Source: Pedobacter sp. AJM (GTDB taxonomy: Bacteria; Bacteroidota; Bacteroidia; Sphingobacteriales; Sphingobacteriaceae). From it: a DNA stretch of 64,000 bases. The position numbers and the translations under genes are program-made. Shown here piece by piece: positions 1-64,000 of this stretch (the first letter of the stretch is position 1; each line of letters begins with the position of its first letter). Location of the stretch: positions 1 to 64,000 of the forward strand of contig NZ_NHOT01000004.1 of NCBI RefSeq assembly GCF_002197755.1, given 5' to 3'. The notes below the pieces were generated by a model, which made no database searches, was not told where the DNA came from, and was given only the letters and a program-made list of their open reading frames with translations.

Positions 1-3
1 AAT

Positions 4-76
4 GATTCCGTAGCTCAGCTGGTAGAGCATTACACTTTTAATGTAGTGGTCCTGGGTTCGAATCCCAGCGGGATCA
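4..76 (+). tRNA. tRNA-Lys (anticodon TTT)
   Basis: A 73-nt cloverleaf is visible. The 7-bp acceptor stem is GATTCCG paired with CGGGATC (one T-G pair), with an A discriminator at 76. The D-arm contains AGCTCAGCTGGTAGAGC. The anticodon loop CTTTTAA at 35-41 places TTT at 37-39, which reads Lys. The T-arm contains GGTTCGAATCC. CCA is not encoded. The last three bases are the first three bases of the 80-bp repeat that bounds the downstream island, so the gene marks the integration site. Confidence 0.97.
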
Positions 77-153
77 CACCAAAGACTATCAAAACGTATA
101 AAACCCTGCAATCGCACGATTAGCAGGGTTTTTGCTTTTAGGGAATTGCCAAA
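74..153 (+). repeat. left attachment-site repeat (attL) of the genomic island
   Basis: An 80-bp stretch is repeated exactly at 20144-20223. It starts with the last three bases of the tRNA-Lys gene and includes the tRNA's rho-independent terminator. A tyrosine integrase gene begins about 240 bp to the right. A direct repeat at a tRNA 3' end next to an integrase is the standard signature of a tRNA-targeting integrative element; the two copies are inferred to be attL and attR. The 10-mer AATCGCACGA inside the repeat (110-119) recurs just inside the island at 154-163. Confidence 0.88.
101..136 (+). terminator. rho-independent terminator of tRNA-Lys
   Basis: The stem AAACCCTGC (101-109) pairs with GCAGGGTTT (123-131). 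The stem extends inward through AATCG/CGATT with one bulged base and ends in a T-rich tail. It lies 25 bp after the tRNA and is duplicated at the far end of the island. Confidence 0.8.
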
Positions 154-185
154 AATCGCACGAATTCACAAAACTTTGGTGAGTG

Positions 186-228
186 ATTCGGTGAGTAAGG
201 CAAAACGGTTAAAATTGACTCACCGAAT
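186..228. promoter_or_regulatory. 11-bp inverted repeat beside attL, candidate Int/Xis binding site
   Basis: ATTCGGTGAGT (186-196) and ACTCACCGAAT (218-228) are perfect inverted repeats 21 bp apart. A further GGTGAGT lies at 178-184. They sit between attL and the integrase gene, where arm-type integrase or excisionase sites are usually found. The function is inferred from position only. Confidence 0.4.
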
Positions 229-345
229 TGTACATAATCATTTATTGTACAGGTTGTTATAAACTGAACATCTTGTATGTTTTAAGAAGCAAAGCTATGT
301 TTGCATCACTGTTATTTATTGTTTTTTAACGGCGATGCAGCTCTC

Positions 346-362
346 GAACCGAAAGTCGGTTC
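346..362 (+). promoter_or_regulatory. small hairpin in the integrase leader
   Basis: GAACCGA (346-352) and TCGGTTC (356-362) form a 7-bp stem with a 3-nt loop, about 30 bp upstream of the original integrase start. It could be a transcript hairpin affecting integrase expression or a regulator site. No T-run follows directly, so it is not a clear terminator. Confidence 0.3.
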
Positions 363-391
363 TCGGGTTGTTTCACTTTAATCGTTAGATT

Positions 392-466
392 ATGAAGACC
401 AATTTTAGCCTGCTTTTCTATCTGAAAAAGCAAAAGAACTATGTAAGTGGAAATGTGCCGATCTAA
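392..466 (+). pseudogene. severed N-terminal codons of the island integrase
   Basis: ATG at 392 opens 24 codons (starting MKTNFSLLFYLKKQKNY) that match the usual N-terminus of Bacteroidota tyrosine integrases. Codon 25 is TAA (464-466), and the next in-frame codon is the ATG at 467 that starts the remaining integrase ORF. Family members usually have a Tyr codon here (in PIYxRITV), so one T-to-A change explains the stop. This piece belongs to the start of the arm-binding domain. Confidence 0.8.
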
Positions 467-1609
467 ATGATGATTACTGTAGAAGGAAACCGTGCGGAGA
501 TGGCCACCAATCGGAACTGCGATCCCAAACGATGGAACGCCAAGGGCGGCCGAGCCATCGGCTCAAAAGAAGAGATCAAGGTGTTGAATACCCATCTTGA
601 CCACTTGCAGAATGCAGTTTATTATGCCCATCAACGTGTTTTCGATATGGGGTTACCGATTACAGCAGATGCAATTAAATCCAGTTACCTTGGTACGCTC
701 ACCAATTCGCATACCCTATTAGAAGCGATTGCCGACCATAACCTAAAAATGGAGCAGCTTGTGGGTAAAGATTATGTGCGTGGCACATTGAACCGTTATA
801 AAGTTTTGGAAAGGCACCTTAAGGTTTTTATCCCTTTGAAATATGGTCTAGCCGATATGGACATTAGAACTATCGACCAAGCATTTCTGAACGGATTTGA
901 CCATTATCTAAGGTGTGATAAGAACTGCGCGAACAACTATGTGGTAAAAAACATCAAAAACCTCGGAAAAATCCTTCGCATCTGTATGGAGAATGAATGG
1001 ATAGATAAATCGCCGTTTACCGCTTATAAAGGCAAAACAAAGAATGTTGACCGCTTTTATCTGAACAAGGAGGAATTGGCTCATATCGCAGAAAAAGAGT
1101 TTTTATCGGAGAGATTGAAACAGGTAAGAGACGTTTTTATTTTCTGCTGTTTTACTGGTTTGGCTTATGTCGATGTCTTCAAACTGAAACAGGAGAATAT
1201 CAGAAAGGGAATTGATGGCGACCGATGGATCTTTACCAATCGGCAGAAAACCAAAACAAGGTCATCGGTTCCGCTACTGTCAACAGCTCTTGAGATTGTA
1301 GATAGATATTCCACCAACAAAGTTTGCCTCAATAAAGGCTTGCTTCTTCCAGTTCCGAGCAACCAAAAGATGAACGAATACCTGAAGGAGATTGCCGACT
1401 TGTGCGGAATTGAAAAGAAACTCACCTCACACATTGCCCGCCATACTTTTGCCACTACGGTTACCCTGTTGAATGGCGTGCCGATTGAAAGCGTTTCAAA
1501 GATGCTCGGGCATACCAACATCAGGACTACCCAGCATTACGCGAAAATTTTGGATATCAAGGTAAGCGAAGACATGGCAATGCTAAAGAAAAAGCTAGCT
1601 ATGATATAG
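467..1609 (+). CDS. site-specific tyrosine recombinase (integrase), 5' end cut off by an in-frame stop
   Basis: This is the integrase expected to move the island between attL and attR. It has an N-terminal SAM-like/core-binding region (about residues 70-190) followed by a C-terminal phage-integrase catalytic domain. Visible catalytic signatures are H322-x-x-R325 (HIARHTF), H349 (LGHTNIRTT) and the nucleophile Y358 in HYAKI. At 380 aa it lacks the first 25 or so residues of the family, because an ochre codon at 464-466 separates it from the original start at 392. ATG 467 directly follows the stop, so reinitiation could give a protein lacking the first strand of the arm-binding domain; loss of function is equally possible. 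It is next to attL and in the orientation typical of these elements. Confidence 0.9.
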   Translation: MMITVEGNRAEMATNRNCDPKRWNAKGGRAIGSKEEIKVLNTHLDHLQNAVYYAHQRVFDMGLPITADAIKSSYLGTLTNSHTLLEAIADHNLKMEQLVGKDYVRGTLNRYKVLERHLKVFIPLKYGLADMDIRTIDQAFLNGFDHYLRCDKNCANNYVVKNIKNLGKILRICMENEWIDKSPFTAYKGKTKNVDRFYLNKEELAHIAEKEFLSERLKQVRDVFIFCCFTGLAYVDVFKLKQENIRKGIDGDRWIFTNRQKTKTRSSVPLLSTALEIVDRYSTNKVCLNKGLLLPVPSNQKMNEYLKEIADLCGIEKKLTSHIARHTFATTVTLLNGVPIESVSKMLGHTNIRTTQHYAKILDIKVSEDMAMLKKKLAMI

Positions 1610-1692
1610 ACTAATAAATTTAATAATCACAGTCAACTGACAAATATTTAAAAATATTAGGCATTAATTCCTGTTTTAGTTAGATTTGTAGG

Positions 1693-2193
1693 ATGTTAAA
1701 GGAATTGAACAAAAGAGTAATCGTTGTCCATTGGAAAAGATTTGCCAGTACAGATATCGATGTGTTTTCAAGTCTGAAAGGATTTTGCGACAGCTACCCA
1801 ACCTATAACTATCATACATTGAACAACTATCTTTCGAAAAAAAAGGTTCCATTCGAAAACGATGAAATCAAAATTGAAAGACATCCACTGATACAAAAAG
1901 TCAGAAGACCAGACCTTCCAAAGGTACTGTTCTGGGACTTTGATTTCGAAAAACTGGATTGGAGCAGGAGTTACAAAACCGTTATCGAACGGGTGCTTGA
2001 TAAAGGCAATACAATGGATTGGGAAGAGATGATCAGGTTTTATGGTAAGGAAAACGTAATCCGAGCCCTCAAAGAAGACATCACTTACCTTTCTGATATG
2101 ACCATGGAGGCCGTTTGTAAATATTTTCAGTTGAGCAAAGAAAAACTCAAATGTTACACAAAGAAACAGTTACACCAGGGACACTGGATCTGA
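1693..2193 (+). CDS. DUF6922-type antitoxin with an extra N-terminal domain
   Basis: Predicted antitoxin of the following AbiEii-type toxin. The C-terminal two thirds (about residues 75-166) match DUF6922: FWDFDFEKLDW, IERVLDKG, YGKENVIRALKE and a terminal CYTKKQLHQGHW. DUF6922 proteins typically precede AbiEii toxin genes in Bacteroidota. The N-terminal part (residues 5-65, with HWKRFASTDIDVFSSL and YNYHTLNNYLSKKKVPFE) resembles a small standalone protein often found downstream of Bacteroidota integrases, so this looks like a fusion. The gene overlaps the toxin gene by 43 bp, implying coupled translation. The antitoxin role is inferred from family and arrangement. Confidence 0.75.
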   Translation: MLKELNKRVIVVHWKRFASTDIDVFSSLKGFCDSYPTYNYHTLNNYLSKKKVPFENDEIKIERHPLIQKVRRPDLPKVLFWDFDFEKLDWSRSYKTVIERVLDKGNTMDWEEMIRFYGKENVIRALKEDITYLSDMTMEAVCKYFQLSKEKLKCYTKKQLHQGHWI

Positions 2194-2858
2194 TCCAGAC
2201 ACTGATGCAAGACCATCAGCTCAACTCCTTTTACCTTGTAGGCGGTACCGCATTATCCCTGAGGATCGGCCACAGGGAATCCATAGATATCGACCTTTTC
2301 AGCTCATCGGACTTTGATGGTGATGGACTCGCCGTACACTTAAGGAACAGCTATGGCGCAGATGTAAAACGCCACAAGGGCAATTATGTAAGTGGTAGCA
2401 TTGGTGAAGTTGATTTTGATTTTATCTCGCACAAGTATCCATCTATCAGGCCAATAGAAACAATCGAAGGCATAAGGATGATGTCCAATCAGGATATATC
2501 GGCAATGAAGATCAATGCAATTGTGAATAGCGGGCAACGGATAAAAGATTTTATCGATATGCATTACCTGTTAATGGAAATGCCTTTAGATGAAATATTG
2601 GATTACTACTGCCAGAAATATCCAAATGTCGACTCTAACACTGCTAAGTCGTCTCTAATGTACCATAACGATATCGACTTTAATGTTCCCGTAAAACTTA
2701 TGGACACAAAGCTAAAATGGCAGGATGTGCAGAAAAGCATTTTAAAGGCAGTACGTGAATACACCAATCTATTAGAAAGCAGGGAATTGTACCGTAAGCT
2801 TCAGGCAACAAAAAATAGCCAAAAAAAAAATGACCGTGGCAGAGGGATGAGTCGTTAG
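2151..2858 (+). CDS. AbiEii/AbiGii-family nucleotidyltransferase toxin
   Basis: A 235-aa nucleotidyltransferase-fold toxin of the AbiEii family (type IV-like toxin-antitoxin and abortive-infection systems). These proteins transfer nucleotides to targets such as tRNA acceptor ends, known from family members like MenT. The key motif is GGTALSLRIGHRESIDIDLF (about residues 31-50), containing the GG...D-x-D catalytic signature. MKINAIVNSGQRIKDFIDM (about residues 122-140) is the conserved second motif with K and the R-x-KD-(F/Y)-x-D element. Start ATG 2151 lies inside the antitoxin gene. The Lys- and Asn-rich C-terminus runs close to the terminator hairpin at 2877. Confidence 0.85.
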   Translation: MLHKETVTPGTLDLIQTLMQDHQLNSFYLVGGTALSLRIGHRESIDIDLFSSSDFDGDGLAVHLRNSYGADVKRHKGNYVSGSIGEVDFDFISHKYPSIRPIETIEGIRMMSNQDISAMKINAIVNSGQRIKDFIDMHYLLMEMPLDEILDYYCQKYPNVDSNTAKSSLMYHNDIDFNVPVKLMDTKLKWQDVQKSILKAVREYTNLLESRELYRKLQATKNSQKKNDRGRGMSR

Positions 2859-2876
2859 ATTTACACAAATAACAGG

Positions 2877-2907
2877 GATAGGTTATCACAATTCGTGATA
2901 ACCTATC
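2877..2907. terminator. hairpin terminator after the toxin-antitoxin pair
   Basis: A perfect 13-bp inverted repeat, GATAGGTTATCAC / GTGATAACCTATC, with a 5-nt loop is followed by TTATTTTAA. A second imperfect hairpin, TTAAGGTACC / GGCACCTTAA (2912-2936), follows at once. Together they separate the + strand toxin-antitoxin pair from the convergent genes at 3008-4365 and probably stop transcription from both sides. Confidence 0.7.
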
Positions 2908-3007
2908 TTATTTTAAGGTACCAAATTGGCACCTTAAGATATGAAGTAGTTTAATTGGCTCAAAAGACAAAATGAGTTGCTGTTGAAGGAATGCGATTTT
3001 CCGATTT

Positions 3008-3517
3008 TTACTGTTTGCTATTGTTACTATTTAGATAATTCTCAAATACCTCCTCAATTATTCGGTCTATATTTGTCCTGTCTGCACCATCCCAGTACCA
3101 TTGTACCTCTGACTCATTAAGGTCATCTTTTGCAAAATATAGCAAATAAAAGTCCATGTATTCTTGTTCCATATCCAGTGCTATACAGATGTCCTTGATA
3201 TCTTTTAAGGTCGAAAGGTACTTGGATGGTTCGTTTATAGCAGTTGAAATAATATAATAGATATAATTTCTAATCATCAATAACTTATCCTCATAATCGA
3301 GATTTAGATCAGCAAGAACTTTATCTGTTAATCTTTGAAGTTCAAACTGATGGTAAGGTCTGGTGATTCCTGCAAGTATATATAGATTATCAGATTCGTA
3401 GCCTGCTTGGATCATTTCTAAAGCCCACTCCACCCACATTTCATCGATATCTTCGTTAAAAGCTTTTTTCATCAAGACCCTATAAGTCGAAATAACTTTA
3501 TGCGGAAAATTAATCAT
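3008..3517 (-). CDS. hypothetical protein, third gene of an overlapping trio
   Basis: A 169-aa soluble, acidic, mainly helical protein without signal peptide or membrane segment. I do not recognise a named domain. A C-terminal stretch with WYWDGADRTNIDRIIEE resembles proteins often found near immunity genes of secreted toxins in Bacteroidota, but this is only an impression. ATG 3517 overlaps the stop of the upstream gene by 8 bp, so the three genes 4365-3008 should be co-translated and may form one functional unit. Confidence 0.6.
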   Translation of the reverse strand: MINFPHKVISTYRVLMKKAFNEDIDEMWVEWALEMIQAGYESDNLYILAGITRPYHQFELQRLTDKVLADLNLDYEDKLLMIRNYIYYIISTAINEPSKYLSTLKDIKDICIALDMEQEYMDFYLLYFAKDDLNESEVQWYWDGADRTNIDRIIEEVFENYLNSNNSKQ

Positions 3518-3803
3518 AAGTTACGTTGCCAATAATGACAAATTCTTGTTCGTTGGTCTGCTCGTTTATGATGCTTCCATTAATACTCACTGAATAATAT
3601 TGCTGTAATGGTTTAAAGGTTTCATTTTTAATGAATGGAGTTAAAATCAAAATATCGCTAGAAAACATCCCCCCTTTAATTGATTGAGTGAGCTTAACCT
3701 TGAGTTTTTCACCACCGCGGTCGGAAAGAATTTCACCGAACAGATTACCTTGGTTCCAATCACTTGGTTCGAGTACAATTATTCTTACGGTAGGTCTATT
3801 CAT
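3510..3803 (-). CDS. hypothetical protein, middle gene of an overlapping trio
   Basis: A 97-aa protein starting at ATG 3803 (MNRPTVRII). A longer frame to 3833 exists, but 3803 gives the same 8-bp overlap with the upstream gene that is seen at the next junction. It looks beta-rich, with alternating hydrophobic residues, and has no signal peptide. No family recognised. The overlaps on both sides indicate translational coupling within the trio. Confidence 0.6.
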   Translation of the reverse strand: MNRPTVRIIVLEPSDWNQGNLFGEILSDRGGEKLKVKLTQSIKGGMFSSDILILTPFIKNETFKPLQQYYSVSINGSIINEQTNEQEFVIIGNVTYD

Positions 3804-4365
3804 TTGGCTTCCTTTTGTCGAACTTCTTTTCAACTGACATGCTTATCCAGTAAATTCCCATTTGCCCCCTGTTATCCATTACGCCTTTTGGCAACTGATT
3901 TTTAGGATAGCTTGAAATTGAAGTTTCCACATCTTTTACAAATGTAGTTAATGCTTCAAGTTTATTTTCTGAAAATGGAAGTATAGTGTAATCCCAACTG
4001 GAATAAAAATACAACATCCACCTAAATTCGGTATCGATTTTTCCATTGATTAGATATTGATTTAAAATAGAATATGATTTAGATACCGTTTCCTTGTCAA
4101 GATCTTCAATCCTTGTATAACAATTTGGCTCCACGAGAGCGTACCAATTTAAAAATATTAGCCGCTTTAAGATTTCAAGCTTTGCTGCTTCATTATCAAT
4201 ACGAAGATAAAGTTCAAGATAAGATCTATGGATATTTCGATATTGTTCAAATATTCCTTCTGTGGAAAGTTTTTCGGTTACAAAGTCCATTGTTCCATTT
4301 TGAGATTCAGCATAGTCCCAAATTTCTAATTCTCTATCAGATAAAATGTCGATTTCTGTTTTCAT
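3796..4365 (-). CDS. hypothetical protein, first gene of an overlapping trio
   Basis: A 189-aa acidic protein, helical and rich in Trp/Tyr, without signal peptide or membrane segments. No domain recognised. It heads a three-gene minus-strand unit in which each gene overlaps the next by 8 bp. The unit lies among island cargo, next to a toxin-antitoxin pair. A defence or toxin-immunity role is plausible but is inference from context only. Confidence 0.6.
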   Translation of the reverse strand: MKTEIDILSDRELEIWDYAESQNGTMDFVTEKLSTEGIFEQYRNIHRSYLELYLRIDNEAAKLEILKRLIFLNWYALVEPNCYTRIEDLDKETVSKSYSILNQYLINGKIDTEFRWMLYFYSSWDYTILPFSENKLEALTTFVKDVETSISSYPKNQLPKGVMDNRGQMGIYWISMSVEKKFDKRKPNE

Positions 4366-4620
4366 AGTATAATCGCTCTTTTTAGGTATTGGGGCTCAAT
4401 TATTTATTGATATCTTCAATAAAACCAAAATAGGTTATATGTTAATTAGGTATTAACTTGCTTCCACTTCGGATCAAAACCTATTTCGTGATTGAAAGAT
4501 ACCAATCTGTTTTCAGCCGAACTAACCTTTCTTAAAAATTGCTCAATAGGTTCATTCTCTTCCGAATAACAGAACTCGAACTAGCATTCTGGCTATGCTT
4601 ACAACAGCTTAGGGATTATT

Positions 4621-5046
4621 TCAAGTTATAAGGCGTATATAAAAAAGGAGAGAGAGGGCAACAATAGACCCTAAAGTGAGCCAACCGTATTTCCACTTTT
4701 CCAGTTTTGAGCGCTTTTCAAATTCATCAAAATATTTAAGATACTTGTCGTTTTTAAATACAAAAAAATAGCAAACAATACCTGACAGTACACTGCAAAT
4801 AACAATATGTGGCATGGCTGCATAACTTATTAAGTTAAATAGGATAAGAAGAGAGAAAAAGAAAATACCCAAAACTCCCCAGAGTATTCCTCCAGCTGCC
4901 ATTATACTCAGCCCGAATTTTTTATCTCCAGAGGACCGGTCTATCTCCTTATTAATATCTATGCCCAATTTCTCATATCTTTTTTTCTGAAACGGCAACT
5001 TATGAATAAGGCGAAACGGATTTATTTTATTAGCCAGTAAATGCAT
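4621..5046 (-). CDS. hypothetical inner-membrane protein
   Basis: A 141-aa protein with a basic N-terminal cytoplasmic stretch (NPFRLIHKLPFQKKRYEKLG) and three likely transmembrane helices: about residues 47-75 (Gly-rich, then LLILFNLI), 78-97 and a C-terminal one at 122-139. Family function is unknown. It lies alone between the overlapping trio and the SusD gene. It has no signal peptide and probably sits in the cytoplasmic membrane. Confidence 0.6.
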   Translation of the reverse strand: MHLLANKINPFRLIHKLPFQKKRYEKLGIDINKEIDRSSGDKKFGLSIMAAGGILWGVLGIFFFSLLILFNLISYAAMPHIVICSVLSGIVCYFFVFKNDKYLKYFDEFEKRSKLEKWKYGWLTLGSIVALSLLFYIRLIT

Positions 5047-5112
5047 TTTATAATGCGCCTTATAAAAACAAAAATGTATAATATTTAATTAAGTTTCCAT
5101 AGCCTTCAAAAT

Positions 5113-5142
5113 AGGGTTGTTCCCTATGACGAAAACAACCCT
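5113..5142 (-). terminator. candidate terminator downstream of susD-like gene
   Basis: AGGGTTGTT (5113-5121) pairs perfectly with AACAACCCT (5134-5142) across a 12-nt loop, 13 bp past the SusD stop codon. On the minus strand it is followed by ATTTTG, a weak T-run. Confidence 0.5.
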
Positions 5143-5154
5143 TTAAATTAATTT

Positions 5155-6762
5155 CTAATTATTCATGGCATTGCCACGCAGATTTTTGTTGTTATCCAAC
5201 TCCGCTTGTGGGAAAGGATAGTACATTGCACGCTGCGTCCAACCTATCGCCTTAAGCGGCTCAAGCCATTTAGCATCAGCCATACCCCAGCGTAACAGGT
5301 CAAAGTAACGAAGATATTCACCGGCTAACTCAACAAAACGCTCGTGCACTATTATGCTTTTGATATTGTTTAGTGGCACGCCGTTTTTAGTAATATTTTG
5401 CGCCAATAGTCCATCAACATCAGGTATGGTGCCAGGAGAATGCTGATACCATAAACTCGGCTGTTCTGATGGCACTACGTTGTTGGCACGTGATCTAACC
5501 ATGTTTATGTATTGTTTTGCGCCAGCTATATCGCTCTTTTCGTTCAAACATTCAGCATACATCAACAATACATCAGCATATCTGATTAACCTGTCGTTTA
5601 TGCCATTATCAAAATCAGAAACCTGCACATCAGGGCAGTATTTACGTGTTCCGTACAGATCTTTGTTGGTGGCCAGTTTGCTCATCCAGTAGACGTAATC
5701 TGTAACTGTACCATCAATTTGCGTAAACTTAGCACCGTTATCGCACCAAAGCGTCATAAACTTGCGCGGGTCACCTGTCTCAAACTCATCATAAGTTTTT
5801 TTGTTCGGCGCAAGGTTCCACCATGCTCCACCAGTACCGTCAAACATACCTATTTCTTGCCAGCGCCATGAGCATGATAAATCGTCGCCCAACCACCCGG
5901 GGCCGTTAAACATCTGTACCTCGAAAACAGATTCAGCATTATTTTCTGTCGCTTCAGAAAAATTGTCTTTATAAGCACTTACCAATTGATATTCTTTGCT
6001 ATCAATTACTTTTTTCAATTCAGCTTCAGCACCGGCAAAATTAGCAGGCTGGCCTAATTCAAGTATTGGCCTGTATAGGTATGCCTTGGCCAAATAAGCC
6101 TGAGCAGAGCCCTTTGTAGCGCGTCCTTTAAAAGCAGCGTTAGCATACAATGCACTTCTAAGGGGCAGCAAATCTGCTGCTTTAGCTAAATCGCTTGTTA
6201 TCAAAGCATATATCTGGCCTTTTTGTGAATTGCTGGAATAGTAATCAGCATCAGAAGTAACCGGTTTATCAATAAGCGGGATGGTTTCGCCAAACATCAT
6301 GCCCAGGTGCAGATAAAAAACACCACGTAAAAAATAAGCTTCGCCTAGCATCCTGCTTTTTCGGGCAGGGTCTATTGGTCCGGTAAACTCGCTTATTTTA
6401 GAAATAGCCAGGTTTGATGCAAATACACCGTTCCACATATCTTTCCATGTTCCTGCTAGCATGCCATCGCTGGAAGGCGTGTTATAAGTATCATAGTACA
6501 TCGGCTCCCACTTAAATGTATGATTAAAGTCATCGCCCGGCGCAAGTAATTCATAGTAGAATGATCGTGCATATCCGCCTTGTACTCTTCCTATCAATGC
6601 CTCATAAGCGGGTATTATTGCACCCTCTAACTGGTCTGCTGTTTTGTAATATGTATCGGTTGATAATTCTTGCGGATTTACCAGATTTAAATCAGGCTTG
6701 CAAGAGTGCACCGCTATCAATGTAGCAATGAATAGTGTCCCTATTTTAAATATATTTTTCAT
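5155..6762 (-). CDS. SusD/RagB-family outer-membrane glycan-binding lipoprotein
   Basis: This 535-aa protein is the surface lipoprotein partner of the SusC transporter upstream. An N-terminal lipoprotein signal peptide ends at the lipobox AVHSC (Cys21), so it should be acylated and exported to the outer membrane. SusD features are visible: NPQELSTDTYYKTADQLE near the N-terminus, YFLRGVFYLHLG (a TPR-like helix), YLAKAYLYRP, and the C-terminal IRYADVLLMYAECLNE...INMVRSRAN and ERFVELAGEYLRYFDLLRWG motifs of the family. Length is typical. The start lies 17 bp after the SusC stop, so the pair is an operon. The glycan substrate cannot be read from the sequence. Confidence 0.95.
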   Translation of the reverse strand: MKNIFKIGTLFIATLIAVHSCKPDLNLVNPQELSTDTYYKTADQLEGAIIPAYEALIGRVQGGYARSFYYELLAPGDDFNHTFKWEPMYYDTYNTPSSDGMLAGTWKDMWNGVFASNLAISKISEFTGPIDPARKSRMLGEAYFLRGVFYLHLGMMFGETIPLIDKPVTSDADYYSSNSQKGQIYALITSDLAKAADLLPLRSALYANAAFKGRATKGSAQAYLAKAYLYRPILELGQPANFAGAEAELKKVIDSKEYQLVSAYKDNFSEATENNAESVFEVQMFNGPGWLGDDLSCSWRWQEIGMFDGTGGAWWNLAPNKKTYDEFETGDPRKFMTLWCDNGAKFTQIDGTVTDYVYWMSKLATNKDLYGTRKYCPDVQVSDFDNGINDRLIRYADVLLMYAECLNEKSDIAGAKQYINMVRSRANNVVPSEQPSLWYQHSPGTIPDVDGLLAQNITKNGVPLNNIKSIIVHERFVELAGEYLRYFDLLRWGMADAKWLEPLKAIGWTQRAMYYPFPQAELDNNKNLRGNAMNN

Positions 6763-6779
6763 AATTATTTCAGTTGCTA

Positions 6780-9700
6780 TTAAAATGTGATCTGTGTTCC
6801 TATAAATATTTCCCTGGTGTTAGAAAATGTTAGGCCCCATGGTGTAATTGCGTCAATACCGCGGCTCAGGTTATATCTGTTATCGCCTGATCCAACTTCG
6901 GGATCAAAACCTTTGTATTTAGTAAATGTCAGCAGGTTTTTGCCACCAATAAATACCCGCAAGCGATCTATTTTTAATCTTTGCAGCGTGTTTGCAGGCA
7001 AGGTATAACCTATATTTAAGGTTTTTAAACGCAGGTAAGATCCATTTTCTATAAAACGGTCAGAAGCTCTTAAATTTTGGTTAGGATCACCCAACACAGC
7101 TCTTGGAATATTGGTTTCGGTGTTTTTAGGATAAAAGGTTGTCACTCCTGATGCCGGGTTTACGAAAGTTAAATCCGCTTCGCGGAACCTGTTAAGGGTT
7201 GAAGCAAAGTTATTATAGTAGTGATACATACCCTCACCCCAATATTTACTATTGTTATAGATCTCGTTGCCCTGAACCCCTTGCCACATCATAGACATAT
7301 CAAGCGTACCGAATGAAGCAGCATAGCTAACATCAAAATTGAAACCATAGCTAAAAGATGGTATAGGGCTACCAATAAATGCCTTATCCTGATCATTCAA
7401 GGCTTTATCGCCATTAATATCCCTAAAGCGTATGTCTCCTAAACGTGCATTTGGAGCAAATGATTTATCGGCTTCTAATTGCTGGCTTGTTTTATAAAGT
7501 CCATCGGTTGTATAACCCCAAAATTCACCAATAGAATGCCCAACTGCTGTTCTTGAAACGTTTGAACCACTAGGGTTTACATTGCCCCACAAAATTTCGT
7601 TATTGTTACCAAGGCTTAATACTTTGTTTTTTACCACCGAGAAGTTAGCCGATGCTCCGTAGGTAAATTTGCCTGAGCTGTTTTTGTAACCTAATAATAC
7701 ATCTACACCCCGGTTTTGTATGCTGCCCGAATTTAAAACCGGAAAGTTATCTATATAACCTGTTGTATAGGAGATAGGTACATTTACCAGCATATCTTCG
7801 GTTTTCTTGTTATAATAATCAACAGTCAATGAGAGTTTATTATCAAACATAGCAAGGTCAAAACCAAAATCCGTTGAGTATTGGCTCTCCCATTTAACAC
7901 TCGGGTTTGATGGAGTAAGCGGTAATGCCCCCGTTACTTTCACGCCATTTAAATAATACCATACGTGATCAAAACTTACTGTTCTCTGGTACTGGTATTG
8001 CGCGATATCAGAATTACCTAATGCACCATAACTGGCCCTTAGCTTTAAATCGCTTATAAAAGATACATCTTTCATAAAGTCTTCCTGGCTTAGTCTCCAT
8101 CCGGCTGATACAGATGGGAAATTGCCATATCTGTACTTTTCGCTAAAGTTGGCTGAACCATCGCGGCGGAAGTTGAACGTTAAAAGGTACTTGCTGTCGT
8201 AACTATAATTGATACGGCCCAATATAGAGTACATTGCCGATTGACCTATTCCAGAGCCTATTACTTTAGAATTTGGAGATGTAGTTAAGCCAAGGATCAA
8301 AACGTCTGGGCTTGGCAAAGCTCTGGCGCCTGCATTCAGTGCTTTATATTTTGATTCTTCTGAGGTTACACCAGCTACAGCGCTGAAATTATGCTTACCA
8401 AATGATTTGTCATAATTTACCGTGTGCTCAATTAACCAGCGGTTATTTTGAGTAGTTGATATGTTTAACTCATCAGGATCATGGTTTTGATACTGACCAA
8501 CAGAATAGGCAGAGTTATAGTTTTGCGTGCGAGTTCTGTTCAAATCAATACCGACGTTGATTTTATACCTTAATCCAGGTATAAATTCGTATGATGCCCA
8601 TACGTTGCCGTTAAGGGATAGCGACTCGTTATTATTCTCGTTAAGATAAGCGTTGGCCAATGGGCTGGCACCGTCTGTGCCGTTACCTGCGCCAGCAAAA
8701 CCTGTAGTGCTGTTAGGATCGTATAAGGGCAAAGTTGATGACCATCGCTGCGCATCTATTACATTTTTGTCACTCCAGTTGCGTGTAGAAAGGTTAAGAC
8801 TCATGCTTTCGCCAACCTTTAACTTGCCTTTTGTAAAATCAGATAAAAATTGTAAGCCGTAGTTTTTTGAACCGTCTCTGATAAAAACTGGTTTGTCTGT
8901 GCCGTAAATGCCGTTTAAACGGAAATTGGCATTTTGCGACCCACCGCTAACAGAAAGGTTATGCCTTTGATAGTTACCTTTACGCATCACAGCATCCATC
9001 ATATTATACCCCTCGCCTATTGCTGCCGGGTTTGATAAAGCCGGAAGATAATCGGTACGGGCAGGGTTCTGATTATACATTTCCTCGTTAATTAGTTCTG
9101 CCAACTGCTGCCCGTTAAGCACATCAATTTTATGGGTGAGATCCTTTAACCCTGCAAAGCCGTAATAGTCTATTTTAACCGGCCCATTTTGCCCGCGTTT
9201 AGTGGTAATTAAAATTACACCGTTAGCACCCCTTGAACCGTAAATGGCAGCTGATGCAGCATCTTTAAGTATTTGTATGCTGGCGATGTTGTTATCATCA
9301 GGAACTGCCCCGCCGATCATACCATCAACAACGTATAGCGGATCGGTACTGTTGATAGAACCCACGCCTCTTATACGAATGGTACCATTTGTAACCTGCA
9401 CACCGGGTACAGTGCCTTGCAACGCAGCCTGAAAACCACCCGGAACTTTAACAAGGTCCTTGGTATTCACCGTTGATATTGCTGAAGTCAGGTCAACTTT
9501 CTTTTGCGTTCCGTAACCCACTACAACAATGTCGCCCAAATCAGTTCCTGCAGCTTTCAATTGTATTGTCATAGGCTGGGCCGTAACAGCAACCTCTTGA
9601 GCTACATATCCTAAAAATTTTACAATCAATATTGCATTATCAGGCGCCTCTAAGGTAAAGCGCCCACTTTTATCTGTTACCGTGCTGGTTTGCGTTCCTT

Positions 9701-10007
9701 TAACAGTAACAGTAGCGCCTGGAAGCGGCTGCCCCGTTTCATTAAGCACCGTTCCGGTAGCTTTTAGCTGCGCGTTATGGATGCCGTTATTCCAATCAGC
9801 CAATCGCGCATTTTCCCGGGCTTCTATAACGATTTCACTAAAGACATGGGATATTTTTTTTGCTGCCCTTAATTTAGGTGAAAGGATATCCGCAAATGCG
9901 GTGGCGTTAAAAAAAAAAATGTTTAGTATGGTAAATGCCATGGTTAGCGGCTGCCTAAATAGGTGATATTTAGCCCCCGCATTCCTGGAGAATATAAAAA
10001 ATTTCAT
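6780..10007 (-). CDS. SusC/RagA-family TonB-dependent outer-membrane transporter
   Basis: This 1075-aa protein imports oligosaccharides (or a similar ligand) across the outer membrane using TonB energy, with SusD as a lid. Order of domains: signal region; a carboxypeptidase-D regulatory-like beta-sandwich at about 80-155 (GTVLNETGQPLPGATVTVKG); the SusC box GDIVVVGYGTQKKVDLTSAI (about 158-177); a plug domain with RIRGVGSINSTDPLYVVDG and IQILKDAASAAIYGSRGANG; then a beta-barrel ending in aromatic FIGTQITF. There is no STN domain, so direct FecR/sigma signalling is unlikely. The N-terminal leader (about 40 aa) is longer than usual; Met23 is an alternative start. No sigma/anti-sigma pair or hybrid sensor lies next to it. 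Confidence 0.95.
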   Translation of the reverse strand: MKFFIFSRNAGAKYHLFRQPLTMAFTILNIFFFNATAFADILSPKLRAAKKISHVFSEIVIEARENARLADWNNGIHNAQLKATGTVLNETGQPLPGATVTVKGTQTSTVTDKSGRFTLEAPDNAILIVKFLGYVAQEVAVTAQPMTIQLKAAGTDLGDIVVVGYGTQKKVDLTSAISTVNTKDLVKVPGGFQAALQGTVPGVQVTNGTIRIRGVGSINSTDPLYVVDGMIGGAVPDDNNIASIQILKDAASAAIYGSRGANGVILITTKRGQNGPVKIDYYGFAGLKDLTHKIDVLNGQQLAELINEEMYNQNPARTDYLPALSNPAAIGEGYNMMDAVMRKGNYQRHNLSVSGGSQNANFRLNGIYGTDKPVFIRDGSKNYGLQFLSDFTKGKLKVGESMSLNLSTRNWSDKNVIDAQRWSSTLPLYDPNSTTGFAGAGNGTDGASPLANAYLNENNNESLSLNGNVWASYEFIPGLRYKINVGIDLNRTRTQNYNSAYSVGQYQNHDPDELNISTTQNNRWLIEHTVNYDKSFGKHNFSAVAGVTSEESKYKALNAGARALPSPDVLILGLTTSPNSKVIGSGIGQSAMYSILGRINYSYDSKYLLTFNFRRDGSANFSEKYRYGNFPSVSAGWRLSQEDFMKDVSFISDLKLRASYGALGNSDIAQYQYQRTVSFDHVWYYLNGVKVTGALPLTPSNPSVKWESQYSTDFGFDLAMFDNKLSLTVDYYNKKTEDMLVNVPISYTTGYIDNFPVLNSGSIQNRGVDVLLGYKNSSGKFTYGASANFSVVKNKVLSLGNNNEILWGNVNPSGSNVSRTAVGHSIGEFWGYTTDGLYKTSQQLEADKSFAPNARLGDIRFRDINGDKALNDQDKAFIGSPIPSFSYGFNFDVSYAASFGTLDMSMMWQGVQGNEIYNNSKYWGEGMYHYYNNFASTLNRFREADLTFVNPASGVTTFYPKNTETNIPRAVLGDPNQNLRASDRFIENGSYLRLKTLNIGYTLPANTLQRLKIDRLRVFIGGKNLLTFTKYKGFDPEVGSGDNRYNLSRGIDAITPWGLTFSNTREIFIGTQITF

Positions 10008-10603
10008 AATTTTTGTTCTAAGGTAAATAGTAGCAGGTCGCTATTTCAACAACTTGCTATTAATTTTAAAGTGGTCACTTTATCAAGTTGGATTCTCGCG
10101 GTTATCCGCTTTAGTCTTGTGGATAATTTACATAGGCATTTGTGTTAAAAGTGTAAAAAATTGCATTTTCTATTTAACCACTCTATTTTAACACAGATTG
10201 CCTTTGCCTAACCCTTTCAAAACGGGTACGGCTACAAACATACCCTGCCAGTTTGCCAACCGATTAATGCAGCGGATGAAAGGCCTTTAAAAAATTTTAA
10301 AAAGTCGGTTTCGAAGTAAGGCAATTAGTCACTGATTAATTCCTACTCACTCTTTCTGAACTCGGTTTATATAAATGGTTAGAGACAAAAATAGAAGTGT
10401 TTAAGAAGTCTGACTATCGCAAATTGACAATTATATAGCAATATAGTTCAAATTGCGGTGGTCTAAATTGCTTGTTATTGGTCGGTTTTTTACATAATAA
10501 TTATAAATCAATTATTTGTTATTTAAAACCTCTCGGGGGGAGGAGATTAAGTTTTTGTATGAAGTTTTATACTAAAGTTTTGCATATCCCTTTCATAAAT
10601 AAT
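10008..10603. other. intergenic region upstream of the SusC gene
   Basis: About 600 bp, AT-rich, with no credible gene on either strand. It must hold the promoter of the minus-strand SusC-SusD operon, but no clear TAnnTTTG element was found. A short G-rich hairpin-like patch (CTCTCGGGGGGAGGAG, near 10530-10550) is the only notable structure. Confidence 0.5.
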
Positions 10604-10861
10604 CTATCTAAAACGTGAAAAATCAACATCAAAATATTTGTCAAACCTTGGGTATGCGTGCTCAGTCATAGTTTTCTTACTTCTTCCATTAAACCATATT
10701 GATCGTTTACCGGCGTTCTTACCCGTTTTATTCAGGTTACTTTCGTTGCAAAACTCTTCTGAGGACATAACCCAAATCTTATCTAATCTGCTAGAATAAA
10801 AAACAAAAAAGTAGTTTTGCCTCATTTCATGAGAAATTGCAGAGAAAAGCGCGGCGTCAAT
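10604..10861 (-). pseudogene. C-terminal remnant of a hypothetical protein
   Basis: The readable frame runs from FIDAALFSAISHEMRQNYF to the stop at 10604. It carries FFVFYSSRLDKIWVMSSEEF, NKTGKNAGKRSIWFNG and a terminal KYFDVDFSRFR. This has the look of the C-terminal part of a larger Bacteroidota protein, possibly nuclease-like. Upstream in frame there is a stop codon and no start, so the N-terminal part is missing. A 73-aa ORF can be drawn from Met at 10825 but is probably not a native start. Confidence 0.5.
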
Positions 10862-11073
10862 AAAACAATATTAGCGATAAATAGAGACATTAAAACAGGT
10901 ACAGCAATGAATGAATTAAACCTGGCCTATATGAAATGAGCCCCATAGCGAATCAAGCTCATCACATTATTTTCTTTTGAGGTTCACTTCATTATACAGA
11001 CCTTTTAAATTTGAATGCTTAAATGTCAATTGTTAAACATCGCAGGCGGGTGGAAGCTGATTCCGGTAAGTAA

Positions 11074-11202
11074 TTACATCATCAGCTTTTCAGCACCCTC
11101 TTTCTGATCCCTTTCAAATTGCACTTGAATACTTAAATCAGTGTTACCTTTTGTTTCCGAAAGTATATTATATGCAAATTCATCCTGATCATATTGCCCC
11201 AT
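11074..11202 (-). CDS. possible small ORF of 42 aa
   Basis: ATG 11202 to TAA 11074 encodes MGQYDQDEFAYNILSETKGN followed by an acidic/basic helix ending EGAEKLMM. The frame begins 2 bp after the stop of the gene at 11205-11501 in another frame. It may be a separate small gene or the 3' end of that gene after a frameshift. No family recognised. Confidence 0.3.
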   Translation of the reverse strand: MGQYDQDEFAYNILSETKGNTDLSIQVQFERDQKEGAEKLMM

Positions 11203-11204
11203 GA

Positions 11205-11501
11205 TCAAGAAAGAGGTATTTTTAATTTTGATGATTTAAGTTTTAGTGATAAATTTTGCATCCTTGTTTGCCTGATGATTTCAAGCCACTGGATTGTTCC
11301 TTTTGCGAACATATGCCTGGTATTTTTTACATTCTTAAAATAGCTATAGTTATTTTTGACCAAAAACTTCCCTTGCTCATGTTCTATATAGGCCAGATTT
11401 TCAGGCGAGTCATAATCAGTGATCCGACTAATTGAATTTTCCTGTCCATGACCTGATGATAGCAATAAGAAAACGGAAAATATCAAGGTTACTTTTGCCA
11501 T
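11205..11501 (-). CDS. small secreted hypothetical protein, possibly truncated
   Basis: From ATG 11501 a 98-aa protein begins with a typical Sec signal peptide (MAKVTLIFSVFLLLSSGHGQ), then a hydrophilic domain and a Lys/Ser/Leu-rich tail. A longer frame to 11636 exists but would place the signal peptide internally, so 11501 is preferred. The stop is followed within 2 bp by another small frame (11202-11074), which hints at a frameshift. No family recognised. Confidence 0.4.
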   Translation of the reverse strand: MAKVTLIFSVFLLLSSGHGQENSISRITDYDSPENLAYIEHEQGKFLVKNNYSYFKNVKNTRHMFAKGTIQWLEIIRQTRMQNLSLKLKSSKLKIPLS

Positions 11502-11586
11502 ACTGATCAAATGAGGGATATCTGGAATGCATATCAGGAATCTCCAGGGCGGTACAACCAACCGGAAAGCTACGATACGATCAACA

Positions 11587-11859
11587 TCATACCCTGCCCC
11601 TTCTCCTGCTTTCCTGATACTCCGAAGGCAATTCACTCTTATAAAACTTATCCCCGCCGGGAAGCTTCATCGGCCTTAGCCGGCCCTGCTTCACCATCCG
11701 CTTATCCGTACTCTCACTAATGCCCAAATAGTCCTTCACCTGCTGGCGGTTCATTTGCGGATCTTCCTCAAAAGCAATGTTCCCATGATATCTACTGTTA
11801 TACACCAGAATCTGATGTATTTTAGACAAAAGATCCAAAAGCGCATCCATCCTATTCAT
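11587..11859 (-). CDS. excisionase-like helix-turn-helix DNA-binding protein
   Basis: Starting at Met 11859 (MNRMDALLDLLSKIHQIL) this is a 90-aa protein of a family common on Bacteroidota mobile elements. An N-terminal helical segment is followed by a winged-helix/MerR-like domain: MNRQQVKDYLGISESTDKRM and VKQGRLRPMKLPGGDKFYKSEL, then a basic tail ESRRRGRV. Such proteins act as excisionase or recombination-directionality and regulatory factors. The frame continues upstream to 11931, but the family starts at MNRMDALL. No matching intact integrase is adjacent; a tiny second integrase remnant lies at 15404. Confidence 0.75.
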   Translation of the reverse strand: MNRMDALLDLLSKIHQILVYNSRYHGNIAFEEDPQMNRQQVKDYLGISESTDKRMVKQGRLRPMKLPGGDKFYKSELPSEYQESRRRGRV

Positions 11860-11931
11860 GAATCCAAAAATTAAATTCAACATCAAACCCTCGCCTGCCC
11901 CCCCTGCCCTTATCCAACAGGTCGTGATCAC

Positions 11932-12536
11932 AGCACAAAACAGTAAACCTTAACCCAAACAACCACAGCATCATACACTCAACAGCATCATACACTCAAC
12001 AGCATCATACACTCAACAGCAGACAACTCAGGCAAATAAAAAACATTTCTCCACATCTGTCAAGTTGCTTCAAGGTTGTCAGAGCACGCAACCCTTCGGC
12101 ATACTAAAAACTCAGAAATCCCGTAAAGCCTAACAAAACCGACCTGATAATCATCACATCATTTCGAACCAGCAGAACATTTAAATAGTGTATCCATAAA
12201 ATTCATGAAATCACAGCTTTAAAAGTCCAGGGGGGTCAAACAAGACTCTCCATAGGCCTCACCAGCATCCTTATTTACATTCTTTAAAATTATCAAGCTG
12301 ATCACCAGACCGCTACATTGTTGTGCCCATTACCGGAGGTATTCTGCAGGCTCTTTACAGCTGACTAACTGACTTCAATGACATACATCGATATCCCATA
12401 ATCCTCCATTTATCAACATGTTGAATAATTCAATGGAAGAATATAAAAAATACATTTTTTAACATAAAAAAAACCACTTCTAGTTGTAGATTTAGTTTTA
12501 TTTACACATCTTTATAAAAACTAAATTAATCTCATT
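11932..12536. other. intergenic region between the excisionase-like gene and the sdp-like operon
   Basis: About 600 bp without a credible gene. It contains the 17-bp tandem repeat at 11966-12016. The 100 bp before 12537 is very AT-rich and must contain the promoter of the sdp-like operon; no perfect TAnnTTTG element was found. Confidence 0.5.
11966..12016. repeat. three exact tandem copies of a 17-bp unit
   Basis: CAGCATCATACACTCAA occurs three times in a row (11966, 11983, 12000), followed by a partial CAGCA. It lies 70-110 bp upstream of the divergent excisionase-like gene, a place where regulator or recombinase binding is possible. Confidence 0.85.
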
Positions 12537-13421
12537 ATGAACGCTCCAAAACTCAGGAATACAATTTACCTGCTACTATTTTTTGCTGTAATAAGCTCGT
12601 GTTCCAAAGACAAACAATCTAAAGATGGCGATATGTCTACCCAAACTGGAGAGCAGTTATTCGAAGGAATTTATTTTGGCTACGGAAAATTTGCAAAATC
12701 GTTATCTATTCATAAGGAACTAATAGACGTCGTTGAAAAGTTCACACCGGAACAAAAAAAAATAAGTGAAAGCAACTTCAGAAAACTTGAAGAGTCAATC
12801 AAAGCAAGCAAACCTAATTATTTTAATGATTTCAAATTGAGCCTCATGACCAGAAATCACCAGGTGATTGCTATCGCAGTGAACCAGGGATTTAGTTTGA
12901 TAAACGACAATATAAGGGTAATTTTCCCAAAAATGGACCGCATCATTAATTCCATTAAAGACGATATCAAAAAAGGTAAATTAACAAGTGCAAATTTCAA
13001 TAGCGAGAAAAAATTAAGCCTACTGAAAAATAAACAACTTGCCGTTATTAATAAGGATTTGATTCATCAAAATATGATATCCAGTGAATCCGAGCCAGAA
13101 CCGCTAAGTCTTGATGTTGATGATCCCTTAGTTGCATGTTCCTGGGCAGTTGTATGTGTATACTATGCAGCACTTGCCATACACAATACCGTTGCGATTA
13201 CCGCAAATGTAGCAGTTGCACTATCTGTTTATTTAAAAGTGGGTTTCTGGGGTCCTAATATCAGCTCTTACAAAGGCGGAGGTAGTGATGTACCAGTTCC
13301 TGTAGATCCGGATTCGTTAAGAATTGATACCAATAAAATTTTTCAGCCTGTTGAACCAGGTATGGTTAATCCCGCTTTGGAATTTGAGGTCTTCATAGAT
13401 AACATCGCAACAGCAGCTTAG
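12537..13421 (+). CDS. SdpC-family antimicrobial peptide precursor (lipoprotein form)
   Basis: A 294-aa secreted precursor resembling Bacillus SdpC, whose processed 42-aa SDP peptide collapses the proton motive force of sibling cells. A signal peptide ends in a lipobox (VISSC, Cys22). Residues about 36-55 (TGEQLFEGIYFGYGKFAKSL) parallel the SdpC pro-region GEDYFRGLLFGQGEVGKLI. The toxin-like core starts at Cys201: C-SWAVV-C (Cys201/Cys207) has the same C-x5-C spacing as the disulfide-forming Cys141/Cys147 of B. subtilis SdpC. A long hydrophobic Ala/Val-rich stretch runs to about Trp238, then SYKGGG and a 45-residue acidic/Pro-rich tail. The tail would have to be removed as in SdpC maturation. 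SdpA and SdpB genes follow directly, 1 bp and then overlapping. Confidence 0.85.
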   Translation: MNAPKLRNTIYLLLFFAVISSCSKDKQSKDGDMSTQTGEQLFEGIYFGYGKFAKSLSIHKELIDVVEKFTPEQKKISESNFRKLEESIKASKPNYFNDFKLSLMTRNHQVIAIAVNQGFSLINDNIRVIFPKMDRIINSIKDDIKKGKLTSANFNSEKKLSLLKNKQLAVINKDLIHQNMISSESEPEPLSLDVDDPLVACSWAVVCVYYAALAIHNTVAITANVAVALSVYLKVGFWGPNISSYKGGGSDVPVPVDPDSLRIDTNKIFQPVEPGMVNPALEFEVFIDNIATAA

Positions 13422-13422
13422 T

Positions 13423-13959
13423 GTGTATAAGTACATCCTAATAACCTTGTGCTCCATTTTATGTGCTGGACTTCTTATCCTTACCGTTTTTTTCTCTTCC
13501 CTACCAAGCAACCCAATGAATCTTGCTCTTAAAAGACCAAAGGCGTTTTTAGCGTTGGTTCCAGAGGGCTGGGCTTTTTTTACACGCAGTCCCAGAGAAG
13601 CACAGATTTTGATCTATGCTTGTCAGGGAAATAAACTCACTTTACTGGAACACCGTCATTCCTCTTATAGAAATCTTCTGGGATTGAACAGAAGGGTGAC
13701 AAAATTATTTGGCGAGCTCCAGTTTATAAAACGACAAATCAAAGACTATCAATATGCGGACACCAAGTTTAATTATCAGTCTGGGAAAATTCAAGGTGTA
13801 CCTGGTCATGTGGTCGAAGTAAAGAACCAGATGGATTATCCCATATTGATGGGGCAATATGTTGTTGTATACCAGAAAGCAATTCCCTGGAGCTGGTACA
13901 GATCCAATGAAAATATTGATATGCCCGCTAAAATAATAAAACTCAATATCACCAAATGA
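13423..13959 (+). CDS. SdpA-family antimicrobial peptide maturation protein
   Basis: A 178-aa membrane-anchored protein needed, in Bacillus, with SdpB to turn the SdpC precursor into active SDP toxin. One N-terminal transmembrane helix (about residues 4-25) is followed by a soluble domain with the SdpA pattern: VPEGWAFFTRSPREAQILIY, LGLNRRVTKLFGELQ, GQYVVVYQKAIPWSWYRS. The start is GTG at 13423, 1 bp after the SdpC-like stop; no usable ATG exists before residue 31. It ends in an ATGA overlap with the SdpB gene. Family assignment is by motif recall, supported by its place between SdpC- and SdpB-like genes. Confidence 0.85.
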   Translation: MYKYILITLCSILCAGLLILTVFFSSLPSNPMNLALKRPKAFLALVPEGWAFFTRSPREAQILIYACQGNKLTLLEHRHSSYRNLLGLNRRVTKLFGELQFIKRQIKDYQYADTKFNYQSGKIQGVPGHVVEVKNQMDYPILMGQYVVVYQKAIPWSWYRSNENIDMPAKIIKLNITK

Positions 13960-14882
13960 TTAAACGTTTAGAAAAAAAGCTTAAGTCGCTTACGGTAGAC
14001 TATTTTCCCTACACCAATGTTATCGGCCTCGCTAGAACGTTAATCGCTGTGGGTACACTGCTTACCCTGATCTGCAATCCGGTATATACACTCTTTAATA
14101 CAATCAAAAACGGGAAGGTAGTCAACCCACTTTTAAGCGGAGACATTCCGATTAATGATTATAATTTTTTCACCTTATTTGGTTTTGAGAATGTTATATA
14201 TACGAAAGTCGCAGCTATTCTAATATTAATTTTAGTAATCTCCGGAAGATTCATCAGAATTAGCGGCATACTGCACTGGTGGGTAACCACCAGTTTTATG
14301 CTGTCTGCTTCAATCATTGACGGTGGTGACCAGATTGGAGCCATTATCACTCTTTTACTAATCCCGCATTGCCTCACTGATAGCAGGAAAAGTCACTGGA
14401 CGAAAGTAGAAGCAGTTCCACGTCCATCTAATATCATAGGCATCACTTCAATTATTCTAATACGACTTCAGGTTTTTGTAATCTATTTTCATGCCGCTGT
14501 AGGAAAACTTAATGTAACTGAATGGATCAACGGAACAGCAATCTATTATTGGCTTAACCATAGCGCATTCGGTATGCCCTTATGGCTGTCACACATTACT
14601 AATCCACTCTTAAAAAATTCTTTTTTTGTTTCAGCGCTGACTTACGGTTCCATTCTTTTTGAAATCATATTGTGCATGAGTTTGCTTGCTGGGAGTAGGT
14701 TCAAAAAAAACCTATTAGTATTTGCGATCACATTTCACATCCTGATTATTTTCTATCATGGGATATTCTCTTTCTTTTTTGCCATAAGCTCAGGATTAGT
14801 CATCTATCTTTATCCTTTTTACACACCTATCAATTTCAGACATATTTATGAAAAAACGTTTAAACGTGGTGTTTTGGCTTAG
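13956..14882 (+). CDS. SdpB-family (HTTM-domain) membrane protein
   Basis: A 308-aa polytopic membrane protein with about seven or eight transmembrane segments and the HTTM (vitamin-K carboxylase-like) architecture of SdpB, the partner of SdpA in toxin maturation. Recognisable stretches: YTNVIGLARTLIAVGTLLTL, HWWVTTSFM, GDQIGAIITLLLIPHCLTD, RLQVFVIYFHAAVGKLNV-EWINGTAIYYW and a late FHILIIFYHGIFSFF. Start ATG 13956 overlaps the SdpA stop by 4 bp. Its 3' end overlaps the next gene by 35 bp, so the whole cluster is one translationally coupled operon. Confidence 0.85.
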   Translation: MIKRLEKKLKSLTVDYFPYTNVIGLARTLIAVGTLLTLICNPVYTLFNTIKNGKVVNPLLSGDIPINDYNFFTLFGFENVIYTKVAAILILILVISGRFIRISGILHWWVTTSFMLSASIIDGGDQIGAIITLLLIPHCLTDSRKSHWTKVEAVPRPSNIIGITSIILIRLQVFVIYFHAAVGKLNVTEWINGTAIYYWLNHSAFGMPLWLSHITNPLLKNSFFVSALTYGSILFEIILCMSLLAGSRFKKNLLVFAITFHILIIFYHGIFSFFFAISSGLVIYLYPFYTPINFRHIYEKTFKRGVLA

Positions 14883-15297
14883 TCCTTCCATTATTCTATG
14901 CTACACCATTATCTACTTATATTACTACCCTCGACTACCTGAAATCATCGTTGGCCACCGGGACCTCTCTGGCAAAATTGATGGTTATACCGAAAAAAGT
15001 TTCATCTGGGTACCAATTGTTTTCAATATAGTGATCGTCGGTGCCATTGGCTACCTGTTAAAAAGGCCTGAAATGTTAAACTATCCTGCCGATATCACAG
15101 ATAAAAATAAGGAATCTGCCTATTTTAAAATGCAAATTTTTCTAGCTATAACCGCTATTATAACCTCTGCACTATTTTCCCTCGTTATTTTTGATGCAAT
15201 AGGTTTTTTTAAATCAGCAAACGCATTTTATTTTATCGCCTATTTCTTTCTAACTGTTATTGCTATTCCGTTACTCATCCTTAAAGCGAGAATTTAA
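14848..15297 (+). CDS. DUF1648 membrane protein, probable SdpI-like immunity protein
   Basis: A 149-aa protein with four likely transmembrane helices. The DUF1648 signature of SdpI-type proteins is visible near the N-terminus: YPRLPEIIVGHRDLSGKIDG, then KSFIWVPIVFN and a later NYPADITDKNKE. In Bacillus, SdpI (DUF1648 plus a C-terminal SdpI domain, about 207 aa) protects the producer from SDP. Here only a DUF1648-like part with two extra helices is present. It is the last gene of the sdp-like operon and overlaps SdpB by 35 bp. The immunity role is inferred from family and position. Confidence 0.75.
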   Translation: MKKRLNVVFWLSPSIILCYTIIYLYYYPRLPEIIVGHRDLSGKIDGYTEKSFIWVPIVFNIVIVGAIGYLLKRPEMLNYPADITDKNKESAYFKMQIFLAITAIITSALFSLVIFDAIGFFKSANAFYFIAYFFLTVIAIPLLILKARI

Positions 15298-15403
15298 AGA
15301 AGCAGCTTTCATATTGTTCGATACCCCTGAAGTTTACAGAAAGTTAAATCATTGAACGACTTGATACGATTAGATTGCAAGGTTAACTTTAAATCAGTCG
15401 ATT

Positions 15404-15441
15404 ATGAAAACTAATTTCAGTCTGCCTTCTACCTGAAGAAT
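15404..15441 (+). pseudogene. N-terminal scar of a second tyrosine integrase
   Basis: ATGAAAACTAATTTCAGTCT and the next bases read MKTNFSL and then, after a one-base shift, FYLKN. The island integrase at 392 begins MKTNFSLLFYLKK, and the preceding leaders are also similar (ACTTTAATCGTTAGATT versus ACTTTAAATCAGTCGATT). Nothing integrase-like follows. This is the trace of a second element's integrase gene to the right of the sdp-like operon. Confidence 0.6.
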
Positions 15442-15535
15442 GATATCAATTCTTTTTAAACGAAGCCAATGTATAACAAACAGAAACAATTTTAATAACA
15501 TTATAATTTTTAGAAGAATCTAGTAAATCTCCCTC

Positions 15536-15717
15536 CTAACTATTTAAATGCGTAGCAACTTCAAATAATTTCTTTATTGAAGGTTGAGCAGAATTCGTAC
15601 ACCAACTGGAAACACTTTCGGCTGCTATATTTAAAGCATCTGCTAAATCTTTGTTTGTCTTCCTTTTTCAGCCAGTAAGGCTTTAAGGAGTAGTTTTCCC
15701 CGCTGTAGAATTGGCAT
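15536..15717 (-). pseudogene. XRE-type helix-turn-helix regulator, frameshifted
   Basis: Read on the minus strand, ATG 15717 gives MPILQRGKLLLKALLAEKGR. After a one-base shift near 15663 the frame continues as TNKDLADALNIAAESVSSWC, then TNSAQPSIKKLFEVATHLNS and a stop at 15536. This is a clear XRE/Cro-type HTH (TNKDLADAL...SVSSWCTN...PS...L...A). The frameshift and early stop suggest a dead gene. It lies convergent to the sdp-like operon, 240 bp away, and could be a lost regulator of it or of a mobile element. Confidence 0.65.
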
Positions 15718-15835
15718 TTCTATTTCTCGGAAAAAGGTGGTCAAGAAGCATGAATCTAATATAACACATAATTTACGCTAAAATACTTGTTAGTATAAAT
15801 GTTATAGATACATTTAATAACTATTTCTAACCAAA

Positions 15836-18259
15836 ATGAAAAAATTATTATACCTGTTTATCCTGATCAGTTTATCAGTCATTGTGCATGCGCAAAGTGG
15901 GCGGTCTGTTATGGATTTTGATCAAAACTGGACGTTTAACCTGGGCGACGTACCCGACGGCCAAAATGTTGATTTTAATGATGCCAGCTGGCGAAAATTA
16001 AATTTACCTCATGACTGGAGCATAGAAGAAGAATTTAAAAAAGAAAACCCGGCCACCGTGGAAGGCGGTGCTTTACCAGGTGGTATAGGCTGGTACCGTA
16101 AAACCTTCACCATCCCCCAAACGGATAAAGGCAAATTGATTTATATTGCTTTTGACGGTGTGTATCAAAAAAGCGAGGTGTGGATCAACGGCCATCATTT
16201 AGGTTATAGACCAAACGGTTATATAAGTTTCAGATATGAGCTTACACCGCATTTAAATTATGGCGATAAAAAAAATGTGATAACTGTAAAGGTTGATAAT
16301 TCATTGCAGCCAAATTCACGCTGGTATTCCGGTTCTGGTATTTACCGCAATGTCTGGCTGATCAGCACCAACAAAATTGCCGTTAGCCATTGGGGCACTT
16401 TTGTAACCACACCAAAGGTAAGCGCCAGCCATGCCGATGTTAACCTGAGCGTTAGCGTCAAAAACGCTGCAGGTAACACTAAACTTGCCACTGTTGTTAG
16501 CAGCATTTATGCCAATGGTAAAGTGGTAGCAAGCAAAACCCTTACAGGCATTAGTTTAAAGGATACAGTTACTACTGTAAGCCAAAATTTCGGTGTGAAT
16601 AACCCGGTATTATGGTCGGTTAGCAAACCATTCCTGTATAAAGTACAAACCAAAATATTGGTGGATAATGTTGTTGTTGATCAGTATGAAACACCGCTGG
16701 GTATTCGTTATTTCAATTTTGATGTGGATAAAGGCTTCAGCATAAACGGTGTTTACATGAAAATAAATGGCGTTTGCCAACACCATGACCTGGGTGCGCT
16801 GGGCACCGCATTTAATGTGCACGCGCTGGAAAGGCAGTTTAAAATACTAAAGGAAATGGGCGTAAATGCGATACGCACCTCGCACAACCCACCCGCACCC
16901 CAGTTTTTAGACCTTGCAGACCGCATGGGCTTTATAATTATGGATGAAGCATTTGATGTATGGCAGATTCATAAGAGACCTAAATATGATTCTCATCTTT
17001 TCTTTGACGAATGGCACAAGCGCGATCTGACCGATCAGATACTGCGCGACAGGAACCACCCTTCAGTAATGATCTGGAGTATCGGAAATGAAATACCCGA
17101 GCAAAGAGATACCAGCGCGACACGTATAGCCCGCGAGCTTGCCGGTATCATCCACGAATTGGATACCACAAGGCCAATCACTACAGGTAATAACGAACCC
17201 GGCCCTGGTAATAAAATTGTCGAATCGGGCGCTGTTGACCTTTTAGGCTACAATTACCATAACGATAAACTCGCAGCTTTTCAGAAGGATTACCCCGGTA
17301 AAAAATTCATTGGTACCGAAACTGCTTCAGCGCTGGAAAGCCGCGGTGTTTACAATACTTCGCCCGATACCATTAAACGGTGGCCGGGAGGTGGGGTAGT
17401 GAATGGCAAAAAGATAAACTGGACCATGAATGCCGATAATACCGTTAATGCTTATGATAATATTTCGGCACCCTGGGGTCACACCCACGAAGAAACCCTG
17501 AAAATATATAAAAAACATGCTTTTCTGTCTGGCCAGTTTGTTTGGACCGGGTTTGATTATATCGGCGAACCATGGCCTTACCAATGGCCATCCCGCAGTT
17601 CATACTTCGGTATAGTAGATCTGGCTGGCTTCCCTAAAGATGTTTACTATTTGTACCAGGCTGAATGGACAAATAAAACAGTGCTACACATCTTGCCGCA
17701 CTGGAACTGGCAACCTGGCAAAGTAGTTGATGTTTGGGCCTATTACAGTAATGCTGATGAGGTTGAACTGTTCTTAAACGGCAAATCATTGGGTACAAAA
17801 TCAAAACAAGGAGACAGCCTGCACATTGCATGGAAAGTAACCTATAAGCCGGGTACCTTAAAGGCCATATCACGCAAAAATGGAAAAGTTGTAAAAACCA
17901 CTGAAGTTAAAACCGCTGGCCAGCCAGCCAGGATCGAATTAAGTGCCGACAGGAGCAGCATACTTTCAAACGATCATGATCTTTCTTTTATCACGGTTAA
18001 AATTGTAGATAAGAACGGTATAATGGTGCCTAATGCTGATAATGATGTCAAATTCAAATTATCAGGGGCCGATGGCTTCTTGGCAGGTGTTGATAATGGA
18101 AGCCAAACCAGCCAAGAATCGTTCAAAGCCGATCATCGTAAAGCATTCAATGGGCTGGCCTTGGCGATTATTGGTGCTAAAAACAAACCAGGCACAGTAA
18201 CGATAACAGCAACTGCCAATGGCCTAACTCCCGCATCGTTGCCAATTACTATTAAATAA
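15836..18259 (+). CDS. glycoside hydrolase family 2 beta-galactosidase-like enzyme
   Basis: An exported 807-aa GH2 enzyme. The signal peptide (residues 1-19, ending VHAQ) sends it to the periplasm. Order: N-terminal sugar-binding jelly-roll (WRKLNLPHDWSIE, GGIGWYRKTF, GVYQKSEVWING), Ig-like domain, TIM barrel with NAIRTSHNPP and the acid/base Glu419 in WSIGNE, and the likely nucleophile Glu495 in IGTETAS. A DUF4982-type domain follows (LPHWNW, VEVFANADEVELFLNGKS-like), then a C-terminal Big/invasin-like domain. GH2 members of this layout are beta-galactosidases or related exo-enzymes. It is probably tied to the SusC/SusD pair 6 kb away, from which it is now separated by the sdp-like cluster. 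Confidence 0.92.
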   Translation: MKKLLYLFILISLSVIVHAQSGRSVMDFDQNWTFNLGDVPDGQNVDFNDASWRKLNLPHDWSIEEEFKKENPATVEGGALPGGIGWYRKTFTIPQTDKGKLIYIAFDGVYQKSEVWINGHHLGYRPNGYISFRYELTPHLNYGDKKNVITVKVDNSLQPNSRWYSGSGIYRNVWLISTNKIAVSHWGTFVTTPKVSASHADVNLSVSVKNAAGNTKLATVVSSIYANGKVVASKTLTGISLKDTVTTVSQNFGVNNPVLWSVSKPFLYKVQTKILVDNVVVDQYETPLGIRYFNFDVDKGFSINGVYMKINGVCQHHDLGALGTAFNVHALERQFKILKEMGVNAIRTSHNPPAPQFLDLADRMGFIIMDEAFDVWQIHKRPKYDSHLFFDEWHKRDLTDQILRDRNHPSVMIWSIGNEIPEQRDTSATRIARELAGIIHELDTTRPITTGNNEPGPGNKIVESGAVDLLGYNYHNDKLAAFQKDYPGKKFIGTETASALESRGVYNTSPDTIKRWPGGGVVNGKKINWTMNADNTVNAYDNISAPWGHTHEETLKIYKKHAFLSGQFVWTGFDYIGEPWPYQWPSRSSYFGIVDLAGFPKDVYYLYQAEWTNKTVLHILPHWNWQPGKVVDVWAYYSNADEVELFLNGKSLGTKSKQGDSLHIAWKVTYKPGTLKAISRKNGKVVKTTEVKTAGQPARIELSADRSSILSNDHDLSFITVKIVDKNGIMVPNADNDVKFKLSGADGFLAGVDNGSQTSQESFKADHRKAFNGLALAIIGAKNKPGTVTITATANGLTPASLPITIK

Positions 18260-18521
18260 GCCAGTTGGTAATGCAAATACGTTCTGCTAGCTTATTGCAT
18301 AAGTTTACTTTACTGTGTAGGGCAAACTCATTATTTGGGTACCTGCCACCGCCCAATCAGAACAAGGCTCAGAAAGTAACAGTGGAAAGGATATTAATCA
18401 AGAGCGTATTTTTTTTAAAAACAATATACTATTGATTCGGATACAATCCATTATCCGTATGATCTGGTAATTGGTAAATAGTGAATATTAAACCTTAATT
18501 TGCACCAAACTAAAAAAATGG

Positions 18522-18956
18522 ATGAAAACCTTGTTTTTTATACTCTGCATCATCATCAACTTCATCCTTATTTTTAAAGTTAATAATTTACTTAAGCCAA
18601 AAACTGCAGCTATATCATATGCTATCAGCTTATTAATGGTTCCTGTGCTGATGCTGGCAGGTGTTTACCTGTTACGACTTCTTGATTTTCAAGCAGATCA
18701 ACAGTTTCAGGATATTTATTTTGCAGTGATGCTTAGCCTGGTGGTCATGATGCTACAGAATCTGGTTATGATCTCCGCAGAGGTGATGACCCGAAAACTG
18801 TTTCATTTTCAGGAAACAGAAAATGCGGTGAATACCAGCCGAAATCTGATCAGGTTCGCATTAAACAATAAGTCTGGAATCAAGCTGATGTACAGAACTG
18901 TTTTTTTTGTAGGATCCATACTGATGTTCTACGGAATATGGCTAGGTAAAAAATAA
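18522..18956 (+). CDS. hypothetical integral membrane protein
   Basis: A 144-aa protein with four hydrophobic segments: about residues 2-21, 30-53, 64-88 and 122-141. The loop KLFHFQETENAVNTSRNLIR is charged. No signal for export beyond the membrane and no family recognised. It stands alone on the + strand, 260 bp after the GH2 gene, with no clear operon partner. Confidence 0.55.
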   Translation: MKTLFFILCIIINFILIFKVNNLLKPKTAAISYAISLLMVPVLMLAGVYLLRLLDFQADQQFQDIYFAVMLSLVVMMLQNLVMISAEVMTRKLFHFQETENAVNTSRNLIRFALNNKSGIKLMYRTVFFVGSILMFYGIWLGKK

Positions 18957-19190
18957 TCCATTTATTATTGCTGCACACAAATTTAAAATGACCAGATCAT
19001 AGGTATATGGTTAATGAAGCACCCCTGCGCCACGAGCTTTGTAGAAAACTCGGCATTTCCACTATACCGCCTATATCGCCAAGTTTATTTTAAACAACGC
19101 AGAAGGGTTGTTAACAGACCAGAAACTTTAACAAGCCATGCATAATACCACTATCCTTTCGCATGGCCATTCAAGAAGAATAAGACCCAA

Positions 19191-19538
19191 TCAATGACTA
19201 AGTAGTTCTGATTCATCAAATTCTTTTTTGAAGTAAAAGTGGCTTATAGGTCCAACGGCAGTTTCACCAACCAATGACCATCCTAAAGAATAGATGTAAT
19301 CTAATACATCTGGAACAGCCGACATTGCCGTTAACTTTTTTAGCATTTCTTCAAACTTTGATCCCTTGATTGACGTCAGTGAATCTGATTTTCCGTAAAT
19401 AAATTCAATCTTTAATTTATTTCCAGAAAGTCCCCCTATGCGTGTTGTAACTTCGCAGAATTTGGTAACCTTTTTCTGGCAAAAAGAATAGTGAACTGTA
19501 CAGATTAGTAATGTTATGGCAATTAATAGTGATTTCAT
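19191..19538 (-). CDS. small secreted hypothetical protein
   Basis: A 115-aa protein from Met 19538: the signal peptide MKSLLIAITLLICTVHYSFC is followed by a small mixed domain. The C-terminus VLDYIYSLGWSLVGETAVGP and HFYFKKEFDESELL is a pattern seen in many small exported Bacteroidota proteins of unknown role. A start at 19571 would put 11 residues before the signal peptide and is less likely. Confidence 0.55.
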   Translation of the reverse strand: MKSLLIAITLLICTVHYSFCQKKVTKFCEVTTRIGGLSGNKLKIEFIYGKSDSLTSIKGSKFEEMLKKLTAMSAVPDVLDYIYSLGWSLVGETAVGPISHFYFKKEFDESELLSH

Positions 19539-20143
19539 ATCTTGATTACATAAAAAATAATTTATTAACAATATTGGCCATGATTGTTTTAACGATCAGT
19601 GAAAATGGAGCATCAATATTATCTACTATATTAAATGGTACTTTGAAAGCTACTCGATTATTATTTAAAGAAGTCCATATATACCACATGCTGAAGAAAA
19701 TATTGATTATATTATAAGTAAAAAGTTTACGCCTAAATTTACTTAGCCGTTCCACTGCTCATATGGGATTCGGTAGCGTTAAGACTTCGCATTTCAACTA
19801 GTTTCTAGTTTGCTAATCTAATGAGTAGATATTTATTCAATATTAATATAAGGTTATATAATAGTTATAGACTTTTAACGAAATCTGCTTAACTTGAAAA
19901 AACCAGAAGTCATTGATCCCATCTCACCAAAATTAAGGGAGCAATAACCTACGGACTTACAACTGATTTCTCCAAAGCTAAAATTGGTAGAACGGGGTCA
20001 ATAAATTGGTTTATCCACTCTAGTATTGAAATCACAAAAAACTCTAGTAGACACCTTTCAATGATTATCATCCAATTCATCAACTAAATCAATTATGTGT
20101 TTTAAATCGGATACAAAAGTGTTCGAGAAAATGTCAGTGAGGT
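19539..20143. other. intergenic region at the right inner edge of the island
   Basis: About 600 bp, AT-rich and without a convincing gene. A 69-aa minus-strand frame (19755-19546) has no recognisable features. The region leads into the right repeat at 20144. Confidence 0.4.
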
Positions 20144-20223
20144 TCACACCAAAGACTATCAAAACGTATAAAACCCTGCAATCGCACGATTAGCAGGGTT
20201 TTTGCTTTTAGGGAATTGCCAAA
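20144..20223 (+). repeat. right attachment-site repeat (attR) of the genomic island
   Basis: An exact 80-bp copy of 74-153, in the same orientation, including the tRNA-Lys terminator hairpin (here 20171-20206). No tRNA body precedes it; the match stops three bases into the tRNA, although GG-x-TCACACC extends with one mismatch. It defines the right end of a 20070-bp island. Confidence 0.88.
20171..20206 (+). terminator. duplicated tRNA-Lys terminator in attR
   Basis: The same AAACCCTGC / GCAGGGTTT hairpin and T-rich tail as at 101-136. It is now detached from any tRNA and shields the right flank from island transcription. Confidence 0.7.
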
Positions 20224-20946
20224 TTTAGAAAATAGCAGATATAGAATCTAAGATTGCTAAGAAAGAAAAGGAAATTTTTGATTACCAAACCAAAATTGAG
20301 AAAGAACAAAGCAACCTCGGTAAAAAAAGAAATGCTGAAGCTGAAAAATCATTGAAGATCAGGATAGAAGCTTAAGAAATATAAATTCGACGTTATAACA
20401 ACTCTCCTGGGTATTGAAAGATTCCCTCATTAAAGAATTGGAGGAAAGTGAATCTCCTGCAGAATTTATAAAGAGTCAGATTGAAATGGAGCCTGACTTT
20501 GATTTTAAGTCATAGTTGAAATTCAACGAATCAGATTTTTACATTGATGGAGACGCCATAGAACAATTGGCCATTTATAATTATTCAGGTTTTCACGAAT
20601 CTAAAGTGTTAGTGTTTAGATGCTTGAAGCAAGGGCATGCATCATCAAATGGACAGCTAGATGAATTGGATATACCAAATTCAACAACACCCTAATGATC
20701 TCTTTTTTAGAGAGACTCGACCAGCTTCAGGCAGCTCCACAGACGCAAACACATAGCAATCCATCAGATTTGGCATGAATAAACTGGATCGGCGAGACCA
20801 ACCAAGCGACTTATTATTATGATCAGACCGACGATGAGCAGGAAATAATGCATTCGCTCACCGATGTGACAAAGAACACAATTAATGGCGAAGAATATCT
20901 TAAAATTACTTCTGCATTAATAAGCCAACTATCTGATATTGTGTAA
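20224..20946 (+). pseudogene. decayed coding remnants, including a coiled-coil protein fragment
   Basis: Just right of attR the + strand reads KIADIESKIAKKEKEIFDYQ and a further EKEQSNLGKKRNAEAEKSLK, a coiled-coil like the N-termini of some TIR/caspase-like (CHAT) Bacteroidota proteins. After stops and shifts come fragments such as FYIDGDAIEQLAIYNYSGF and ETNQATYYYDQTDDEQEIMH ending SQLSDIV. No frame is longer than about 60 codons. These are pieces of at least two genes with no intact product. Confidence 0.5.
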
Positions 20947-20963
20947 ATAGATAGAATTAGTTC

Positions 20964-21248
20964 TTGAATAAAGAAGAGCAAGTCATTGCATTCCTGCATG
21001 CGAATAAAGATGAAAGTCACAATATTCAAGAAATGGTGGTCATTAAGAAAAAACTGTTTTTGGAGAAATTGAAGAAGAATGGTTTGGAACTTGTATGGTT
21101 TGTCGAACTTTTTAAGCGCAACAGTATGCACAACAAAAGTATCGAGCATATTGAACATCATCAGAAGGTTAGAAAATATCTTGTGGCGTACCAAAATGGT
21201 AAATTTCAGACACTAAAGTTTTGGGATTCTTATGCCTCACATAGATAA
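20964..21248 (+). pseudogene. hypothetical protein, probably a C-terminal fragment
   Basis: A 94-aa frame: MNKEEQVIAFLHANKDESHN, then LELVWFVELFKRNSMHNKSI and a C-terminus RKYLVAYQNGKFQTLKFWDS. The second half has the feel of the C-terminal part of a larger conserved protein. The start may be fortuitous. It lies among broken genes. Confidence 0.35.
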
Positions 21249-21264
21249 GACTATCTAAAAGACT

Positions 21265-21569
21265 ATGGCCATTAAACTAGAAAAAATACAGACTGGTATC
21301 GCCAGAGAATTCTATGCGGCAGACGAGCTTTGCCGCTTAGGCTACAACGTAAAGGGCATCCAGAGTTCCGCATCATTATGCTGGACAGTCTACAAAACAA
21401 AAATTACCGAGGATATTTTTTTACTTGTCAATCTTCATGTAGATTACCCTAAGCGAAACGAGAATTCTCTATCCTAAATGCTGCCGAGGTCATTTCTCTG
21501 TTTAAGGATACGAAGAAGGCAGGTGAAAAGCGGGCTTACCTGGATTATAAAATATTATTTAGGGATTAA
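21265..21569 (+). pseudogene. PD-(D/E)XK-like hypothetical protein with internal deletion and frameshift
   Basis: The N-terminus MAIKLEKIQTGIAREFYAAD-ELCRLGYNV is followed directly by KGIQSSASLCW. In intact relatives I recall about 25 residues with a GNAK...D...Q-V-K nuclease-like core between these parts. A frameshift near 21450 moves the rest into another frame: NAAEVISLFKDTKKAGEKRA and YLDYKILFRD to a stop at 21569. An in-frame deletion of the putative catalytic core plus a frameshift make this a pseudogene. Confidence 0.55.
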
Positions 21570-21633
21570 AAATTCCAGAATCGCTGAGAGATTTTCGGAG
21601 CGCCAGAAAAAGTAATAACAAAGAACCCATATC

Positions 21634-21868
21634 ATGATCAAAGCGACAGATATTAATTTCGTAAAAAGCGTGAAGCGGATAATGGCACCGCTTGGGCATT
21701 CTACGATCAAGGATTTGAAAATACATTCCCATTGACCTTTTCAAAAACTCAGGTAAGGGGAGCCAGGGAATTACAGCCAGTCGATATTATCCTCTTATTT
21801 CAACGGGTGGATAACCATCCTGACAAATCAATTAAGGCTCAACCTACCTGACTCATTTTGTAACACCT
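21634..21868 (+). pseudogene. N-terminal fragment of an unidentified protein, frameshifted
   Basis: ATG 21634 gives MIKATDINFVK. After a shift the frame reads NGTAWAFYDQGFENTFPLTF, then KTQVRGARELQPVDIILLFQ and RVDNHPDKSIKA before stops. The composition looks like real coding sequence, but no family is recognised. The 3' part is gone. Confidence 0.4.
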
Positions 21869-22068
21869 ATATAATTAAAATTATTTCAGTCGGGAAAATG
21901 GCCGATTGGATTCCAAGATGAGCATGGGCGGGCAGATGCTTTTTTACAATGGTATCTAACCTCTAAATAATTAATGTACCAACACGCATTGGGTGAAATT
22001 AAAAATCAGTCAGAGATTTTATTGTAAATCTTTTTAGAGCCGTCCAATAAAGCTTTAGTGATGATCTT

Positions 22069-22450
22069 TTATTGAGTATTGACTTTAAATATTCTAACTT
22101 TACCTGTTATTTGCTCTGTAATCCTTAATGTAGTATCACTGGCTTGAAATGTTGCTACTTCCACCGGATCGGAACCATAATAATTCCAGACCCCGCTTTT
22201 TTGTTTTTGTTTGGCCTTTCAGGATCATCGTGTTTTGCTGCTGACCAATTGGCTACTATTTGCATATCAAACTTACCTTCGTCATTGGATTTCACCTGTA
22301 GGGTATCCTTAAAATGGTCATATAATTCTCCCCTGCTGAAGCATATTTCCCTTCAATATCTTTTTTCATATCTCCTGAGGAAGAACAAGCGTAAAAAAGC
22401 GGTGTTATGCACAATAAAATTAAATAGCTGGTGTTTTTGAATTTTTTCAT
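22069..22450 (-). pseudogene. small lipoprotein gene with two frameshifts
   Basis: On the minus strand from ATG 22450: MKKFKNTSYLILLCITPLFY-ACSSSGDMKKDIEGKY, a lipoprotein signal with lipobox FYAC. The frame shifts after GENY, continues as HFKDTLQVKSNDEGKFDMQI, shifts again after KNKKAG, and ends in TFQASDTTLRITEQITGKVR with stop at 22069. Repairing both shifts gives about 127 aa, a plausible small exported protein. The gene is dead as it stands. The 98-aa + strand frame here is its shadow. Confidence 0.65.
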
Positions 22451-22629
22451 AGCATGCAACTTAAAAGGTAAAGGACTTTATAGTTCTAATTTGGCAAAAA
22501 AAATAAATAGGTGACTTGAATAATAACTGATTACCATCTAAGTAAGCAATGAAACTTGTTTGCATTAAATCTGTTACAGTTCAATAAATATCCCAATCAA
22601 TTGCAGAAGCCGAAACATAAACAACACGG

Positions 22630-22940
22630 ATGGACATAATAATCGAACAATTAGACAGCTATTGTCGACACTAAGACCTGAATTTTATTTGGAACTTAAT
22701 TACCCTTTGGACTATTCACAATTGGACAAATTAGAGGAATAATATAAAATTGAAATACCAAAGGATTTACGCGCAATATACAAATGAAAAAACAGACGAA
22801 AACCGAACTGCTGTGAGGCTTTTGTTAATAATTCTGGTTTTATTTCACTGCACCAGACAATTATGACGCTTCCGAACTTAATCCAATGATTGGGCTTGAC
22901 TCCGAAATTATTAAATCAATGTGGCCGATTAAATTATAGT
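22630..22940 (+). pseudogene. SMI1/KNR4-like (immunity-type) protein, broken
   Basis: ATG 22630 opens MDIIIEQLDSYCR. After a shift the frame reads LRPEFYLELNYPLDYSQLDK, LEE-YKIEIPKDLRAIYKWKN-like, and a later ASELNPMIGLDSEIIKSMW. The L...L..LE..Y.I.IP.DLR..Y.W..G pattern is typical of SMI1/KNR4 proteins, often immunity proteins for secreted toxins. At least two frameshifts or stops and loss of the C-terminal half make it a remnant. Confidence 0.5.
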
Positions 22941-23043
22941 TTTTAAAAAACGTTTGAAAATTTGACTACAACAATTACCAATCCAACTACTTTTTGTAGA
23001 ACGGCAATTAAGAATTTTGTTCCTGATATTTATTCAGTCTTAA

Positions 23044-24039
<996 letters not shown>

Positions 24040-24171
24040 TCAGGCAAAACATTTTGTGAGCGAAAATAATTCTGTGTGCAAGACCAATAGTGAGCTTGCA
24101 CATAAAATTTTATAACGCGGACATCAGCATATATCCATCAAAACAAAGTAATTACATTTGTAACCAAAGAA

Positions 24172-25086
24172 ATGCAAAGACAAAAAAATATAAATCAGAT
24201 TAGAAGCATATCCCAACTTGTTAGGGTATTGGGACTTCCTGCTCCCTTGCAGCCCTTGATTGCATTGGTGGATTACAATAACGTTTCGATCGATAGGTTT
24301 CCAAAAGGCCAAAAAACGAGTTTAGATTTTTACAAAATTTCCTTTAAACCGACGTTTGCAGGACAAATAAAATACGGACAGGCATATTATGATTTTGAAG
24401 AAGGCGGATTAGCATTTTTTAAGCCAAAACAAATTGTTTATCCACCAGAAGATATAGAAAGCTATGAGGGTATTGCTTTATATTTTCATTCAGACTTTAT
24501 CAGAAATTATCCATTAGGAAGTACAATGAATCAATATGGTTTTTTTTCTTACGATGTTTCCGAAGCCTTATTTTTGTCGGCAAAAGAAAAAGAAGTTATA
24601 GCGAATTTATTTGCTTCAATAGCCGATGAATTAAATAACAATATTGACAATTTTAGCCAGGATGTGTTGGTCTCGCAAATAGAATTGTTGTTGAATTATA
24701 GCAATCGTTTTTACAACAGGCAATTTATTACAAGGAAAGCCATCCATCATGACATCATAAGTGCTTTGGACCAACTTCTAGGCAAGTATTTTGAAGGCGA
24801 AAATAGTCTGAAAAACGGTTTACCATCCGTGAAACATATCAGCACAACATTAAAGCTATCCCAACGCTATTTAAGTGATATGTTGAGTGCATTAACGGGG
24901 CTGAATACACAACAATACATTCAACATGCAATCATAGAAAAAGCCAAAGAAAAATTGTCAACTACAAATTTATCCGTTTCGGAAATTGCTTATGCGTTAG
25001 GCTTTGAACATCCACAGTCGTTCAGCAAAGTTTTTAAAACAAAGACAAACGTTTCACCTCTTGAGTTCAGGCAGTCATTTAATTAA
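24172..25086 (+). CDS. AraC-family transcriptional regulator
   Basis: A 304-aa regulator. The N-terminal cupin-like sensing domain (residues about 20-170) contains TSLDFYKISFKPTFAGQIKY and FFKPKQIVYPPED. The C-terminal double helix-turn-helix (about 205-300) contains SQRYLSDMLSALTGLNTQQY and AYALGFEHPQSFSKVFKTKT. Start ATG 24172 lies 11 bp after a TACATTTG -7 element (24153-24160), implying a very short leader. It probably regulates the aldo/keto reductase gene upstream. It has a broken paralogue at 27633-28555. Confidence 0.93.
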   Translation: MQRQKNINQIRSISQLVRVLGLPAPLQPLIALVDYNNVSIDRFPKGQKTSLDFYKISFKPTFAGQIKYGQAYYDFEEGGLAFFKPKQIVYPPEDIESYEGIALYFHSDFIRNYPLGSTMNQYGFFSYDVSEALFLSAKEKEVIANLFASIADELNNNIDNFSQDVLVSQIELLLNYSNRFYNRQFITRKAIHHDIISALDQLLGKYFEGENSLKNGLPSVKHISTTLKLSQRYLSDMLSALTGLNTQQYIQHAIIEKAKEKLSTTNLSVSEIAYALGFEHPQSFSKVFKTKTNVSPLEFRQSFN

Positions 25087-25133
25087 AGACGTGGGAATAC
25101 CAATGGCTGCTTCTATCCAGCTATTTGTCATAG

Positions 25134-25529
25134 CTAACATTTGTGATGTTCAGATACCCTTCCTTTGGTCATATTAATGATTGTTTTTCGGTGTTCGATT
25201 CCCCAGGCAGCAATTCCATCAATAACAGGTTTGAGGGAATATCCGTAACGACTCAGTTCATATTCTACAGTGATCGGTTTAGTATTCAATACGGTTCGTG
25301 TAACCAGACCGTTAACTTCGAGATCCCGCAATTCTTTGGATAACATCTTTGCTGCAATACCCTCAATGCCACTCTTGAGTTCCATAAACCTTCTTGGGCC
25401 GAAGCTGAGCATACCGATAATACGGATCTTCCATTTACCATTCAAAATATCCATGGTATCACGTATGGCCATATGGTGTGCTCCGCATATCTCTTGATCA
25501 AAATCTTCTTTATTTAATTTAGTTGACAT
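25134..25529 (-). CDS. HxlR-family winged-helix transcriptional regulator
   Basis: A 131-aa MarR-like regulator of the HxlR family, often a redox or electrophile sensor. The family core is clear: MDILNGKWKIRIIGMLSFGP, RRFMELKSGIEGIAAKMLSK, ELRDLEVNGLVTRTV and EYELSRYGYSLKPVIDGIAAW. A Cys at position 15 (EICGAHH) fits the N-terminal sensing Cys of this family. It is divergent from the DoxX-like/hydrolase operon and shares a 96-bp promoter region with it that contains an inverted repeat. Confidence 0.93.
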   Translation of the reverse strand: MSTKLNKEDFDQEICGAHHMAIRDTMDILNGKWKIRIIGMLSFGPRRFMELKSGIEGIAAKMLSKELRDLEVNGLVTRTVLNTKPITVEYELSRYGYSLKPVIDGIAAWGIEHRKTIINMTKGRVSEHHKC

Positions 25530-25530
25530 A

Positions 25531-25564
25531 GTTTACTCCGGGTAACTGGTTTCTTTTAGTAAAC
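25531..25564. promoter_or_regulatory. candidate HxlR operator and divergent promoter
   Basis: GTTTACT (25531-25537) and AGTAAAC (25558-25564) form an inverted repeat just upstream of the HxlR gene. On the minus strand TATATTTG (25578-25571) matches the Bacteroidota -7 element, so the repeat covers the leader from the start of transcription. Autoregulation by HxlR is inferred. Confidence 0.45.
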
Positions 25565-25592
25565 CCATTACAAATATATACTATTATGGCTG

Positions 25593-25600
25593 TAGTTTTG
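25593..25600 (+). promoter_or_regulatory. -7 promoter element of the DoxX-like/hydrolase operon
   Basis: TAGTTTTG fits the Bacteroidota sigma-ABfr -7 consensus TAnnTTTG, 25 bp before the start codon at 25626. No strong -33 TTG is visible at the expected distance. Confidence 0.5.
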
Positions 25601-25625
25601 CCTTGGTAAATCAATACTAATATCA

Positions 25626-25997
25626 ATGAAGTCACTAAAAACAATCTATTGGATCTCCACAGGCCTGGTCGTTCTAGGCATGCTGGCATCCGTTATTAAC
25701 TACACTTTTAATCCGGCACTAAAAATTGCCTTCGCACACATCGGTTTTCCTGACTGGTTCCGTGTAGAATTGAGCATCGCTAAATTGTTTGGCGCAATAG
25801 CTTTGGGCATACCTGTAATCCCTGCCCGAGTTAAAGAATGGGCTTATTTCGGTTTTTTTGTCAATTTCTTTTCGGCATTCCTGGCGCACTTCTTTGTCCA
25901 TGATCCGGTATTTAATCTAATCGCGCCTTTACTATTGCTTTCACTGGTGTTAGTTTCATATATCAGTTTCCACAAATTAAATAACTTAAAAAAATGA
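25626..25997 (+). CDS. DoxX-like membrane protein
   Basis: A 123-aa protein with four transmembrane helices and the DoxX-like layout: an N-terminal helix, HIGFPDWFRVELSIAKLFGA, IPVIPARVKEWAYFGFFVNF and a final hydrophobic helix. DoxX-like proteins are poorly understood membrane partners of redox or stress enzymes. It overlaps the following hydrolase gene by 4 bp (ATGA), so both are one operon, divergent from the HxlR gene and probably controlled by it. Confidence 0.88.
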   Translation: MKSLKTIYWISTGLVVLGMLASVINYTFNPALKIAFAHIGFPDWFRVELSIAKLFGAIALGIPVIPARVKEWAYFGFFVNFFSAFLAHFFVHDPVFNLIAPLLLLSLVLVSYISFHKLNNLKK

Positions 25998-26941
25998 AAG
26001 AGCCAATATTTGATATTCAAACAACGAATGCTATCATTTTAGCTGCTCCGGGACGCGAACATCCGCTTGAGGTGCGGTTAACCGCACCTGTTACCAGTAC
26101 GGAGTTGCCTTTGATTCTTTTTGCACATGGCTTTGGCTCGTCTGCTTACGGGTATGATCCCTTGGTAAATTATTGGGCTGCGCGGGGATTCGTAGTCATT
26201 CAGCCCACTTTCCTGGATTCCAAAACATTATTGGGTATACCGGATGCCAGTCACCATGATGCGATCAACGCCTATCTGGCCAATCCTACATCTTCCTTTA
26301 TCTGGCGGCAACGAGTAACCGATGTAAAACTTGTACTTGATCAATTGGATGCTATTGAAAAGGCGACGACCGGCATTGAAGGGCGCTTTGACAGGAACCA
26401 GGTCTTTGCGGCAGGCCATTCATTTGGCTCGCATACCGTAGGACTGCTATTGGGTTCAAGGGTTAACGGTTTAGACGGAGCGTTGGGTGAGAACTTGCGT
26501 GACGAGCGTATAAAGGCTGGAGTACTGCTGAGCGCGGGTGGCCGTGGCGGCGACGCACTCAGCGAATTTGCCAAAAAACATTTTACCTACCTGGATCAGA
26601 CCTTCGACGAACTTTTGACCCCAACCTTTGTAGCTGCTGGTGACAATGATCATTCGCCCCTTACGGTGTTAGGGCCTGAATGGTTTACGGAAGCTTACTA
26701 TCTTAGCCCGGGAGCCGATGCCCTGCTAACACTGACAGATGGCGAGCATATGCTGGGCGGTATCACCGGATACGGTGCCCAGGAGACAACCGATGAAAAC
26801 CCGGAAAGAGTTGGCTTAGTTCAAAAAATGAGCTATGCTTATTTCAGGTCAAAACTTCATCCTGAAGATACATTCTGGCGTGATGCAATTAAAGCGCTTT
26901 CAGAAGATTCAGATAAACTTGGGAAAATTGAAGAAAAATAG
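25994..26941 (+). CDS. alpha/beta hydrolase (chlorophyllase/PAF-acetylhydrolase-like)
   Basis: A 315-aa cytoplasmic serine hydrolase. Visible: oxyanion region LILFAHGFGSSAYGYDPL, nucleophile Ser in AAGHSFGSHTVGLLLG, probable acid Asp in VAAGDNDHSP, and His in LTDGEHMLGG. The large insert between the first strands and GHSFG is like chlorophyllase/dienelactone-hydrolase relatives. There is no signal peptide. Substrate unknown. It is co-transcribed with the DoxX-like gene. Confidence 0.88.
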   Translation: MKEPIFDIQTTNAIILAAPGREHPLEVRLTAPVTSTELPLILFAHGFGSSAYGYDPLVNYWAARGFVVIQPTFLDSKTLLGIPDASHHDAINAYLANPTSSFIWRQRVTDVKLVLDQLDAIEKATTGIEGRFDRNQVFAAGHSFGSHTVGLLLGSRVNGLDGALGENLRDERIKAGVLLSAGGRGGDALSEFAKKHFTYLDQTFDELLTPTFVAAGDNDHSPLTVLGPEWFTEAYYLSPGADALLTLTDGEHMLGGITGYGAQETTDENPERVGLVQKMSYAYFRSKLHPEDTFWRDAIKALSEDSDKLGKIEEK

Positions 26942-27265
26942 CAGCTTGGTATTTTTGATAAACAAAACTAAGTGCTGTAATCAAGCCTTTTTACACTATT
27001 CCCCTTTTTGGCTAAGTCATTCGGAGAATCGGTTAATAAAGCCGGTTTATTATTATTTATTTTTATATTTTAATTACCACAAGCATTTAGCAGTAATGAA
27101 GTTGTTTTTCCTTTGATCATGTTTTCGATTATATGATTCGTCTTAAAAGGAGGGATTACAGAATATTACCTCTTTTAGTAATTGTATTTGCGCGATCTTT
27201 TATAGTAGTTTTTTTTAGATTTTAAAAATTAAAAAGAACACCTTAACCCTTTAAAAAACCATCTT
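26942..27265. other. intergenic region without recognisable gene
   Basis: About 320 bp, AT-rich. A 93-aa + frame crossing into it (26835-27116) is out of frame with the hydrolase and has no support. The final 100 bp must contain the promoter for the membrane protein at 27266; no clear consensus seen. Confidence 0.4.
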
Positions 27266-27631
27266 ATGTATTATAAATATGTTGTAATCATTATCGCTTT
27301 AGCCATCATCGGTCTGGGATGCCGTTTTATATTTGCAAGTGACGCTATACTCAAGGAATGGGGGCTGGAATCAATAGATTCAACCGGGGTTTTAGCCCGG
27401 CGACTTGGTGCCATTTACCTTGGACTTTCAGTTTTATTATTTTTATCCTTGACAGGGATGTCAAAAGAACAGACCATTATAATTGGGATTTCTGCGATCT
27501 CAGGATTCCTGGCTATTTCTGGTATTTTAGATCTATTGACCGGGCGGGTTAATACGGGTGTTATCCGTTCAATTGTGGCAGAGCTATTTTTATGTTTGGT
27601 TCTTGTTTCAACATTTTTTATAAAACGATAG
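27266..27631 (+). CDS. DUF4345-like small membrane protein
   Basis: A 121-aa protein with four transmembrane helices: about residues 2-26, 45-66, 71-88 and 97-118. Pattern FRFIFASDAI-like, LARRLGAIYLGLSVLLFLSL and ISGFLAISGILDLLTGRVNT resembles DUF4345 proteins, of unknown function. It ends 1 bp before the broken AraC gene, so the two formed an operon. Confidence 0.7.
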   Translation: MYYKYVVIIIALAIIGLGCRFIFASDAILKEWGLESIDSTGVLARRLGAIYLGLSVLLFLSLTGMSKEQTIIIGISAISGFLAISGILDLLTGRVNTGVIRSIVAELFLCLVLVSTFFIKR

Positions 27632-27632
27632 C

Positions 27633-28555
27633 ATGAACAATTCAAAACTGCATGTTCTTAAAAGTATATCCGAATTTCATCGCTTGACGGGACTGCAAAG
27701 ACCTGAACATCCATTATTAAGTGTAACCAATTTTGATGCTTTTATACAAAGGCCCTTTAATGAACCGGTAAGTTTTATATTCGATTTCTATTCCATCTAT
27801 CTTAAACGAATCTCCAATGCAAAATTCAAATATGGCCAATTGGAGAGTGATTTTGATGAAGGCGTATTATTTTTTATGGCACCTGGTCAGGTTTTCAGCA
27901 TTGAGGTAGAAAGAGGTGAATCACTGAAACCTTCGGGCTGGATCATACTGATTCACCCTGATTTCATATGGAATACGACTTTGGCTAAATCATAAAGCAA
28001 TATGAATTCTTCAATTATTCAGTAAACGAGGCTCTACATCTTTCCATTAAGGAAGAAAAAAAAATCGTAAATATAATTAAGAGCATCCGGCAGGAATATC
28101 AGTTTAATATTGATCAGTTCAGCCAGCAAATTATCATTTCGCAAATTGAGACACTGCTCAATTTTTCAGAAAGGTTTTATCACCGGCAGTTTATTACCCG
28201 GAAAAAAAAGAATCATCAAATATTAAGTCGCTTGGAAAACGCGCTCTTAAAATATTTCAGTAATGATGATCTGATTGCAAAAGGATTGCCATCTGTTCAG
28301 TTCATTGCAGATGCGTTAAATATTTCACCCAATTACTTAAGTGATGTATTAAAAGTATTGACCGGCCAAAGTACACAACAGCACATTCATGGTAAACTGA
28401 TAGAAAAAGCAAAAGAAAAATTATCAGGTACAGATTTATCAATAAGCCAGATTGCTTATGAACTTGGCTTCGGCCATCCACAATCGTTCACCAAATTATT
28501 CAAGGCAAAAACCAACCTTTCTCCTTTGCAGTTCCGAAACTCATTTAATTATTGA
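27633..28555 (+). pseudogene. AraC-family regulator, inactivated by a one-base deletion
   Basis: The N-terminal half (MNNSKLHVLKSISEFHRLTG through HPDFIWNTTLAKS) and the C-terminal half (YEFFNYSVNEALHLS through SPLQFRNSFNY) are in different frames. AAATCATAAAGCAATATG near 27990 reads K-S-stop; one extra A would restore K-S-I-K-Q-Y-E-F. Repaired, the gene would encode about 307 aa, closely similar to the AraC protein at 24172-25086 (both share PSFQHI-like, NYLSDVLKVLTGQSTQQH and YELGFGHPQSFTKLFKAKTN blocks). The HTH part alone survives as a 107-aa frame (28232-28555). Confidence 0.85.
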
Positions 28556-28733
28556 GGTATTCTACAATTTGCCATTGCAATAACTTCCACCATTTTCCCT
28601 TCACCAGCCTGCTGTAACGACAGATCATTGATCCCCAATCAGAGCCAAATGACCAGTTTGGATGTTCAGTTTAATTGGATATTAACGGACCAGTTTAACA
28701 AAACATACAACTATGCCTTCAATCTTGCAAAGG

Positions 28734-29540
28734 CTATAGTTTTAAGTCCATTACGGAATCAAGCCCTCTTTTAAATCCCTTAAAAGTTCCAACCTTCTCA
28801 ATCGCAAGTAGTGCGCCTTTAACGTAAGGTTCTGCACTAGTTCCAGAATCATGTCTTAGGGTTAATTTTTCATCTTTTAATCCAAAGATAGCTTCAATTG
28901 ATATCACATGCCCTGGAAGCCTGATGGAATGCACTTGCACGCCATCCAAATCAGCGCCCCGGCTTGCTTTTTCCCCGACCAATTCGTCTTCAGAAATATG
29001 AACATTCGGTCTGCGTTGCGTTGATAAACGATGTGCTAATTCCCTGGCCGTACCGCTTGGGGAATCAATTTTGTCTTCGTGTGCATAATCAAGAATTTCG
29101 AAGTTTGGAATGTAATTGGCTGCGATCTCCGCAAATTTTTGCAGCAGGACAACGGTAATTGCAAAGTTTCCTACGGCCAACACAGAAGCGTTGTTTTCAT
29201 CCGTTGCTTTTTCAATCTCGACATAGTCATCGGCAATCAATCCTGACGTTCCTATCACTACGCTTTTACCTTTCTTTATTGCTGCAGTTATATTGATCTT
29301 AGCCACCGCCGGTGTGGTATATTCTACAAGAACATCAAATTCGACTTCTTGAAGTGCGGTCTCCATATGATCAAAAATAGGGATATGTGCTGTACCCAAA
29401 TCAAGCATTTCTGCCAGATTTTTTCCTGCATGCGTACGGGATAGTACACCGGTCAATTGCATATTTGGGTGCTTGAATACCGCTTTGCTGAGTTCAGAAC
29501 CAGCCCAGCCCGTTCCTCCTGCTATAAATACTTTAATCAT
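28734..29540 (-). CDS. dihydrodipicolinate-reductase (DapB) paralogue
   Basis: A 268-aa protein with the DapB fold: N-terminal Rossmann domain (VFIAGGTGWAGSELSKAV), VEYTTP, VVIGTSGL, NFAITVVLL and the substrate loop DKIDSPSGTA. Authentic DapB makes tetrahydrodipicolinate for lysine and peptidoglycan. In this copy the first His of the H-H-x-x-K catalytic motif (His159 in E. coli) is replaced by Ala153; His154 and Lys157 remain. The gene lies 14 bp downstream of an AraC regulator gene, an unusual place for lysine biosynthesis, so it may act on another substrate or be a specialised paralogue. Confidence 0.8.
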   Translation of the reverse strand: MIKVFIAGGTGWAGSELSKAVFKHPNMQLTGVLSRTHAGKNLAEMLDLGTAHIPIFDHMETALQEVEFDVLVEYTTPAVAKINITAAIKKGKSVVIGTSGLIADDYVEIEKATDENNASVLAVGNFAITVVLLQKFAEIAANYIPNFEILDYAHEDKIDSPSGTARELAHRLSTQRRPNVHISEDELVGEKASRGADLDGVQVHSIRLPGHVISIEAIFGLKDEKLTLRHDSGTSAEPYVKGALLAIEKVGTFKGFKRGLDSVMDLKL

Positions 29541-29554
29541 GATGTCCTTTTTGC

Positions 29555-30430
29555 TTATTTAATTGCATATTTCTCCCTGAATTCAACAGGTGTCAGACCA
29601 TTATGTTTCCGGAAATACTTTATAAAATTCGTAGGCTCTTCAAAGCCAAGTCTGTAACTAATTTCTTTAACGCTTTTAGCGGTGTGCGATAACAAGCGCT
29701 TAGCTTCCAGAACCATGCGGTCGTTGGTAACAGCTTTTGCCGTTTTCCCTAATATTTTTGATGTGGCCTGGTTCAACCGTTTTTCGGTTACAAACATTTC
29801 CCTGGCATAATCACTAATCAATCTGCGTTGCAGAAATCCACATTCAAGGAGATCCTTAAACAGCAATACGAGTTCATAATCCGGGCCCTTAGCCCTTTCA
29901 CTGGTAGGTTGATGACTCTGTTCACGTTCCGAAAGCAGCAGGAAGTTATGTAGAAAATTTTGCATAATTTCAGACTGTCTGGAGTCTTTACTTTTTTCAG
30001 CTTCTTCGTTCATTAAAACAATAAGCTCGTTTAACACCTCAACCAGCTTACCCTCAATATGGATCTGGGTTGTGCCATGAATGGCATTAAAAAGTACTGA
30101 ACTTTTTAAAAATCTGGCATCCTGTTCGTTTCTGCAATAAAAACCATCCGTAAATAAGATCATCTTTCCCGCAAAGTTTCCTCCAGGATCAAAGCAATGC
30201 ACAATATCTTTATTGAGAAATAAAATGGTATTAGCCGAAACATGAACAGGATTGAAATCAATCAAATGATCAGCCTCACCCCTTTCAAACCAAATGATGT
30301 GATAGAAACCAGTCCGGTGCGGTACGGTTAATGTATCGGATGCAAAATGGAATACCGTTTCCAAATCCAGAATTTCAAATTCATGAGGTAAGCCTTCCTT
30401 GAATTCATATTTTTTTATAGTTGCCGGCAT
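29555..30430 (-). CDS. AraC-family transcriptional regulator
   Basis: A 291-aa regulator with an N-terminal cupin (TVPHRTGFYHIIWFERGEAD, LIDFNPVHVSANTILFLNKD) and a C-terminal AraC HTH (FVTEKRLNQATSKILGKTAK, SYRLGFEEPTNFIKYFRKHN, GLTPVEFREKY). It is the first gene of a two-gene unit with the DapB paralogue, 14 bp apart, which it may regulate. The start at 30430 (MPATIKKYEFKEG) fits the family. Confidence 0.92.
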   Translation of the reverse strand: MPATIKKYEFKEGLPHEFEILDLETVFHFASDTLTVPHRTGFYHIIWFERGEADHLIDFNPVHVSANTILFLNKDIVHCFDPGGNFAGKMILFTDGFYCRNEQDARFLKSSVLFNAIHGTTQIHIEGKLVEVLNELIVLMNEEAEKSKDSRQSEIMQNFLHNFLLLSEREQSHQPTSERAKGPDYELVLLFKDLLECGFLQRRLISDYAREMFVTEKRLNQATSKILGKTAKAVTNDRMVLEAKRLLSHTAKSVKEISYRLGFEEPTNFIKYFRKHNGLTPVEFREKYAIK

Positions 30431-30529
30431 TGATCGGGATTCGTTTAATCTTTGATCAAAGATAGCCGGCAGGATGTTTTTTTCACATCATTATAAATAA
30501 TTTATGCTAAAGAAGGCTTACCACTGCGG

Positions 30530-31429
30530 CTATTTCCATTCCATTTCGCCTGTGCTCACCTTTGCGCTCAGTTCCAGCGCGCTTTTATTCTCCAGATTTG
30601 GGTATTTTGCTTCGAGTGCGGTAATCAACGATTGCGAAGTTTTATTTGATTTTAATAACTGGTTATAGGTTTGCAAATAGGCCTTAGTGAAACTTACCGA
30701 AGCTAAATTTAATTCCGCTTTGTTGCCAAAGTGTCCCGGAATGACGATTACCGGCTTATAACCCGCTATTTGATCCAATGCTTTTATCCAAAGGGCGCGC
30801 TTAGCAGCCGTGGCATCATCGGCGGTCCAAACATGAATGTCATTACCAAATACGTTGATGCCGCCGATCACTGCTTTTTCCGATGGAATCCAGATAAAGC
30901 TGCGGTCAGGCGCACCTGGCACTTTAACGATCTCCAGCTTTTTACCTTCAAGGGTCAGTTCGGCCTTGGTATAGACTGTTGGAATAGTGGCTGTTTTGGG
31001 TGCGGCATCTTTATACAAGTTTCCCCAGTAGGTTAACTTTTCTTTGTAAGTAGCTTTAATGTGTTCAATGATCGGCGCTGTTGAATAAACAGGCACATCA
31101 GGATAACTCTTTTTTATGACTTCAAGACCGAAATAATAATCGGGGTCACCGTAAGTGATAAAAATCGCTTTTAGGTGCTTACCGCTTTTTTTAATTTCAG
31201 CGGTCAGCCTTTCCGCATCGGGCACCGAAAATTGTGCGTCAAACAGGATCGCATCAGTTTTACCGCTGACAAGTACGGAGCTAACACCAAAATTGGCTTC
31301 GGTAGCACTATAGTAGGTAAGCTTCAAGTCTTTACGATTAAAGCTTTTAACAGTTTGTGCCTGAACTGAAAAACAGGTTATGCCTGCGACCAAGCCTAAC
31401 GTTGCAGACAGATTTTTAAATGTTTTCAT
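30530..31429 (-). CDS. metallo-beta-lactamase-fold secreted protein lacking the metal motif
   Basis: From Met 31429 a 299-aa protein with a Sec signal peptide (MKTFKNLSATLGLVAGITCF to QAQ) and the MBL fold. The canonical first zinc motif H-x-H-x-D-H appears as ITYGDPDYYFG: Tyr93, Asp95, Asp97, Tyr98, so three of four ligands are lost. A later IPGHFG and the GGINVFGND region retain the shape of the second site. It therefore looks like a pseudoenzyme or an enzyme with altered metal use. A start at 31459 is possible but would put ten residues before the signal peptide. Confidence 0.8.
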   Translation of the reverse strand: MKTFKNLSATLGLVAGITCFSVQAQTVKSFNRKDLKLTYYSATEANFGVSSVLVSGKTDAILFDAQFSVPDAERLTAEIKKSGKHLKAIFITYGDPDYYFGLEVIKKSYPDVPVYSTAPIIEHIKATYKEKLTYWGNLYKDAAPKTATIPTVYTKAELTLEGKKLEIVKVPGAPDRSFIWIPSEKAVIGGINVFGNDIHVWTADDATAAKRALWIKALDQIAGYKPVIVIPGHFGNKAELNLASVSFTKAYLQTYNQLLKSNKTSQSLITALEAKYPNLENKSALELSAKVSTGEMEWK

Positions 31430-31459
31430 TATGAAAGGATTTAAAATATTGATGTTCAT

Positions 31460-31788
31460 CTTGTTATTGTTTTAACCAGACAAAATTGCATCATAATGCC
31501 TTTCCAAAAAAGGTTGAAACCGGCGATTCAATGATACTTTTCCGCCGTTAAACGAGGAGGATATAGAAATGGTTAGAAACCAATTATTTATTAACTTGTA
31601 ATTGAGGGTTTTATGTCATAAGAGAATATAAACTTGTTGCAGCACTATTTGGGGAGGCTGAATGATAGTTGGCCAACATTCGATAATTTGTGGCACCAGT
31701 TGTTTAGAATATATCATTGCTAACGATTGACCATTGAACTGTTAAATGGAAAACCTACTCAGAATTCATTAACCAATTTAGACATTGT
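31460..31788. other. intergenic region between the MBL-fold gene and the dnaE2 remnant
   Basis: About 330 bp with no readable gene. It presumably contains the minus-strand promoter of the MBL-fold gene at its left end. The rest appears to be non-coding or decayed sequence. Confidence 0.4.
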
Positions 31789-32508
31789 GTGCTAAGACTG
31801 GGCTTTAGGCAAATATCAGGCATTAAGCAAGATGATGTGGAAGCATTGGTTCTAGGGCGGGGCTCTGGCGACCACAACCTCCATTCGTTATTGCATGCAA
31901 GAGTTTCTTTGGGCGCTCTGGAAAGGCCTGCCGGTGCAGATGTTTTAGGTCGATGGGATTAGATCGCAGACAAGTGCTTTGGAAAGTATCTGTACTAAAA
32001 GACAGACCTATGGCACTGTTTGAAGGCCAGCCTTCAGAATCGGACAAAGAACAACAGATCCAGCTTCCGCTGATGAGCAAAGGTGAACACATTATGCAGT
32101 ATTACGCCTCTACTCCATTTTCTTTGAAAGCACATCCGTTAAGTTTGGTCCGTGAAAAGCTGAAACTCTCCAACGTCAAATTCTCGCAGTAAATTCACAA
32201 TATCGAAAACGGAAGAATGGCGAAAGTAGCGGGACTGGTGATCGTCAGACAGCGACCTGGAACAGCTGGTGGTGTCTGCTTTTATCACCATCGAGGACGA
32301 GACCGGGTTTTCAAACCTTGTAATGTTCGAGAAGCTCTTTGAAACATACAGAAAAGAAATCCTTCATTCACGCCTGTTGATGGTTGAGGGAAAGGTGCAA
32401 AAAGAAGGCGAAGTGGTACACGTGATCGTATCCAAATGCTTTGATTTCACCAAGCGGCTTAAACGGCTGACTATTAAGGACGACACCTCCAGTCTCGCTC
32501 GACCATAG
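31789..32508 (+). pseudogene. dnaE2: 3' fragment of error-prone DNA polymerase dnaE2
   Basis: The C-terminal part of DnaE2 can be read through several frameshifts: LRLGFRQISGIKQDDVEALV, then MGLDRRQVLWKVSVLKDRPM, then EGQPSESDKEQQIQLPLMSK, then VAGLVIVRQRPGTAGGV and FITIEDETGFSNLVMFEKLF to the OB-fold end. DnaE2 is the translesion polymerase of the ImuA-ImuB-DnaE2 mutasome. The N-terminal polymerase domains are absent, one base is missing near 31955, one is extra near 32280, and a stop lies near 32190. It is a non-functional relic adjoining an IS remnant. Confidence 0.85.
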
Positions 32509-33319
32509 TGGGCTGGTTGAGAAAATATGGTAAATTTGATTGGGAGAATCAAACCCCGTCTCATATGCCTAAGATACCCGAACAGAAAATACTGGAGTTA
32601 GAAGCCAAAATTAAGCTTCTGGAGAAACAAAGGCCTTTCTAGCTGCTCAGAATACAGGAGCTGATAAAAAAGCAATTATATTCGATATGATGATCGATAT
32701 TGCAGAGAAGGAATATAATATCGAAATCCGAAAAAACTCCTCACCCGAACAGTTGAACAATACCAAAAAACCTACAAGGAAAGCTTAAGTGCTATCTGTG
32801 GGTTGTTTGGGGTTAGTAGTCTATTCCCGGAGTAAGAAGAGAAGGGCTAAGAAACAGGATTTATCTGCAAAGATTATAAAACTGGTGATGGATGTGTGCG
32901 CATGAAAATGCCCCGCATTGGAACCAAGAAACTTTATCATATATTGAAAGAATCACTTGAACCCCTATCGGTTTGAAGAGATAATCTCTTTCAGATATTA
33001 AAAGCGAATCATTTATTAGTTAAACCAAAGCGCAGTTACCATATTACCACAAAATTCTCACCATAGGTTTCGCAAACACAAGGACCTGTGGCTGAGCGTG
33101 TAATGGAATTCCAAAGCAAGAGTTACTTACAATAAGAGAAGGGGTCAAACTCTCCGAGATGAAAAAATAGTTTCTGAAAGCATTAATATTTACAATAATA
33201 TTAGGCCACACCATGCATGTTTAATGAATACACCTAAATATATGCACAGAAAGAGTAAAATCAAAATCAGGACTTATAAATGAAAAAATAGCAGCCAGAA
33301 TGAACTGACTACTATTTAA
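32509..33319 (+). mobile_element. decayed IS3-family insertion element
   Basis: OrfA/OrfB pieces of an IS3-type transposase can be followed in order. First comes VGWLRKYGKFDWENQTPSHM and PKIPEQKILELEAKIKLLEK (OrfA C-terminus). Then come FDMMIDIAEKEYNIEIRKNS, YSRSKKRRAKKQDLSAKIIK and HHRFRKHKDL, and last VSESINIYNNIRPHHACLMN and HRKSKIKIRTYK near the end. Most of the DDE catalytic core between RKHKDL and VSESI is deleted, and there are many stops. The last readable codons reach 33319. Terminal inverted repeats were not identified. Confidence 0.75.
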
Positions 33320-33386
33320 ATTGTAATTTTATTTAATTATTAATCCTGTATCAAATTTTCAAGACTAGTCACATCATCTATAAATG

Positions 33387-34157
33387 TTAAGCACCTTTTT
33401 TAGATCCGAGGCTTTGCATTAACTGATCATACAAATCATCACTTGATGCCTTTTGTGGCTTCATTTTTTTCACTGTTGCCCGCTTGCCTTTTGCCTTGGC
33501 TTTTATAATTTTAAGCAGTTCATTGCTGTAATCATCTTTAAATGAGCTCAGGTCAAATTTAGAACTGTATTGTTTGATCAGCGCCAAACCAACATCCATC
33601 TCTTTTTTGTTTATGGTAATATCATCTGCCTTATTGATCTCATCTAAGCTCCTGATTTCCTGTTCAAACCTGATCTTCGTGATAATAATAACATTCTCTA
33701 TTGGATGTATAACACAAAGATTTTCGGTATTTCTTAATACAAACCTGGCTACACCTGCTTTTCCTGATTTCTGGAGTGCTTTCAGTAATAATGCATAGGC
33801 CTTTTTACCCTGTTTTTCTGGTTCGGTATAATAAGAGGTTTCATAGTAAATGGGATTAATGTCTTTAATATCAACAAAGTTCTCCAGTTCGATAATTTTG
33901 GTTTTTTCAGGTGCAGCTTCTTCAAAATCATGTTTTTCCAGAATAATATATTTATCCTTAAGAAAATACCCCTTTACAATCTTTTCATACGGTACCTCTT
34001 TGTGCGTTTTATCATTTACACGCTGATAACGGATTTTTTCGTGGTCACGTTCATCAAGCATATCCAAATCCAAATGGGTAGTTTGTACACCCGAGAATAA
34101 TTTAACGGGTATATTAACCAAACCAAATCCTATTGAGCCTTTCCAAATTGATCTCAT
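33387..34157 (-). CDS. ku: non-homologous end-joining protein Ku
   Basis: A 256-aa bacterial Ku homodimer subunit that binds double-strand DNA ends and recruits LigD. The Ku core is clear: MRSIWKGSIGFGLVNIPVKL, then RYQRVNDKTHKEVPYEKIVK, YYLEPEKQGKKAYALL-like and ARFVLRNTENLCVIHP. A Lys-rich C-terminal extension (KAKAKGKRATVKKMKPQKAS) probably contacts DNA. Length is normal. No ligD gene is in the window, and the flank on one side is a dnaE2/IS relic. The gene is divergent from the glycosyltransferase at 34290. Confidence 0.95.
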   Translation of the reverse strand: MRSIWKGSIGFGLVNIPVKLFSGVQTTHLDLDMLDERDHEKIRYQRVNDKTHKEVPYEKIVKGYFLKDKYIILEKHDFEEAAPEKTKIIELENFVDIKDINPIYYETSYYTEPEKQGKKAYALLLKALQKSGKAGVARFVLRNTENLCVIHPIENVIIITKIRFEQEIRSLDEINKADDITINKKEMDVGLALIKQYSSKFDLSSFKDDYSNELLKIIKAKAKGKRATVKKMKPQKASSDDLYDQLMQSLGSKKGA

Positions 34158-34289
34158 TATGTCATTTATTTATCCAGACTAACAAGCCCTTAATTGATAT
34201 TGTTTGTTTCAAAATTTCATAAATGATACCGAACCAAAACCATTTTAGCTATCCGTGCGTTATAATAGGACATTAACTTATATATTAAT

Positions 34290-36581
34290 ATGAAAATCGC
34301 ATATATTTCAACTTATCCTCCTCGCGAATGCGGTCTAGCTACGTTCAATTACAATTTAATCAATGCGTTAAGTATCAATCCATCTTACCAGGCAGATAAA
34401 AGTTTTGTTATTGCGATGAACGAATCTGATGATCTTAATGAACATGCTTATCCTTCAGAAGTAAAATTCATCATCAGGCAACAGAATCAGCAGGATTATA
34501 TTGAAGCTGCTAATTTTATTAATGATAGTGATGTAGATACTTGTATCATTGAACATGAGTTTGGAATTTATGGTGGCAATAGCGGCGTTTTTTTGCTTTC
34601 GCTCATTAATAAGCTCAAAAAACCTTTTATTACCATTTTGCATACGGTGTTAAAGGAACCAAATTTTATGCAACAGACCATCATTAAGGAAATTGCATTA
34701 AAATCGTCAAAAATTGTGGTAATGAGTAAAAAAGCGGTGTTATTTTTAACCAGCATTTACCAAATTCCTTCAACCTCTATCAAATTAATAGAACATGGTG
34801 TTCCTAACCTGGAACCTATTGCGAACAATGAAATTTCGCGAAGCGAATTGTTTAAAAATAGAAAAGTACTGTTTACATTCGGGCTGATTAGCCGCAACAA
34901 AGGCCTGGAAACAGTGATTAAAGCCTTACCAAGCATTGTTTCGCAACATCCGGATGTTTTATATGTGATTCTGGGCAATACACATCCCGGAGTTGTTAGA
35001 CATAACGGTGAAGAATATCGTGATAGTTTAAAAGCACTGGCTAAAGATTTAGGCGTAGAAAATAATATTGCCTTCGTCAATAAGTTTGTATCTGAAAATG
35101 AACTTCACCAATATTTAACGGCTTGTTATTTATATATAACGCCTTATTTAAATGAAGCACAAATTACAAGTGGTACATTATCATATGCTGTTGGTGCAGG
35201 TGCTGCTGTTGTTTCTACACCATATTGGCATGCAGAAGAATTACTGGCAGATAACCGGGGCAAATTATTTGATTTTAAAAACGATAAGGCCCTGGTCAAC
35301 ATTGTAAATGAATTGCTATCAGATGAAGCTAAACATCAGGAGCTTAAATCAAATGCTTATCAATATGGCTTAAAACTAAGATGGCCAGCAATAGGCAATG
35401 TATATCTTTCTACTTTACAGCAAGCCATAGCAGACGGAGAAAAACCTGAAAGGGTAACCCCTCCTATTATAGATGTGGAAAGCATGCCGGCACTCAACTT
35501 GAGTCATATTAGCTTGCTTACAGATGATACCGGAATTATTCAACATGCACGTTTTGGCATTCCGAATCTGAAAGAAGGTTATTGCATTGATGATAATGCC
35601 AGAGCCTTAATTATGGCTTTAATGGCTTATGAGCAAAATAAAAATCAGGCAGCATTAAAGTTGATGCCTGTTTACCTGAGCTTTATTCAATACATGCATA
35701 CAGAAGATGGAAACTTTAGAAATTTCTTAAGTTTTAACCGCAATTATCTGGACGAAATTGGTTCTGAAGATGCTTTCGGCCGAACAATATGGTCTTTAGG
35801 TTATTTAATTGGTGTTGCGCCTAATAACTCGTACCGCGAGTTTGGAAGAGAACTTTTCTTTAATGCAGTACCTCATTTTAAAGGCTTAAAGCATTTGCGT
35901 GGGATGGCAAATACACTCATCGGAATTTCCTATTATTTACTTGCGCATCCCGGCGATAAACCGATTATAAATGAGGGAAACCAGCTGGCAGAAAGTTTGA
36001 AGCTATCTTATCAAGCCAATAAAGATGGAGACTGGCATTGGTTTGAAGATATACTGACTTACGATAATGCGATTTTACCTCTGGCATTATTACATCACTA
36101 TGAAGCAACCGGCGACAATGAATCTTACCAGATAGCGATGGAAAGCATTAATTTCCTGAATAGTTTTTCTTTTGAAAATGGTTATTTAAACCCTGTTGGA
36201 AATGCGGGCTGGATGAGGAAGCATGGAAAAAATCCAATTTATGACCAGCAAGCCATTGAAACCATGGCAATGGTACTGCTTTACGGTAAAACTTATGAAA
36301 TTACCAAAGACAGTAAATACCTGAGTTTAATGTATACCAGTTATGAGTGGTTTTTAGGCAAAAACAGTATGCACATTCCTTTATATGATTTTGAAACACA
36401 TGGCTGTGCGGATGGCTTACAGTTTAATAGTGTAAACAGAAATCAGGGTGCTGAAAGTACATTAGCCTATTTTGTTTCTCATCTTACCGTTTTGAAAGCG
36501 GCAGAGGCTGAATATGAAACGCTTTCTCCTTCGCTATTTGAAGAAGAAGAAGAGTTTGTAAAACATCAAAATTCAAAATAA
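34290..36581 (+). CDS. GT4 glycosyltransferase fused to an alpha-helical barrel-like domain
   Basis: A 763-aa two-part cytoplasmic protein. Residues 1-385 are a GT4/GT-B glycosyltransferase (MKIAYISTYPPRECGLATFN, FTFGLISRNKGLETVIKALP, and the nucleotide-sugar region EAQITSGTLSYAVGAGAAVV). Residues about 400-750 form a helical domain with repeated Trp/His-rich motifs (YCIDDNARALIMALMAYEQN, DGDWHWFEDILTYDNAILPL, DGLQFNSVNRNQGAESTLAY) that suggest an (alpha/alpha)6-like fold. It converges on a GH130 phosphorylase gene, so it is likely part of mannose-containing oligosaccharide metabolism. The substrate is inferred from that neighbour only. Confidence 0.88.
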   Translation: MKIAYISTYPPRECGLATFNYNLINALSINPSYQADKSFVIAMNESDDLNEHAYPSEVKFIIRQQNQQDYIEAANFINDSDVDTCIIEHEFGIYGGNSGVFLLSLINKLKKPFITILHTVLKEPNFMQQTIIKEIALKSSKIVVMSKKAVLFLTSIYQIPSTSIKLIEHGVPNLEPIANNEISRSELFKNRKVLFTFGLISRNKGLETVIKALPSIVSQHPDVLYVILGNTHPGVVRHNGEEYRDSLKALAKDLGVENNIAFVNKFVSENELHQYLTACYLYITPYLNEAQITSGTLSYAVGAGAAVVSTPYWHAEELLADNRGKLFDFKNDKALVNIVNELLSDEAKHQELKSNAYQYGLKLRWPAIGNVYLSTLQQAIADGEKPERVTPPIIDVESMPALNLSHISLLTDDTGIIQHARFGIPNLKEGYCIDDNARALIMALMAYEQNKNQAALKLMPVYLSFIQYMHTEDGNFRNFLSFNRNYLDEIGSEDAFGRTIWSLGYLIGVAPNNSYREFGRELFFNAVPHFKGLKHLRGMANTLIGISYYLLAHPGDKPIINEGNQLAESLKLSYQANKDGDWHWFEDILTYDNAILPLALLHHYEATGDNESYQIAMESINFLNSFSFENGYLNPVGNAGWMRKHGKNPIYDQQAIETMAMVLLYGKTYEITKDSKYLSLMYTSYEWFLGKNSMHIPLYDFETHGCADGLQFNSVNRNQGAESTLAYFVSHLTVLKAAEAEYETLSPSLFEEEEEFVKHQNSK

Positions 36582-36583
36582 TA

Positions 36584-36617
36584 AAGAAGGGCTGATTCAT
36601 TTGAATCAGCCCTTCTT
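36584..36617. terminator. bidirectional terminator between the GT4 and GH130 genes
   Basis: AAGAAGGGCTGATTCA and TGAATCAGCCCTTCTT form a perfect 16-bp inverted repeat with a 2-nt centre, in the 66-bp gap between two convergent genes. A-rich and T-rich flanks suit termination from both sides. Confidence 0.85.
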
Positions 36618-36647
36618 GTTTCATAATAGAAAAGTATTTTATCCTAT

Positions 36648-38120
36648 TTATCCCTTCCCGTTTTCAAGCAATTTGTTTAGCAACAATTCCAAGTTTACAG
36701 TGGCAAAAGACGAACTGTAATCAGATAATCCATAAGGAATTATCAGTTCGCCATTGCTTATAATAGAACCACAGGAATACACTACATTTGGCACATAACC
36801 TTCACGTTCATCATTGTTTGGAATAATCAGCGGCTCTTTTAAATGCCCGATTTCTTTGCTCGGATCTTCCAGATCCAGCAATACCACTCCAATACAGTAC
36901 CGTCTCATTGGACCAACCCCATGTGTAATTACCAACCATCCCTTTTCAGTTTCTATTGGTGAGCCACAATTACCAATCTGTACCAATTCCCAGTCGTAAC
37001 GCGGTTGTTTCAGCAAAATAGGATTTTCCCAAACATTTACCTTATCAGAAAACATCAGGTAATTGTTCCATCCATCAATTCTGCTCATCATCACGTATTT
37101 TCCATTTATTTTGCGGGGAAAAAGAGCAAGGTTTTTATTTTGGGCACCATCTCCATATAAAGGGATTACTTTAAACTCATAGAAATCTTCTGTTTGCACC
37201 AACTTTGGTATAATAAGCGAACCATCAAAAGCAGTGTAGGTGGCATAATATAATACCTTCCCGTCATCTTTAACAAATTTTACAAAGCGTGCATCTTCAA
37301 TACCTTTTCGTTCGAACTCCGAAATTGGAAAAATTACCCGGTCTGATATATCGGTATCTTTAGAAAAAGAAATGGTATGATAAGTATCTGATAACCATAG
37401 CACTTTATCATATTCTACCAGGCGCGAGGGATTTTCATTATGCAGGCTTTTTGAATCTTTAATAATATTACTCAAACTGGTGTATTCAAAACGATCATCT
37501 AGTTTTGCTTCTATTTCTTCAATAACAGATGGATCAATCTGTGCATAGGCAGCTTTTTTGAAGAACAGTTTCTTTACATAAATTGCATTCTTCACTACCT
37601 CTGCCTCATCCACATAATTGCCTACCGGCAAAACCTGTATATTATTATTCTTATCAATCAATGCACGACGGAAAACGATAGATGAAATGTGTCCTTCACC
37701 TACTGCCCTGAAACTGATGATCACCCTTTTCTCTCCTTCTACAAGATCAGTTTGATCGGGATCGTCAACAATACTTGGATTAAAAAACGCAGCCGATTCA
37801 ATAGAATATTCATGCGTAAAATACGCACCAATAAGTAATCTGGTATATGGATCAAGGTCTTCTATATCCGTTCCAAGTACAGCAAATTGCTTTTTCAGCT
37901 TTTTACAATGCCGGTTTAAAATTTTCGTAATGTTACGGTGTCTTTTAGAATACTCCTGTAAAATCGGAGAGATGAGTGAAAATACTTTATCATCAGAAAA
38001 CTCCAAAACTTTTCTGATCACTTCCAGTGCTCTTTCTTCTCCGTTAAAAAAAAAACGGGCAATTACACGTTTCGTATCTGGATTAACCTTAACGGGCTTA
38101 CGTTCTATATATAATCTCAT
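36648..38120 (-). CDS. glycoside hydrolase family 130 (beta-mannoside phosphorylase-like)
   Basis: A 490-aa cytoplasmic protein with the five-bladed propeller pattern of GH130, enzymes that phosphorolyse beta-linked mannosides. Typical stretches: AAFFNPSIVDDPDQ, VIISFRAVGEGHISSIVFRR, DARFVKFVKDDGKVLYYATY, ALFPRKINGKYVMMSRIDGW, VQIGNCGSPIETEKGWLVIT-HGVGPMRRYCIG and a late VVYSCGSIISNGELIIPYG. The extra N-terminal region of about 100 residues (to ILQEYSKRHRNITKIL) is seen in one GH130 subgroup. It converges on the GT4 fusion gene and probably acts with it. Confidence 0.9.
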   Translation of the reverse strand: MRLYIERKPVKVNPDTKRVIARFFFNGEERALEVIRKVLEFSDDKVFSLISPILQEYSKRHRNITKILNRHCKKLKKQFAVLGTDIEDLDPYTRLLIGAYFTHEYSIESAAFFNPSIVDDPDQTDLVEGEKRVIISFRAVGEGHISSIVFRRALIDKNNNIQVLPVGNYVDEAEVVKNAIYVKKLFFKKAAYAQIDPSVIEEIEAKLDDRFEYTSLSNIIKDSKSLHNENPSRLVEYDKVLWLSDTYHTISFSKDTDISDRVIFPISEFERKGIEDARFVKFVKDDGKVLYYATYTAFDGSLIIPKLVQTEDFYEFKVIPLYGDGAQNKNLALFPRKINGKYVMMSRIDGWNNYLMFSDKVNVWENPILLKQPRYDWELVQIGNCGSPIETEKGWLVITHGVGPMRRYCIGVVLLDLEDPSKEIGHLKEPLIIPNNDEREGYVPNVVYSCGSIISNGELIIPYGLSDYSSSFATVNLELLLNKLLENGKG

Positions 38121-38269
38121 TTTTGAATAATGTTTTGATAATTATAATGTTCATCTTACGATGACATTAGCTATAGTAACTAAAGTTACAACTTAATTGT
38201 TTATATTATTTATCCTTTTAATGAGAATCTTTACCTTTAATCCATTACCCACTTTAATCATACCTTTAA

Positions 38270-39448
38270 ATGCATTTACATCAGGTTTCAGATCAAAATA
38301 TATGTTTTAATGAAGAATTGCATATGCAAAAATTATATGAATATGAGATCTTAAATACACCTGCTGAAGAAAGCTTTAACAACTTTGCAAAACTGGCCGC
38401 TGAGATTTTTGAAGTAACTGATGCCGCTATCGGATTTTTTGACAAGCACGGTACTTTCATAAAAGCTTTAATTGGTAAGCATGCAGCGCCAGAAATCAAT
38501 CCATATCTTTTTAACCTGATTAAAACAGCGGATGAAGATGTGGTTACCGGCAATGCATCGGAATTTGTACATGCCAATGATCAATCTTTTTTATTCCAAT
38601 TTTTTGCCGGAGCAGTGATTAAATCTGCAGAAGGACAAAATCTGGGTGCCATCATTATACATGGCCAGCATTTTCAAACTGCTACTCAAAACCAACTGAA
38701 CATGTTAAACAGGCTGGCCGTGATGATATCAGAAAAACTGGAAACGCGGATGGCCTTCAGAAAAACGCTGAGGGCGCAGGATGATCGCTTGCATGTGCTT
38801 ATCCACGACCTGAAAAATCCGATGACCACCATATCCCTTCAATCTGAATTGGTAAGCAGAATGCCTGGTGCAGATGAAAGAACTATAACTATCGCAGAAA
38901 AAATCAACAGTCAATCTAAAAGGATGGTTGACAATCTAAACCAGATACTAAGTTCAGCCAGAAGGGAGACCGGATCTTTCAAACCGCAGAAAAATAAAAT
39001 AAATCTCCGCGAATTGTTATCTAAAACCGTAAAAGATCTGAATGTTATTTCTAAAAATAAAAACCAGGCATTTACCATCAATATTGATACAGCGGTAGAA
39101 ATTTTTGGTGATCAGATTAAACTGCAGGAGCTATTTTTCCAATTGCTTCATAATGCGGTTAAATTCTCTTATGCAGATAGCGAAATCCGGATTTCTCATC
39201 AAATGGCAGAAAACAGGGTAACCATTGCCATAAAAGATCATGGCGTAGGTCTGAATGAATCGGATCTGGAAAGCTTATTTATGAAATTTTCCCGATTAAG
39301 TTCTGCGCCAACCCAACATGAAAATGTTAATGGTTTGGGATTAATTACCGCAAGGATGTTTGTGGATATGCATAAAGGCCGCATCTGGGCAACAAGTGAG
39401 GGCAAAGATAAAGGAACAACTTTTTTTATAGAACTGCCCCTTAAATAG
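38270..39448 (+). CDS. GAF-domain sensor histidine kinase
   Basis: A 392-aa soluble kinase without transmembrane segments. Residues about 20-165 form a GAF domain (ILNTPAEESFNNFAKLAAEI, AAIGFFDKHGTFIKALIG). The HisKA box VLIHDLKNPMTTISLQSELV carries the phospho-acceptor His. The HATPase_c domain shows N (LLHNAVKFS), G1 (KDHGVGLNESDLESLF) and G2 (GLGLITARMFVDMHKGRIW). No response regulator is adjacent, so its partner is elsewhere. Its 3' end overlaps the convergent phosphoesterase gene by 8 bp. Confidence 0.93.
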   Translation: MHLHQVSDQNICFNEELHMQKLYEYEILNTPAEESFNNFAKLAAEIFEVTDAAIGFFDKHGTFIKALIGKHAAPEINPYLFNLIKTADEDVVTGNASEFVHANDQSFLFQFFAGAVIKSAEGQNLGAIIIHGQHFQTATQNQLNMLNRLAVMISEKLETRMAFRKTLRAQDDRLHVLIHDLKNPMTTISLQSELVSRMPGADERTITIAEKINSQSKRMVDNLNQILSSARRETGSFKPQKNKINLRELLSKTVKDLNVISKNKNQAFTINIDTAVEIFGDQIKLQELFFQLLHNAVKFSYADSEIRISHQMAENRVTIAIKDHGVGLNESDLESLFMKFSRLSSAPTQHENVNGLGLITARMFVDMHKGRIWATSEGKDKGTTFFIELPLK

Positions 39449-40532
39449 CATCCAGTAAATCAGCCAGCTTCATTTCTTCCAGTAAAACTCTTTCCGGATC
39501 ACCTGATTTTTGAAAAGACCATTTAATTAACCGGATCATACCATTTTCAATTTCGATACCTGTAATATCACCATCGCTGAAACAGCAGCAGCCGCTATTG
39601 AAATAACCAGGCTTGTATGCTTTAAATTCAGGTACCTCATCTCCTTTTTTTACTCTTTTTTTTAGTTCTTCATTTAATTTATCCATTACAGGTTGATCAT
39701 GCGCAATAGTTGCATTTTTAAGTTTTAAATAAACTCTTTCCAGGTGAGTAAGCGATGCAAATACAGGCTGGTGTGTGTGGCCAGTAATTAGTGCCGTATC
39801 TTTTTGTTCTGCCTGCCAGCTATACATCATGCTGTTGTGCATGGTTTTTAGCTGGTTATCATAAGCCGGTGTATTGGGATTAATTTTTAAGAATGATTGC
39901 AGTGGTGCCCATATAGTGCTGACAAACCATTTACTAAACCAATTCCCATCGCTTTGCAAATCACCCTGATGACCATGGGTGAGAAAGATATTCAGCACTT
40001 TATGCTGTAACTTTACCTTTAAAATTACGCCTTCATAAATCGGAATCTTTTTACCGTAAATGCGATTCAGGTTAAAACCGGCCAACGGATCATTGTCCCA
40101 GTAGAGGTCATGATTTCCAAAAACCTTTGTGAAAGCATTGCGATGAATAAATAATTTTTCTCTTTCAAAGGTTTGCTTATGATGCTGAATTACAGATTCC
40201 AGCAAATTCTCCCAAAGTTCTTCACTATCTCCCAGGTTGATGTAATGGAAAAAACTGGCATTGTAGTATTCAAGTGCCTGCAGATAGTTTTTTTCCGCCA
40301 GCGTAAAGTCGTCGGCATCATCACGCGCCCCCTTATGCTGATCCGAAAAAATAATGATTTTATCTTTTTCCGAAATTTCAAACACCAGTCCGCGTTTTCC
40401 GGGCTCCTTACTTATAGTATTAAAAAGCTTACTTAAAGCTTCATGAATACGGTGAAGATCAGGTCTTGAACCAAATTTGTTTGACATTCGAATTACCCAA
40501 TCCCCAAATAAGTGCTGTAAAAATTTTCGCAT
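39441..40532 (-). CDS. metallophosphoesterase
   Basis: A calcineurin-like phosphoesterase of about 363 aa. Metal-binding motifs: IIIFSDQHKGARDDAD (D-x-H-like), INLGDSEELWE (GD), VFGNHDLYWD (GNHD), LTHGHQGD and ITGHTHQPVF (GH-x-H). The start was set at Met 40532 (MRKFLQHLFGDWVIRM); an upstream Met at 40580 is possible but leaves little room before the divergent gene at 40613. Substrate unknown. There is no signal peptide. Confidence 0.88.
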   Translation of the reverse strand: MRKFLQHLFGDWVIRMSNKFGSRPDLHRIHEALSKLFNTISKEPGKRGLVFEISEKDKIIIFSDQHKGARDDADDFTLAEKNYLQALEYYNASFFHYINLGDSEELWENLLESVIQHHKQTFEREKLFIHRNAFTKVFGNHDLYWDNDPLAGFNLNRIYGKKIPIYEGVILKVKLQHKVLNIFLTHGHQGDLQSDGNWFSKWFVSTIWAPLQSFLKINPNTPAYDNQLKTMHNSMMYSWQAEQKDTALITGHTHQPVFASLTHLERVYLKLKNATIAHDQPVMDKLNEELKKRVKKGDEVPEFKAYKPGYFNSGCCCFSDGDITGIEIENGMIRLIKWSFQKSGDPERVLLEEMKLADLLDAI

Positions 40533-40612
40533 TAATCGTGTTATGCATGAAGGTTTAAAATTAATCAAATATAAGATCAAACCCCGACTAACTATTCTAT
40601 ATATTTACCTGA

Positions 40613-41575
40613 ATGAAACGCCTTGTCATTTTTCTATTATTTTTTTATACCAGCACTCAGGCTCAAAAAATCCTGCCAGATACCTCCTTTAGTGTATATA
40701 CTACCTACCTTAAGGAGCACAAAAAGCGGCCATACATCAGTATAGCACAACCATTGGTTAAAGGTGATTTCAAAATCAAAAGTAACATGGTATACGCTAA
40801 ATATCCAACAGGTGATTTATCTCTTGATGTTATTTATCCAAAACACAACCGTAAACCATTACCGGCGGTATTATTTGTTTTTGGCGGAGGCTGGCGATCA
40901 GGTCATCGCAGCCAAAACATTCCATTGGCACAGAAAATCGCCCAAAGTGGTTATGTTTCTATTACTGCCGATTACAGGTTATCTACACATGCACAGTTTC
41001 CTGCAGCTGTGTATGATTTGAAAAACACCATTCGATGGATAAAAGCGAATGCTTCAAAGTTTAATATCGATACCAACAAAATTGCCATAACAGGATTTTC
41101 GGCCGGCGGGCAGCTGGCAGCTTTAATTGGCACTACAAATAATGATCCTCAATTTGAAAAGGAAAAAATTAATAAACACTCTAGTAATGTTCAGGCTGTA
41201 ATAGATGTAGATGGCGTATTGGCTTTTGACCATCCTGAGTCTGCTGAAGTCAGTACAGATCCAAACCGGAAATCTGTTGCTGCGATATGGCTTGGTGCTG
41301 ATTTAAAACAAGCCCCTGAATTATGGCACAATGCTTCTGCACTTTATCATGCCGGTAAACAAACAGTCCCCATGTTATTTATAAATAGTTCTTTACCACG
41401 CTTTCATGCCGGAAGAGATGATTTAATTGCCAAAATAAAACCCTTCGGAATCTATTCAGAAATTCATACATTACCTGATACACCCCATCCTTTTTGGCTA
41501 TTTAACCCTTGGTTTGAACAAGTTCATACCCTCATGATTAACTTTTTAGACAAACAGTTTAAACCCTTGAATTAA
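40613..41575 (+). CDS. exported alpha/beta hydrolase (esterase/lipase)
   Basis: A 320-aa protein with an N-terminal signal peptide (MKRLVIFLLFFYTSTQAQ) and the hormone-sensitive-lipase/BD-FAE pattern. The oxyanion site is FVFGGGWRSG, the nucleophile Ser is in ITGFSAGGQLAAL, an Asp lies in the region near PMLFINSSLPRFHAGRDD, and the His in TLPDTPHPFWLFNPW. It is likely periplasmic and may act on esters of polysaccharides or small molecules. It overlaps the convergent DUF3307 gene by 4 bp at the stop codons. Confidence 0.88.
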   Translation: MKRLVIFLLFFYTSTQAQKILPDTSFSVYTTYLKEHKKRPYISIAQPLVKGDFKIKSNMVYAKYPTGDLSLDVIYPKHNRKPLPAVLFVFGGGWRSGHRSQNIPLAQKIAQSGYVSITADYRLSTHAQFPAAVYDLKNTIRWIKANASKFNIDTNKIAITGFSAGGQLAALIGTTNNDPQFEKEKINKHSSNVQAVIDVDGVLAFDHPESAEVSTDPNRKSVAAIWLGADLKQAPELWHNASALYHAGKQTVPMLFINSSLPRFHAGRDDLIAKIKPFGIYSEIHTLPDTPHPFWLFNPWFEQVHTLMINFLDKQFKPLN

Positions 41576-42294
41576 AGCAGAAGCCGGCCTATCCAGGTGT
41601 TTATGGTGAGTGCAACAATAATGGCTATACCAAAACTTAATAAGGTTCCGATTAAAACATATTCTGTTAACTTTAAATCATGCGCCTCTTTTAAATCACC
41701 AAAACGAAAGATGGATTTTGCTGCAAGTAAAAATCCTACTGCTTCAAAATGATTGGTTGTAATAAAGATAAAAATTAATAATCGTTCTAAAATTCCGATA
41801 TACTTTCCGGCATTTTGCAACGATTTAGGGCTTTCATCATCACTTTCGGGTAACCATTTTGCAATAATTACTTTCATAATAATGGAAGTGGGCATAGTTA
41901 AAAACAAAGCACAGGAAATTAAAATCCAGAACCTAATATCATGAAGATAACTCACATCCAGGTGTCCTTTGAAAAAAAGATGCCAGACTAAAACAATGGA
42001 TGAAAAATGAAATATCTGATCAATAAAAAATAGTGCGCGGGCATTTTTTCGAGTCTGGAAAAGACCTTTCGCTCCATCAATAAACAAATGTAATAATCCT
42101 ATTGAAAGTGCTATCTTCCATATACTAAAACTCAAAAAGACGAAAAAAATCAATGCTATATGTACTGCTACATGTATATATAGTTTTCCTGATTTTAGTT
42201 TTTTAGTCGCCTTATCCTTCACCCAAGAATTTGGTTGCAAAAAGAAATCGCCTATTAAATGTACAAGGATGAGCTTAATTAGATAGATGTCCAT
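41572..42294 (-). CDS. DUF3307 membrane protein
   Basis: A 240-aa integral membrane protein with about six helices. The N-terminal motif LILVHLIGDFFLQPNSWVKD-K is the DUF3307 signature (HLIGDFxLQ), and HLFIDGAKG follows. DUF3307 proteins commonly sit beside SatD-type genes, as here: ATG 42294 shares one base with the SatD stop codon. Function unknown. Confidence 0.88.
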   Translation of the reverse strand: MDIYLIKLILVHLIGDFFLQPNSWVKDKATKKLKSGKLYIHVAVHIALIFFVFLSFSIWKIALSIGLLHLFIDGAKGLFQTRKNARALFFIDQIFHFSSIVLVWHLFFKGHLDVSYLHDIRFWILISCALFLTMPTSIIMKVIIAKWLPESDDESPKSLQNAGKYIGILERLLIFIFITTNHFEAVGFLLAAKSIFRFGDLKEAHDLKLTEYVLIGTLLSFGIAIIVALTINTWIGRLLL

Positions 42295-42902
42295 CAGTTA
42301 GCAAATATTTGATTCAATTTTTTACGATACAGTTTATCCATATCCATTAACTCAGCGTAATGCGCACGCTTTAAAGCCTCACTAACAGATGATTGTGTTC
42401 TACCTGAAAGTGTAGCCAACTCACTTTGCAATAGTTTTTCATGTTCCAATGCAAGTTTTACCATCTCTGCAGCAACAATTCCCCAGCTATCCATCGCAAT
42501 TAAGGCAAGCCTAATCATGACATTAATATCTTCATCAAATCCTGGAAAATCAGTTTTGATAGCCAAATTGACTTTTGCTTGTTTTAAGCTATCAAAAGCA
42601 ATTCCTGAATTCACAAATACATCCCCATTTGATTCAGAAAGCTTTTTACGTTTAATTTTAACCTCACCAATTCCTATGCCCATTCTAACATCAGCTGGTT
42701 TATTAATCCTGATGCAGGCTTTTAAATAAGCTGCTGCTTTGATTGCATTTTCAGGTTCAACTTCTATCTGAAAGCTATCTCCCCGGTAAATCTCCCATTT
42801 ATATTGTCCTGCAATCACTTTCAGTGCGCTTTTTAAGTTTGACAACCAACTATCCTTCACTTTTCTGGAACCTACAATATCACCCGTTATAATGCAAATC
42901 AT
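42294..42902 (-). CDS. SatD-family protein with C-terminal helix-turn-helix
   Basis: A 202-aa protein starting at Met 42902 (MICIITGDIVGSR). The N-terminal domain has the SatD pattern (ITGDIVGSRKV, IYRGDSFQIEV, RMGIGIGEV, VNSGIAFDSLK). The C-terminal 60 residues (LQSELATLSGRTQSSVSEAL-KRAHYAELMDM) look like a DNA-binding HTH. SatD is known from acid tolerance in Streptococcus mutans; its mechanism is unclear. The gene is divergent from the DNA-repair ligase cassette, with a triple palindrome in between that this HTH could bind. Nine upstream codons exist but the family starts at MICIITGD. Confidence 0.85.
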   Translation of the reverse strand: MICIITGDIVGSRKVKDSWLSNLKSALKVIAGQYKWEIYRGDSFQIEVEPENAIKAAAYLKACIRINKPADVRMGIGIGEVKIKRKKLSESNGDVFVNSGIAFDSLKQAKVNLAIKTDFPGFDEDINVMIRLALIAMDSWGIVAAEMVKLALEHEKLLQSELATLSGRTQSSVSEALKRAHYAELMDMDKLYRKKLNQIFAN

Positions 42903-42940
42903 AATACTAAGATATTTGAAATTATTCAATTTAACAAAAT

Positions 42941-43016
42941 TATCGGGTAATTACCCGATATTTCATTTTATCGGCTAATTACCCGATATTTCATTTTATC
43001 GGACAATTAGCCGATA
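42941..43016. promoter_or_regulatory. three 20-bp palindromes with an exact 28-bp period (operator array)
   Basis: TATCGGGTAATTACCCGATA (42941-42960, perfect), TATCGGCTAATTACCCGATA (42969-42988) and TATCGGACAATTAGCCGATA (42997-43016) are separated by 8-bp TTTCATTT spacers. They fill the gap between the divergent SatD and exonuclease genes. Equal spacing and conserved half-sites (TATCGG...CCGATA) indicate binding of a dimeric regulator to both promoters. The regulator is probably the adjacent SatD HTH protein, but that is inference. Confidence 0.8.
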
Positions 43017-43056
43017 TTGTTTCAAAACTTAAATTCTGATTTATTGTTTACCTACT

Positions 43057-44112
43057 ATGGCACTAATCGAATTTACGAAAAGGGGTATTTATTGCAAACA
43101 AGGAGATTTCTATATAGATCCCTGGTGGCCTGTAGATTATGCCGTAACTACACATGGGCATAGCGATCATGTTCGTTTTGGTAATAAACATTATTTATGT
43201 CATACATTAACCAAACCAATCATTAAGAGGCGCATCAGTGAAGATTTAAATGTAGAGACACTAAATTATGGTGAAAATATCATCCGGAATGGTGTAAGCA
43301 TTTCATTCTATCCGGCAGGTCATATTATTGGTTCTGCTCAGGTCCGTTTAGAATATAAAGGGGAAATATGTGTCATATCAGGTGATTATAAAACCGAAGA
43401 TGATGGCATTAGTGATGTATTTGAGCCTGTTAAATGCCATTCTTTTGTATCAGAAAGTACTTTTGGCTTACCCGTTTATAAATGGCAAAAGCAAGAAGTG
43501 GTTTTCAATGGAATTAAAAGCTGGGTGAATGATAATATTCAGCAGCAAAAAACAAGTGTATTAATTGCCTATAGCCTTGGTAAAGCACAGCGCCTGATCA
43601 AAAACCTTGCGGGCGACGTTCCTATTTATGTTCATAACAGCATTGCGAATTTAAATGAAGTAATTATTGATGCTGGTGTAAACCTTCCTGAAACCATTAG
43701 AATTACACCAGAAACTACAAAAGATGAGTTGCAAAAAGGAATTGTTATTGTTCCGCCAGCCATGAGGGATAGCCGCTGGATTAAGAACTTATCTCATCCT
43801 GTAACAGGAATCTGTTCAGGCTGGATGCAGGTTCGCGCACATCGACGCTGGCAAAGTGCCGATGCAGGTTTTGCCTTGAGTGACCATGCCGATTGGACGG
43901 GCTTAATGGATGCCATTACTGCAACTGGTGCAGAAAAGGTGTATGTTACACATGGCTTCACTGCTGCTTTTAGTCGGTTTTTAAATGACGAAGGGATTGA
44001 ATCAGAAGAAGTAATGACCAAGTTTGGGCAGGAAGATGACGAAGAAAATAAAGTTGATTTGGCCGATGCTGAAAATCATCATGTTGAAACAGAAAATAAA
44101 AAGTCAGAATGA
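43057..44112 (+). CDS. ligase-associated DNA exonuclease (MBL/beta-CASP-like)
   Basis: A 351-aa nuclease of the metallo-beta-lactamase superfamily, related to SNM1/Artemis-type exonucleases and always found with an ATP-dependent ligase. The metal motif THGHSDHVRFG, PAGHIIGSAQ, VISGDYKTEDDG and the later HADW and VTHGF elements are intact. It is the first gene of a repair cassette; its stop overlaps the ligase start by 4 bp. An acidic C-terminal tail (QEDDEENKVDLADAENHH) is extra. Confidence 0.93.
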   Translation: MALIEFTKRGIYCKQGDFYIDPWWPVDYAVTTHGHSDHVRFGNKHYLCHTLTKPIIKRRISEDLNVETLNYGENIIRNGVSISFYPAGHIIGSAQVRLEYKGEICVISGDYKTEDDGISDVFEPVKCHSFVSESTFGLPVYKWQKQEVVFNGIKSWVNDNIQQQKTSVLIAYSLGKAQRLIKNLAGDVPIYVHNSIANLNEVIIDAGVNLPETIRITPETTKDELQKGIVIVPPAMRDSRWIKNLSHPVTGICSGWMQVRAHRRWQSADAGFALSDHADWTGLMDAITATGAEKVYVTHGFTAAFSRFLNDEGIESEEVMTKFGQEDDEENKVDLADAENHHVETENKKSE

Positions 44113-45707
44113 AACGTTTCTCAAAACTGATTCAGCAACTCGAACTGAGCAATAAAACCAATGATAAAATTGCTGCATTGGTAGATTACTTTAATTATGC
44201 TGACGATAAAGATAAAATCTGGGTAATTGCTTTGTTTACGGGTAAAAAACCTAAGCGCCCGATCAAATCCGCTTTACTCAAATATTGGGCAATTGACATC
44301 ACACAAACACCTGAATGGTTATTTTCAGAAAGTTATTCCAACGTTGGTGATTTAAGTGAAACCATTGCACTGCTCCTGCCCCCTGCCGAAAACACATCTG
44401 ATTTTCAATTGCATAAATGGATTGAAGACCTGCATGATCTGGAAGGCAAAGATGATGAAACTAAAAAAGGGTTTATTTTAAATGCCTGGAACCATCTGGA
44501 AACCCAGGAACGTTTCATTTTTAACAAACTTATTTCAGGAAATTTTAGAATTGGTGTTTCAAATAAAATGCTGGTGAATGCCCTGGCTAAACAAAGCAGT
44601 TTAGATAGTGCACAAATCATGCATAGCATTATGGGGAAGTGGAATCCTTATGAAATTACTTTCCATGAGCTGATTAATGGTGTTCATGTCAATACCGATA
44701 ATTCCTGGCCTTATCCTTTTTGCCTGGCTTATGCCTTGGAGCAGGAACCGGAAAAATTAGGTGATCTATCTGAATGGCAGGCCGAATGGAAATGGGATGG
44801 CATTCGTGGGCAAATAGTGAAAAGAAATGGTGAGCTTTTTATCTGGAGCCGCGGAGAAGAACTGGTAACAGAACAATTTCCGGAGCTCCATTTTTTAATT
44901 GATGTTTTGCCTGACGGGGTTGTACTAGATGGAGAAATTCTGGCCGTACAAGATAAACAGGTTTTATCTTTTAGCACACTACAACAGCGATTAAACCGTA
45001 AAACAATTAATAAAAAACAGCTGGAGGATGCACCAATCGGCTTTTTTGTTTATGATATTCTCGAATATGAAACCCGTGATTTTCGCGATCATCCTTTAAG
45101 TGAGCGAAGAGCCGTTTTAGAGCAGTTATTTGAAAATCTGGACGAAAGTGCAGTTATCCTCTCACCCGTTATCAAGTGCAAGAATTGGAAAGAACTAGCA
45201 GATTTAAGGCAAACCTCGCGTTCCATTAACAGTGAAGGTATTATGCTTAAAAAACTGAGTTCTCATTATCATAGTGGCAGAAAACGTGGCGACTGGTGGA
45301 AATGGAAGATTAATCCCTACACGGTAGATGCTGTTATGATTTATGCACAGAAAGGTAGCGGCAGAAGAGCAAATTTCTTTACCGATTATACTTTTGCCGT
45401 TCGCGACGGAGAAAATTTAGTTACCATTGCCAAAGCTTATTCGGGTTTAACCGACAAGGAAATAAAAGAAGTAAATTCATTTGTCACCAGAAATGCAATA
45501 GAAAAATTCGGACCGGTACGCACAGTAAAACCTGAACTTGTCTTTGAAATTGCATTTGAGGGCATTGCCGAAAGTAAAAGACATAAAGCTGGCCTGGCAC
45601 TTCGGTTTCCGAGGATTTTACGCTGGCGAAAAGACAAAAAAGCAATAGAAATTAATACATTGGAAGATTTACGCCAACTGCTGGAATCGACGTTTATAAA
45701 TGGTTAG
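44109..45707 (+). CDS. ATP-dependent DNA ligase
   Basis: A 532-aa ligase that seals nicks using ATP. An N-terminal DNA-binding domain (about 1-200, with FILNAWNHLETQERFIFNKL-ISGNFRIGVSNKMLVNALAK) precedes the adenylation domain. Motif I is EWKWDGIRGQIV with the adenylated Lys228, then VLDGEIL (motif III), FFVYDILE, SEGIMLKKL (motif IV) and WWKWKINPYT (motif V). The OB-fold follows, ending GLALRFPRILRWRKDK. This cassette type is distinct from LigD. It is translationally coupled to the exonuclease gene. Confidence 0.95.
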   Translation: MKRFSKLIQQLELSNKTNDKIAALVDYFNYADDKDKIWVIALFTGKKPKRPIKSALLKYWAIDITQTPEWLFSESYSNVGDLSETIALLLPPAENTSDFQLHKWIEDLHDLEGKDDETKKGFILNAWNHLETQERFIFNKLISGNFRIGVSNKMLVNALAKQSSLDSAQIMHSIMGKWNPYEITFHELINGVHVNTDNSWPYPFCLAYALEQEPEKLGDLSEWQAEWKWDGIRGQIVKRNGELFIWSRGEELVTEQFPELHFLIDVLPDGVVLDGEILAVQDKQVLSFSTLQQRLNRKTINKKQLEDAPIGFFVYDILEYETRDFRDHPLSERRAVLEQLFENLDESAVILSPVIKCKNWKELADLRQTSRSINSEGIMLKKLSSHYHSGRKRGDWWKWKINPYTVDAVMIYAQKGSGRRANFFTDYTFAVRDGENLVTIAKAYSGLTDKEIKEVNSFVTRNAIEKFGPVRTVKPELVFEIAFEGIAESKRHKAGLALRFPRILRWRKDKKAIEINTLEDLRQLLESTFING

Positions 45708-45755
45708 GTACCTATAAGTTTTTTCAAAACCTTTTATAATAATAAAGAATTATAC

Positions 45756-48233
45756 ATGGATCAAACCAAAACCAAAGGTTATAAAAAGATAAAAGCATGG
45801 CTTAAAGCCAATAAGCGTAAGCCTTTTCAATTTCAGGAAGATGCCTGGCAAAATTATCTTAATGGCTATAGCGGTTTAGTAAATGCACCAACTGGTTTTG
45901 GAAAAACTTTTTCTTTGTTTCTTGCTGTGGTAATTGAAGCTTTAAATGCATCAGAAGCCAGTAATAAGAAAGCAAAAGACCGCTTGCAGCTCATCTGGAT
46001 TACACCTTTACGTTCACTGGCTAAAGATTTAGCAAGGGCCATGCGTGAAACCTTACTGGAATTGGAATTAGATTGGCATGTTGGAGTTAGAAATGGCGAT
46101 ACTTCACAAGCCGAGAAAGTTCAGCAGAAGAAATCAATGCCTGAGATTTTATTGATTACACCTGAAAGCCTACACCTGCTATTGGCGCAGAAAGGCTCAT
46201 CAACCTTATTTAAAAACTTAAAATGTATTGTTGCAGATGAATGGCATGAACTGTTGGGCAGTAAACGTGGCGTATTGGTAGAACTTGCCGTTTCCAGAAT
46301 AAAAGGTCTGCAGAAAATTGAGAAAAATCAGTTTTTAAGAGTTTGGGGGATTTCCGCAACGATTGGCAATATAGAACAGGCATTGGATGTTTTAGAACCC
46401 GATGAGGAAGCCAAAAGAATTATAGTAAAGGCAGATCTGGAAAAGAAAATTATCATCAAGTCTGTTCTGCCGGATGATATTGAAACCTTACCATGGGCCG
46501 GTCACCTGGGTTTAAAGCTAGCCTACAAACTTTTACCCATTATTGAAAAAAGTAAAACGACTTTAATTTTCATCAATACACGCGGCCAGTCTGAAATGTG
46601 GTACCAGCATTTGTTAAATATAGAACCTGAGCTGGCAGGCCGGATTGCCATTCATCATGGTTCTATAGATTTCGAACTGAGAAACTGGATTGAAGATGCT
46701 TTACATACGGGGCAGCTGAAGGCTGTAATTGCAACTTCATCTTTAGATTTAGGTGTGGATTTTAAACCTGTTGATACAGTGGTGCAGGTAGGGTCTCCCA
46801 AAGGCGTAGCCAGGTTTCTTCAACGCGCCGGACGCTCAGGCCACTCTCCTCATGAGGTTTCAAAAATCTATTTTTTACCCACACATGCGCTTGAACTGGT
46901 TGAAGCTGCAGCAATTAAAGAAGCGGCAAAAACCAACAATATTGAAAGCAGAGAACCCTTTATTATGGTTTTTGATACCCTGGTACAATACCTTGTTACC
47001 CTTGCCATTGGCGATGGTTTCGACGATAAAATCATTTATGAAGAAATAAGAAATACGCATGCTTTTAAATTAATCCTGCCTGAAGAATGGAACTGGGTGA
47101 TGCAGTTTATCACTTCAGGTGGCGACAGTTTAGGTGCTTACAATGAGTTCAAAAAGGTTACCAAAGATGAAGATGGTCTTTGGAAGGTAAAAAGCAGACA
47201 GCTGGCCATGAGGCATCGCCTGCATATCGGCACTATTGTGAGTGATGCGATGCTAAAAGTAAAATTCCTGTCTGGCGGCTACATCGGCATGGTAGAAGAG
47301 TATTTTGTTACCCGTTTAAAAGCAGGCGATAATTTTAGATTGGCAGGCCGCGTTTTAGAATTTGTGCATGTAAAAGACATGACGGTGATTGTGAGAAACA
47401 GTAAACAGCATAATGCCATTTCACCAAGCTGGAACGGTGGCAGATTGCCACTTTCTTCAAATTTGGGTTCTGTTTTAAGAAAGAAATACAATGAAGCGCT
47501 GGATAAAACGCATCAGGATGAAGAGCTGGATGCTGTTTATCCGCTGTTTTTATTGCAGGAAAAGCGTTCTCATGTACCCAGAAATGATGAGTTATTAATT
47601 GAACTGATCAACAATAAAGAAGGTTTCCATCTTTTTGCTTATCCTTTTGAAGGAAGACTGGTCCATGAAGTTCTGGCCGCATTAGTGGCTTACCGCTTAA
47701 GTAAGTTATTGCCTATCAGTTTTTCTATTGCCATGAATGATTATGGTTTTGAACTGCTCAGTGAAACTGAAATTCCAATGGACGAATCCATAGCCTACGA
47801 AGTGTTTTCACCAAAAAACTTAACTGAAGATATTACTTTAAGTATTAATTCAACCGAAATGGCACGCAGGAAATTCAGGGATATTGCCTGTATTTCTGGT
47901 CTGGTTTTCCAGGGGTATCCGGGTAAATATGTCGCCAATAAACACCTCCAGTCATCTGCAGGTTTGTTTTTTAACGTTTTTAGCGATTATGACAAACATA
48001 ATTTACTTTTGCGCCAGGCTTACGATGAGGTTTTCTACCAGCAATTAGAAGAACCCAGATTGGCTGCTGCCTTGGAACGTATTCAAAACGGAGCGGTCAT
48101 CATCACCAATCCTAAAAGCTTTACGCCACTTTCGTTCCCAATAAAGGTTGATAGTTTACGTGAAAATATGAGTTCAGAAGAATTGGAACATCGCATTGCC
48201 CGGATGAAAGCAGAATCAGAGAAAATAAAATAA
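45756..48233 (+). CDS. ligase-associated DEXH-box DNA helicase (Lhr-core type)
   Basis: An 825-aa superfamily-2 helicase. Walker A is NAPTGFGKTFS, the Walker B/DEXH box is VADEWHELLGSKRG, motif III is WGISATIGN, and motif VI is GVARFLQRAGRSGHSP. The Lhr-type winged-helix and specific C-terminal domain follow (about 450-820; GLVFQGYPGKY and LQSSAGLFFNVFSDYDKHNL). In this cassette the helicase works with ligase, exonuclease and PdeM in DNA damage repair, as inferred from conserved clustering. It lies 48 bp after the ligase. Confidence 0.95.
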   Translation: MDQTKTKGYKKIKAWLKANKRKPFQFQEDAWQNYLNGYSGLVNAPTGFGKTFSLFLAVVIEALNASEASNKKAKDRLQLIWITPLRSLAKDLARAMRETLLELELDWHVGVRNGDTSQAEKVQQKKSMPEILLITPESLHLLLAQKGSSTLFKNLKCIVADEWHELLGSKRGVLVELAVSRIKGLQKIEKNQFLRVWGISATIGNIEQALDVLEPDEEAKRIIVKADLEKKIIIKSVLPDDIETLPWAGHLGLKLAYKLLPIIEKSKTTLIFINTRGQSEMWYQHLLNIEPELAGRIAIHHGSIDFELRNWIEDALHTGQLKAVIATSSLDLGVDFKPVDTVVQVGSPKGVARFLQRAGRSGHSPHEVSKIYFLPTHALELVEAAAIKEAAKTNNIESREPFIMVFDTLVQYLVTLAIGDGFDDKIIYEEIRNTHAFKLILPEEWNWVMQFITSGGDSLGAYNEFKKVTKDEDGLWKVKSRQLAMRHRLHIGTIVSDAMLKVKFLSGGYIGMVEEYFVTRLKAGDNFRLAGRVLEFVHVKDMTVIVRNSKQHNAISPSWNGGRLPLSSNLGSVLRKKYNEALDKTHQDEELDAVYPLFLLQEKRSHVPRNDELLIELINNKEGFHLFAYPFEGRLVHEVLAALVAYRLSKLLPISFSIAMNDYGFELLSETEIPMDESIAYEVFSPKNLTEDITLSINSTEMARRKFRDIACISGLVFQGYPGKYVANKHLQSSAGLFFNVFSDYDKHNLLLRQAYDEVFYQQLEEPRLAAALERIQNGAVIITNPKSFTPLSFPIKVDSLRENMSSEELEHRIARMKAESEKIK

Positions 48234-48315
48234 TTTATCCCTGACTATATGAAGAATTATAGGGTTGAAGCCCAAGAATTCACATTTCTTATATAGTAAA
48301 ACTTTATAGATACAA

Positions 48316-48954
48316 ATGACCATTACAAGCCACGGAGAAGAACTGATATTAGATAAAGAAAGGGCTTTATATTTACCGAAACATCAACTTTTAGCCATTA
48401 GCGATTTGCATTTGGGTAAGTCGGCTCATTTTCGTTCAGCCGGTGTTCAGGTACCATCTACTATAGCGCAAAATGATTTGCAAAGATTAGGCCTATTGAT
48501 TCAAAAATACCAACCTCAAACATTGCTGATTAATGGCGATATGTTTCATCATGGCTTGAATACTGATATTGATGATTTTTCGGAATGGCAACAGCAGTAT
48601 AAACATATAAACCTGCTCCTGGTAAAAGGAAATCACGACAGGTTATCTGATGCCGATTATGCTTCCATGAATATTGAGATACATGACACCAGTTATTGCC
48701 TTGGCCCATTCTGTTTTATACATGATGCACCGAAATGTACAGAAGAAGAGTTATACCCGATCAGCGGACATATTCATCCGGGGGTTACCATAGTTGGAAA
48801 GGCAAAGCAACGGTTAAAATTTCCATGTTTTTATTTCGGAAAGGACTATGCGATATTACCTGCTTTCAGCACCTTCACAGGGTTATACAATATCTACCCT
48901 AAAACAAATGAACAAATTTTTGCCGTAACACCAAATACCGTTGTCGAGGTATAA
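48316..48954 (+). CDS. pdeM: ligase-associated endonuclease PdeM (calcineurin-like)
   Basis: A 212-aa metallophosphoesterase completing the ligase cassette. Motifs: AISDLHLGKSAHFRSAGVQV-P, LLINGDMFHHG, LVKGNHDRLSD and GHIHPGVTIVG. These provide the two-metal centre. PdeM-type proteins are predicted nucleases acting on DNA ends. Length is typical. It lies 82 bp after the helicase and ends 1 bp from the convergent thioredoxin stop. Confidence 0.93.
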   Translation: MTITSHGEELILDKERALYLPKHQLLAISDLHLGKSAHFRSAGVQVPSTIAQNDLQRLGLLIQKYQPQTLLINGDMFHHGLNTDIDDFSEWQQQYKHINLLLVKGNHDRLSDADYASMNIEIHDTSYCLGPFCFIHDAPKCTEEELYPISGHIHPGVTIVGKAKQRLKFPCFYFGKDYAILPAFSTFTGLYNIYPKTNEQIFAVTPNTVVEV

Positions 48955-49251
48955 TTATGCATGTGTATCAATTATCTGTTTCAATTGTGAAGCCTGTAAT
49001 ACCCCGCTTTGCCGCCATACCTGCTTTCCATTTTTGAATAGCATTAATGTTGGCACACTTTGAACACTATAAGCAGCGGCTGCGGCCTGATTCTTATCAA
49101 TATCCACTTTGATAATCGAAACAGTATCGCCAACCTGCGATTTCAATTGTGACAAAATAGGTTTCATCATTTTACAAGGACCACACCATTCGGCAAAAAA
49201 ATCGACCAAAACAGGCTTATCGCCATTTATTAATTCTGAAAACTTCGCCAT
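48955..49251 (-). CDS. trxA: thioredoxin
   Basis: A 98-aa thioredoxin with the redox motif WCGPC ([20 protein letters not shown]) and the cis-Pro loop [13 protein letters not shown]. It reduces protein disulfides in the cytoplasm. The start is Met 49251 (MAKFSELI); an upstream Met at 49281 would add ten unusual residues. It is monocistronic, with a terminator between it and the E2 gene. Confidence 0.95.
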
Positions 49252-49304
49252 AACTTTAATATTAATGTTATTAAGAAACAAGTAATGATAAGTTTGGTTT
49301 TAAC

Positions 49305-49334
49305 TGAAAAAAGTCAGGTTTTGAAAGCCTGACT
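49305..49334 (-). terminator. rho-independent terminator after the E2 gene
   Basis: AGTCAGG (49312-49318) and CCTGACT (49328-49334) form a stem; on the minus strand a T-run (TTTTTTC) follows. It lies 26 bp downstream of the E2 stop and closes the LptD-CinA-E2 transcript. Confidence 0.75.
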
Positions 49335-49359
49335 CTTTGTAAGTAAATATTGATTACGA

Positions 49360-50697
49360 TTAAATCTCTCTGTTAAAATCCCAGTTCTCCAGGTAATCAG
49401 CCACTCTGCGTACAAACATTCCGCCCAGCGATCCATCTACAACCCGGTGATCATAAGAAAGGGAAAGGAACATCATATGCCGAATGGCAATCACATCACC
49501 ATGCTCTGTTTCTAAAACAGCCGGTTTCTTTTTAATGGCGCCAACAGCTAAAATAGCTACCTGCGGTTGATTGATAATTGGTGTACCCATCACATTTCCA
49601 AATGAACCTACATTGGTAAGCGTAAATGTTCCACCTTGTGTTTCATCAGGTTTTAACTTTGAATTTCTTGCTCGCAAAGCCAGATCATTAACGGCCTTGG
49701 TTAAACCGACTAAATTTAGCTGGTCGGCATTTCTGATCACCGGAACAATCAGATTTCCGCTAGGTAAGGCAGCTGCCATACCAATATTTATATCACGTTT
49801 TTTAATAATTTGTGTGCCACTTACTGAAACATTAATCATAGGAAAATCCTTGATCGCCTTTGCCACAGCCTCTACGAAAATTGGAGTAAAGGTTATTTTT
49901 TCATTCTCCCGCTTTTCAAAGCTATTCTTTACCTTATTGCGCCATAACACCATATTGGTTACATCAGCCTCAACAAAGGAAGTAACATGCGGTGACGTAG
50001 TTTTACTCATCACCATATGGTCGGCAATCAGTTTACGCATCCTGTCCATCTCTATGATTTCATCTCCGCCAGAAACTGAGGTGGTTGATGTTTTATTGGG
50101 TACTGAGGATACAACCGGAGCAGCTACAGGTTTATTTTCAATTGGTGCAGCGGCAACCTCTGTTTTCACAGCTTGCTGTCCGGAATTTTTATGGGCGATA
50201 TAACTTAATAAATCATCTTTATTTAAACGACCATCAGCCCCCGTGCCTTTAATATCATTTAGTTCTGAAATAGAAATATTTTCCTGAGAAGCAATACTTT
50301 TAACAAGCGGAGAATAGAAACGCACTGAAGATGAAAAATCAGATGGAGTTGCTTTGTTTTCTGCCGGAAGTTGTGCAATACCTGGAATGGATTCAGCCTT
50401 TTCTTCAGGAATTGAAGCGTCAGGATGACTATCTTCAATCTTTGGATCAGCACTTCCTTCTGTTTCTATAATAGCAATCACGTCACCTACCTGGGCAACA
50501 TCATTTTCTTGAAATAGCTGTTTAACCAATTTACCAGCAACCGGAGAAGGCACTTCAGAATCAACTTTATCTGTCGCTATTTCTAAAATAGTATCATCTA
50601 AACCGATTGCATCACCAGGTTGTTTTACCCATTTAATTACCGTTGCTTCGGCAACGCTCTCCCCCATTTTTGGTAACAATAATTCGTATTGAGCCAT
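49360..50697 (-). CDS. 2-oxoacid dehydrogenase E2 component (dihydrolipoyl acyltransferase)
   Basis: A 445-aa acyltransferase of a 2-oxoacid dehydrogenase complex, probably branched-chain type. N-terminal lipoyl domain with the lipoyl-Lys in EIATDKVDSEVPSPVAGK; Ala/Pro/Glu-rich linker; peripheral subunit-binding domain (FYSPLVKSIASQENISISEL, GADGRLNKDDLLSYI); second linker; catalytic domain with TFTLTNVGSFGNVMGTPIIN and the catalytic His/Asp in SYDHRVVDGSLGG. No E1 or E3 gene is adjacent. It lies 47 bp downstream of cinA. Confidence 0.95.
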   Translation of the reverse strand: MAQYELLLPKMGESVAEATVIKWVKQPGDAIGLDDTILEIATDKVDSEVPSPVAGKLVKQLFQENDVAQVGDVIAIIETEGSADPKIEDSHPDASIPEEKAESIPGIAQLPAENKATPSDFSSSVRFYSPLVKSIASQENISISELNDIKGTGADGRLNKDDLLSYIAHKNSGQQAVKTEVAAAPIENKPVAAPVVSSVPNKTSTTSVSGGDEIIEMDRMRKLIADHMVMSKTTSPHVTSFVEADVTNMVLWRNKVKNSFEKRENEKITFTPIFVEAVAKAIKDFPMINVSVSGTQIIKKRDINIGMAAALPSGNLIVPVIRNADQLNLVGLTKAVNDLALRARNSKLKPDETQGGTFTLTNVGSFGNVMGTPIINQPQVAILAVGAIKKKPAVLETEHGDVIAIRHMMFLSLSYDHRVVDGSLGGMFVRRVADYLENWDFNREI

Positions 50698-50744
50698 ATT
50701 AAATTAAAGTATATTATATTGGTATTGCGACAAAAATACGCTTT

Positions 50745-51998
50745 TTATTCTTTCAACCCGTCTTCTTTAAGTAGATTTAAAAGCATGGTGAAAGCAGAAG
50801 CTGCCGAGCGCTCGATATTTTGAATGCGCTTGTTACTGAAAGTAAATACTTTAGCTACCGTTTTATTTTTATTTGATACCGCAATCCAGACCGTACCTAC
50901 GGGTTTATCTGCCGTGCCGCCATCTGGTCCGGCTATTCCGCTTACTGCAATGGCATAATCAGTTTTAAATTGTTTGATTGCGCCTTCTGCCATTTCCGAA
51001 ACCGTTTCTTCACTCACCGCACCAAATTTATTTAAAGTACTTTCCTTTACACCCAGTATAGATTCTTTCAATTCATAGGCATAAGCTACTGCCCCGCCCC
51101 AATACACGGATGAACAACCCGGATGTTGCGTAATTAAATGAGCAATGTATCCTCCTGTGCAACTTTCAGCGGTAGATAAGGTAAGTCCGCGGCTGTTCAT
51201 GATATTTATTACAGCTTTTTCAAAAGGAATATCCTCATCTACCACCACAAACTTCGGAATTTTAGCTATCATCAGTTTTGCGTAAGATTCAACTTCCATT
51301 TTTAAAGCTGTTTCATCACTTCCACTAGCTGATAAACGCAAACGCACCTGCCCTAACTTGGGTAAATAAGCTAATTTAATATGTTTGGGCAAGCGGTCTT
51401 CAATTTCCTCAATCTCTTTTGCCAGAAAGGATTCTCCGATATTGGCTGTAAGAATAGTTTTATGCACAATGAATGGTAAAGTAAATTTTGATCTGATTCT
51501 GGGAAGAATCTCATCATCCATTAAATACATCATTTCATACGGAACACCTGGCATGGATACGAAAATTTTGCCATTACGCTCAAACCACATGCAGGGTGCT
51601 GTGCCGTTTTTATTGACAATGACCTCACAACCATCCGGAACATCAGCCTGTTGAATATTGATATCCAGCAAAGGCCGGTTATATTTTTTAAAAATTGATG
51701 TAACCATTTCCAGCGCGCCTTCATCCCTGCGGAAACCCATACCAAAATATTTCGCTAAAGTTTTTTTGGTAATATCATCTTTGGTGGGACCTAAACCTCC
51801 TGTAATTAAAATAAGATCAGCACGTTCTTCAGCTTGTGCAAGCGAAGCCAGAATATGATCTTCATCATCAGAAACTGAAGTGATTTGTTTGACAAATACA
51901 CCTGTTAAATTAAGCTGCTTAGCCATCCAGGCTGAATTGGTATCAACAATCTGACCGATGAGTATTTCATCACCAATGGTTATAATTTCGGCTAACAT
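50745..51998 (-). CDS. cinA: CinA-family protein (NMN deamidase/ADP-ribose pyrophosphatase-like)
   Basis: A 417-aa two-domain protein. The N-terminal MoaB/MogA-like (COG1058) domain has ITIGDEILIGQIVDTNSAWM and LILITGGLGPTKDDITKKTL. The C-terminal CinA domain has STAESCTGGYIAHLITQHPG, VAYAYELKESILGV and AVSGIAGPDGGTADKPVGTV. CinA recycles pyridine nucleotide by-products. It lies 4 bp after the LptD-like gene in one minus-strand operon. Confidence 0.95.
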   Translation of the reverse strand: MLAEIITIGDEILIGQIVDTNSAWMAKQLNLTGVFVKQITSVSDDEDHILASLAQAEERADLILITGGLGPTKDDITKKTLAKYFGMGFRRDEGALEMVTSIFKKYNRPLLDINIQQADVPDGCEVIVNKNGTAPCMWFERNGKIFVSMPGVPYEMMYLMDDEILPRIRSKFTLPFIVHKTILTANIGESFLAKEIEEIEDRLPKHIKLAYLPKLGQVRLRLSASGSDETALKMEVESYAKLMIAKIPKFVVVDEDIPFEKAVINIMNSRGLTLSTAESCTGGYIAHLITQHPGCSSVYWGGAVAYAYELKESILGVKESTLNKFGAVSEETVSEMAEGAIKQFKTDYAIAVSGIAGPDGGTADKPVGTVWIAVSNKNKTVAKVFTFSNKRIQNIERSAASAFTMLLNLLKEDGLKE

Positions 51999-52002
51999 AA
52001 GT

Positions 52003-54666
52003 TTATTGGTAAGTATTGTAAAAACCTTGTCTCTTGCTCAGTTTTAAATCCTGGAGAATAGACGCCTTCACTTTTAATGTTAAAGAGTAACTTTTATAAG
52101 CACCAAACGGTACCCAGTTTACACTCATATCCCAGCAATGCAAATCGCGATAAATACCAATGTTCATTGGTGTTAAACCATTATTCTGAAAATCATACCC
52201 TGAATTATAGGTAATCTTCCATTTTGGAGTAAGATTTAAATCGCCATTAAAGTTTAAGGTATTACTGGTTCTGCTTATACCTAAATCATTTGAGTACTGA
52301 AAGCTATAAGAGAATGAAAAGTTCCATGGAATATTAAAATCCACAAAGGCATTGGGATCGCGACTGATGGCTGCAAGTTGTTCGGATTGTATAGGTGATA
52401 ATCCTTTATTCTTCGCTTCATTAAGCTTATCATTTGCCTCATTTTTCTTTTTTAATGCTTCCGGATTTAAACTGTAATCGAATGAAAAGCCAATCGAAGT
52501 TAACCGGGGAATTAGATTGCCTCTCTTCCAAACGAAGGTGTTACTTCTCGTATAGATTCCTGTAGCAGGATTATAATCCAAAGCATATGCATCAAAAGTA
52601 CCATTATAGTTAATGCCCAGCTTATCCGTAAATTGTGAACGTCCGCTGAAGCCAAGTGTTGAAAGTTTATTCCTGGTGGCTAAAAAATTATAAGAACCGC
52701 TGATGCTTAAGCCCTGGATAATCGGAATCTTCCGTTCGCCTGTACCGGTAGTATCTTTGCTGGATTTCACCTTTAATTCAACGGTATTTTCTAAGCCAAA
52801 ACCAATAGATGCTGTTTTACCTGGGAAAGAGCCCTGATAAGCCATTCCCTGAAAAACAGAATAAGTTAAAGGAAGACCATTCGCATCTCTGATGATTTTC
52901 TTGCTCCCATCACTCTCAAATTCATTTTCTGAAACAGCAGCCAGAAATGGTCCACTACCTGCCTTTGTAAAATCAGGAGAATAACTGAAAGACATATTCG
53001 GTGTCATTACATGCCTGAGTGCCTTAATATTCCCCAGGTTTTTAAAAACTTTTAATCCATAAATTTTTGTAGACATGCTGGTGGAGAGGTTATAACTCCC
53101 TGCCCTTTTAAATCCGCTAACTGTATCAGATCTGATTGTGAAGCTATTATCCGCAAAAGTAGTGTAACGATTTCTAATGGTTTGAAAGTTCCAAACCTCG
53201 TTATAAGTTCCACCCAAAGAGAAGTTTAGATACTTCAGCGCAGTGAATGACATGTTAACAGGTATGTTATGGGAGAAACCAGATTTCAATCTTTTTAAAC
53301 CATCATTCTGAAACAATAAGCTATCTTTAGTATCAATGGCATTGGTTCCCTGTAAAGCATATCCCACAGTAATCTTTTGATACCACTTCTGTTCACCAAC
53401 CCTTGTTTTAGAATCAAATGGACTAAAAGTCGGTACGTTGAAAGTTAATTCAGGTAATCTGATTGAAACATCCCTGGTACTTAAAGTTTGATTACTCGTC
53501 ATCGATAACGAGTAGTTCATATTATTAGAAAACGTTCTGGAATAACTGATACTACTGTTGGTGGTATTATTCGCTATTGCCCTGATATCATATGATTGAT
53601 TGGCCGCCGTATTTCTATAGTAACTGCTTGAAGTGATATTTACACTTGCACTAAAAGTAGTTCCAGGGTTTGCATTGGCATTTTGAGAATGTGACCACCT
53701 GATACTAAAATCTTTTTTTGGATTATCGAAAGCTTCAGTTCCTTCCAGGCCATTTTTAACGCTGGCATAATTAATACCAATGTTACCGGAATATTTATAT
53801 CGCTTAATATATTGCGAATTAACACTGGCTTCATAAGAGCCATTGGTGTAAATACTACCTAAAAGTTTGGCATCCCAGTAATCATTCAACCCCAGATAAT
53901 AACCACCATTCTGCAGAAAGAACCCCCTGGTGGCATCTTCTCCCGGTGAAGGTAAAATAATGCCTGAAGTACGCTTGTTGGGCTTTGGAAAAAAGGCAAA
54001 TGGTAAACCTAAAGGAGTAGGAATATCTTCAATAATCATATAAACCGGACCAGTGATAATCTGCTTCTCTGTTACAACACCTTTAGATATCATTAAACCA
54101 AAGTGCGGATGGGGCAGGTTACAGGTACTGTACATTACATTTTTAATGTGCAGCTCATCATCAATTTGTTTCTTACTTTGTCCGCCAGAGAAAAATCCGC
54201 CCTCCTGCTCTGAAAATACGCCGAAAACTTTAGCTCGGGTGGTTTCTGAATTATAATAAATAGAATCGGCTATTGCAGATCCCTCCGGGCCAGACTTAAA
54301 AATTGGCTTCCCTACATATTTATTTGTTTTCGGATCCGTTCTGCCACTGGCAAAAATTACTTTCTTTTCAGAATCATACCTGATGTAATCTGCATCAAGT
54401 TCAAAATCACCATAAAGCACCCTGGCGTTTCCGTATAAATAAATGATACTCTTATCTTTACTGAACTTCATGGAGTCTGCCTTGTACTCCACTTTTTGAT
54501 CCAGTCCACTGTTGTTTTTTGCTGCTTTTTTAGAAGTATCCCTTTTAGAAGTATCCTGTTGAATAATTTGCTGCAATGAAAAACGGGAAAACGCGTTAGC
54601 TTTACCAACACTATGTGTTAATAAAATGACAGAAATGAGTAAAATAGAGCTCTTAAGAAGTTTCAA
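52003..54666 (-). CDS. LptD-like outer-membrane LPS-assembly protein
   Basis: An 887-aa exported outer-membrane protein. After the signal peptide (ending about KANA) comes an OstA/LptA-like beta-jellyroll domain (YLYGNARVLYGDFELDADYI, RYDSEKKVIFASGRTDPKTN). A large beta-barrel with LPFAFFPKPNKRTSGIILPS, many aromatic strands and a C-terminal region follows. This is the Bacteroidota form of LptD, which inserts lipopolysaccharide in the outer leaflet. It is the first gene of the lptD-cinA-E2 unit and divergent from two amidase genes. Confidence 0.88.
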   Translation of the reverse strand: MKLLKSSILLISVILLTHSVGKANAFSRFSLQQIIQQDTSKRDTSKKAAKNNSGLDQKVEYKADSMKFSKDKSIIYLYGNARVLYGDFELDADYIRYDSEKKVIFASGRTDPKTNKYVGKPIFKSGPEGSAIADSIYYNSETTRAKVFGVFSEQEGGFFSGGQSKKQIDDELHIKNVMYSTCNLPHPHFGLMISKGVVTEKQIITGPVYMIIEDIPTPLGLPFAFFPKPNKRTSGIILPSPGEDATRGFFLQNGGYYLGLNDYWDAKLLGSIYTNGSYEASVNSQYIKRYKYSGNIGINYASVKNGLEGTEAFDNPKKDFSIRWSHSQNANANPGTTFSASVNITSSSYYRNTAANQSYDIRAIANNTTNSSISYSRTFSNNMNYSLSMTSNQTLSTRDVSIRLPELTFNVPTFSPFDSKTRVGEQKWYQKITVGYALQGTNAIDTKDSLLFQNDGLKRLKSGFSHNIPVNMSFTALKYLNFSLGGTYNEVWNFQTIRNRYTTFADNSFTIRSDTVSGFKRAGSYNLSTSMSTKIYGLKVFKNLGNIKALRHVMTPNMSFSYSPDFTKAGSGPFLAAVSENEFESDGSKKIIRDANGLPLTYSVFQGMAYQGSFPGKTASIGFGLENTVELKVKSSKDTTGTGERKIPIIQGLSISGSYNFLATRNKLSTLGFSGRSQFTDKLGINYNGTFDAYALDYNPATGIYTRSNTFVWKRGNLIPRLTSIGFSFDYSLNPEALKKKNEANDKLNEAKNKGLSPIQSEQLAAISRDPNAFVDFNIPWNFSFSYSFQYSNDLGISRTSNTLNFNGDLNLTPKWKITYNSGYDFQNNGLTPMNIGIYRDLHCWDMSVNWVPFGAYKSYSLTLKVKASILQDLKLSKRQGFYNTYQ

Positions 54667-54682
54667 ATTCGTATTTGAATGT

Positions 54683-54690
54683 TATTTTTG
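54683..54690 (+). promoter_or_regulatory. -7 promoter element for the tandem amidase genes
   Basis: TATTTTTG matches TAnnTTTG. Transcription would begin near 54696, supporting a translation start at 54741 rather than at 54675. It lies in the divergent space upstream of the lptD-like gene. Confidence 0.55.
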
Positions 54691-54740
54691 CACAGATGTT
54701 TAATCAAAAACGTTCAAAATTAGTGAAAAATATACCATTG

Positions 54741-55604
54741 ATGTATCTTAAAACCATTTTAACATTCATTATTTACTTTGCGCTTGTTAATACAATTGAT
54801 AATCAGGCAATTGCACAGGGATATAAAATTAAGACAATTGTAATCGATGCAGGACATGGCGGTAAAGATGGCGCCACACATGGCATTTATTCAAAAGAGA
54901 AAGATGTTGCCTTGAAAACAGCATTAAATTTAGGAAAGGCACTTCAGGATAGTATTAAAGATATCAAAGTGGTATATACCAGGGAAACTGATGTTTTTAT
55001 TCCTCTTTATGAACGGATAAATATTGCAAATAATGCAAAAGCTGATCTTTTCATCTCTATTCACTTAAATGATATGCCTGTAAGGGTATCAAGAGTGGTG
55101 GATTATTACAAAAAAGTAAAAGGAAGAAGTGTTCCTGTTTACAAAACCATCGCTGCCAAAAGCACTTCAACTAAAGGAACAGAAACATTTGTTTCAGGAA
55201 CCGGCCGCTTAGGCGAACAGGATGAGGTGATCAAACGGGAGAATGCATCCATGTTCCTGGAAGATAACTATCAGAAAAACTATGAAGGCTTCATTGCCAA
55301 TACCCCTGAAAATGATATCATGTTATCCCTCATGAAACAAACCAACCGGGATAGAAGTTTAAAGTTTGCATCATTGCTTCAGCAGGAATATGTAAATGCA
55401 GGCAGAATCAACCGTGGTGTACAGGAGAAAAGTCTGGCCGTGCTCGCTAGAGCGGCAATGCCTGCCGTATTGACTGAAATTGGTTTTGTCAGTAATCCTG
55501 ATGAAGAAGACTACATGAATTCACCTGAGGGTCAGAAGGAAATTGTTGATGGTATTATTAAAGCAATTAAAAACTATAAACGCATAGCAGAAACCTCATT
55601 CTAA
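54741..55604 (+). CDS. N-acetylmuramoyl-L-alanine amidase (Amidase_3)
   Basis: A 287-aa periplasmic zinc amidase that cleaves the stem peptide from muramic acid. Met 54741 opens a signal peptide (MYLKTILTFIIYFALVNTID to AIAQ). The zinc and catalytic motifs are present: IDAGHGGKDGA, E after KVVYTRETD, LFISIHLND and LTEIGFVSNPDEE. A loop with RVVDYYKKVKGRSVPVYKTI is an insertion absent from its neighbour. Upstream in-frame Mets at 54675 and 54696 would lie at or before the predicted promoter. It lies 10 bp before a second amidase gene. Confidence 0.9.
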   Translation: MYLKTILTFIIYFALVNTIDNQAIAQGYKIKTIVIDAGHGGKDGATHGIYSKEKDVALKTALNLGKALQDSIKDIKVVYTRETDVFIPLYERINIANNAKADLFISIHLNDMPVRVSRVVDYYKKVKGRSVPVYKTIAAKSTSTKGTETFVSGTGRLGEQDEVIKRENASMFLEDNYQKNYEGFIANTPENDIMLSLMKQTNRDRSLKFASLLQQEYVNAGRINRGVQEKSLAVLARAAMPAVLTEIGFVSNPDEEDYMNSPEGQKEIVDGIIKAIKNYKRIAETSF

Positions 55605-55614
55605 TATCCTATAA

Positions 55615-56394
55615 ATGAAGATTAAACGTGCAATAACATCAGTTTTTATCTTAACCCTCTTTTTTGTTCAGGTTTTATTCGCACAGGGATATAAAATCAA
55701 AACCATTGTGATCGATCCCGGACACGGCGGAAGAAAACCCGGTGCTTCAGGAAGTTATTCAAAAGAAAAAGATATCGCACTTAAGGTGGCTTTAAAACTA
55801 GGCGCAAAACTTCAGGAAGATATGCCTGGGATCAAGGTTATTTATACCCGTACAAAAGATGTGGATGTTGACCTGTACAGGCGTGCTGAAATTGCCAATA
55901 ACGCAAATGCTGATTTATTTATTTCGGTGCATTGCAATTCCATGCCATCCGGAAATAAACATGTAAAAGGAACAGAAACATTGGTTGCTGGTTCTCACCG
56001 GTTGAAAGAACAAGATGCCGCCATCCGGGAAAATGCGGATATTAAGCTGGAAAAAAACTATAAAAGCAAATATGATGGCTATGATCCAAATAAACCCGGA
56101 ACATTTATTTTAATGTCATTGCTTAAAAACACATTCAGAGATAAAAGCATTAAATTTGCCAAACTGGTGCAAAACAGTTACGTAAACCGTGATAAAAGAG
56201 GCAGCAGAGGCGTTAAAGAACAAGGCGTTTTGGTTTTACAGCGTTGCGGAATGCCGGCTATATTAACTGAAGTTGGATTTATTTCCAATCAGGAAGAAGA
56301 AAAATACATCAACTCCAGTAGCGGCCAAAGTGAAATTGCCGATTCCATATTGGCTGCTATTAAAAAATACAGGAAAGATGTTGAAGTTGATTAA
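55615..56394 (+). CDS. N-acetylmuramoyl-L-alanine amidase (Amidase_3), second copy
   Basis: A 259-aa paralogue of the preceding gene. The signal peptide ends about VLFAQ; it shares GYKIKTIVIDPGHGGRKPGA, VIYTRTKDVDVDLYRRAEIA, DLFISVHCNSMP and AILTEVGFISNQEEEKYINS. It lacks the extra loop of the first copy. Tandem arrangement 10 bp apart implies one transcript and recent duplication or division of labour in peptidoglycan turnover. Confidence 0.93.
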   Translation: MKIKRAITSVFILTLFFVQVLFAQGYKIKTIVIDPGHGGRKPGASGSYSKEKDIALKVALKLGAKLQEDMPGIKVIYTRTKDVDVDLYRRAEIANNANADLFISVHCNSMPSGNKHVKGTETLVAGSHRLKEQDAAIRENADIKLEKNYKSKYDGYDPNKPGTFILMSLLKNTFRDKSIKFAKLVQNSYVNRDKRGSRGVKEQGVLVLQRCGMPAILTEVGFISNQEEEKYINSSSGQSEIADSILAAIKKYRKDVEVD

Positions 56395-56475
56395 TATTAA
56401 ATATTATTCAGCTTATTGTTAAAATAATAACAAATACCAAACAAAAACGTTGGTGCAAACATTATGTAATTATAA

Positions 56476-56483
56476 TACCTTTG
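56476..56483 (+). promoter_or_regulatory. -7 promoter element of the MlaD-type gene
   Basis: TACCTTTG is a perfect TAnnTTTG element, with a TTG at 56450-56452 that could serve as -33. It lies 72 bp before the start codon at 56555. Confidence 0.6.
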
Positions 56484-56554
56484 CATTACAAAAATGATAG
56501 CGCTCAGGCAAATGATGAATACAAATCATATTTGCAGCGAATAAATAGAAACAC

Positions 56555-57508
56555 ATGAAAATTAAGAACGAAACCAAAGTCGGTATTTTAGCTGCATTCG
56601 CCATTGCTTTATTAATTATCGGATATAACTTTTTAAAGGGAAATTCCATATTCTCCAGTGAAACAACCTTGTTTGCAAGATATACCCGTGTAGATGGTTT
56701 AACCGTTTCCAAACCCGTTTTAATCAATGGTTATCAGATTGGCCGCGTGGCGAAGCTACAATTAGAACCGGGTGGAACAATCCTGGCTACCTTAAGTATT
56801 AATAGCAAATATGATATTCCTGAAAATAGTGTTGCACGGTTAGAAGGTACTGATCTTTTAGGAAGTAAAGCCATCGTAATGTCGCTTGGAAATTCAAAGA
56901 AAATTGCTGAAGATGGTTTTACCTTAAATGCCAATGTTGAAAAGGGTTTGATGGAACAGGTTCAACCTGTTCAAAAGAAGGCTGAACTGATCATAGGCAA
57001 AATGGATTCGATCCTGAGCAGTGTAAATTCGATATTGAATCCGAATTTTCAGAAAAATGTAGATAAAAGTTTCAATAGTATTGCCGGAACACTTGCTTCA
57101 TTGGAAACAACCTCTAAAAAGGTTGATGGTCTAGTAGGTTCTGAAAGTGCCCGTATCGAAGCTATTTTTAAAAATGTAGAAGGCATTACAGCAAACCTGA
57201 ATAATAACAACAAAAAAATCAGTGATATTTTAACCAATATCAATACGGTAACTGATAAGTTTGCAGCAGCTAATTTTAAACAAACCTTAGATAATGCCAA
57301 TAATGCCATTGCAGATTTGCAAAGTGTGATCTCCGGTATTAAAGATGGCAAAGGCAGTTTAGGTTTATTGTTAAATGATGATAAAATGTATAACAACCTG
57401 AATAGTGCTTCAAAAAATCTCGATGAGTTGATGATCGATTTAAAAGCCAATCCTAAGCGTTATGTACATTTCTCTGTATTTGGCGGTGGGAATAAAAAAG
57501 ATAAGTAA
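56555..57508 (+). CDS. MlaD/MCE-family lipid-transport protein
   Basis: A 317-aa protein with one N-terminal membrane anchor (about residues 8-27) and an MCE domain (about 38-115: FARYTRVDGLTVSKPVLING, YQIGRVAKLQLEPG, LEGTDLLGSKAIVMSLG). A long helical region follows, with repeated NNANNAIADLQ-type heptads, typical of MCE proteins that form hexameric tunnels moving phospholipids between membranes. No adjacent MlaE/F genes are present in the window. It ends in LMIDLKANPKRYVHFSVFGG, a common C-terminus of the family. Confidence 0.93.
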   Translation: MKIKNETKVGILAAFAIALLIIGYNFLKGNSIFSSETTLFARYTRVDGLTVSKPVLINGYQIGRVAKLQLEPGGTILATLSINSKYDIPENSVARLEGTDLLGSKAIVMSLGNSKKIAEDGFTLNANVEKGLMEQVQPVQKKAELIIGKMDSILSSVNSILNPNFQKNVDKSFNSIAGTLASLETTSKKVDGLVGSESARIEAIFKNVEGITANLNNNNKKISDILTNINTVTDKFAAANFKQTLDNANNAIADLQSVISGIKDGKGSLGLLLNDDKMYNNLNSASKNLDELMIDLKANPKRYVHFSVFGGGNKKDK

Positions 57509-57525
57509 TTTGATTTTATAATTTG

Positions 57526-57559
57526 AAGCCTTGTAATTGATATTGCAAGGCTTTTTTTA
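57526..57559 (+). terminator. rho-independent terminator after the MlaD-type gene
   Basis: AAGCCTTG (57526-57533) pairs with CAAGGCTT (57546-57553), followed by a run of T. It lies 17 bp downstream of the stop codon. Confidence 0.9.
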
Positions 57560-57718
57560 TGCCTTAATTTTACTTGTGTGCGTGATAAAGGAATGATATA
57601 AGAATCATTAATGATAAAAGTATATATTAAAAAGTAAAATACATCAACAGGCAAATCCGCAGCAGAAACTTATTTAACCCGCTAAATTCAAGAACTTTAC
57701 GATTAAAGCAGACTAAAT

Positions 57719-58624
57719 TTAAAGCTGAAAGGTTCTACCTTCTACTGCTAATTCTGTATTTTCAAAAATGGACTGTGTTTCTTCAAGAAGCATTTGGAGC
57801 GTTTTATAACGCGATGAAAAATGGCCGATCAGTAACTTGTTTATCCCATTGATACTGGCTATTTCGCCTGCCTGCTTTGCGGTGGTATGATGGGTTTCAT
57901 TTGCCCTATCCAGCAGTTCGTGCATAAAGGTAGCTTCATGATACAAGGTATCACATCCCTTGATGGTTGCAAAATAGCTTTCATCATACATGGTATCTGA
58001 ACAATAAGCATATGATCTTGGTGGCTCAGCAGGTGTTGTAAAGTCTTCGCTTCTTAAAATTTCACCATTAGCCTGCTCTACATCCTTTCCTTTTTTTAAG
58101 GCTGCATAGTAAGCCATGGGGATATGTTCAGTTTTTTCCTTGATTAACTTACGCTGTCTTGGTTTTTGCTGAAATATAAATCCGGTAGTTGGAATCCGAT
58201 GGTTTAATATTACTGTTTTTACAATCAGGTCCTGGTTTTCAAAAATTTGTCTGGACTGATCAGCCTCAATTGGAAAAAATTCGATAGGATACCTTAAGTT
58301 GGTATCAGAATATTTAAACTGAATTTCTAAAATCTCCAGAAGTGGTGCAGGAGCAAAAATCTGCATGGGTTTAATCCGGCCATTTAAATGAAGGCTGGAA
58401 AGTAAACCAATCAAACCAAAGTAATGGTCGCCATGCAAATGGCTGATAAAAATATGATCGATCCGTGCAGCCTTAAGATTGTATTTGGTCAGCTGCTGCT
58501 GGGTGCCTTCTCCGCAATCAATCAGGTAATACTTTTCGTTACAATTCAAAAGTTGTGCAGAAGGATTCCTGTTGAAAACAGGTGTCGCCGAACTACTTCC
58601 TAGAATAGTAACTTCAAATTTCAT
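57719..58624 (-). CDS. rnz: ribonuclease Z
   Basis: A 301-aa MBL-fold endoribonuclease that trims tRNA 3' ends. The zinc motif HISHLHGDHYFGLIGLLSSL is intact, with LIDCGEGTQQQL, HRIPTTGFIFQQKPRQRKL and the later YCSDTMYDE, LYHEATFMHE and LLIGHFSSRYK elements. Length matches short-form RNase Z. It is separated from the upstream STAS gene by a terminator hairpin. Confidence 0.95.
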   Translation of the reverse strand: MKFEVTILGSSSATPVFNRNPSAQLLNCNEKYYLIDCGEGTQQQLTKYNLKAARIDHIFISHLHGDHYFGLIGLLSSLHLNGRIKPMQIFAPAPLLEILEIQFKYSDTNLRYPIEFFPIEADQSRQIFENQDLIVKTVILNHRIPTTGFIFQQKPRQRKLIKEKTEHIPMAYYAALKKGKDVEQANGEILRSEDFTTPAEPPRSYAYCSDTMYDESYFATIKGCDTLYHEATFMHELLDRANETHHTTAKQAGEIASINGINKLLIGHFSSRYKTLQMLLEETQSIFENTELAVEGRTFQL

Positions 58625-58638
58625 AATGGTATGATATA

Positions 58639-58668
58639 AAAAACCTCGTAGGTTTTCGTACTACGAGG
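58639..58668 (-). terminator. terminator downstream of the STAS gene
   Basis: CCTCGTAG (58644-58651) and CTACGAGG (58661-58668) form an 8-bp stem with a 9-nt loop; on the minus strand a TTTTTTAT tail follows. It separates the STAS gene from rnz. Confidence 0.8.
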
Positions 58669-58692
58669 CTAAATTTTGAATTAAAACGTTGT

Positions 58693-59070
58693 TTATTTAT
58701 CGCCTCTGAACTCTTTTTCCAATTCATCCATAAAGATAAAATCGGTCGCTTCTTCTATTGTATTAACAAACGTTACAGATTGAAATATGTTTGACAATTC
58801 TATAATCGGTTCGAGCTGATCATTAATACCTGTTACAATAAATAATCCTCCAACCGACTTACAAAGCCTGTCGCCAACCAAAAGGCAGCTTAGATCCTGT
58901 GCATCATTGCATTCCTGTACATCGCTTAAGTCGACAATAATATTTTTAAATCCTTCTGCATTAAGCAAATACAATTCAGATTTTACGCCAGGTGCATTAT
59001 CATTGGTAAATTTAGGCTCTTCTAACTTTAAAGTAACGTATTTATCGTGTTTATCTACTGAAAATTTCAT
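58693..59070 (-). CDS. STAS-domain protein (anti-sigma factor antagonist-like)
   Basis: A 125-aa STAS-fold protein. Visible pattern: VTLKLEEPKFTNDNAPGVKS and NIIVDLSDVQECNDAQDLSC. The usual phosphorylatable Ser in the D-S-S/T motif is represented by DAQDLSC, so control by phosphorylation is uncertain. No anti-sigma kinase is nearby. It probably acts in protein-protein regulation in the cytoplasm. Confidence 0.85.
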   Translation of the reverse strand: MKFSVDKHDKYVTLKLEEPKFTNDNAPGVKSELYLLNAEGFKNIIVDLSDVQECNDAQDLSCLLVGDRLCKSVGGLFIVTGINDQLEPIIELSNIFQSVTFVNTIEEATDFIFMDELEKEFRGDK

Positions 59071-59113
59071 TTCTGTTCTTCTTGTTTTACTAAAGTATAA
59101 ATTCCATCGATTT

Positions 59114-60058
59114 TTAGAGTGATTGCAAAGCCTTGATCACATTGGCTTCAATGCGACTGGAAATGGCATCGGCATCAGCTTTTATAAAAGACTCTCCAAC
59201 AATCTGTTCATAGAGTTCGATATAACGCGCTGATATGGAATTAACTATATCTGGTGTCATTTCCGGAACAGCTTGCCCATCTTTACCCTGAAAACCATTT
59301 TCTATTAACCACTTTCTTACAAATTCTTTTGAAAGTTGTTTTTGTGGTTCATCAGCATTTTGACGTTCCTGATATCCATCTGCATAGAAATAGCGTGAAG
59401 AATCTGGCGTATGAATTTCATCTATTAGGTAAATAACACCATCCGCCTTACCAAATTCATACTTCGTATCCACTAAAATCAATCCGCTTTTGGCTGCGAT
59501 TTCAGTTCCCCTTTCATATAATGCGTAGGTATATTTCTCCAATTGTTCATAATCAGAGATAGACACAATTCCTTTGGCTAAAATATCTTCCTTTGAAATA
59601 TCTTCATCATGCCCTACTGATGCTTTTGTCGTTGGCGTAATAATAGGCTGAGGTAATTTATCGTTTTCTTTCAAACCATCAGGTAGTGAAACACCACATA
59701 CTGAACGTTTACCCGCACTATACTCCCGCCAGGCATGACCAGCTAAATAACCTCTGATTACCATTTCAACTTTAAAGGGTTCACAAATGCGACCAATAGT
59801 CACCATTGGATCTGGAACATCTAAAACCCAGTTTGGAACAATATCATTCGTAGCAGCTAAAAATTTAGCAGCGATTTGATTTAAAACCTGTCCCTTAAAA
59901 GGAATGGCTTCAGGCAAAACGACATCAAATGCAGAGATACGATCTGATACCACCATTACCATTAATCTATCGGCTATGGTATACACATCACGTACTTTAC
60001 CTTTATAGAAATTACTTTGATCTGGAAAATTAAAACGGGTTTCTTTTAGTGCTTTCAT
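59114..60058 (-). CDS. purC: phosphoribosylaminoimidazole-succinocarboxamide synthase (SAICAR synthetase)
   Basis: A 314-aa purine-biosynthesis enzyme that joins aspartate to CAIR using ATP. Visible: [83 protein letters not shown] and [15 protein letters not shown]. The start is Met 60058 ([13 protein letters not shown]); the frame to 60109 adds unsupported residues. This is the longer Bacteroidota/eukaryote-like form with the GHAWREY element. Confidence 0.95.
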
Positions 60059-60081
60059 GAGGGGATAAAAATAAGTAAAAA

Positions 60082-60145
60082 AGTCTAAAGTCGGAAAGTC
60101 TTTAGTCAAGAGTCAATTTAGACTATAGACTACCGACTCAGGACT
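60082..60145. repeat. AGTC/GACT heptad array with mirror-image halves
   Basis: AGTC occurs at 60082, 60089, 60097, 60104 and 60111, then GACT at 60121, 60128, 60135 and 60142, nearly always 7 bp apart. The two halves can pair as an imperfect hairpin. It sits between the PhoH stop and the PurC start. Similar short heptad arrays occur between genes in Sphingobacteriaceae as far as I recall; function unknown. Confidence 0.7.
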
Positions 60146-60148
60146 CAC

Positions 60149-61108
60149 CTACTGAATATCGCCGTAAGCTTTTAAGATATCTTTCACCAATTTATGGCGA
60201 ACCACATCCTCTCCGCTTAAATAGATAATATCTATGCCTTTGATGTCTTCCAGGATTCTTAAGCCATTGAACAAGCCGGACATCTGTTTTTTAGGCAAAT
60301 CTATCTGTGTCACATCACCTGTTACAATAAATTTAGCAGTTGGTCCCATACGTGTTAAAAACATTTTTAACTGCATATCCGTGGCATTCTGTGCCTCATC
60401 AAGAATTACAAAACAATTATCTAACGTACGGCCACGCATAAATGCAAGGGGTGCAATTTCTATGGTTCGGTTTTCGATATAGAATTTCAACTTCTCTGCC
60501 GGAATCATATCATCCAGCGCATCGTAAAGCGGACGTAAATACGGATCAATTTTTTCTTTTAAATCGCCCGGTAAGAAACCGAGGTTCTCCCCTGCCTCTA
60601 CGGCAGGGCGTGTTAATATAATGCGTTTAATCTCCTTATTCTTAAGCGCACGAACAGCCAATGCTACTGCGGTATACGTTTTACCCGTTCCTGCCGGACC
60701 AATCGCAAATAGGATATCATTTTTAGCAATACTGCTTACCATTCTTCGCTGATTGGCCGTTCTGGCTTTCACTAAAAGACCGTTAGTACCAAAAACAATC
60801 ACCTCTCCACCTCCGCCGGTTGGCTGTTCTGCATCTTTTTTTGCTACACCATTGGCCTTTGCGCCTAATATGGTTTCCACATCATTATTGGTTAGTGAAC
60901 TATATTTTTCCAGGTGTGCCACCAGCTGACTGAATTTTTCTTCGAAGGCCTTAAGTTCCTGTTCATCACCGAGAACCTTAATTTCACTTCCTCTTGCCAC
61001 CAGCTTTAACTTAGCGAAGGCACTTTTAATCATTTCGTAATTCTCATTATTTGCTCCCCAGAAGTGAGCAGGATTTACGGTATCCAGAGTTAATTTTAAT
61101 TCGTTCAA
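60149..61108 (-). CDS. phoH: PhoH-family ATPase
   Basis: A 319-aa cytoplasmic ATPase (PhoH/YbeZ type) linked to RNA metabolism and stress. The N-terminal KH-like/PhoH-leading region is followed by Walker A AIGPAGTGKTYTAVALAVRA, RPAVEAGENLGFLPGDLKEK, Walker B FVILDEAQNATDMQLKMFLT and TGDVTQIDLP. Length is normal. It is followed by a heptad-repeat array and purC on the same strand. Confidence 0.95.
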   Translation of the reverse strand: MNELKLTLDTVNPAHFWGANNENYEMIKSAFAKLKLVARGSEIKVLGDEQELKAFEEKFSQLVAHLEKYSSLTNNDVETILGAKANGVAKKDAEQPTGGGGEVIVFGTNGLLVKARTANQRRMVSSIAKNDILFAIGPAGTGKTYTAVALAVRALKNKEIKRIILTRPAVEAGENLGFLPGDLKEKIDPYLRPLYDALDDMIPAEKLKFYIENRTIEIAPLAFMRGRTLDNCFVILDEAQNATDMQLKMFLTRMGPTAKFIVTGDVTQIDLPKKQMSGLFNGLRILEDIKGIDIIYLSGEDVVRHKLVKDILKAYGDIQ

Positions 61109-61211
61109 ACTATAGTATTTTAAAAAGTTATCGGGGTATATTAATTAAAATTTGAATATTTGCAGACGCTTAGGCCTCTACGCAAGAATAAGCAATAATA
61201 ATGAATTTTTA

Positions 61212-61991
61212 ATGGGGATAATTACTTTAACAACAGATTTAGGTTCGAAAGATTTTTACCAGAGTGCCCTTAAAGGTAGCCTGCTAAGTCTTATGCCTAA
61301 TGTTAATTTAGTTGATATTACCCATGAAGTTCCTGCTTTCAATATTTCATATGCAGCATTTGTTTTAAAGAATGCTTATCCATATTTCCCAAAGAACACT
61401 GTACATTTAATAGGGATTGATTCCGTTTACAGTGAAAACACTAAATACATTGCTATCAGGCACCGTGATCATTATTTTGTAGGGGCAGATAATGGTATCT
61501 TTTCTTTGCTTTTTGATGATATACCTGAGGATGTGGTAGAACTGAATATTATGCAGGATTTAAAATATCTTCATTTTCCCCTGGTTGATATTTTTGTTAA
61601 AGCGGCCACGCATCTGGCTAAAGGTGGCAGGTTAAAGGATATTGGTTTACCTGTAGCTCAAATTGAACAGAAAATGCTGCTTCACCCTGTAATTGAACGG
61701 GATATTATTCGTGGAAGTGTGGTTTACATTGATACATTCTGCAATGTAATTACCAATATCACAAAAGATCTTTTTACACGCATCCAGAAAAACCGTGATT
61801 TCACCTTATATTTCCGCAAGAGTGAAACCATTACACAATTGAGCTGGCATTATAATGAAGTGCAGGAAGGTGAAAAACTTTGCTTGTTCGGCATCAGTAA
61901 CCATTTAGAAATTGCCATCAACAAAGGTAAAGCCAGTGGCTTATTGGGCCTGCACCTGGGCGATATTGTAAGGGTTGAGTTTCATTCTTAA
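61212..61991 (+). CDS. SAM hydroxide adenosyltransferase (DUF62 family)
   Basis: A 259-aa protein of the SAM-hydrolase/fluorinase superfamily that converts S-adenosylmethionine to adenosine and methionine with hydroxide. Core motifs: LTTDLGSKDFYQSALKGSLL, DITHEVPAFNISYAAFVL, HYFVGADNGIFSLLF and YIDTFCNVITNITKDLF. The start is Met 61212 (MGIITLTTD); the frame to 61152 is not conserved. It is divergent from phoH. Confidence 0.92.
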   Translation: MGIITLTTDLGSKDFYQSALKGSLLSLMPNVNLVDITHEVPAFNISYAAFVLKNAYPYFPKNTVHLIGIDSVYSENTKYIAIRHRDHYFVGADNGIFSLLFDDIPEDVVELNIMQDLKYLHFPLVDIFVKAATHLAKGGRLKDIGLPVAQIEQKMLLHPVIERDIIRGSVVYIDTFCNVITNITKDLFTRIQKNRDFTLYFRKSETITQLSWHYNEVQEGEKLCLFGISNHLEIAINKGKASGLLGLHLGDIVRVEFHS

Positions 61992-62096
61992 AAAAAGCTA
62001 AGCTGAAAGCTGTACCTGATTTCATAATCTAATTCCACACTTTCTATCTTTCAGTGGCAAATAAAACAACTTCCACTGTTTTCACGTTTATATCTC

Positions 62097-62612
62097 ATGA
62101 AAAAATATTTTTATCTGCTTGTCGTCCTATCCGTAAGTTTTCAAACTTACGCCCAGCAGGATACCACGGCTTATGCTGCTCAACGGGTTAAAGTAAATGC
62201 TTTACTGGCAGAGCGAAGTGCAAAATTCGGACAATATGATGAGAGCTTAAACCAACGAACCGGAATATTTGGCTGGCAAACCAAAAAGGATATCAAAAAT
62301 TCCAATGAAATTCTTCGTGAGGTGGTGTTAACAGATAATAATATCTTTAAGGAATTAAAAGTATTAATGGAATATAAAGACCTGCAGAATCAACAAAAGG
62401 TTGCGGCTGCAGATCACTCTCAAGAAAGGATTGAGGGTTATATGAAAACCATTAAAAAGCTACAGGATCAGAATGAAATACTTCAAAAAGAATCGAACAA
62501 AAATAATTACGGAATATCTACTTACATTATTATCCTGCTGATTCTAATCCTAGTATCTATGTTTTATTTTTATAATAAGAAGATTCAAAAATATGAAAAA
62601 GGCAATATTTAA
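62097..62612 (+). CDS. hypothetical membrane-anchored coiled-coil protein
   Basis: A 171-aa exported protein: signal peptide (MKKYFYLLVVLSVSFQTYAQ), a helical region of about 110 residues with a coiled coil (RIEGYMKTIKKLQDQNEILQ), and a C-terminal transmembrane helix (TYIIILLILILVSMFYFYNK) with a short basic tail. No named family. It overlaps the following small gene by 20 bp. Confidence 0.7.
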   Translation: MKKYFYLLVVLSVSFQTYAQQDTTAYAAQRVKVNALLAERSAKFGQYDESLNQRTGIFGWQTKKDIKNSNEILREVVLTDNNIFKELKVLMEYKDLQNQQKVAAADHSQERIEGYMKTIKKLQDQNEILQKESNKNNYGISTYIIILLILILVSMFYFYNKKIQKYEKGNI

Positions 62613-62739
62613 AACTTTAGCAAAGATAAACAAGGTAGTTTTACCAAGTTTGTTTAAAAAAGATCCAAATAGGCTTACCACTTTTCAGAAAGCAATATTA
62701 GGTTATCGTTATTGGGTATTAACGAATGCTTTGGATTAA
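62593..62739 (+). CDS. small conserved-looking protein of 48 aa
   Basis: ATG 62593 to TAA 62739 encodes MKKAIFKTLAKINKVVLPSL followed by FKKDPNRLTTFQKAILGYRY and WVLTNALD. It is a basic amphipathic helix plus a short aromatic tail, a pattern I recall from small Sphingobacteriaceae proteins. Its start lies within the previous gene (20-bp overlap), so they are co-translated. Function unknown. Confidence 0.7.
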   Translation: MKKAIFKTLAKINKVVLPSLFKKDPNRLTTFQKAILGYRYWVLTNALD

Positions 62740-62755
62740 TCAAAATATCATGTTA

Positions 62756-62789
62756 AGCCTGTCGAAACACAGTTGTCTTTCGACAGGCT
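62756..62789. terminator. hairpin between convergent genes (terminator or REP-like)
   Basis: AGCCTGTCGAAA (62756-62767) and TTTCGACAGGCT (62778-62789) pair perfectly over 12 bp with a 10-nt loop. It lies between the small protein gene and serA, which converge. The sequence type also resembles short dispersed repeats, so it may be a REP-like unit. Confidence 0.65.
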
Positions 62790-62805
62790 AAGGATGAAAA
62801 ATTTA

Positions 62806-63756
62806 TTACTTCTTAAAATGCTCAATTATCAAAGTCGCCAATTCGGTACCGATACGTTCCTGCGCTTCATTGGTTGATGCACCAATATGCGGTGTTAAAG
62901 AAATTTTAGGATGTGTTAAAATCTCTGCCAAAGGTGTTGGTTCATTATTAAAAACATCTAAACCTGCAAAAGCAACTTTACCTGAATTTAAAGCTTCAAT
63001 CAGCGCCGGTTCATCAATAGTTCCTCCACGTGAACAATTTACTATCCCCACACCATTTTTCATTTTAGCAAACTCCTCTGCGCCCAAAATAGGTTGATCA
63101 GCAAAAGGCGTATGCAAACTAAAAAAATCACTTCCGGCAATTACTTCATCAAAAGAAACGGTTTGGATGGGAATGCTCACTGATTGCCCTCCCTGAAATT
63201 CCAAAGTTATTTCAGATGAAGAGGGATATAAATCATAGGCCAGTACTTTCATGCCTAATCCTAAAGCCACTTTAGCCGTTGCACGACCAATACGACCGAA
63301 ACCAATGATCCCAATGGTTTTTCCACTTAGTTCAGTCCCTTTAGCATAAGCTTTTTTAAGATTATTAAATTCTGTAGAGCCATTAACTGGCATTTTACGG
63401 TTAGCATCCTGTAAGAACCTGATCCCCGTAAATAAATGAGAGAAAACCAATTCTGCTACTGACAATGATGAGGCAGCAGGTGTATTTACCACCGCAACAC
63501 CTTGACTACGTGCGTATTCCACATCAATATTATCCATACCAACGCCTCCTCTACCAATCAATTTGATATTCGGAACGGCATCAATTAATTCTTTTCTGAC
63601 TTTTGTGGCACTACGTACCGTAATGGCATCATAATTTTTTAAAGCTTCCGCCAACTGATCCTGTGGAATGGTTTCTGTATCTACCTGGAAACCTGCTTTT
63701 TCTAATAGTTCTTTACCGATAGGATCTATTCCATCGTTTGCTAGTATCTTAATCAT
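62806..63756 (-). CDS. serA: D-3-phosphoglycerate dehydrogenase (short form)
   Basis: A 316-aa NAD-dependent 2-hydroxyacid dehydrogenase that starts serine synthesis. The dinucleotide motif TIGIIGFGRIGRATAKVAL and catalytic elements are intact: Arg in VNCSRGGTIDEPAL, Glu in LDVFNNEPTP and His in TPHIGASTNEAQERIG. It lacks the C-terminal ACT regulatory domain of the longer forms. The neighbouring serC gene, on the same strand and 61 bp upstream, supports the serine-pathway role. Confidence 0.92.
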   Translation of the reverse strand: MIKILANDGIDPIGKELLEKAGFQVDTETIPQDQLAEALKNYDAITVRSATKVRKELIDAVPNIKLIGRGGVGMDNIDVEYARSQGVAVVNTPAASSLSVAELVFSHLFTGIRFLQDANRKMPVNGSTEFNNLKKAYAKGTELSGKTIGIIGFGRIGRATAKVALGLGMKVLAYDLYPSSSEITLEFQGGQSVSIPIQTVSFDEVIAGSDFFSLHTPFADQPILGAEEFAKMKNGVGIVNCSRGGTIDEPALIEALNSGKVAFAGLDVFNNEPTPLAEILTHPKISLTPHIGASTNEAQERIGTELATLIIEHFKK

Positions 63757-63817
63757 TGTTATTTATGATTGCACAGATTACCAGGATTACACTGATAATC
63801 TGTGATTATAATTTTAA

Positions 63818-64000
63818 TTAATTTGCTTTCGCTTGTTTTTCTTCAAAAGTTTGCATGGCATCAATTAGGGCATGTACACTTGTAATAGGCAATGCATTGT
63901 ACATTGATGCCCGGAAACCGCCAACGCTTCTGTGACCTTTAATACCTACGATGCCCTGTTCTTCTGCAAATTTCAGGAATGGTTTTTCCAATTCAGCATT
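63818..64000 (-). CDS. serC: phosphoserine aminotransferase, C-terminal part (cut by the window end)
   Basis: Only the last 60 codons are in the window: [40 protein letters not shown] and [19 protein letters not shown] to the stop at 63818. [15 protein letters not shown] is the SerC signature near the C-terminus. The enzyme converts phosphohydroxypyruvate to phosphoserine, the step after SerA, and the two genes form an operon with serC first. Confidence 0.92.

Follow-up and report, generated by a model that had tools for sequence, protein, structure and literature searches.

Repressors such as MetJ, ArgR, and omega act on tandem operators, and fusions of cyclase or GGDEF domains to a helix-turn-helix (HTH) exist, for example mycobacterial Rv0386. 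The SatD family (PF16264) is known from the Streptococcus mutans sat operon, which is associated with secretion and acid tolerance, and satD has been linked to acid tolerance (PMC10326533). A literature search, made mostly without subscription papers, found no paper on SatD DNA binding, operator, or palm fold. Here we consider a SatD that matches this family by Pfam, encoded in a 64,000-nucleotide stretch of Pedobacter sp. AJM (contig NZ_NHOT01000004.1, positions 1 to 64,000; hereafter the window). We computed the palindrome array beside its gene, the conservation and spacing of that array, its covariation with the protein, and the predicted protein fold. Judged from these sequence comparisons, SatD very likely binds the array upstream of its own gene.

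The array, its gene neighbors, and the predicted SatD fold

A motif search of the window found exact matches to TATCGG-N8-CCGATA at 42941-42960, 42969-42988, and 42997-43016, with start-to-start spacings of 28 and 28 bp. The features of the locus are as follows.

41572..42294, minus strand: DUF3307 (PF11750) protein, abutting satD in the same operon (Pfam match; neighbor of satD in 80 of 80 named relatives)
42294..42902, minus strand: satD (PF16264), 202 aa, with a predicted N-terminal palm of cyclase/GGDEF/Cas10 type and a predicted C-terminal HTH (Pfam match, model)
42366..42428, minus strand: predicted SatD HTH, residues 159-179; the codon of E175, the top covarying residue, is at 42378-42380 (model, covariation)
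42941..43016, no strand: putative operator array, three 20-bp palindromes TATCGG-N8-CCGATA with a period of 28 bp (motif matches, shuffles, conservation upstream of satD)
42941..42960, no strand: palindrome 1, TATCGGGTAATTACCCGATA, symmetric over all 20 bp; 38 bp from the satD ATG (42902)
42969..42988, no strand: palindrome 2, TATCGGCTAATTACCCGATA
42997..43016, no strand: palindrome 3, TATCGGACAATTAGCCGATA; 40 bp from the exonuclease ATG (43057)
43025..43048, plus strand: AAAC-N17-GTT element, -32/-11 relative to the exonuclease start (conserved at cassettes both beside satD and away from it)
43057..44112, plus strand: ligase-associated exonuclease (TIGR04122, 449.2 bits)
44109..45707, plus strand: ATP-dependent DNA ligase (TIGR04120, 629.8 bits)
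45756..48233, plus strand: ligase-associated DEXH helicase (TIGR04121, 1070.2 bits)
48316..48954, plus strand: PdeM phosphoesterase (TIGR04123, 220.5 bits)

The intergenic region is centered on the array, with the satD ATG 38 bp away on one side and the exonuclease ATG 40 bp away on the other. None of 60 dinucleotide shuffles of the window contained the motif or a 28-bp pair of equal-armed dyads, and the rest of the 4.88-Mb genome held only one further exact dyad, which was isolated and had an unlike core. The first-pass annotation had pointed to three palindromes at exact 28-bp spacing, one of them fully symmetric, between satD/DUF3307 and a divergent series of exonuclease, ligase, helicase, and PdeM genes. 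This description holds throughout, and the symmetric copy is palindrome 1.

Window SatD reached the gathering score of PF16264 (29.9 bits, cut-off 29, residues 5-179). Within the window's bacterial family, satD was present in 161 of 301 genomes and was followed by DUF3307 in 90/90 loci, as it was in 80/80 named relatives; the two genes usually overlap or stand within a few bases of each other. A sequence search of the PDB gave no convincing match for SatD and none for DUF3307. PADLOC matched neither protein, and on that ground we rejected the two as members of a defense system.

The structural model of SatD was confident (pLDDT 93.8, pTM 0.91) and showed a palm of the kind seen in GGDEF proteins, class III cyclases, and Cas10. 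Residues 1-120 matched palm folds at Z of about 10, including MJ0145 (10.8), Cmr2 (Cas10; 10.5), and the GGDEF domain of DosC (10.4), with class III cyclases also found at Z of about 10. Foldseek returned Cas10 of Csm (E 5.8e-4) and also listed Panoptes mCpol. D8, D42, and an RGDSF(Q) hairpin are invariant among SatD homologues; the GGDEF signature itself is absent, its hairpin being RGDSF throughout, and a Pfam search of window SatD gave no GGDEF match. From this modeled fold, the palm would sense or process a nucleotide and so set DNA binding. The C-terminal HTH that had been read from the sequence reappears in the model as a tri-helical element, with helices at residues 159-166 and 170-179 (the latter the predicted recognition helix), and many SatD homologues are weakly matched by HTH profiles.

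Co-occurrence and covariation of the array with satD

Of 260 Bacteroidota satD loci, 252 have palindromes in tandem upstream of the gene, spaced 28 (or 29) bp and above the 99th percentile of shuffles. Nearly all satD genes among the family loci and named relatives have such arrays, whether or not the ligase cassette is present, and most Bacteroidota satD loci with an array have no ligase cassette nearby. Across 166 non-redundant arrays, a free scan of periods from 20 to 44 bp gave a best period of 28 in 140 and 29 in 23, and the most frequent inner gap was 8 bp. Arrays contain two to seven copies, mostly three. The gap between the last palindrome and the start codon of satD is most often 7-9 bp, and some Pedobacter arrays stand 38-40 bp upstream of the gene. 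In 28-bp arrays the half-sites follow one another at an even 14 bp, but few of them are orphans (7/153 and 6/103); we therefore take the palindrome as the unit of the array and rejected a lattice of independent half-sites.

Among Pedobacter genomes, 51 of the 52 that have a close satD carry CGG-type tandem arrays, compared with 1 of the 17 that do not. The exception among the 52, G194 (locus L033), has an array of the TATCTG variant, and the lone array among the 17 lies in a prophage-like region.

Half-sites differ by clade and include TATCGG, TATCAT, TATCAC, TATAAG, TATCTG, TATTCC, TATTAC, and TATCGT, among others. Normalized mutual information with half-site bases 4-6, a measure inflated by relatedness, ranked E175 first of about 200 SatD columns (0.487, next 0.348), with S172 third and T169 fourth; all three lie in or beside the predicted recognition helix (170-179). 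Glutamate at position 175 was paired with CGG in 64/80, threonine with CAT/CAC, lysine with TCC, arginine with TAC, and glutamine with AAG. In the stricter comparison of disjoint pairs, S172, S171, K178, T169, and E175 changed more often when half-sites differed, with D138 and K16 ranking above the recognition-helix residues and E175 twelfth (p 0.003). TATCGG stands with QSSVSE in L018 and TATCTG with QPLVSG in L033, a Pedobacter pair with 81% identical proteins, and Pedobacter jejuensis (L116, of which L033 has the same sequence) carries TATCTG in three of three copies along with QPLVSG in place of QSSVSE. Since residue 175 tracks the half-site best, SatD is very probably the protein that reads the array.

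These patterns bear on two other readings. Palindromes are targets of many regulators and SatD binding here is a prediction, so a regulator encoded elsewhere could bind the array and control both satD and the cassette, with SatD only a target. We consider this improbable, as the half-site changes together with the recognition helix of SatD, and Pedobacter genomes that lack a close satD have no CGG array apart from the prophage-like case. It is less credible still that the palindromes serve as hairpins in RNA, as terminators, or as structural repeats instead of binding a protein. Each could form a short hairpin, and four genomes have a similar pair that overlaps a DUF6965 gene at its 3' end. 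However, the palindromes occupy the space between divergent starts or immediately precede a start codon, their 28-29 bp phasing is kept over highly diverged loci, and they change in step with the protein helix.

The divergent DNA-repair cassette

All four genes divergent from satD scored above the cut-offs of their TIGR profiles, which identifies a ligase-associated DNA damage response cassette. The first-pass annotation had proposed that SatD is a self-controlled regulator of this DNA-repair system. The self-control is strongly supported by the co-occurrence and covariation described above; the repair link is not, as the cassette is a Pedobacter-only neighbor, sampled exonuclease loci with no satD beside them lack the array, and the cassette has an upstream element of its own (below). 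If SatD were a dedicated regulator of the cassette, with the array conserved for that reason, the location would be apt: the cassette is adjacent and divergent at nearly all close satD loci in Pedobacter, and the array lies midway between the satD and exonuclease start codons. However, among 90 family loci the cassette is the divergent neighbor of satD only in Pedobacter (one member is filed as Nubsella), and array and satD are kept without a nearby cassette in genera beyond Pedobacter and across much of Bacteroidota. The proposed check, a search for the motif upstream of ligase cassettes in relatives, went against a dedicated repair role: of 30 sampled exonuclease loci, 29 had no array, and the one that did (L214) has satD beside it. 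Additionally, G050, G071, G120, and G145, all Pedobacter genomes in which a close satD is missing, retain an exonuclease above the cut-off and lack a CGG array. We therefore regard a dedicated repair regulator as unlikely.

The cassette has an upstream element of its own. An AAAC/GTT element, searched with spacers of 14-20, of which 17 was commonest, precedes the exonuclease start at about -32/-11 in 87/87 satD-adjacent loci and 17/30 other loci, compared with 2.7% in shuffles. Loci across the family (L211-L240) thus carry AAAC-N17-GTT before this exonuclease, and the window has one such site, at 43025. The window array ends 8 bp before this element and thus abuts it, so cross-regulation of the cassette by SatD is possible. 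The Bacteroidetes LexA site is CTAA-N5-TTAG (PMC8565304), and it has no match in the window; we accordingly rejected LexA/SOS control of the cassette, and there is no independent sign of damage control. Overall, the repair link is a Pedobacter-only neighborhood and a role of SatD in DNA repair is unproven, while an effect of SatD on the divergent cassette in Pedobacter is possible from its position.

Proposed regulation, phage-borne arrays, and known systems

The reading we prefer, with a probability of roughly 0.8, is that the array is the SatD operator, with one dimer per palindrome, most likely repression of satD-DUF3307, nucleotide control through the palm, and at most a local effect on the cassette. 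A SatD dimer would dock on each 20-bp palindrome through its C-terminal HTH, with neighboring dimers at a fixed 28-bp phase, and bound SatD would most likely repress the satD-DUF3307 operon. The N-terminal palm would sense or process a nucleotide and thereby set DNA binding. In Pedobacter, where the intergenic region is shared, SatD may touch the repair cassette too, as a local by-effect and not a conserved role. We infer dimer binding, repression, nucleotide control, and any cassette effect; SatD is most likely a self-regulated regulator of satD-DUF3307, and possibly a nucleotide-responsive one.

Self-repression is likely, with the sign of regulation read from position. Repression of satD-DUF3307 is the most likely outcome because the last palindrome ends 7-9 bp short of the satD start in many relatives; the distance of 38-40 bp in part of Pedobacter would suit an activator also. 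In Streptococcus pyogenes, satD was reported to be essential yet accessory (PMC11323703), which is compatible with SatD repressing a harmful partner.

Arrays of this type also occur away from satD. CGG pairs at L241-L246 in Pedobacter and L251 in a neighboring genus sit among phage genes (for example integrase, terminase, DnaC-like loader, and phage ATPase), and L241 matches a viral contig. In an IMG/VR scan with gaps of 2 to 32 allowed, each of the 21 stretches that hold two CGG palindromes had a period of 28 or 29, as did 17/26 for TATTAC and 2/4 for TATCTG; the reversed control gave two stretches, neither at 28 or 29. We did not detect satD in the 21 CGG-type viral records, the majority of them possibly fragments, and SatD and DUF3307 had no match in a phage genome collection. 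Phage arrays lay outside open reading frames of at least 80 aa in 39 of 40 cases. Their placement and spacing suggest that phages may use or titrate host SatD.

Several further observations concern these elements. Predicted SatD-type tandem operators stand in prophages or phage contigs without a detected satD at L241-L246, L251, L254-L268, and L363-L368. SRAP (PF02586) genes lie near phage arrays L255, L257, L258, and L261, and DUF6965 (PF22292) lies beside L255, L258, and L261. In Pedobacter G284 the satD match is only a short fragment (L253), and a prophage keeps a SatD-type array (L246). The 102-kb viral contig of L364 (locus L401) has a 29-bp CGG array and encodes a DUF3307 relative. On chromosomes of genus g15 (L247-L250), a CGG pair and the 3' end of a DUF6965 gene overlap, with trpS adjoining in three; we left these pairs uncounted in the regulon as they may be hairpins. 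TATTCC pairs in viral contigs L269-L272 were discarded because they lie inside a conserved phage gene.

A broader proposal, which we offer tentatively and at somewhat less than even odds, is that SatD founds a phylum-wide group of nucleotide-sensing autoregulators, each a cyclase-type palm with an HTH, that guard the membrane protein DUF3307, and that many Bacteroidota phages copied its array to use or titrate host SatD. SatD is otherwise uncharacterized in the papers we found, and the predicted operator, recognition code, and fold allow it to be tested as a transcription factor whose palm likely binds a nucleotide. The phage-borne copies point to a host regulator exploited by phages and offer a ready assay for what SatD senses.

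Compared with described systems, SatD combines familiar parts in a different arrangement. Cas10 and mCpol palm polymerases are among its closest predicted-fold matches, but unlike in their systems, no CRISPR or Panoptes genes were seen beside satD and PADLOC gave no match. As in Rv0386-type fusions, a palm of cyclase/GGDEF fold is joined to a DNA-binding domain; unlike them, SatD has RGDSF in place of GGDEF, is far smaller, and is predicted to autoregulate through an array. Like MetJ, ArgR, and omega, SatD would work as dimers on phased repeats upstream of its own gene, whereas its fold is unrelated to theirs and its operator units are palindromic and set at a 28-bp phase.
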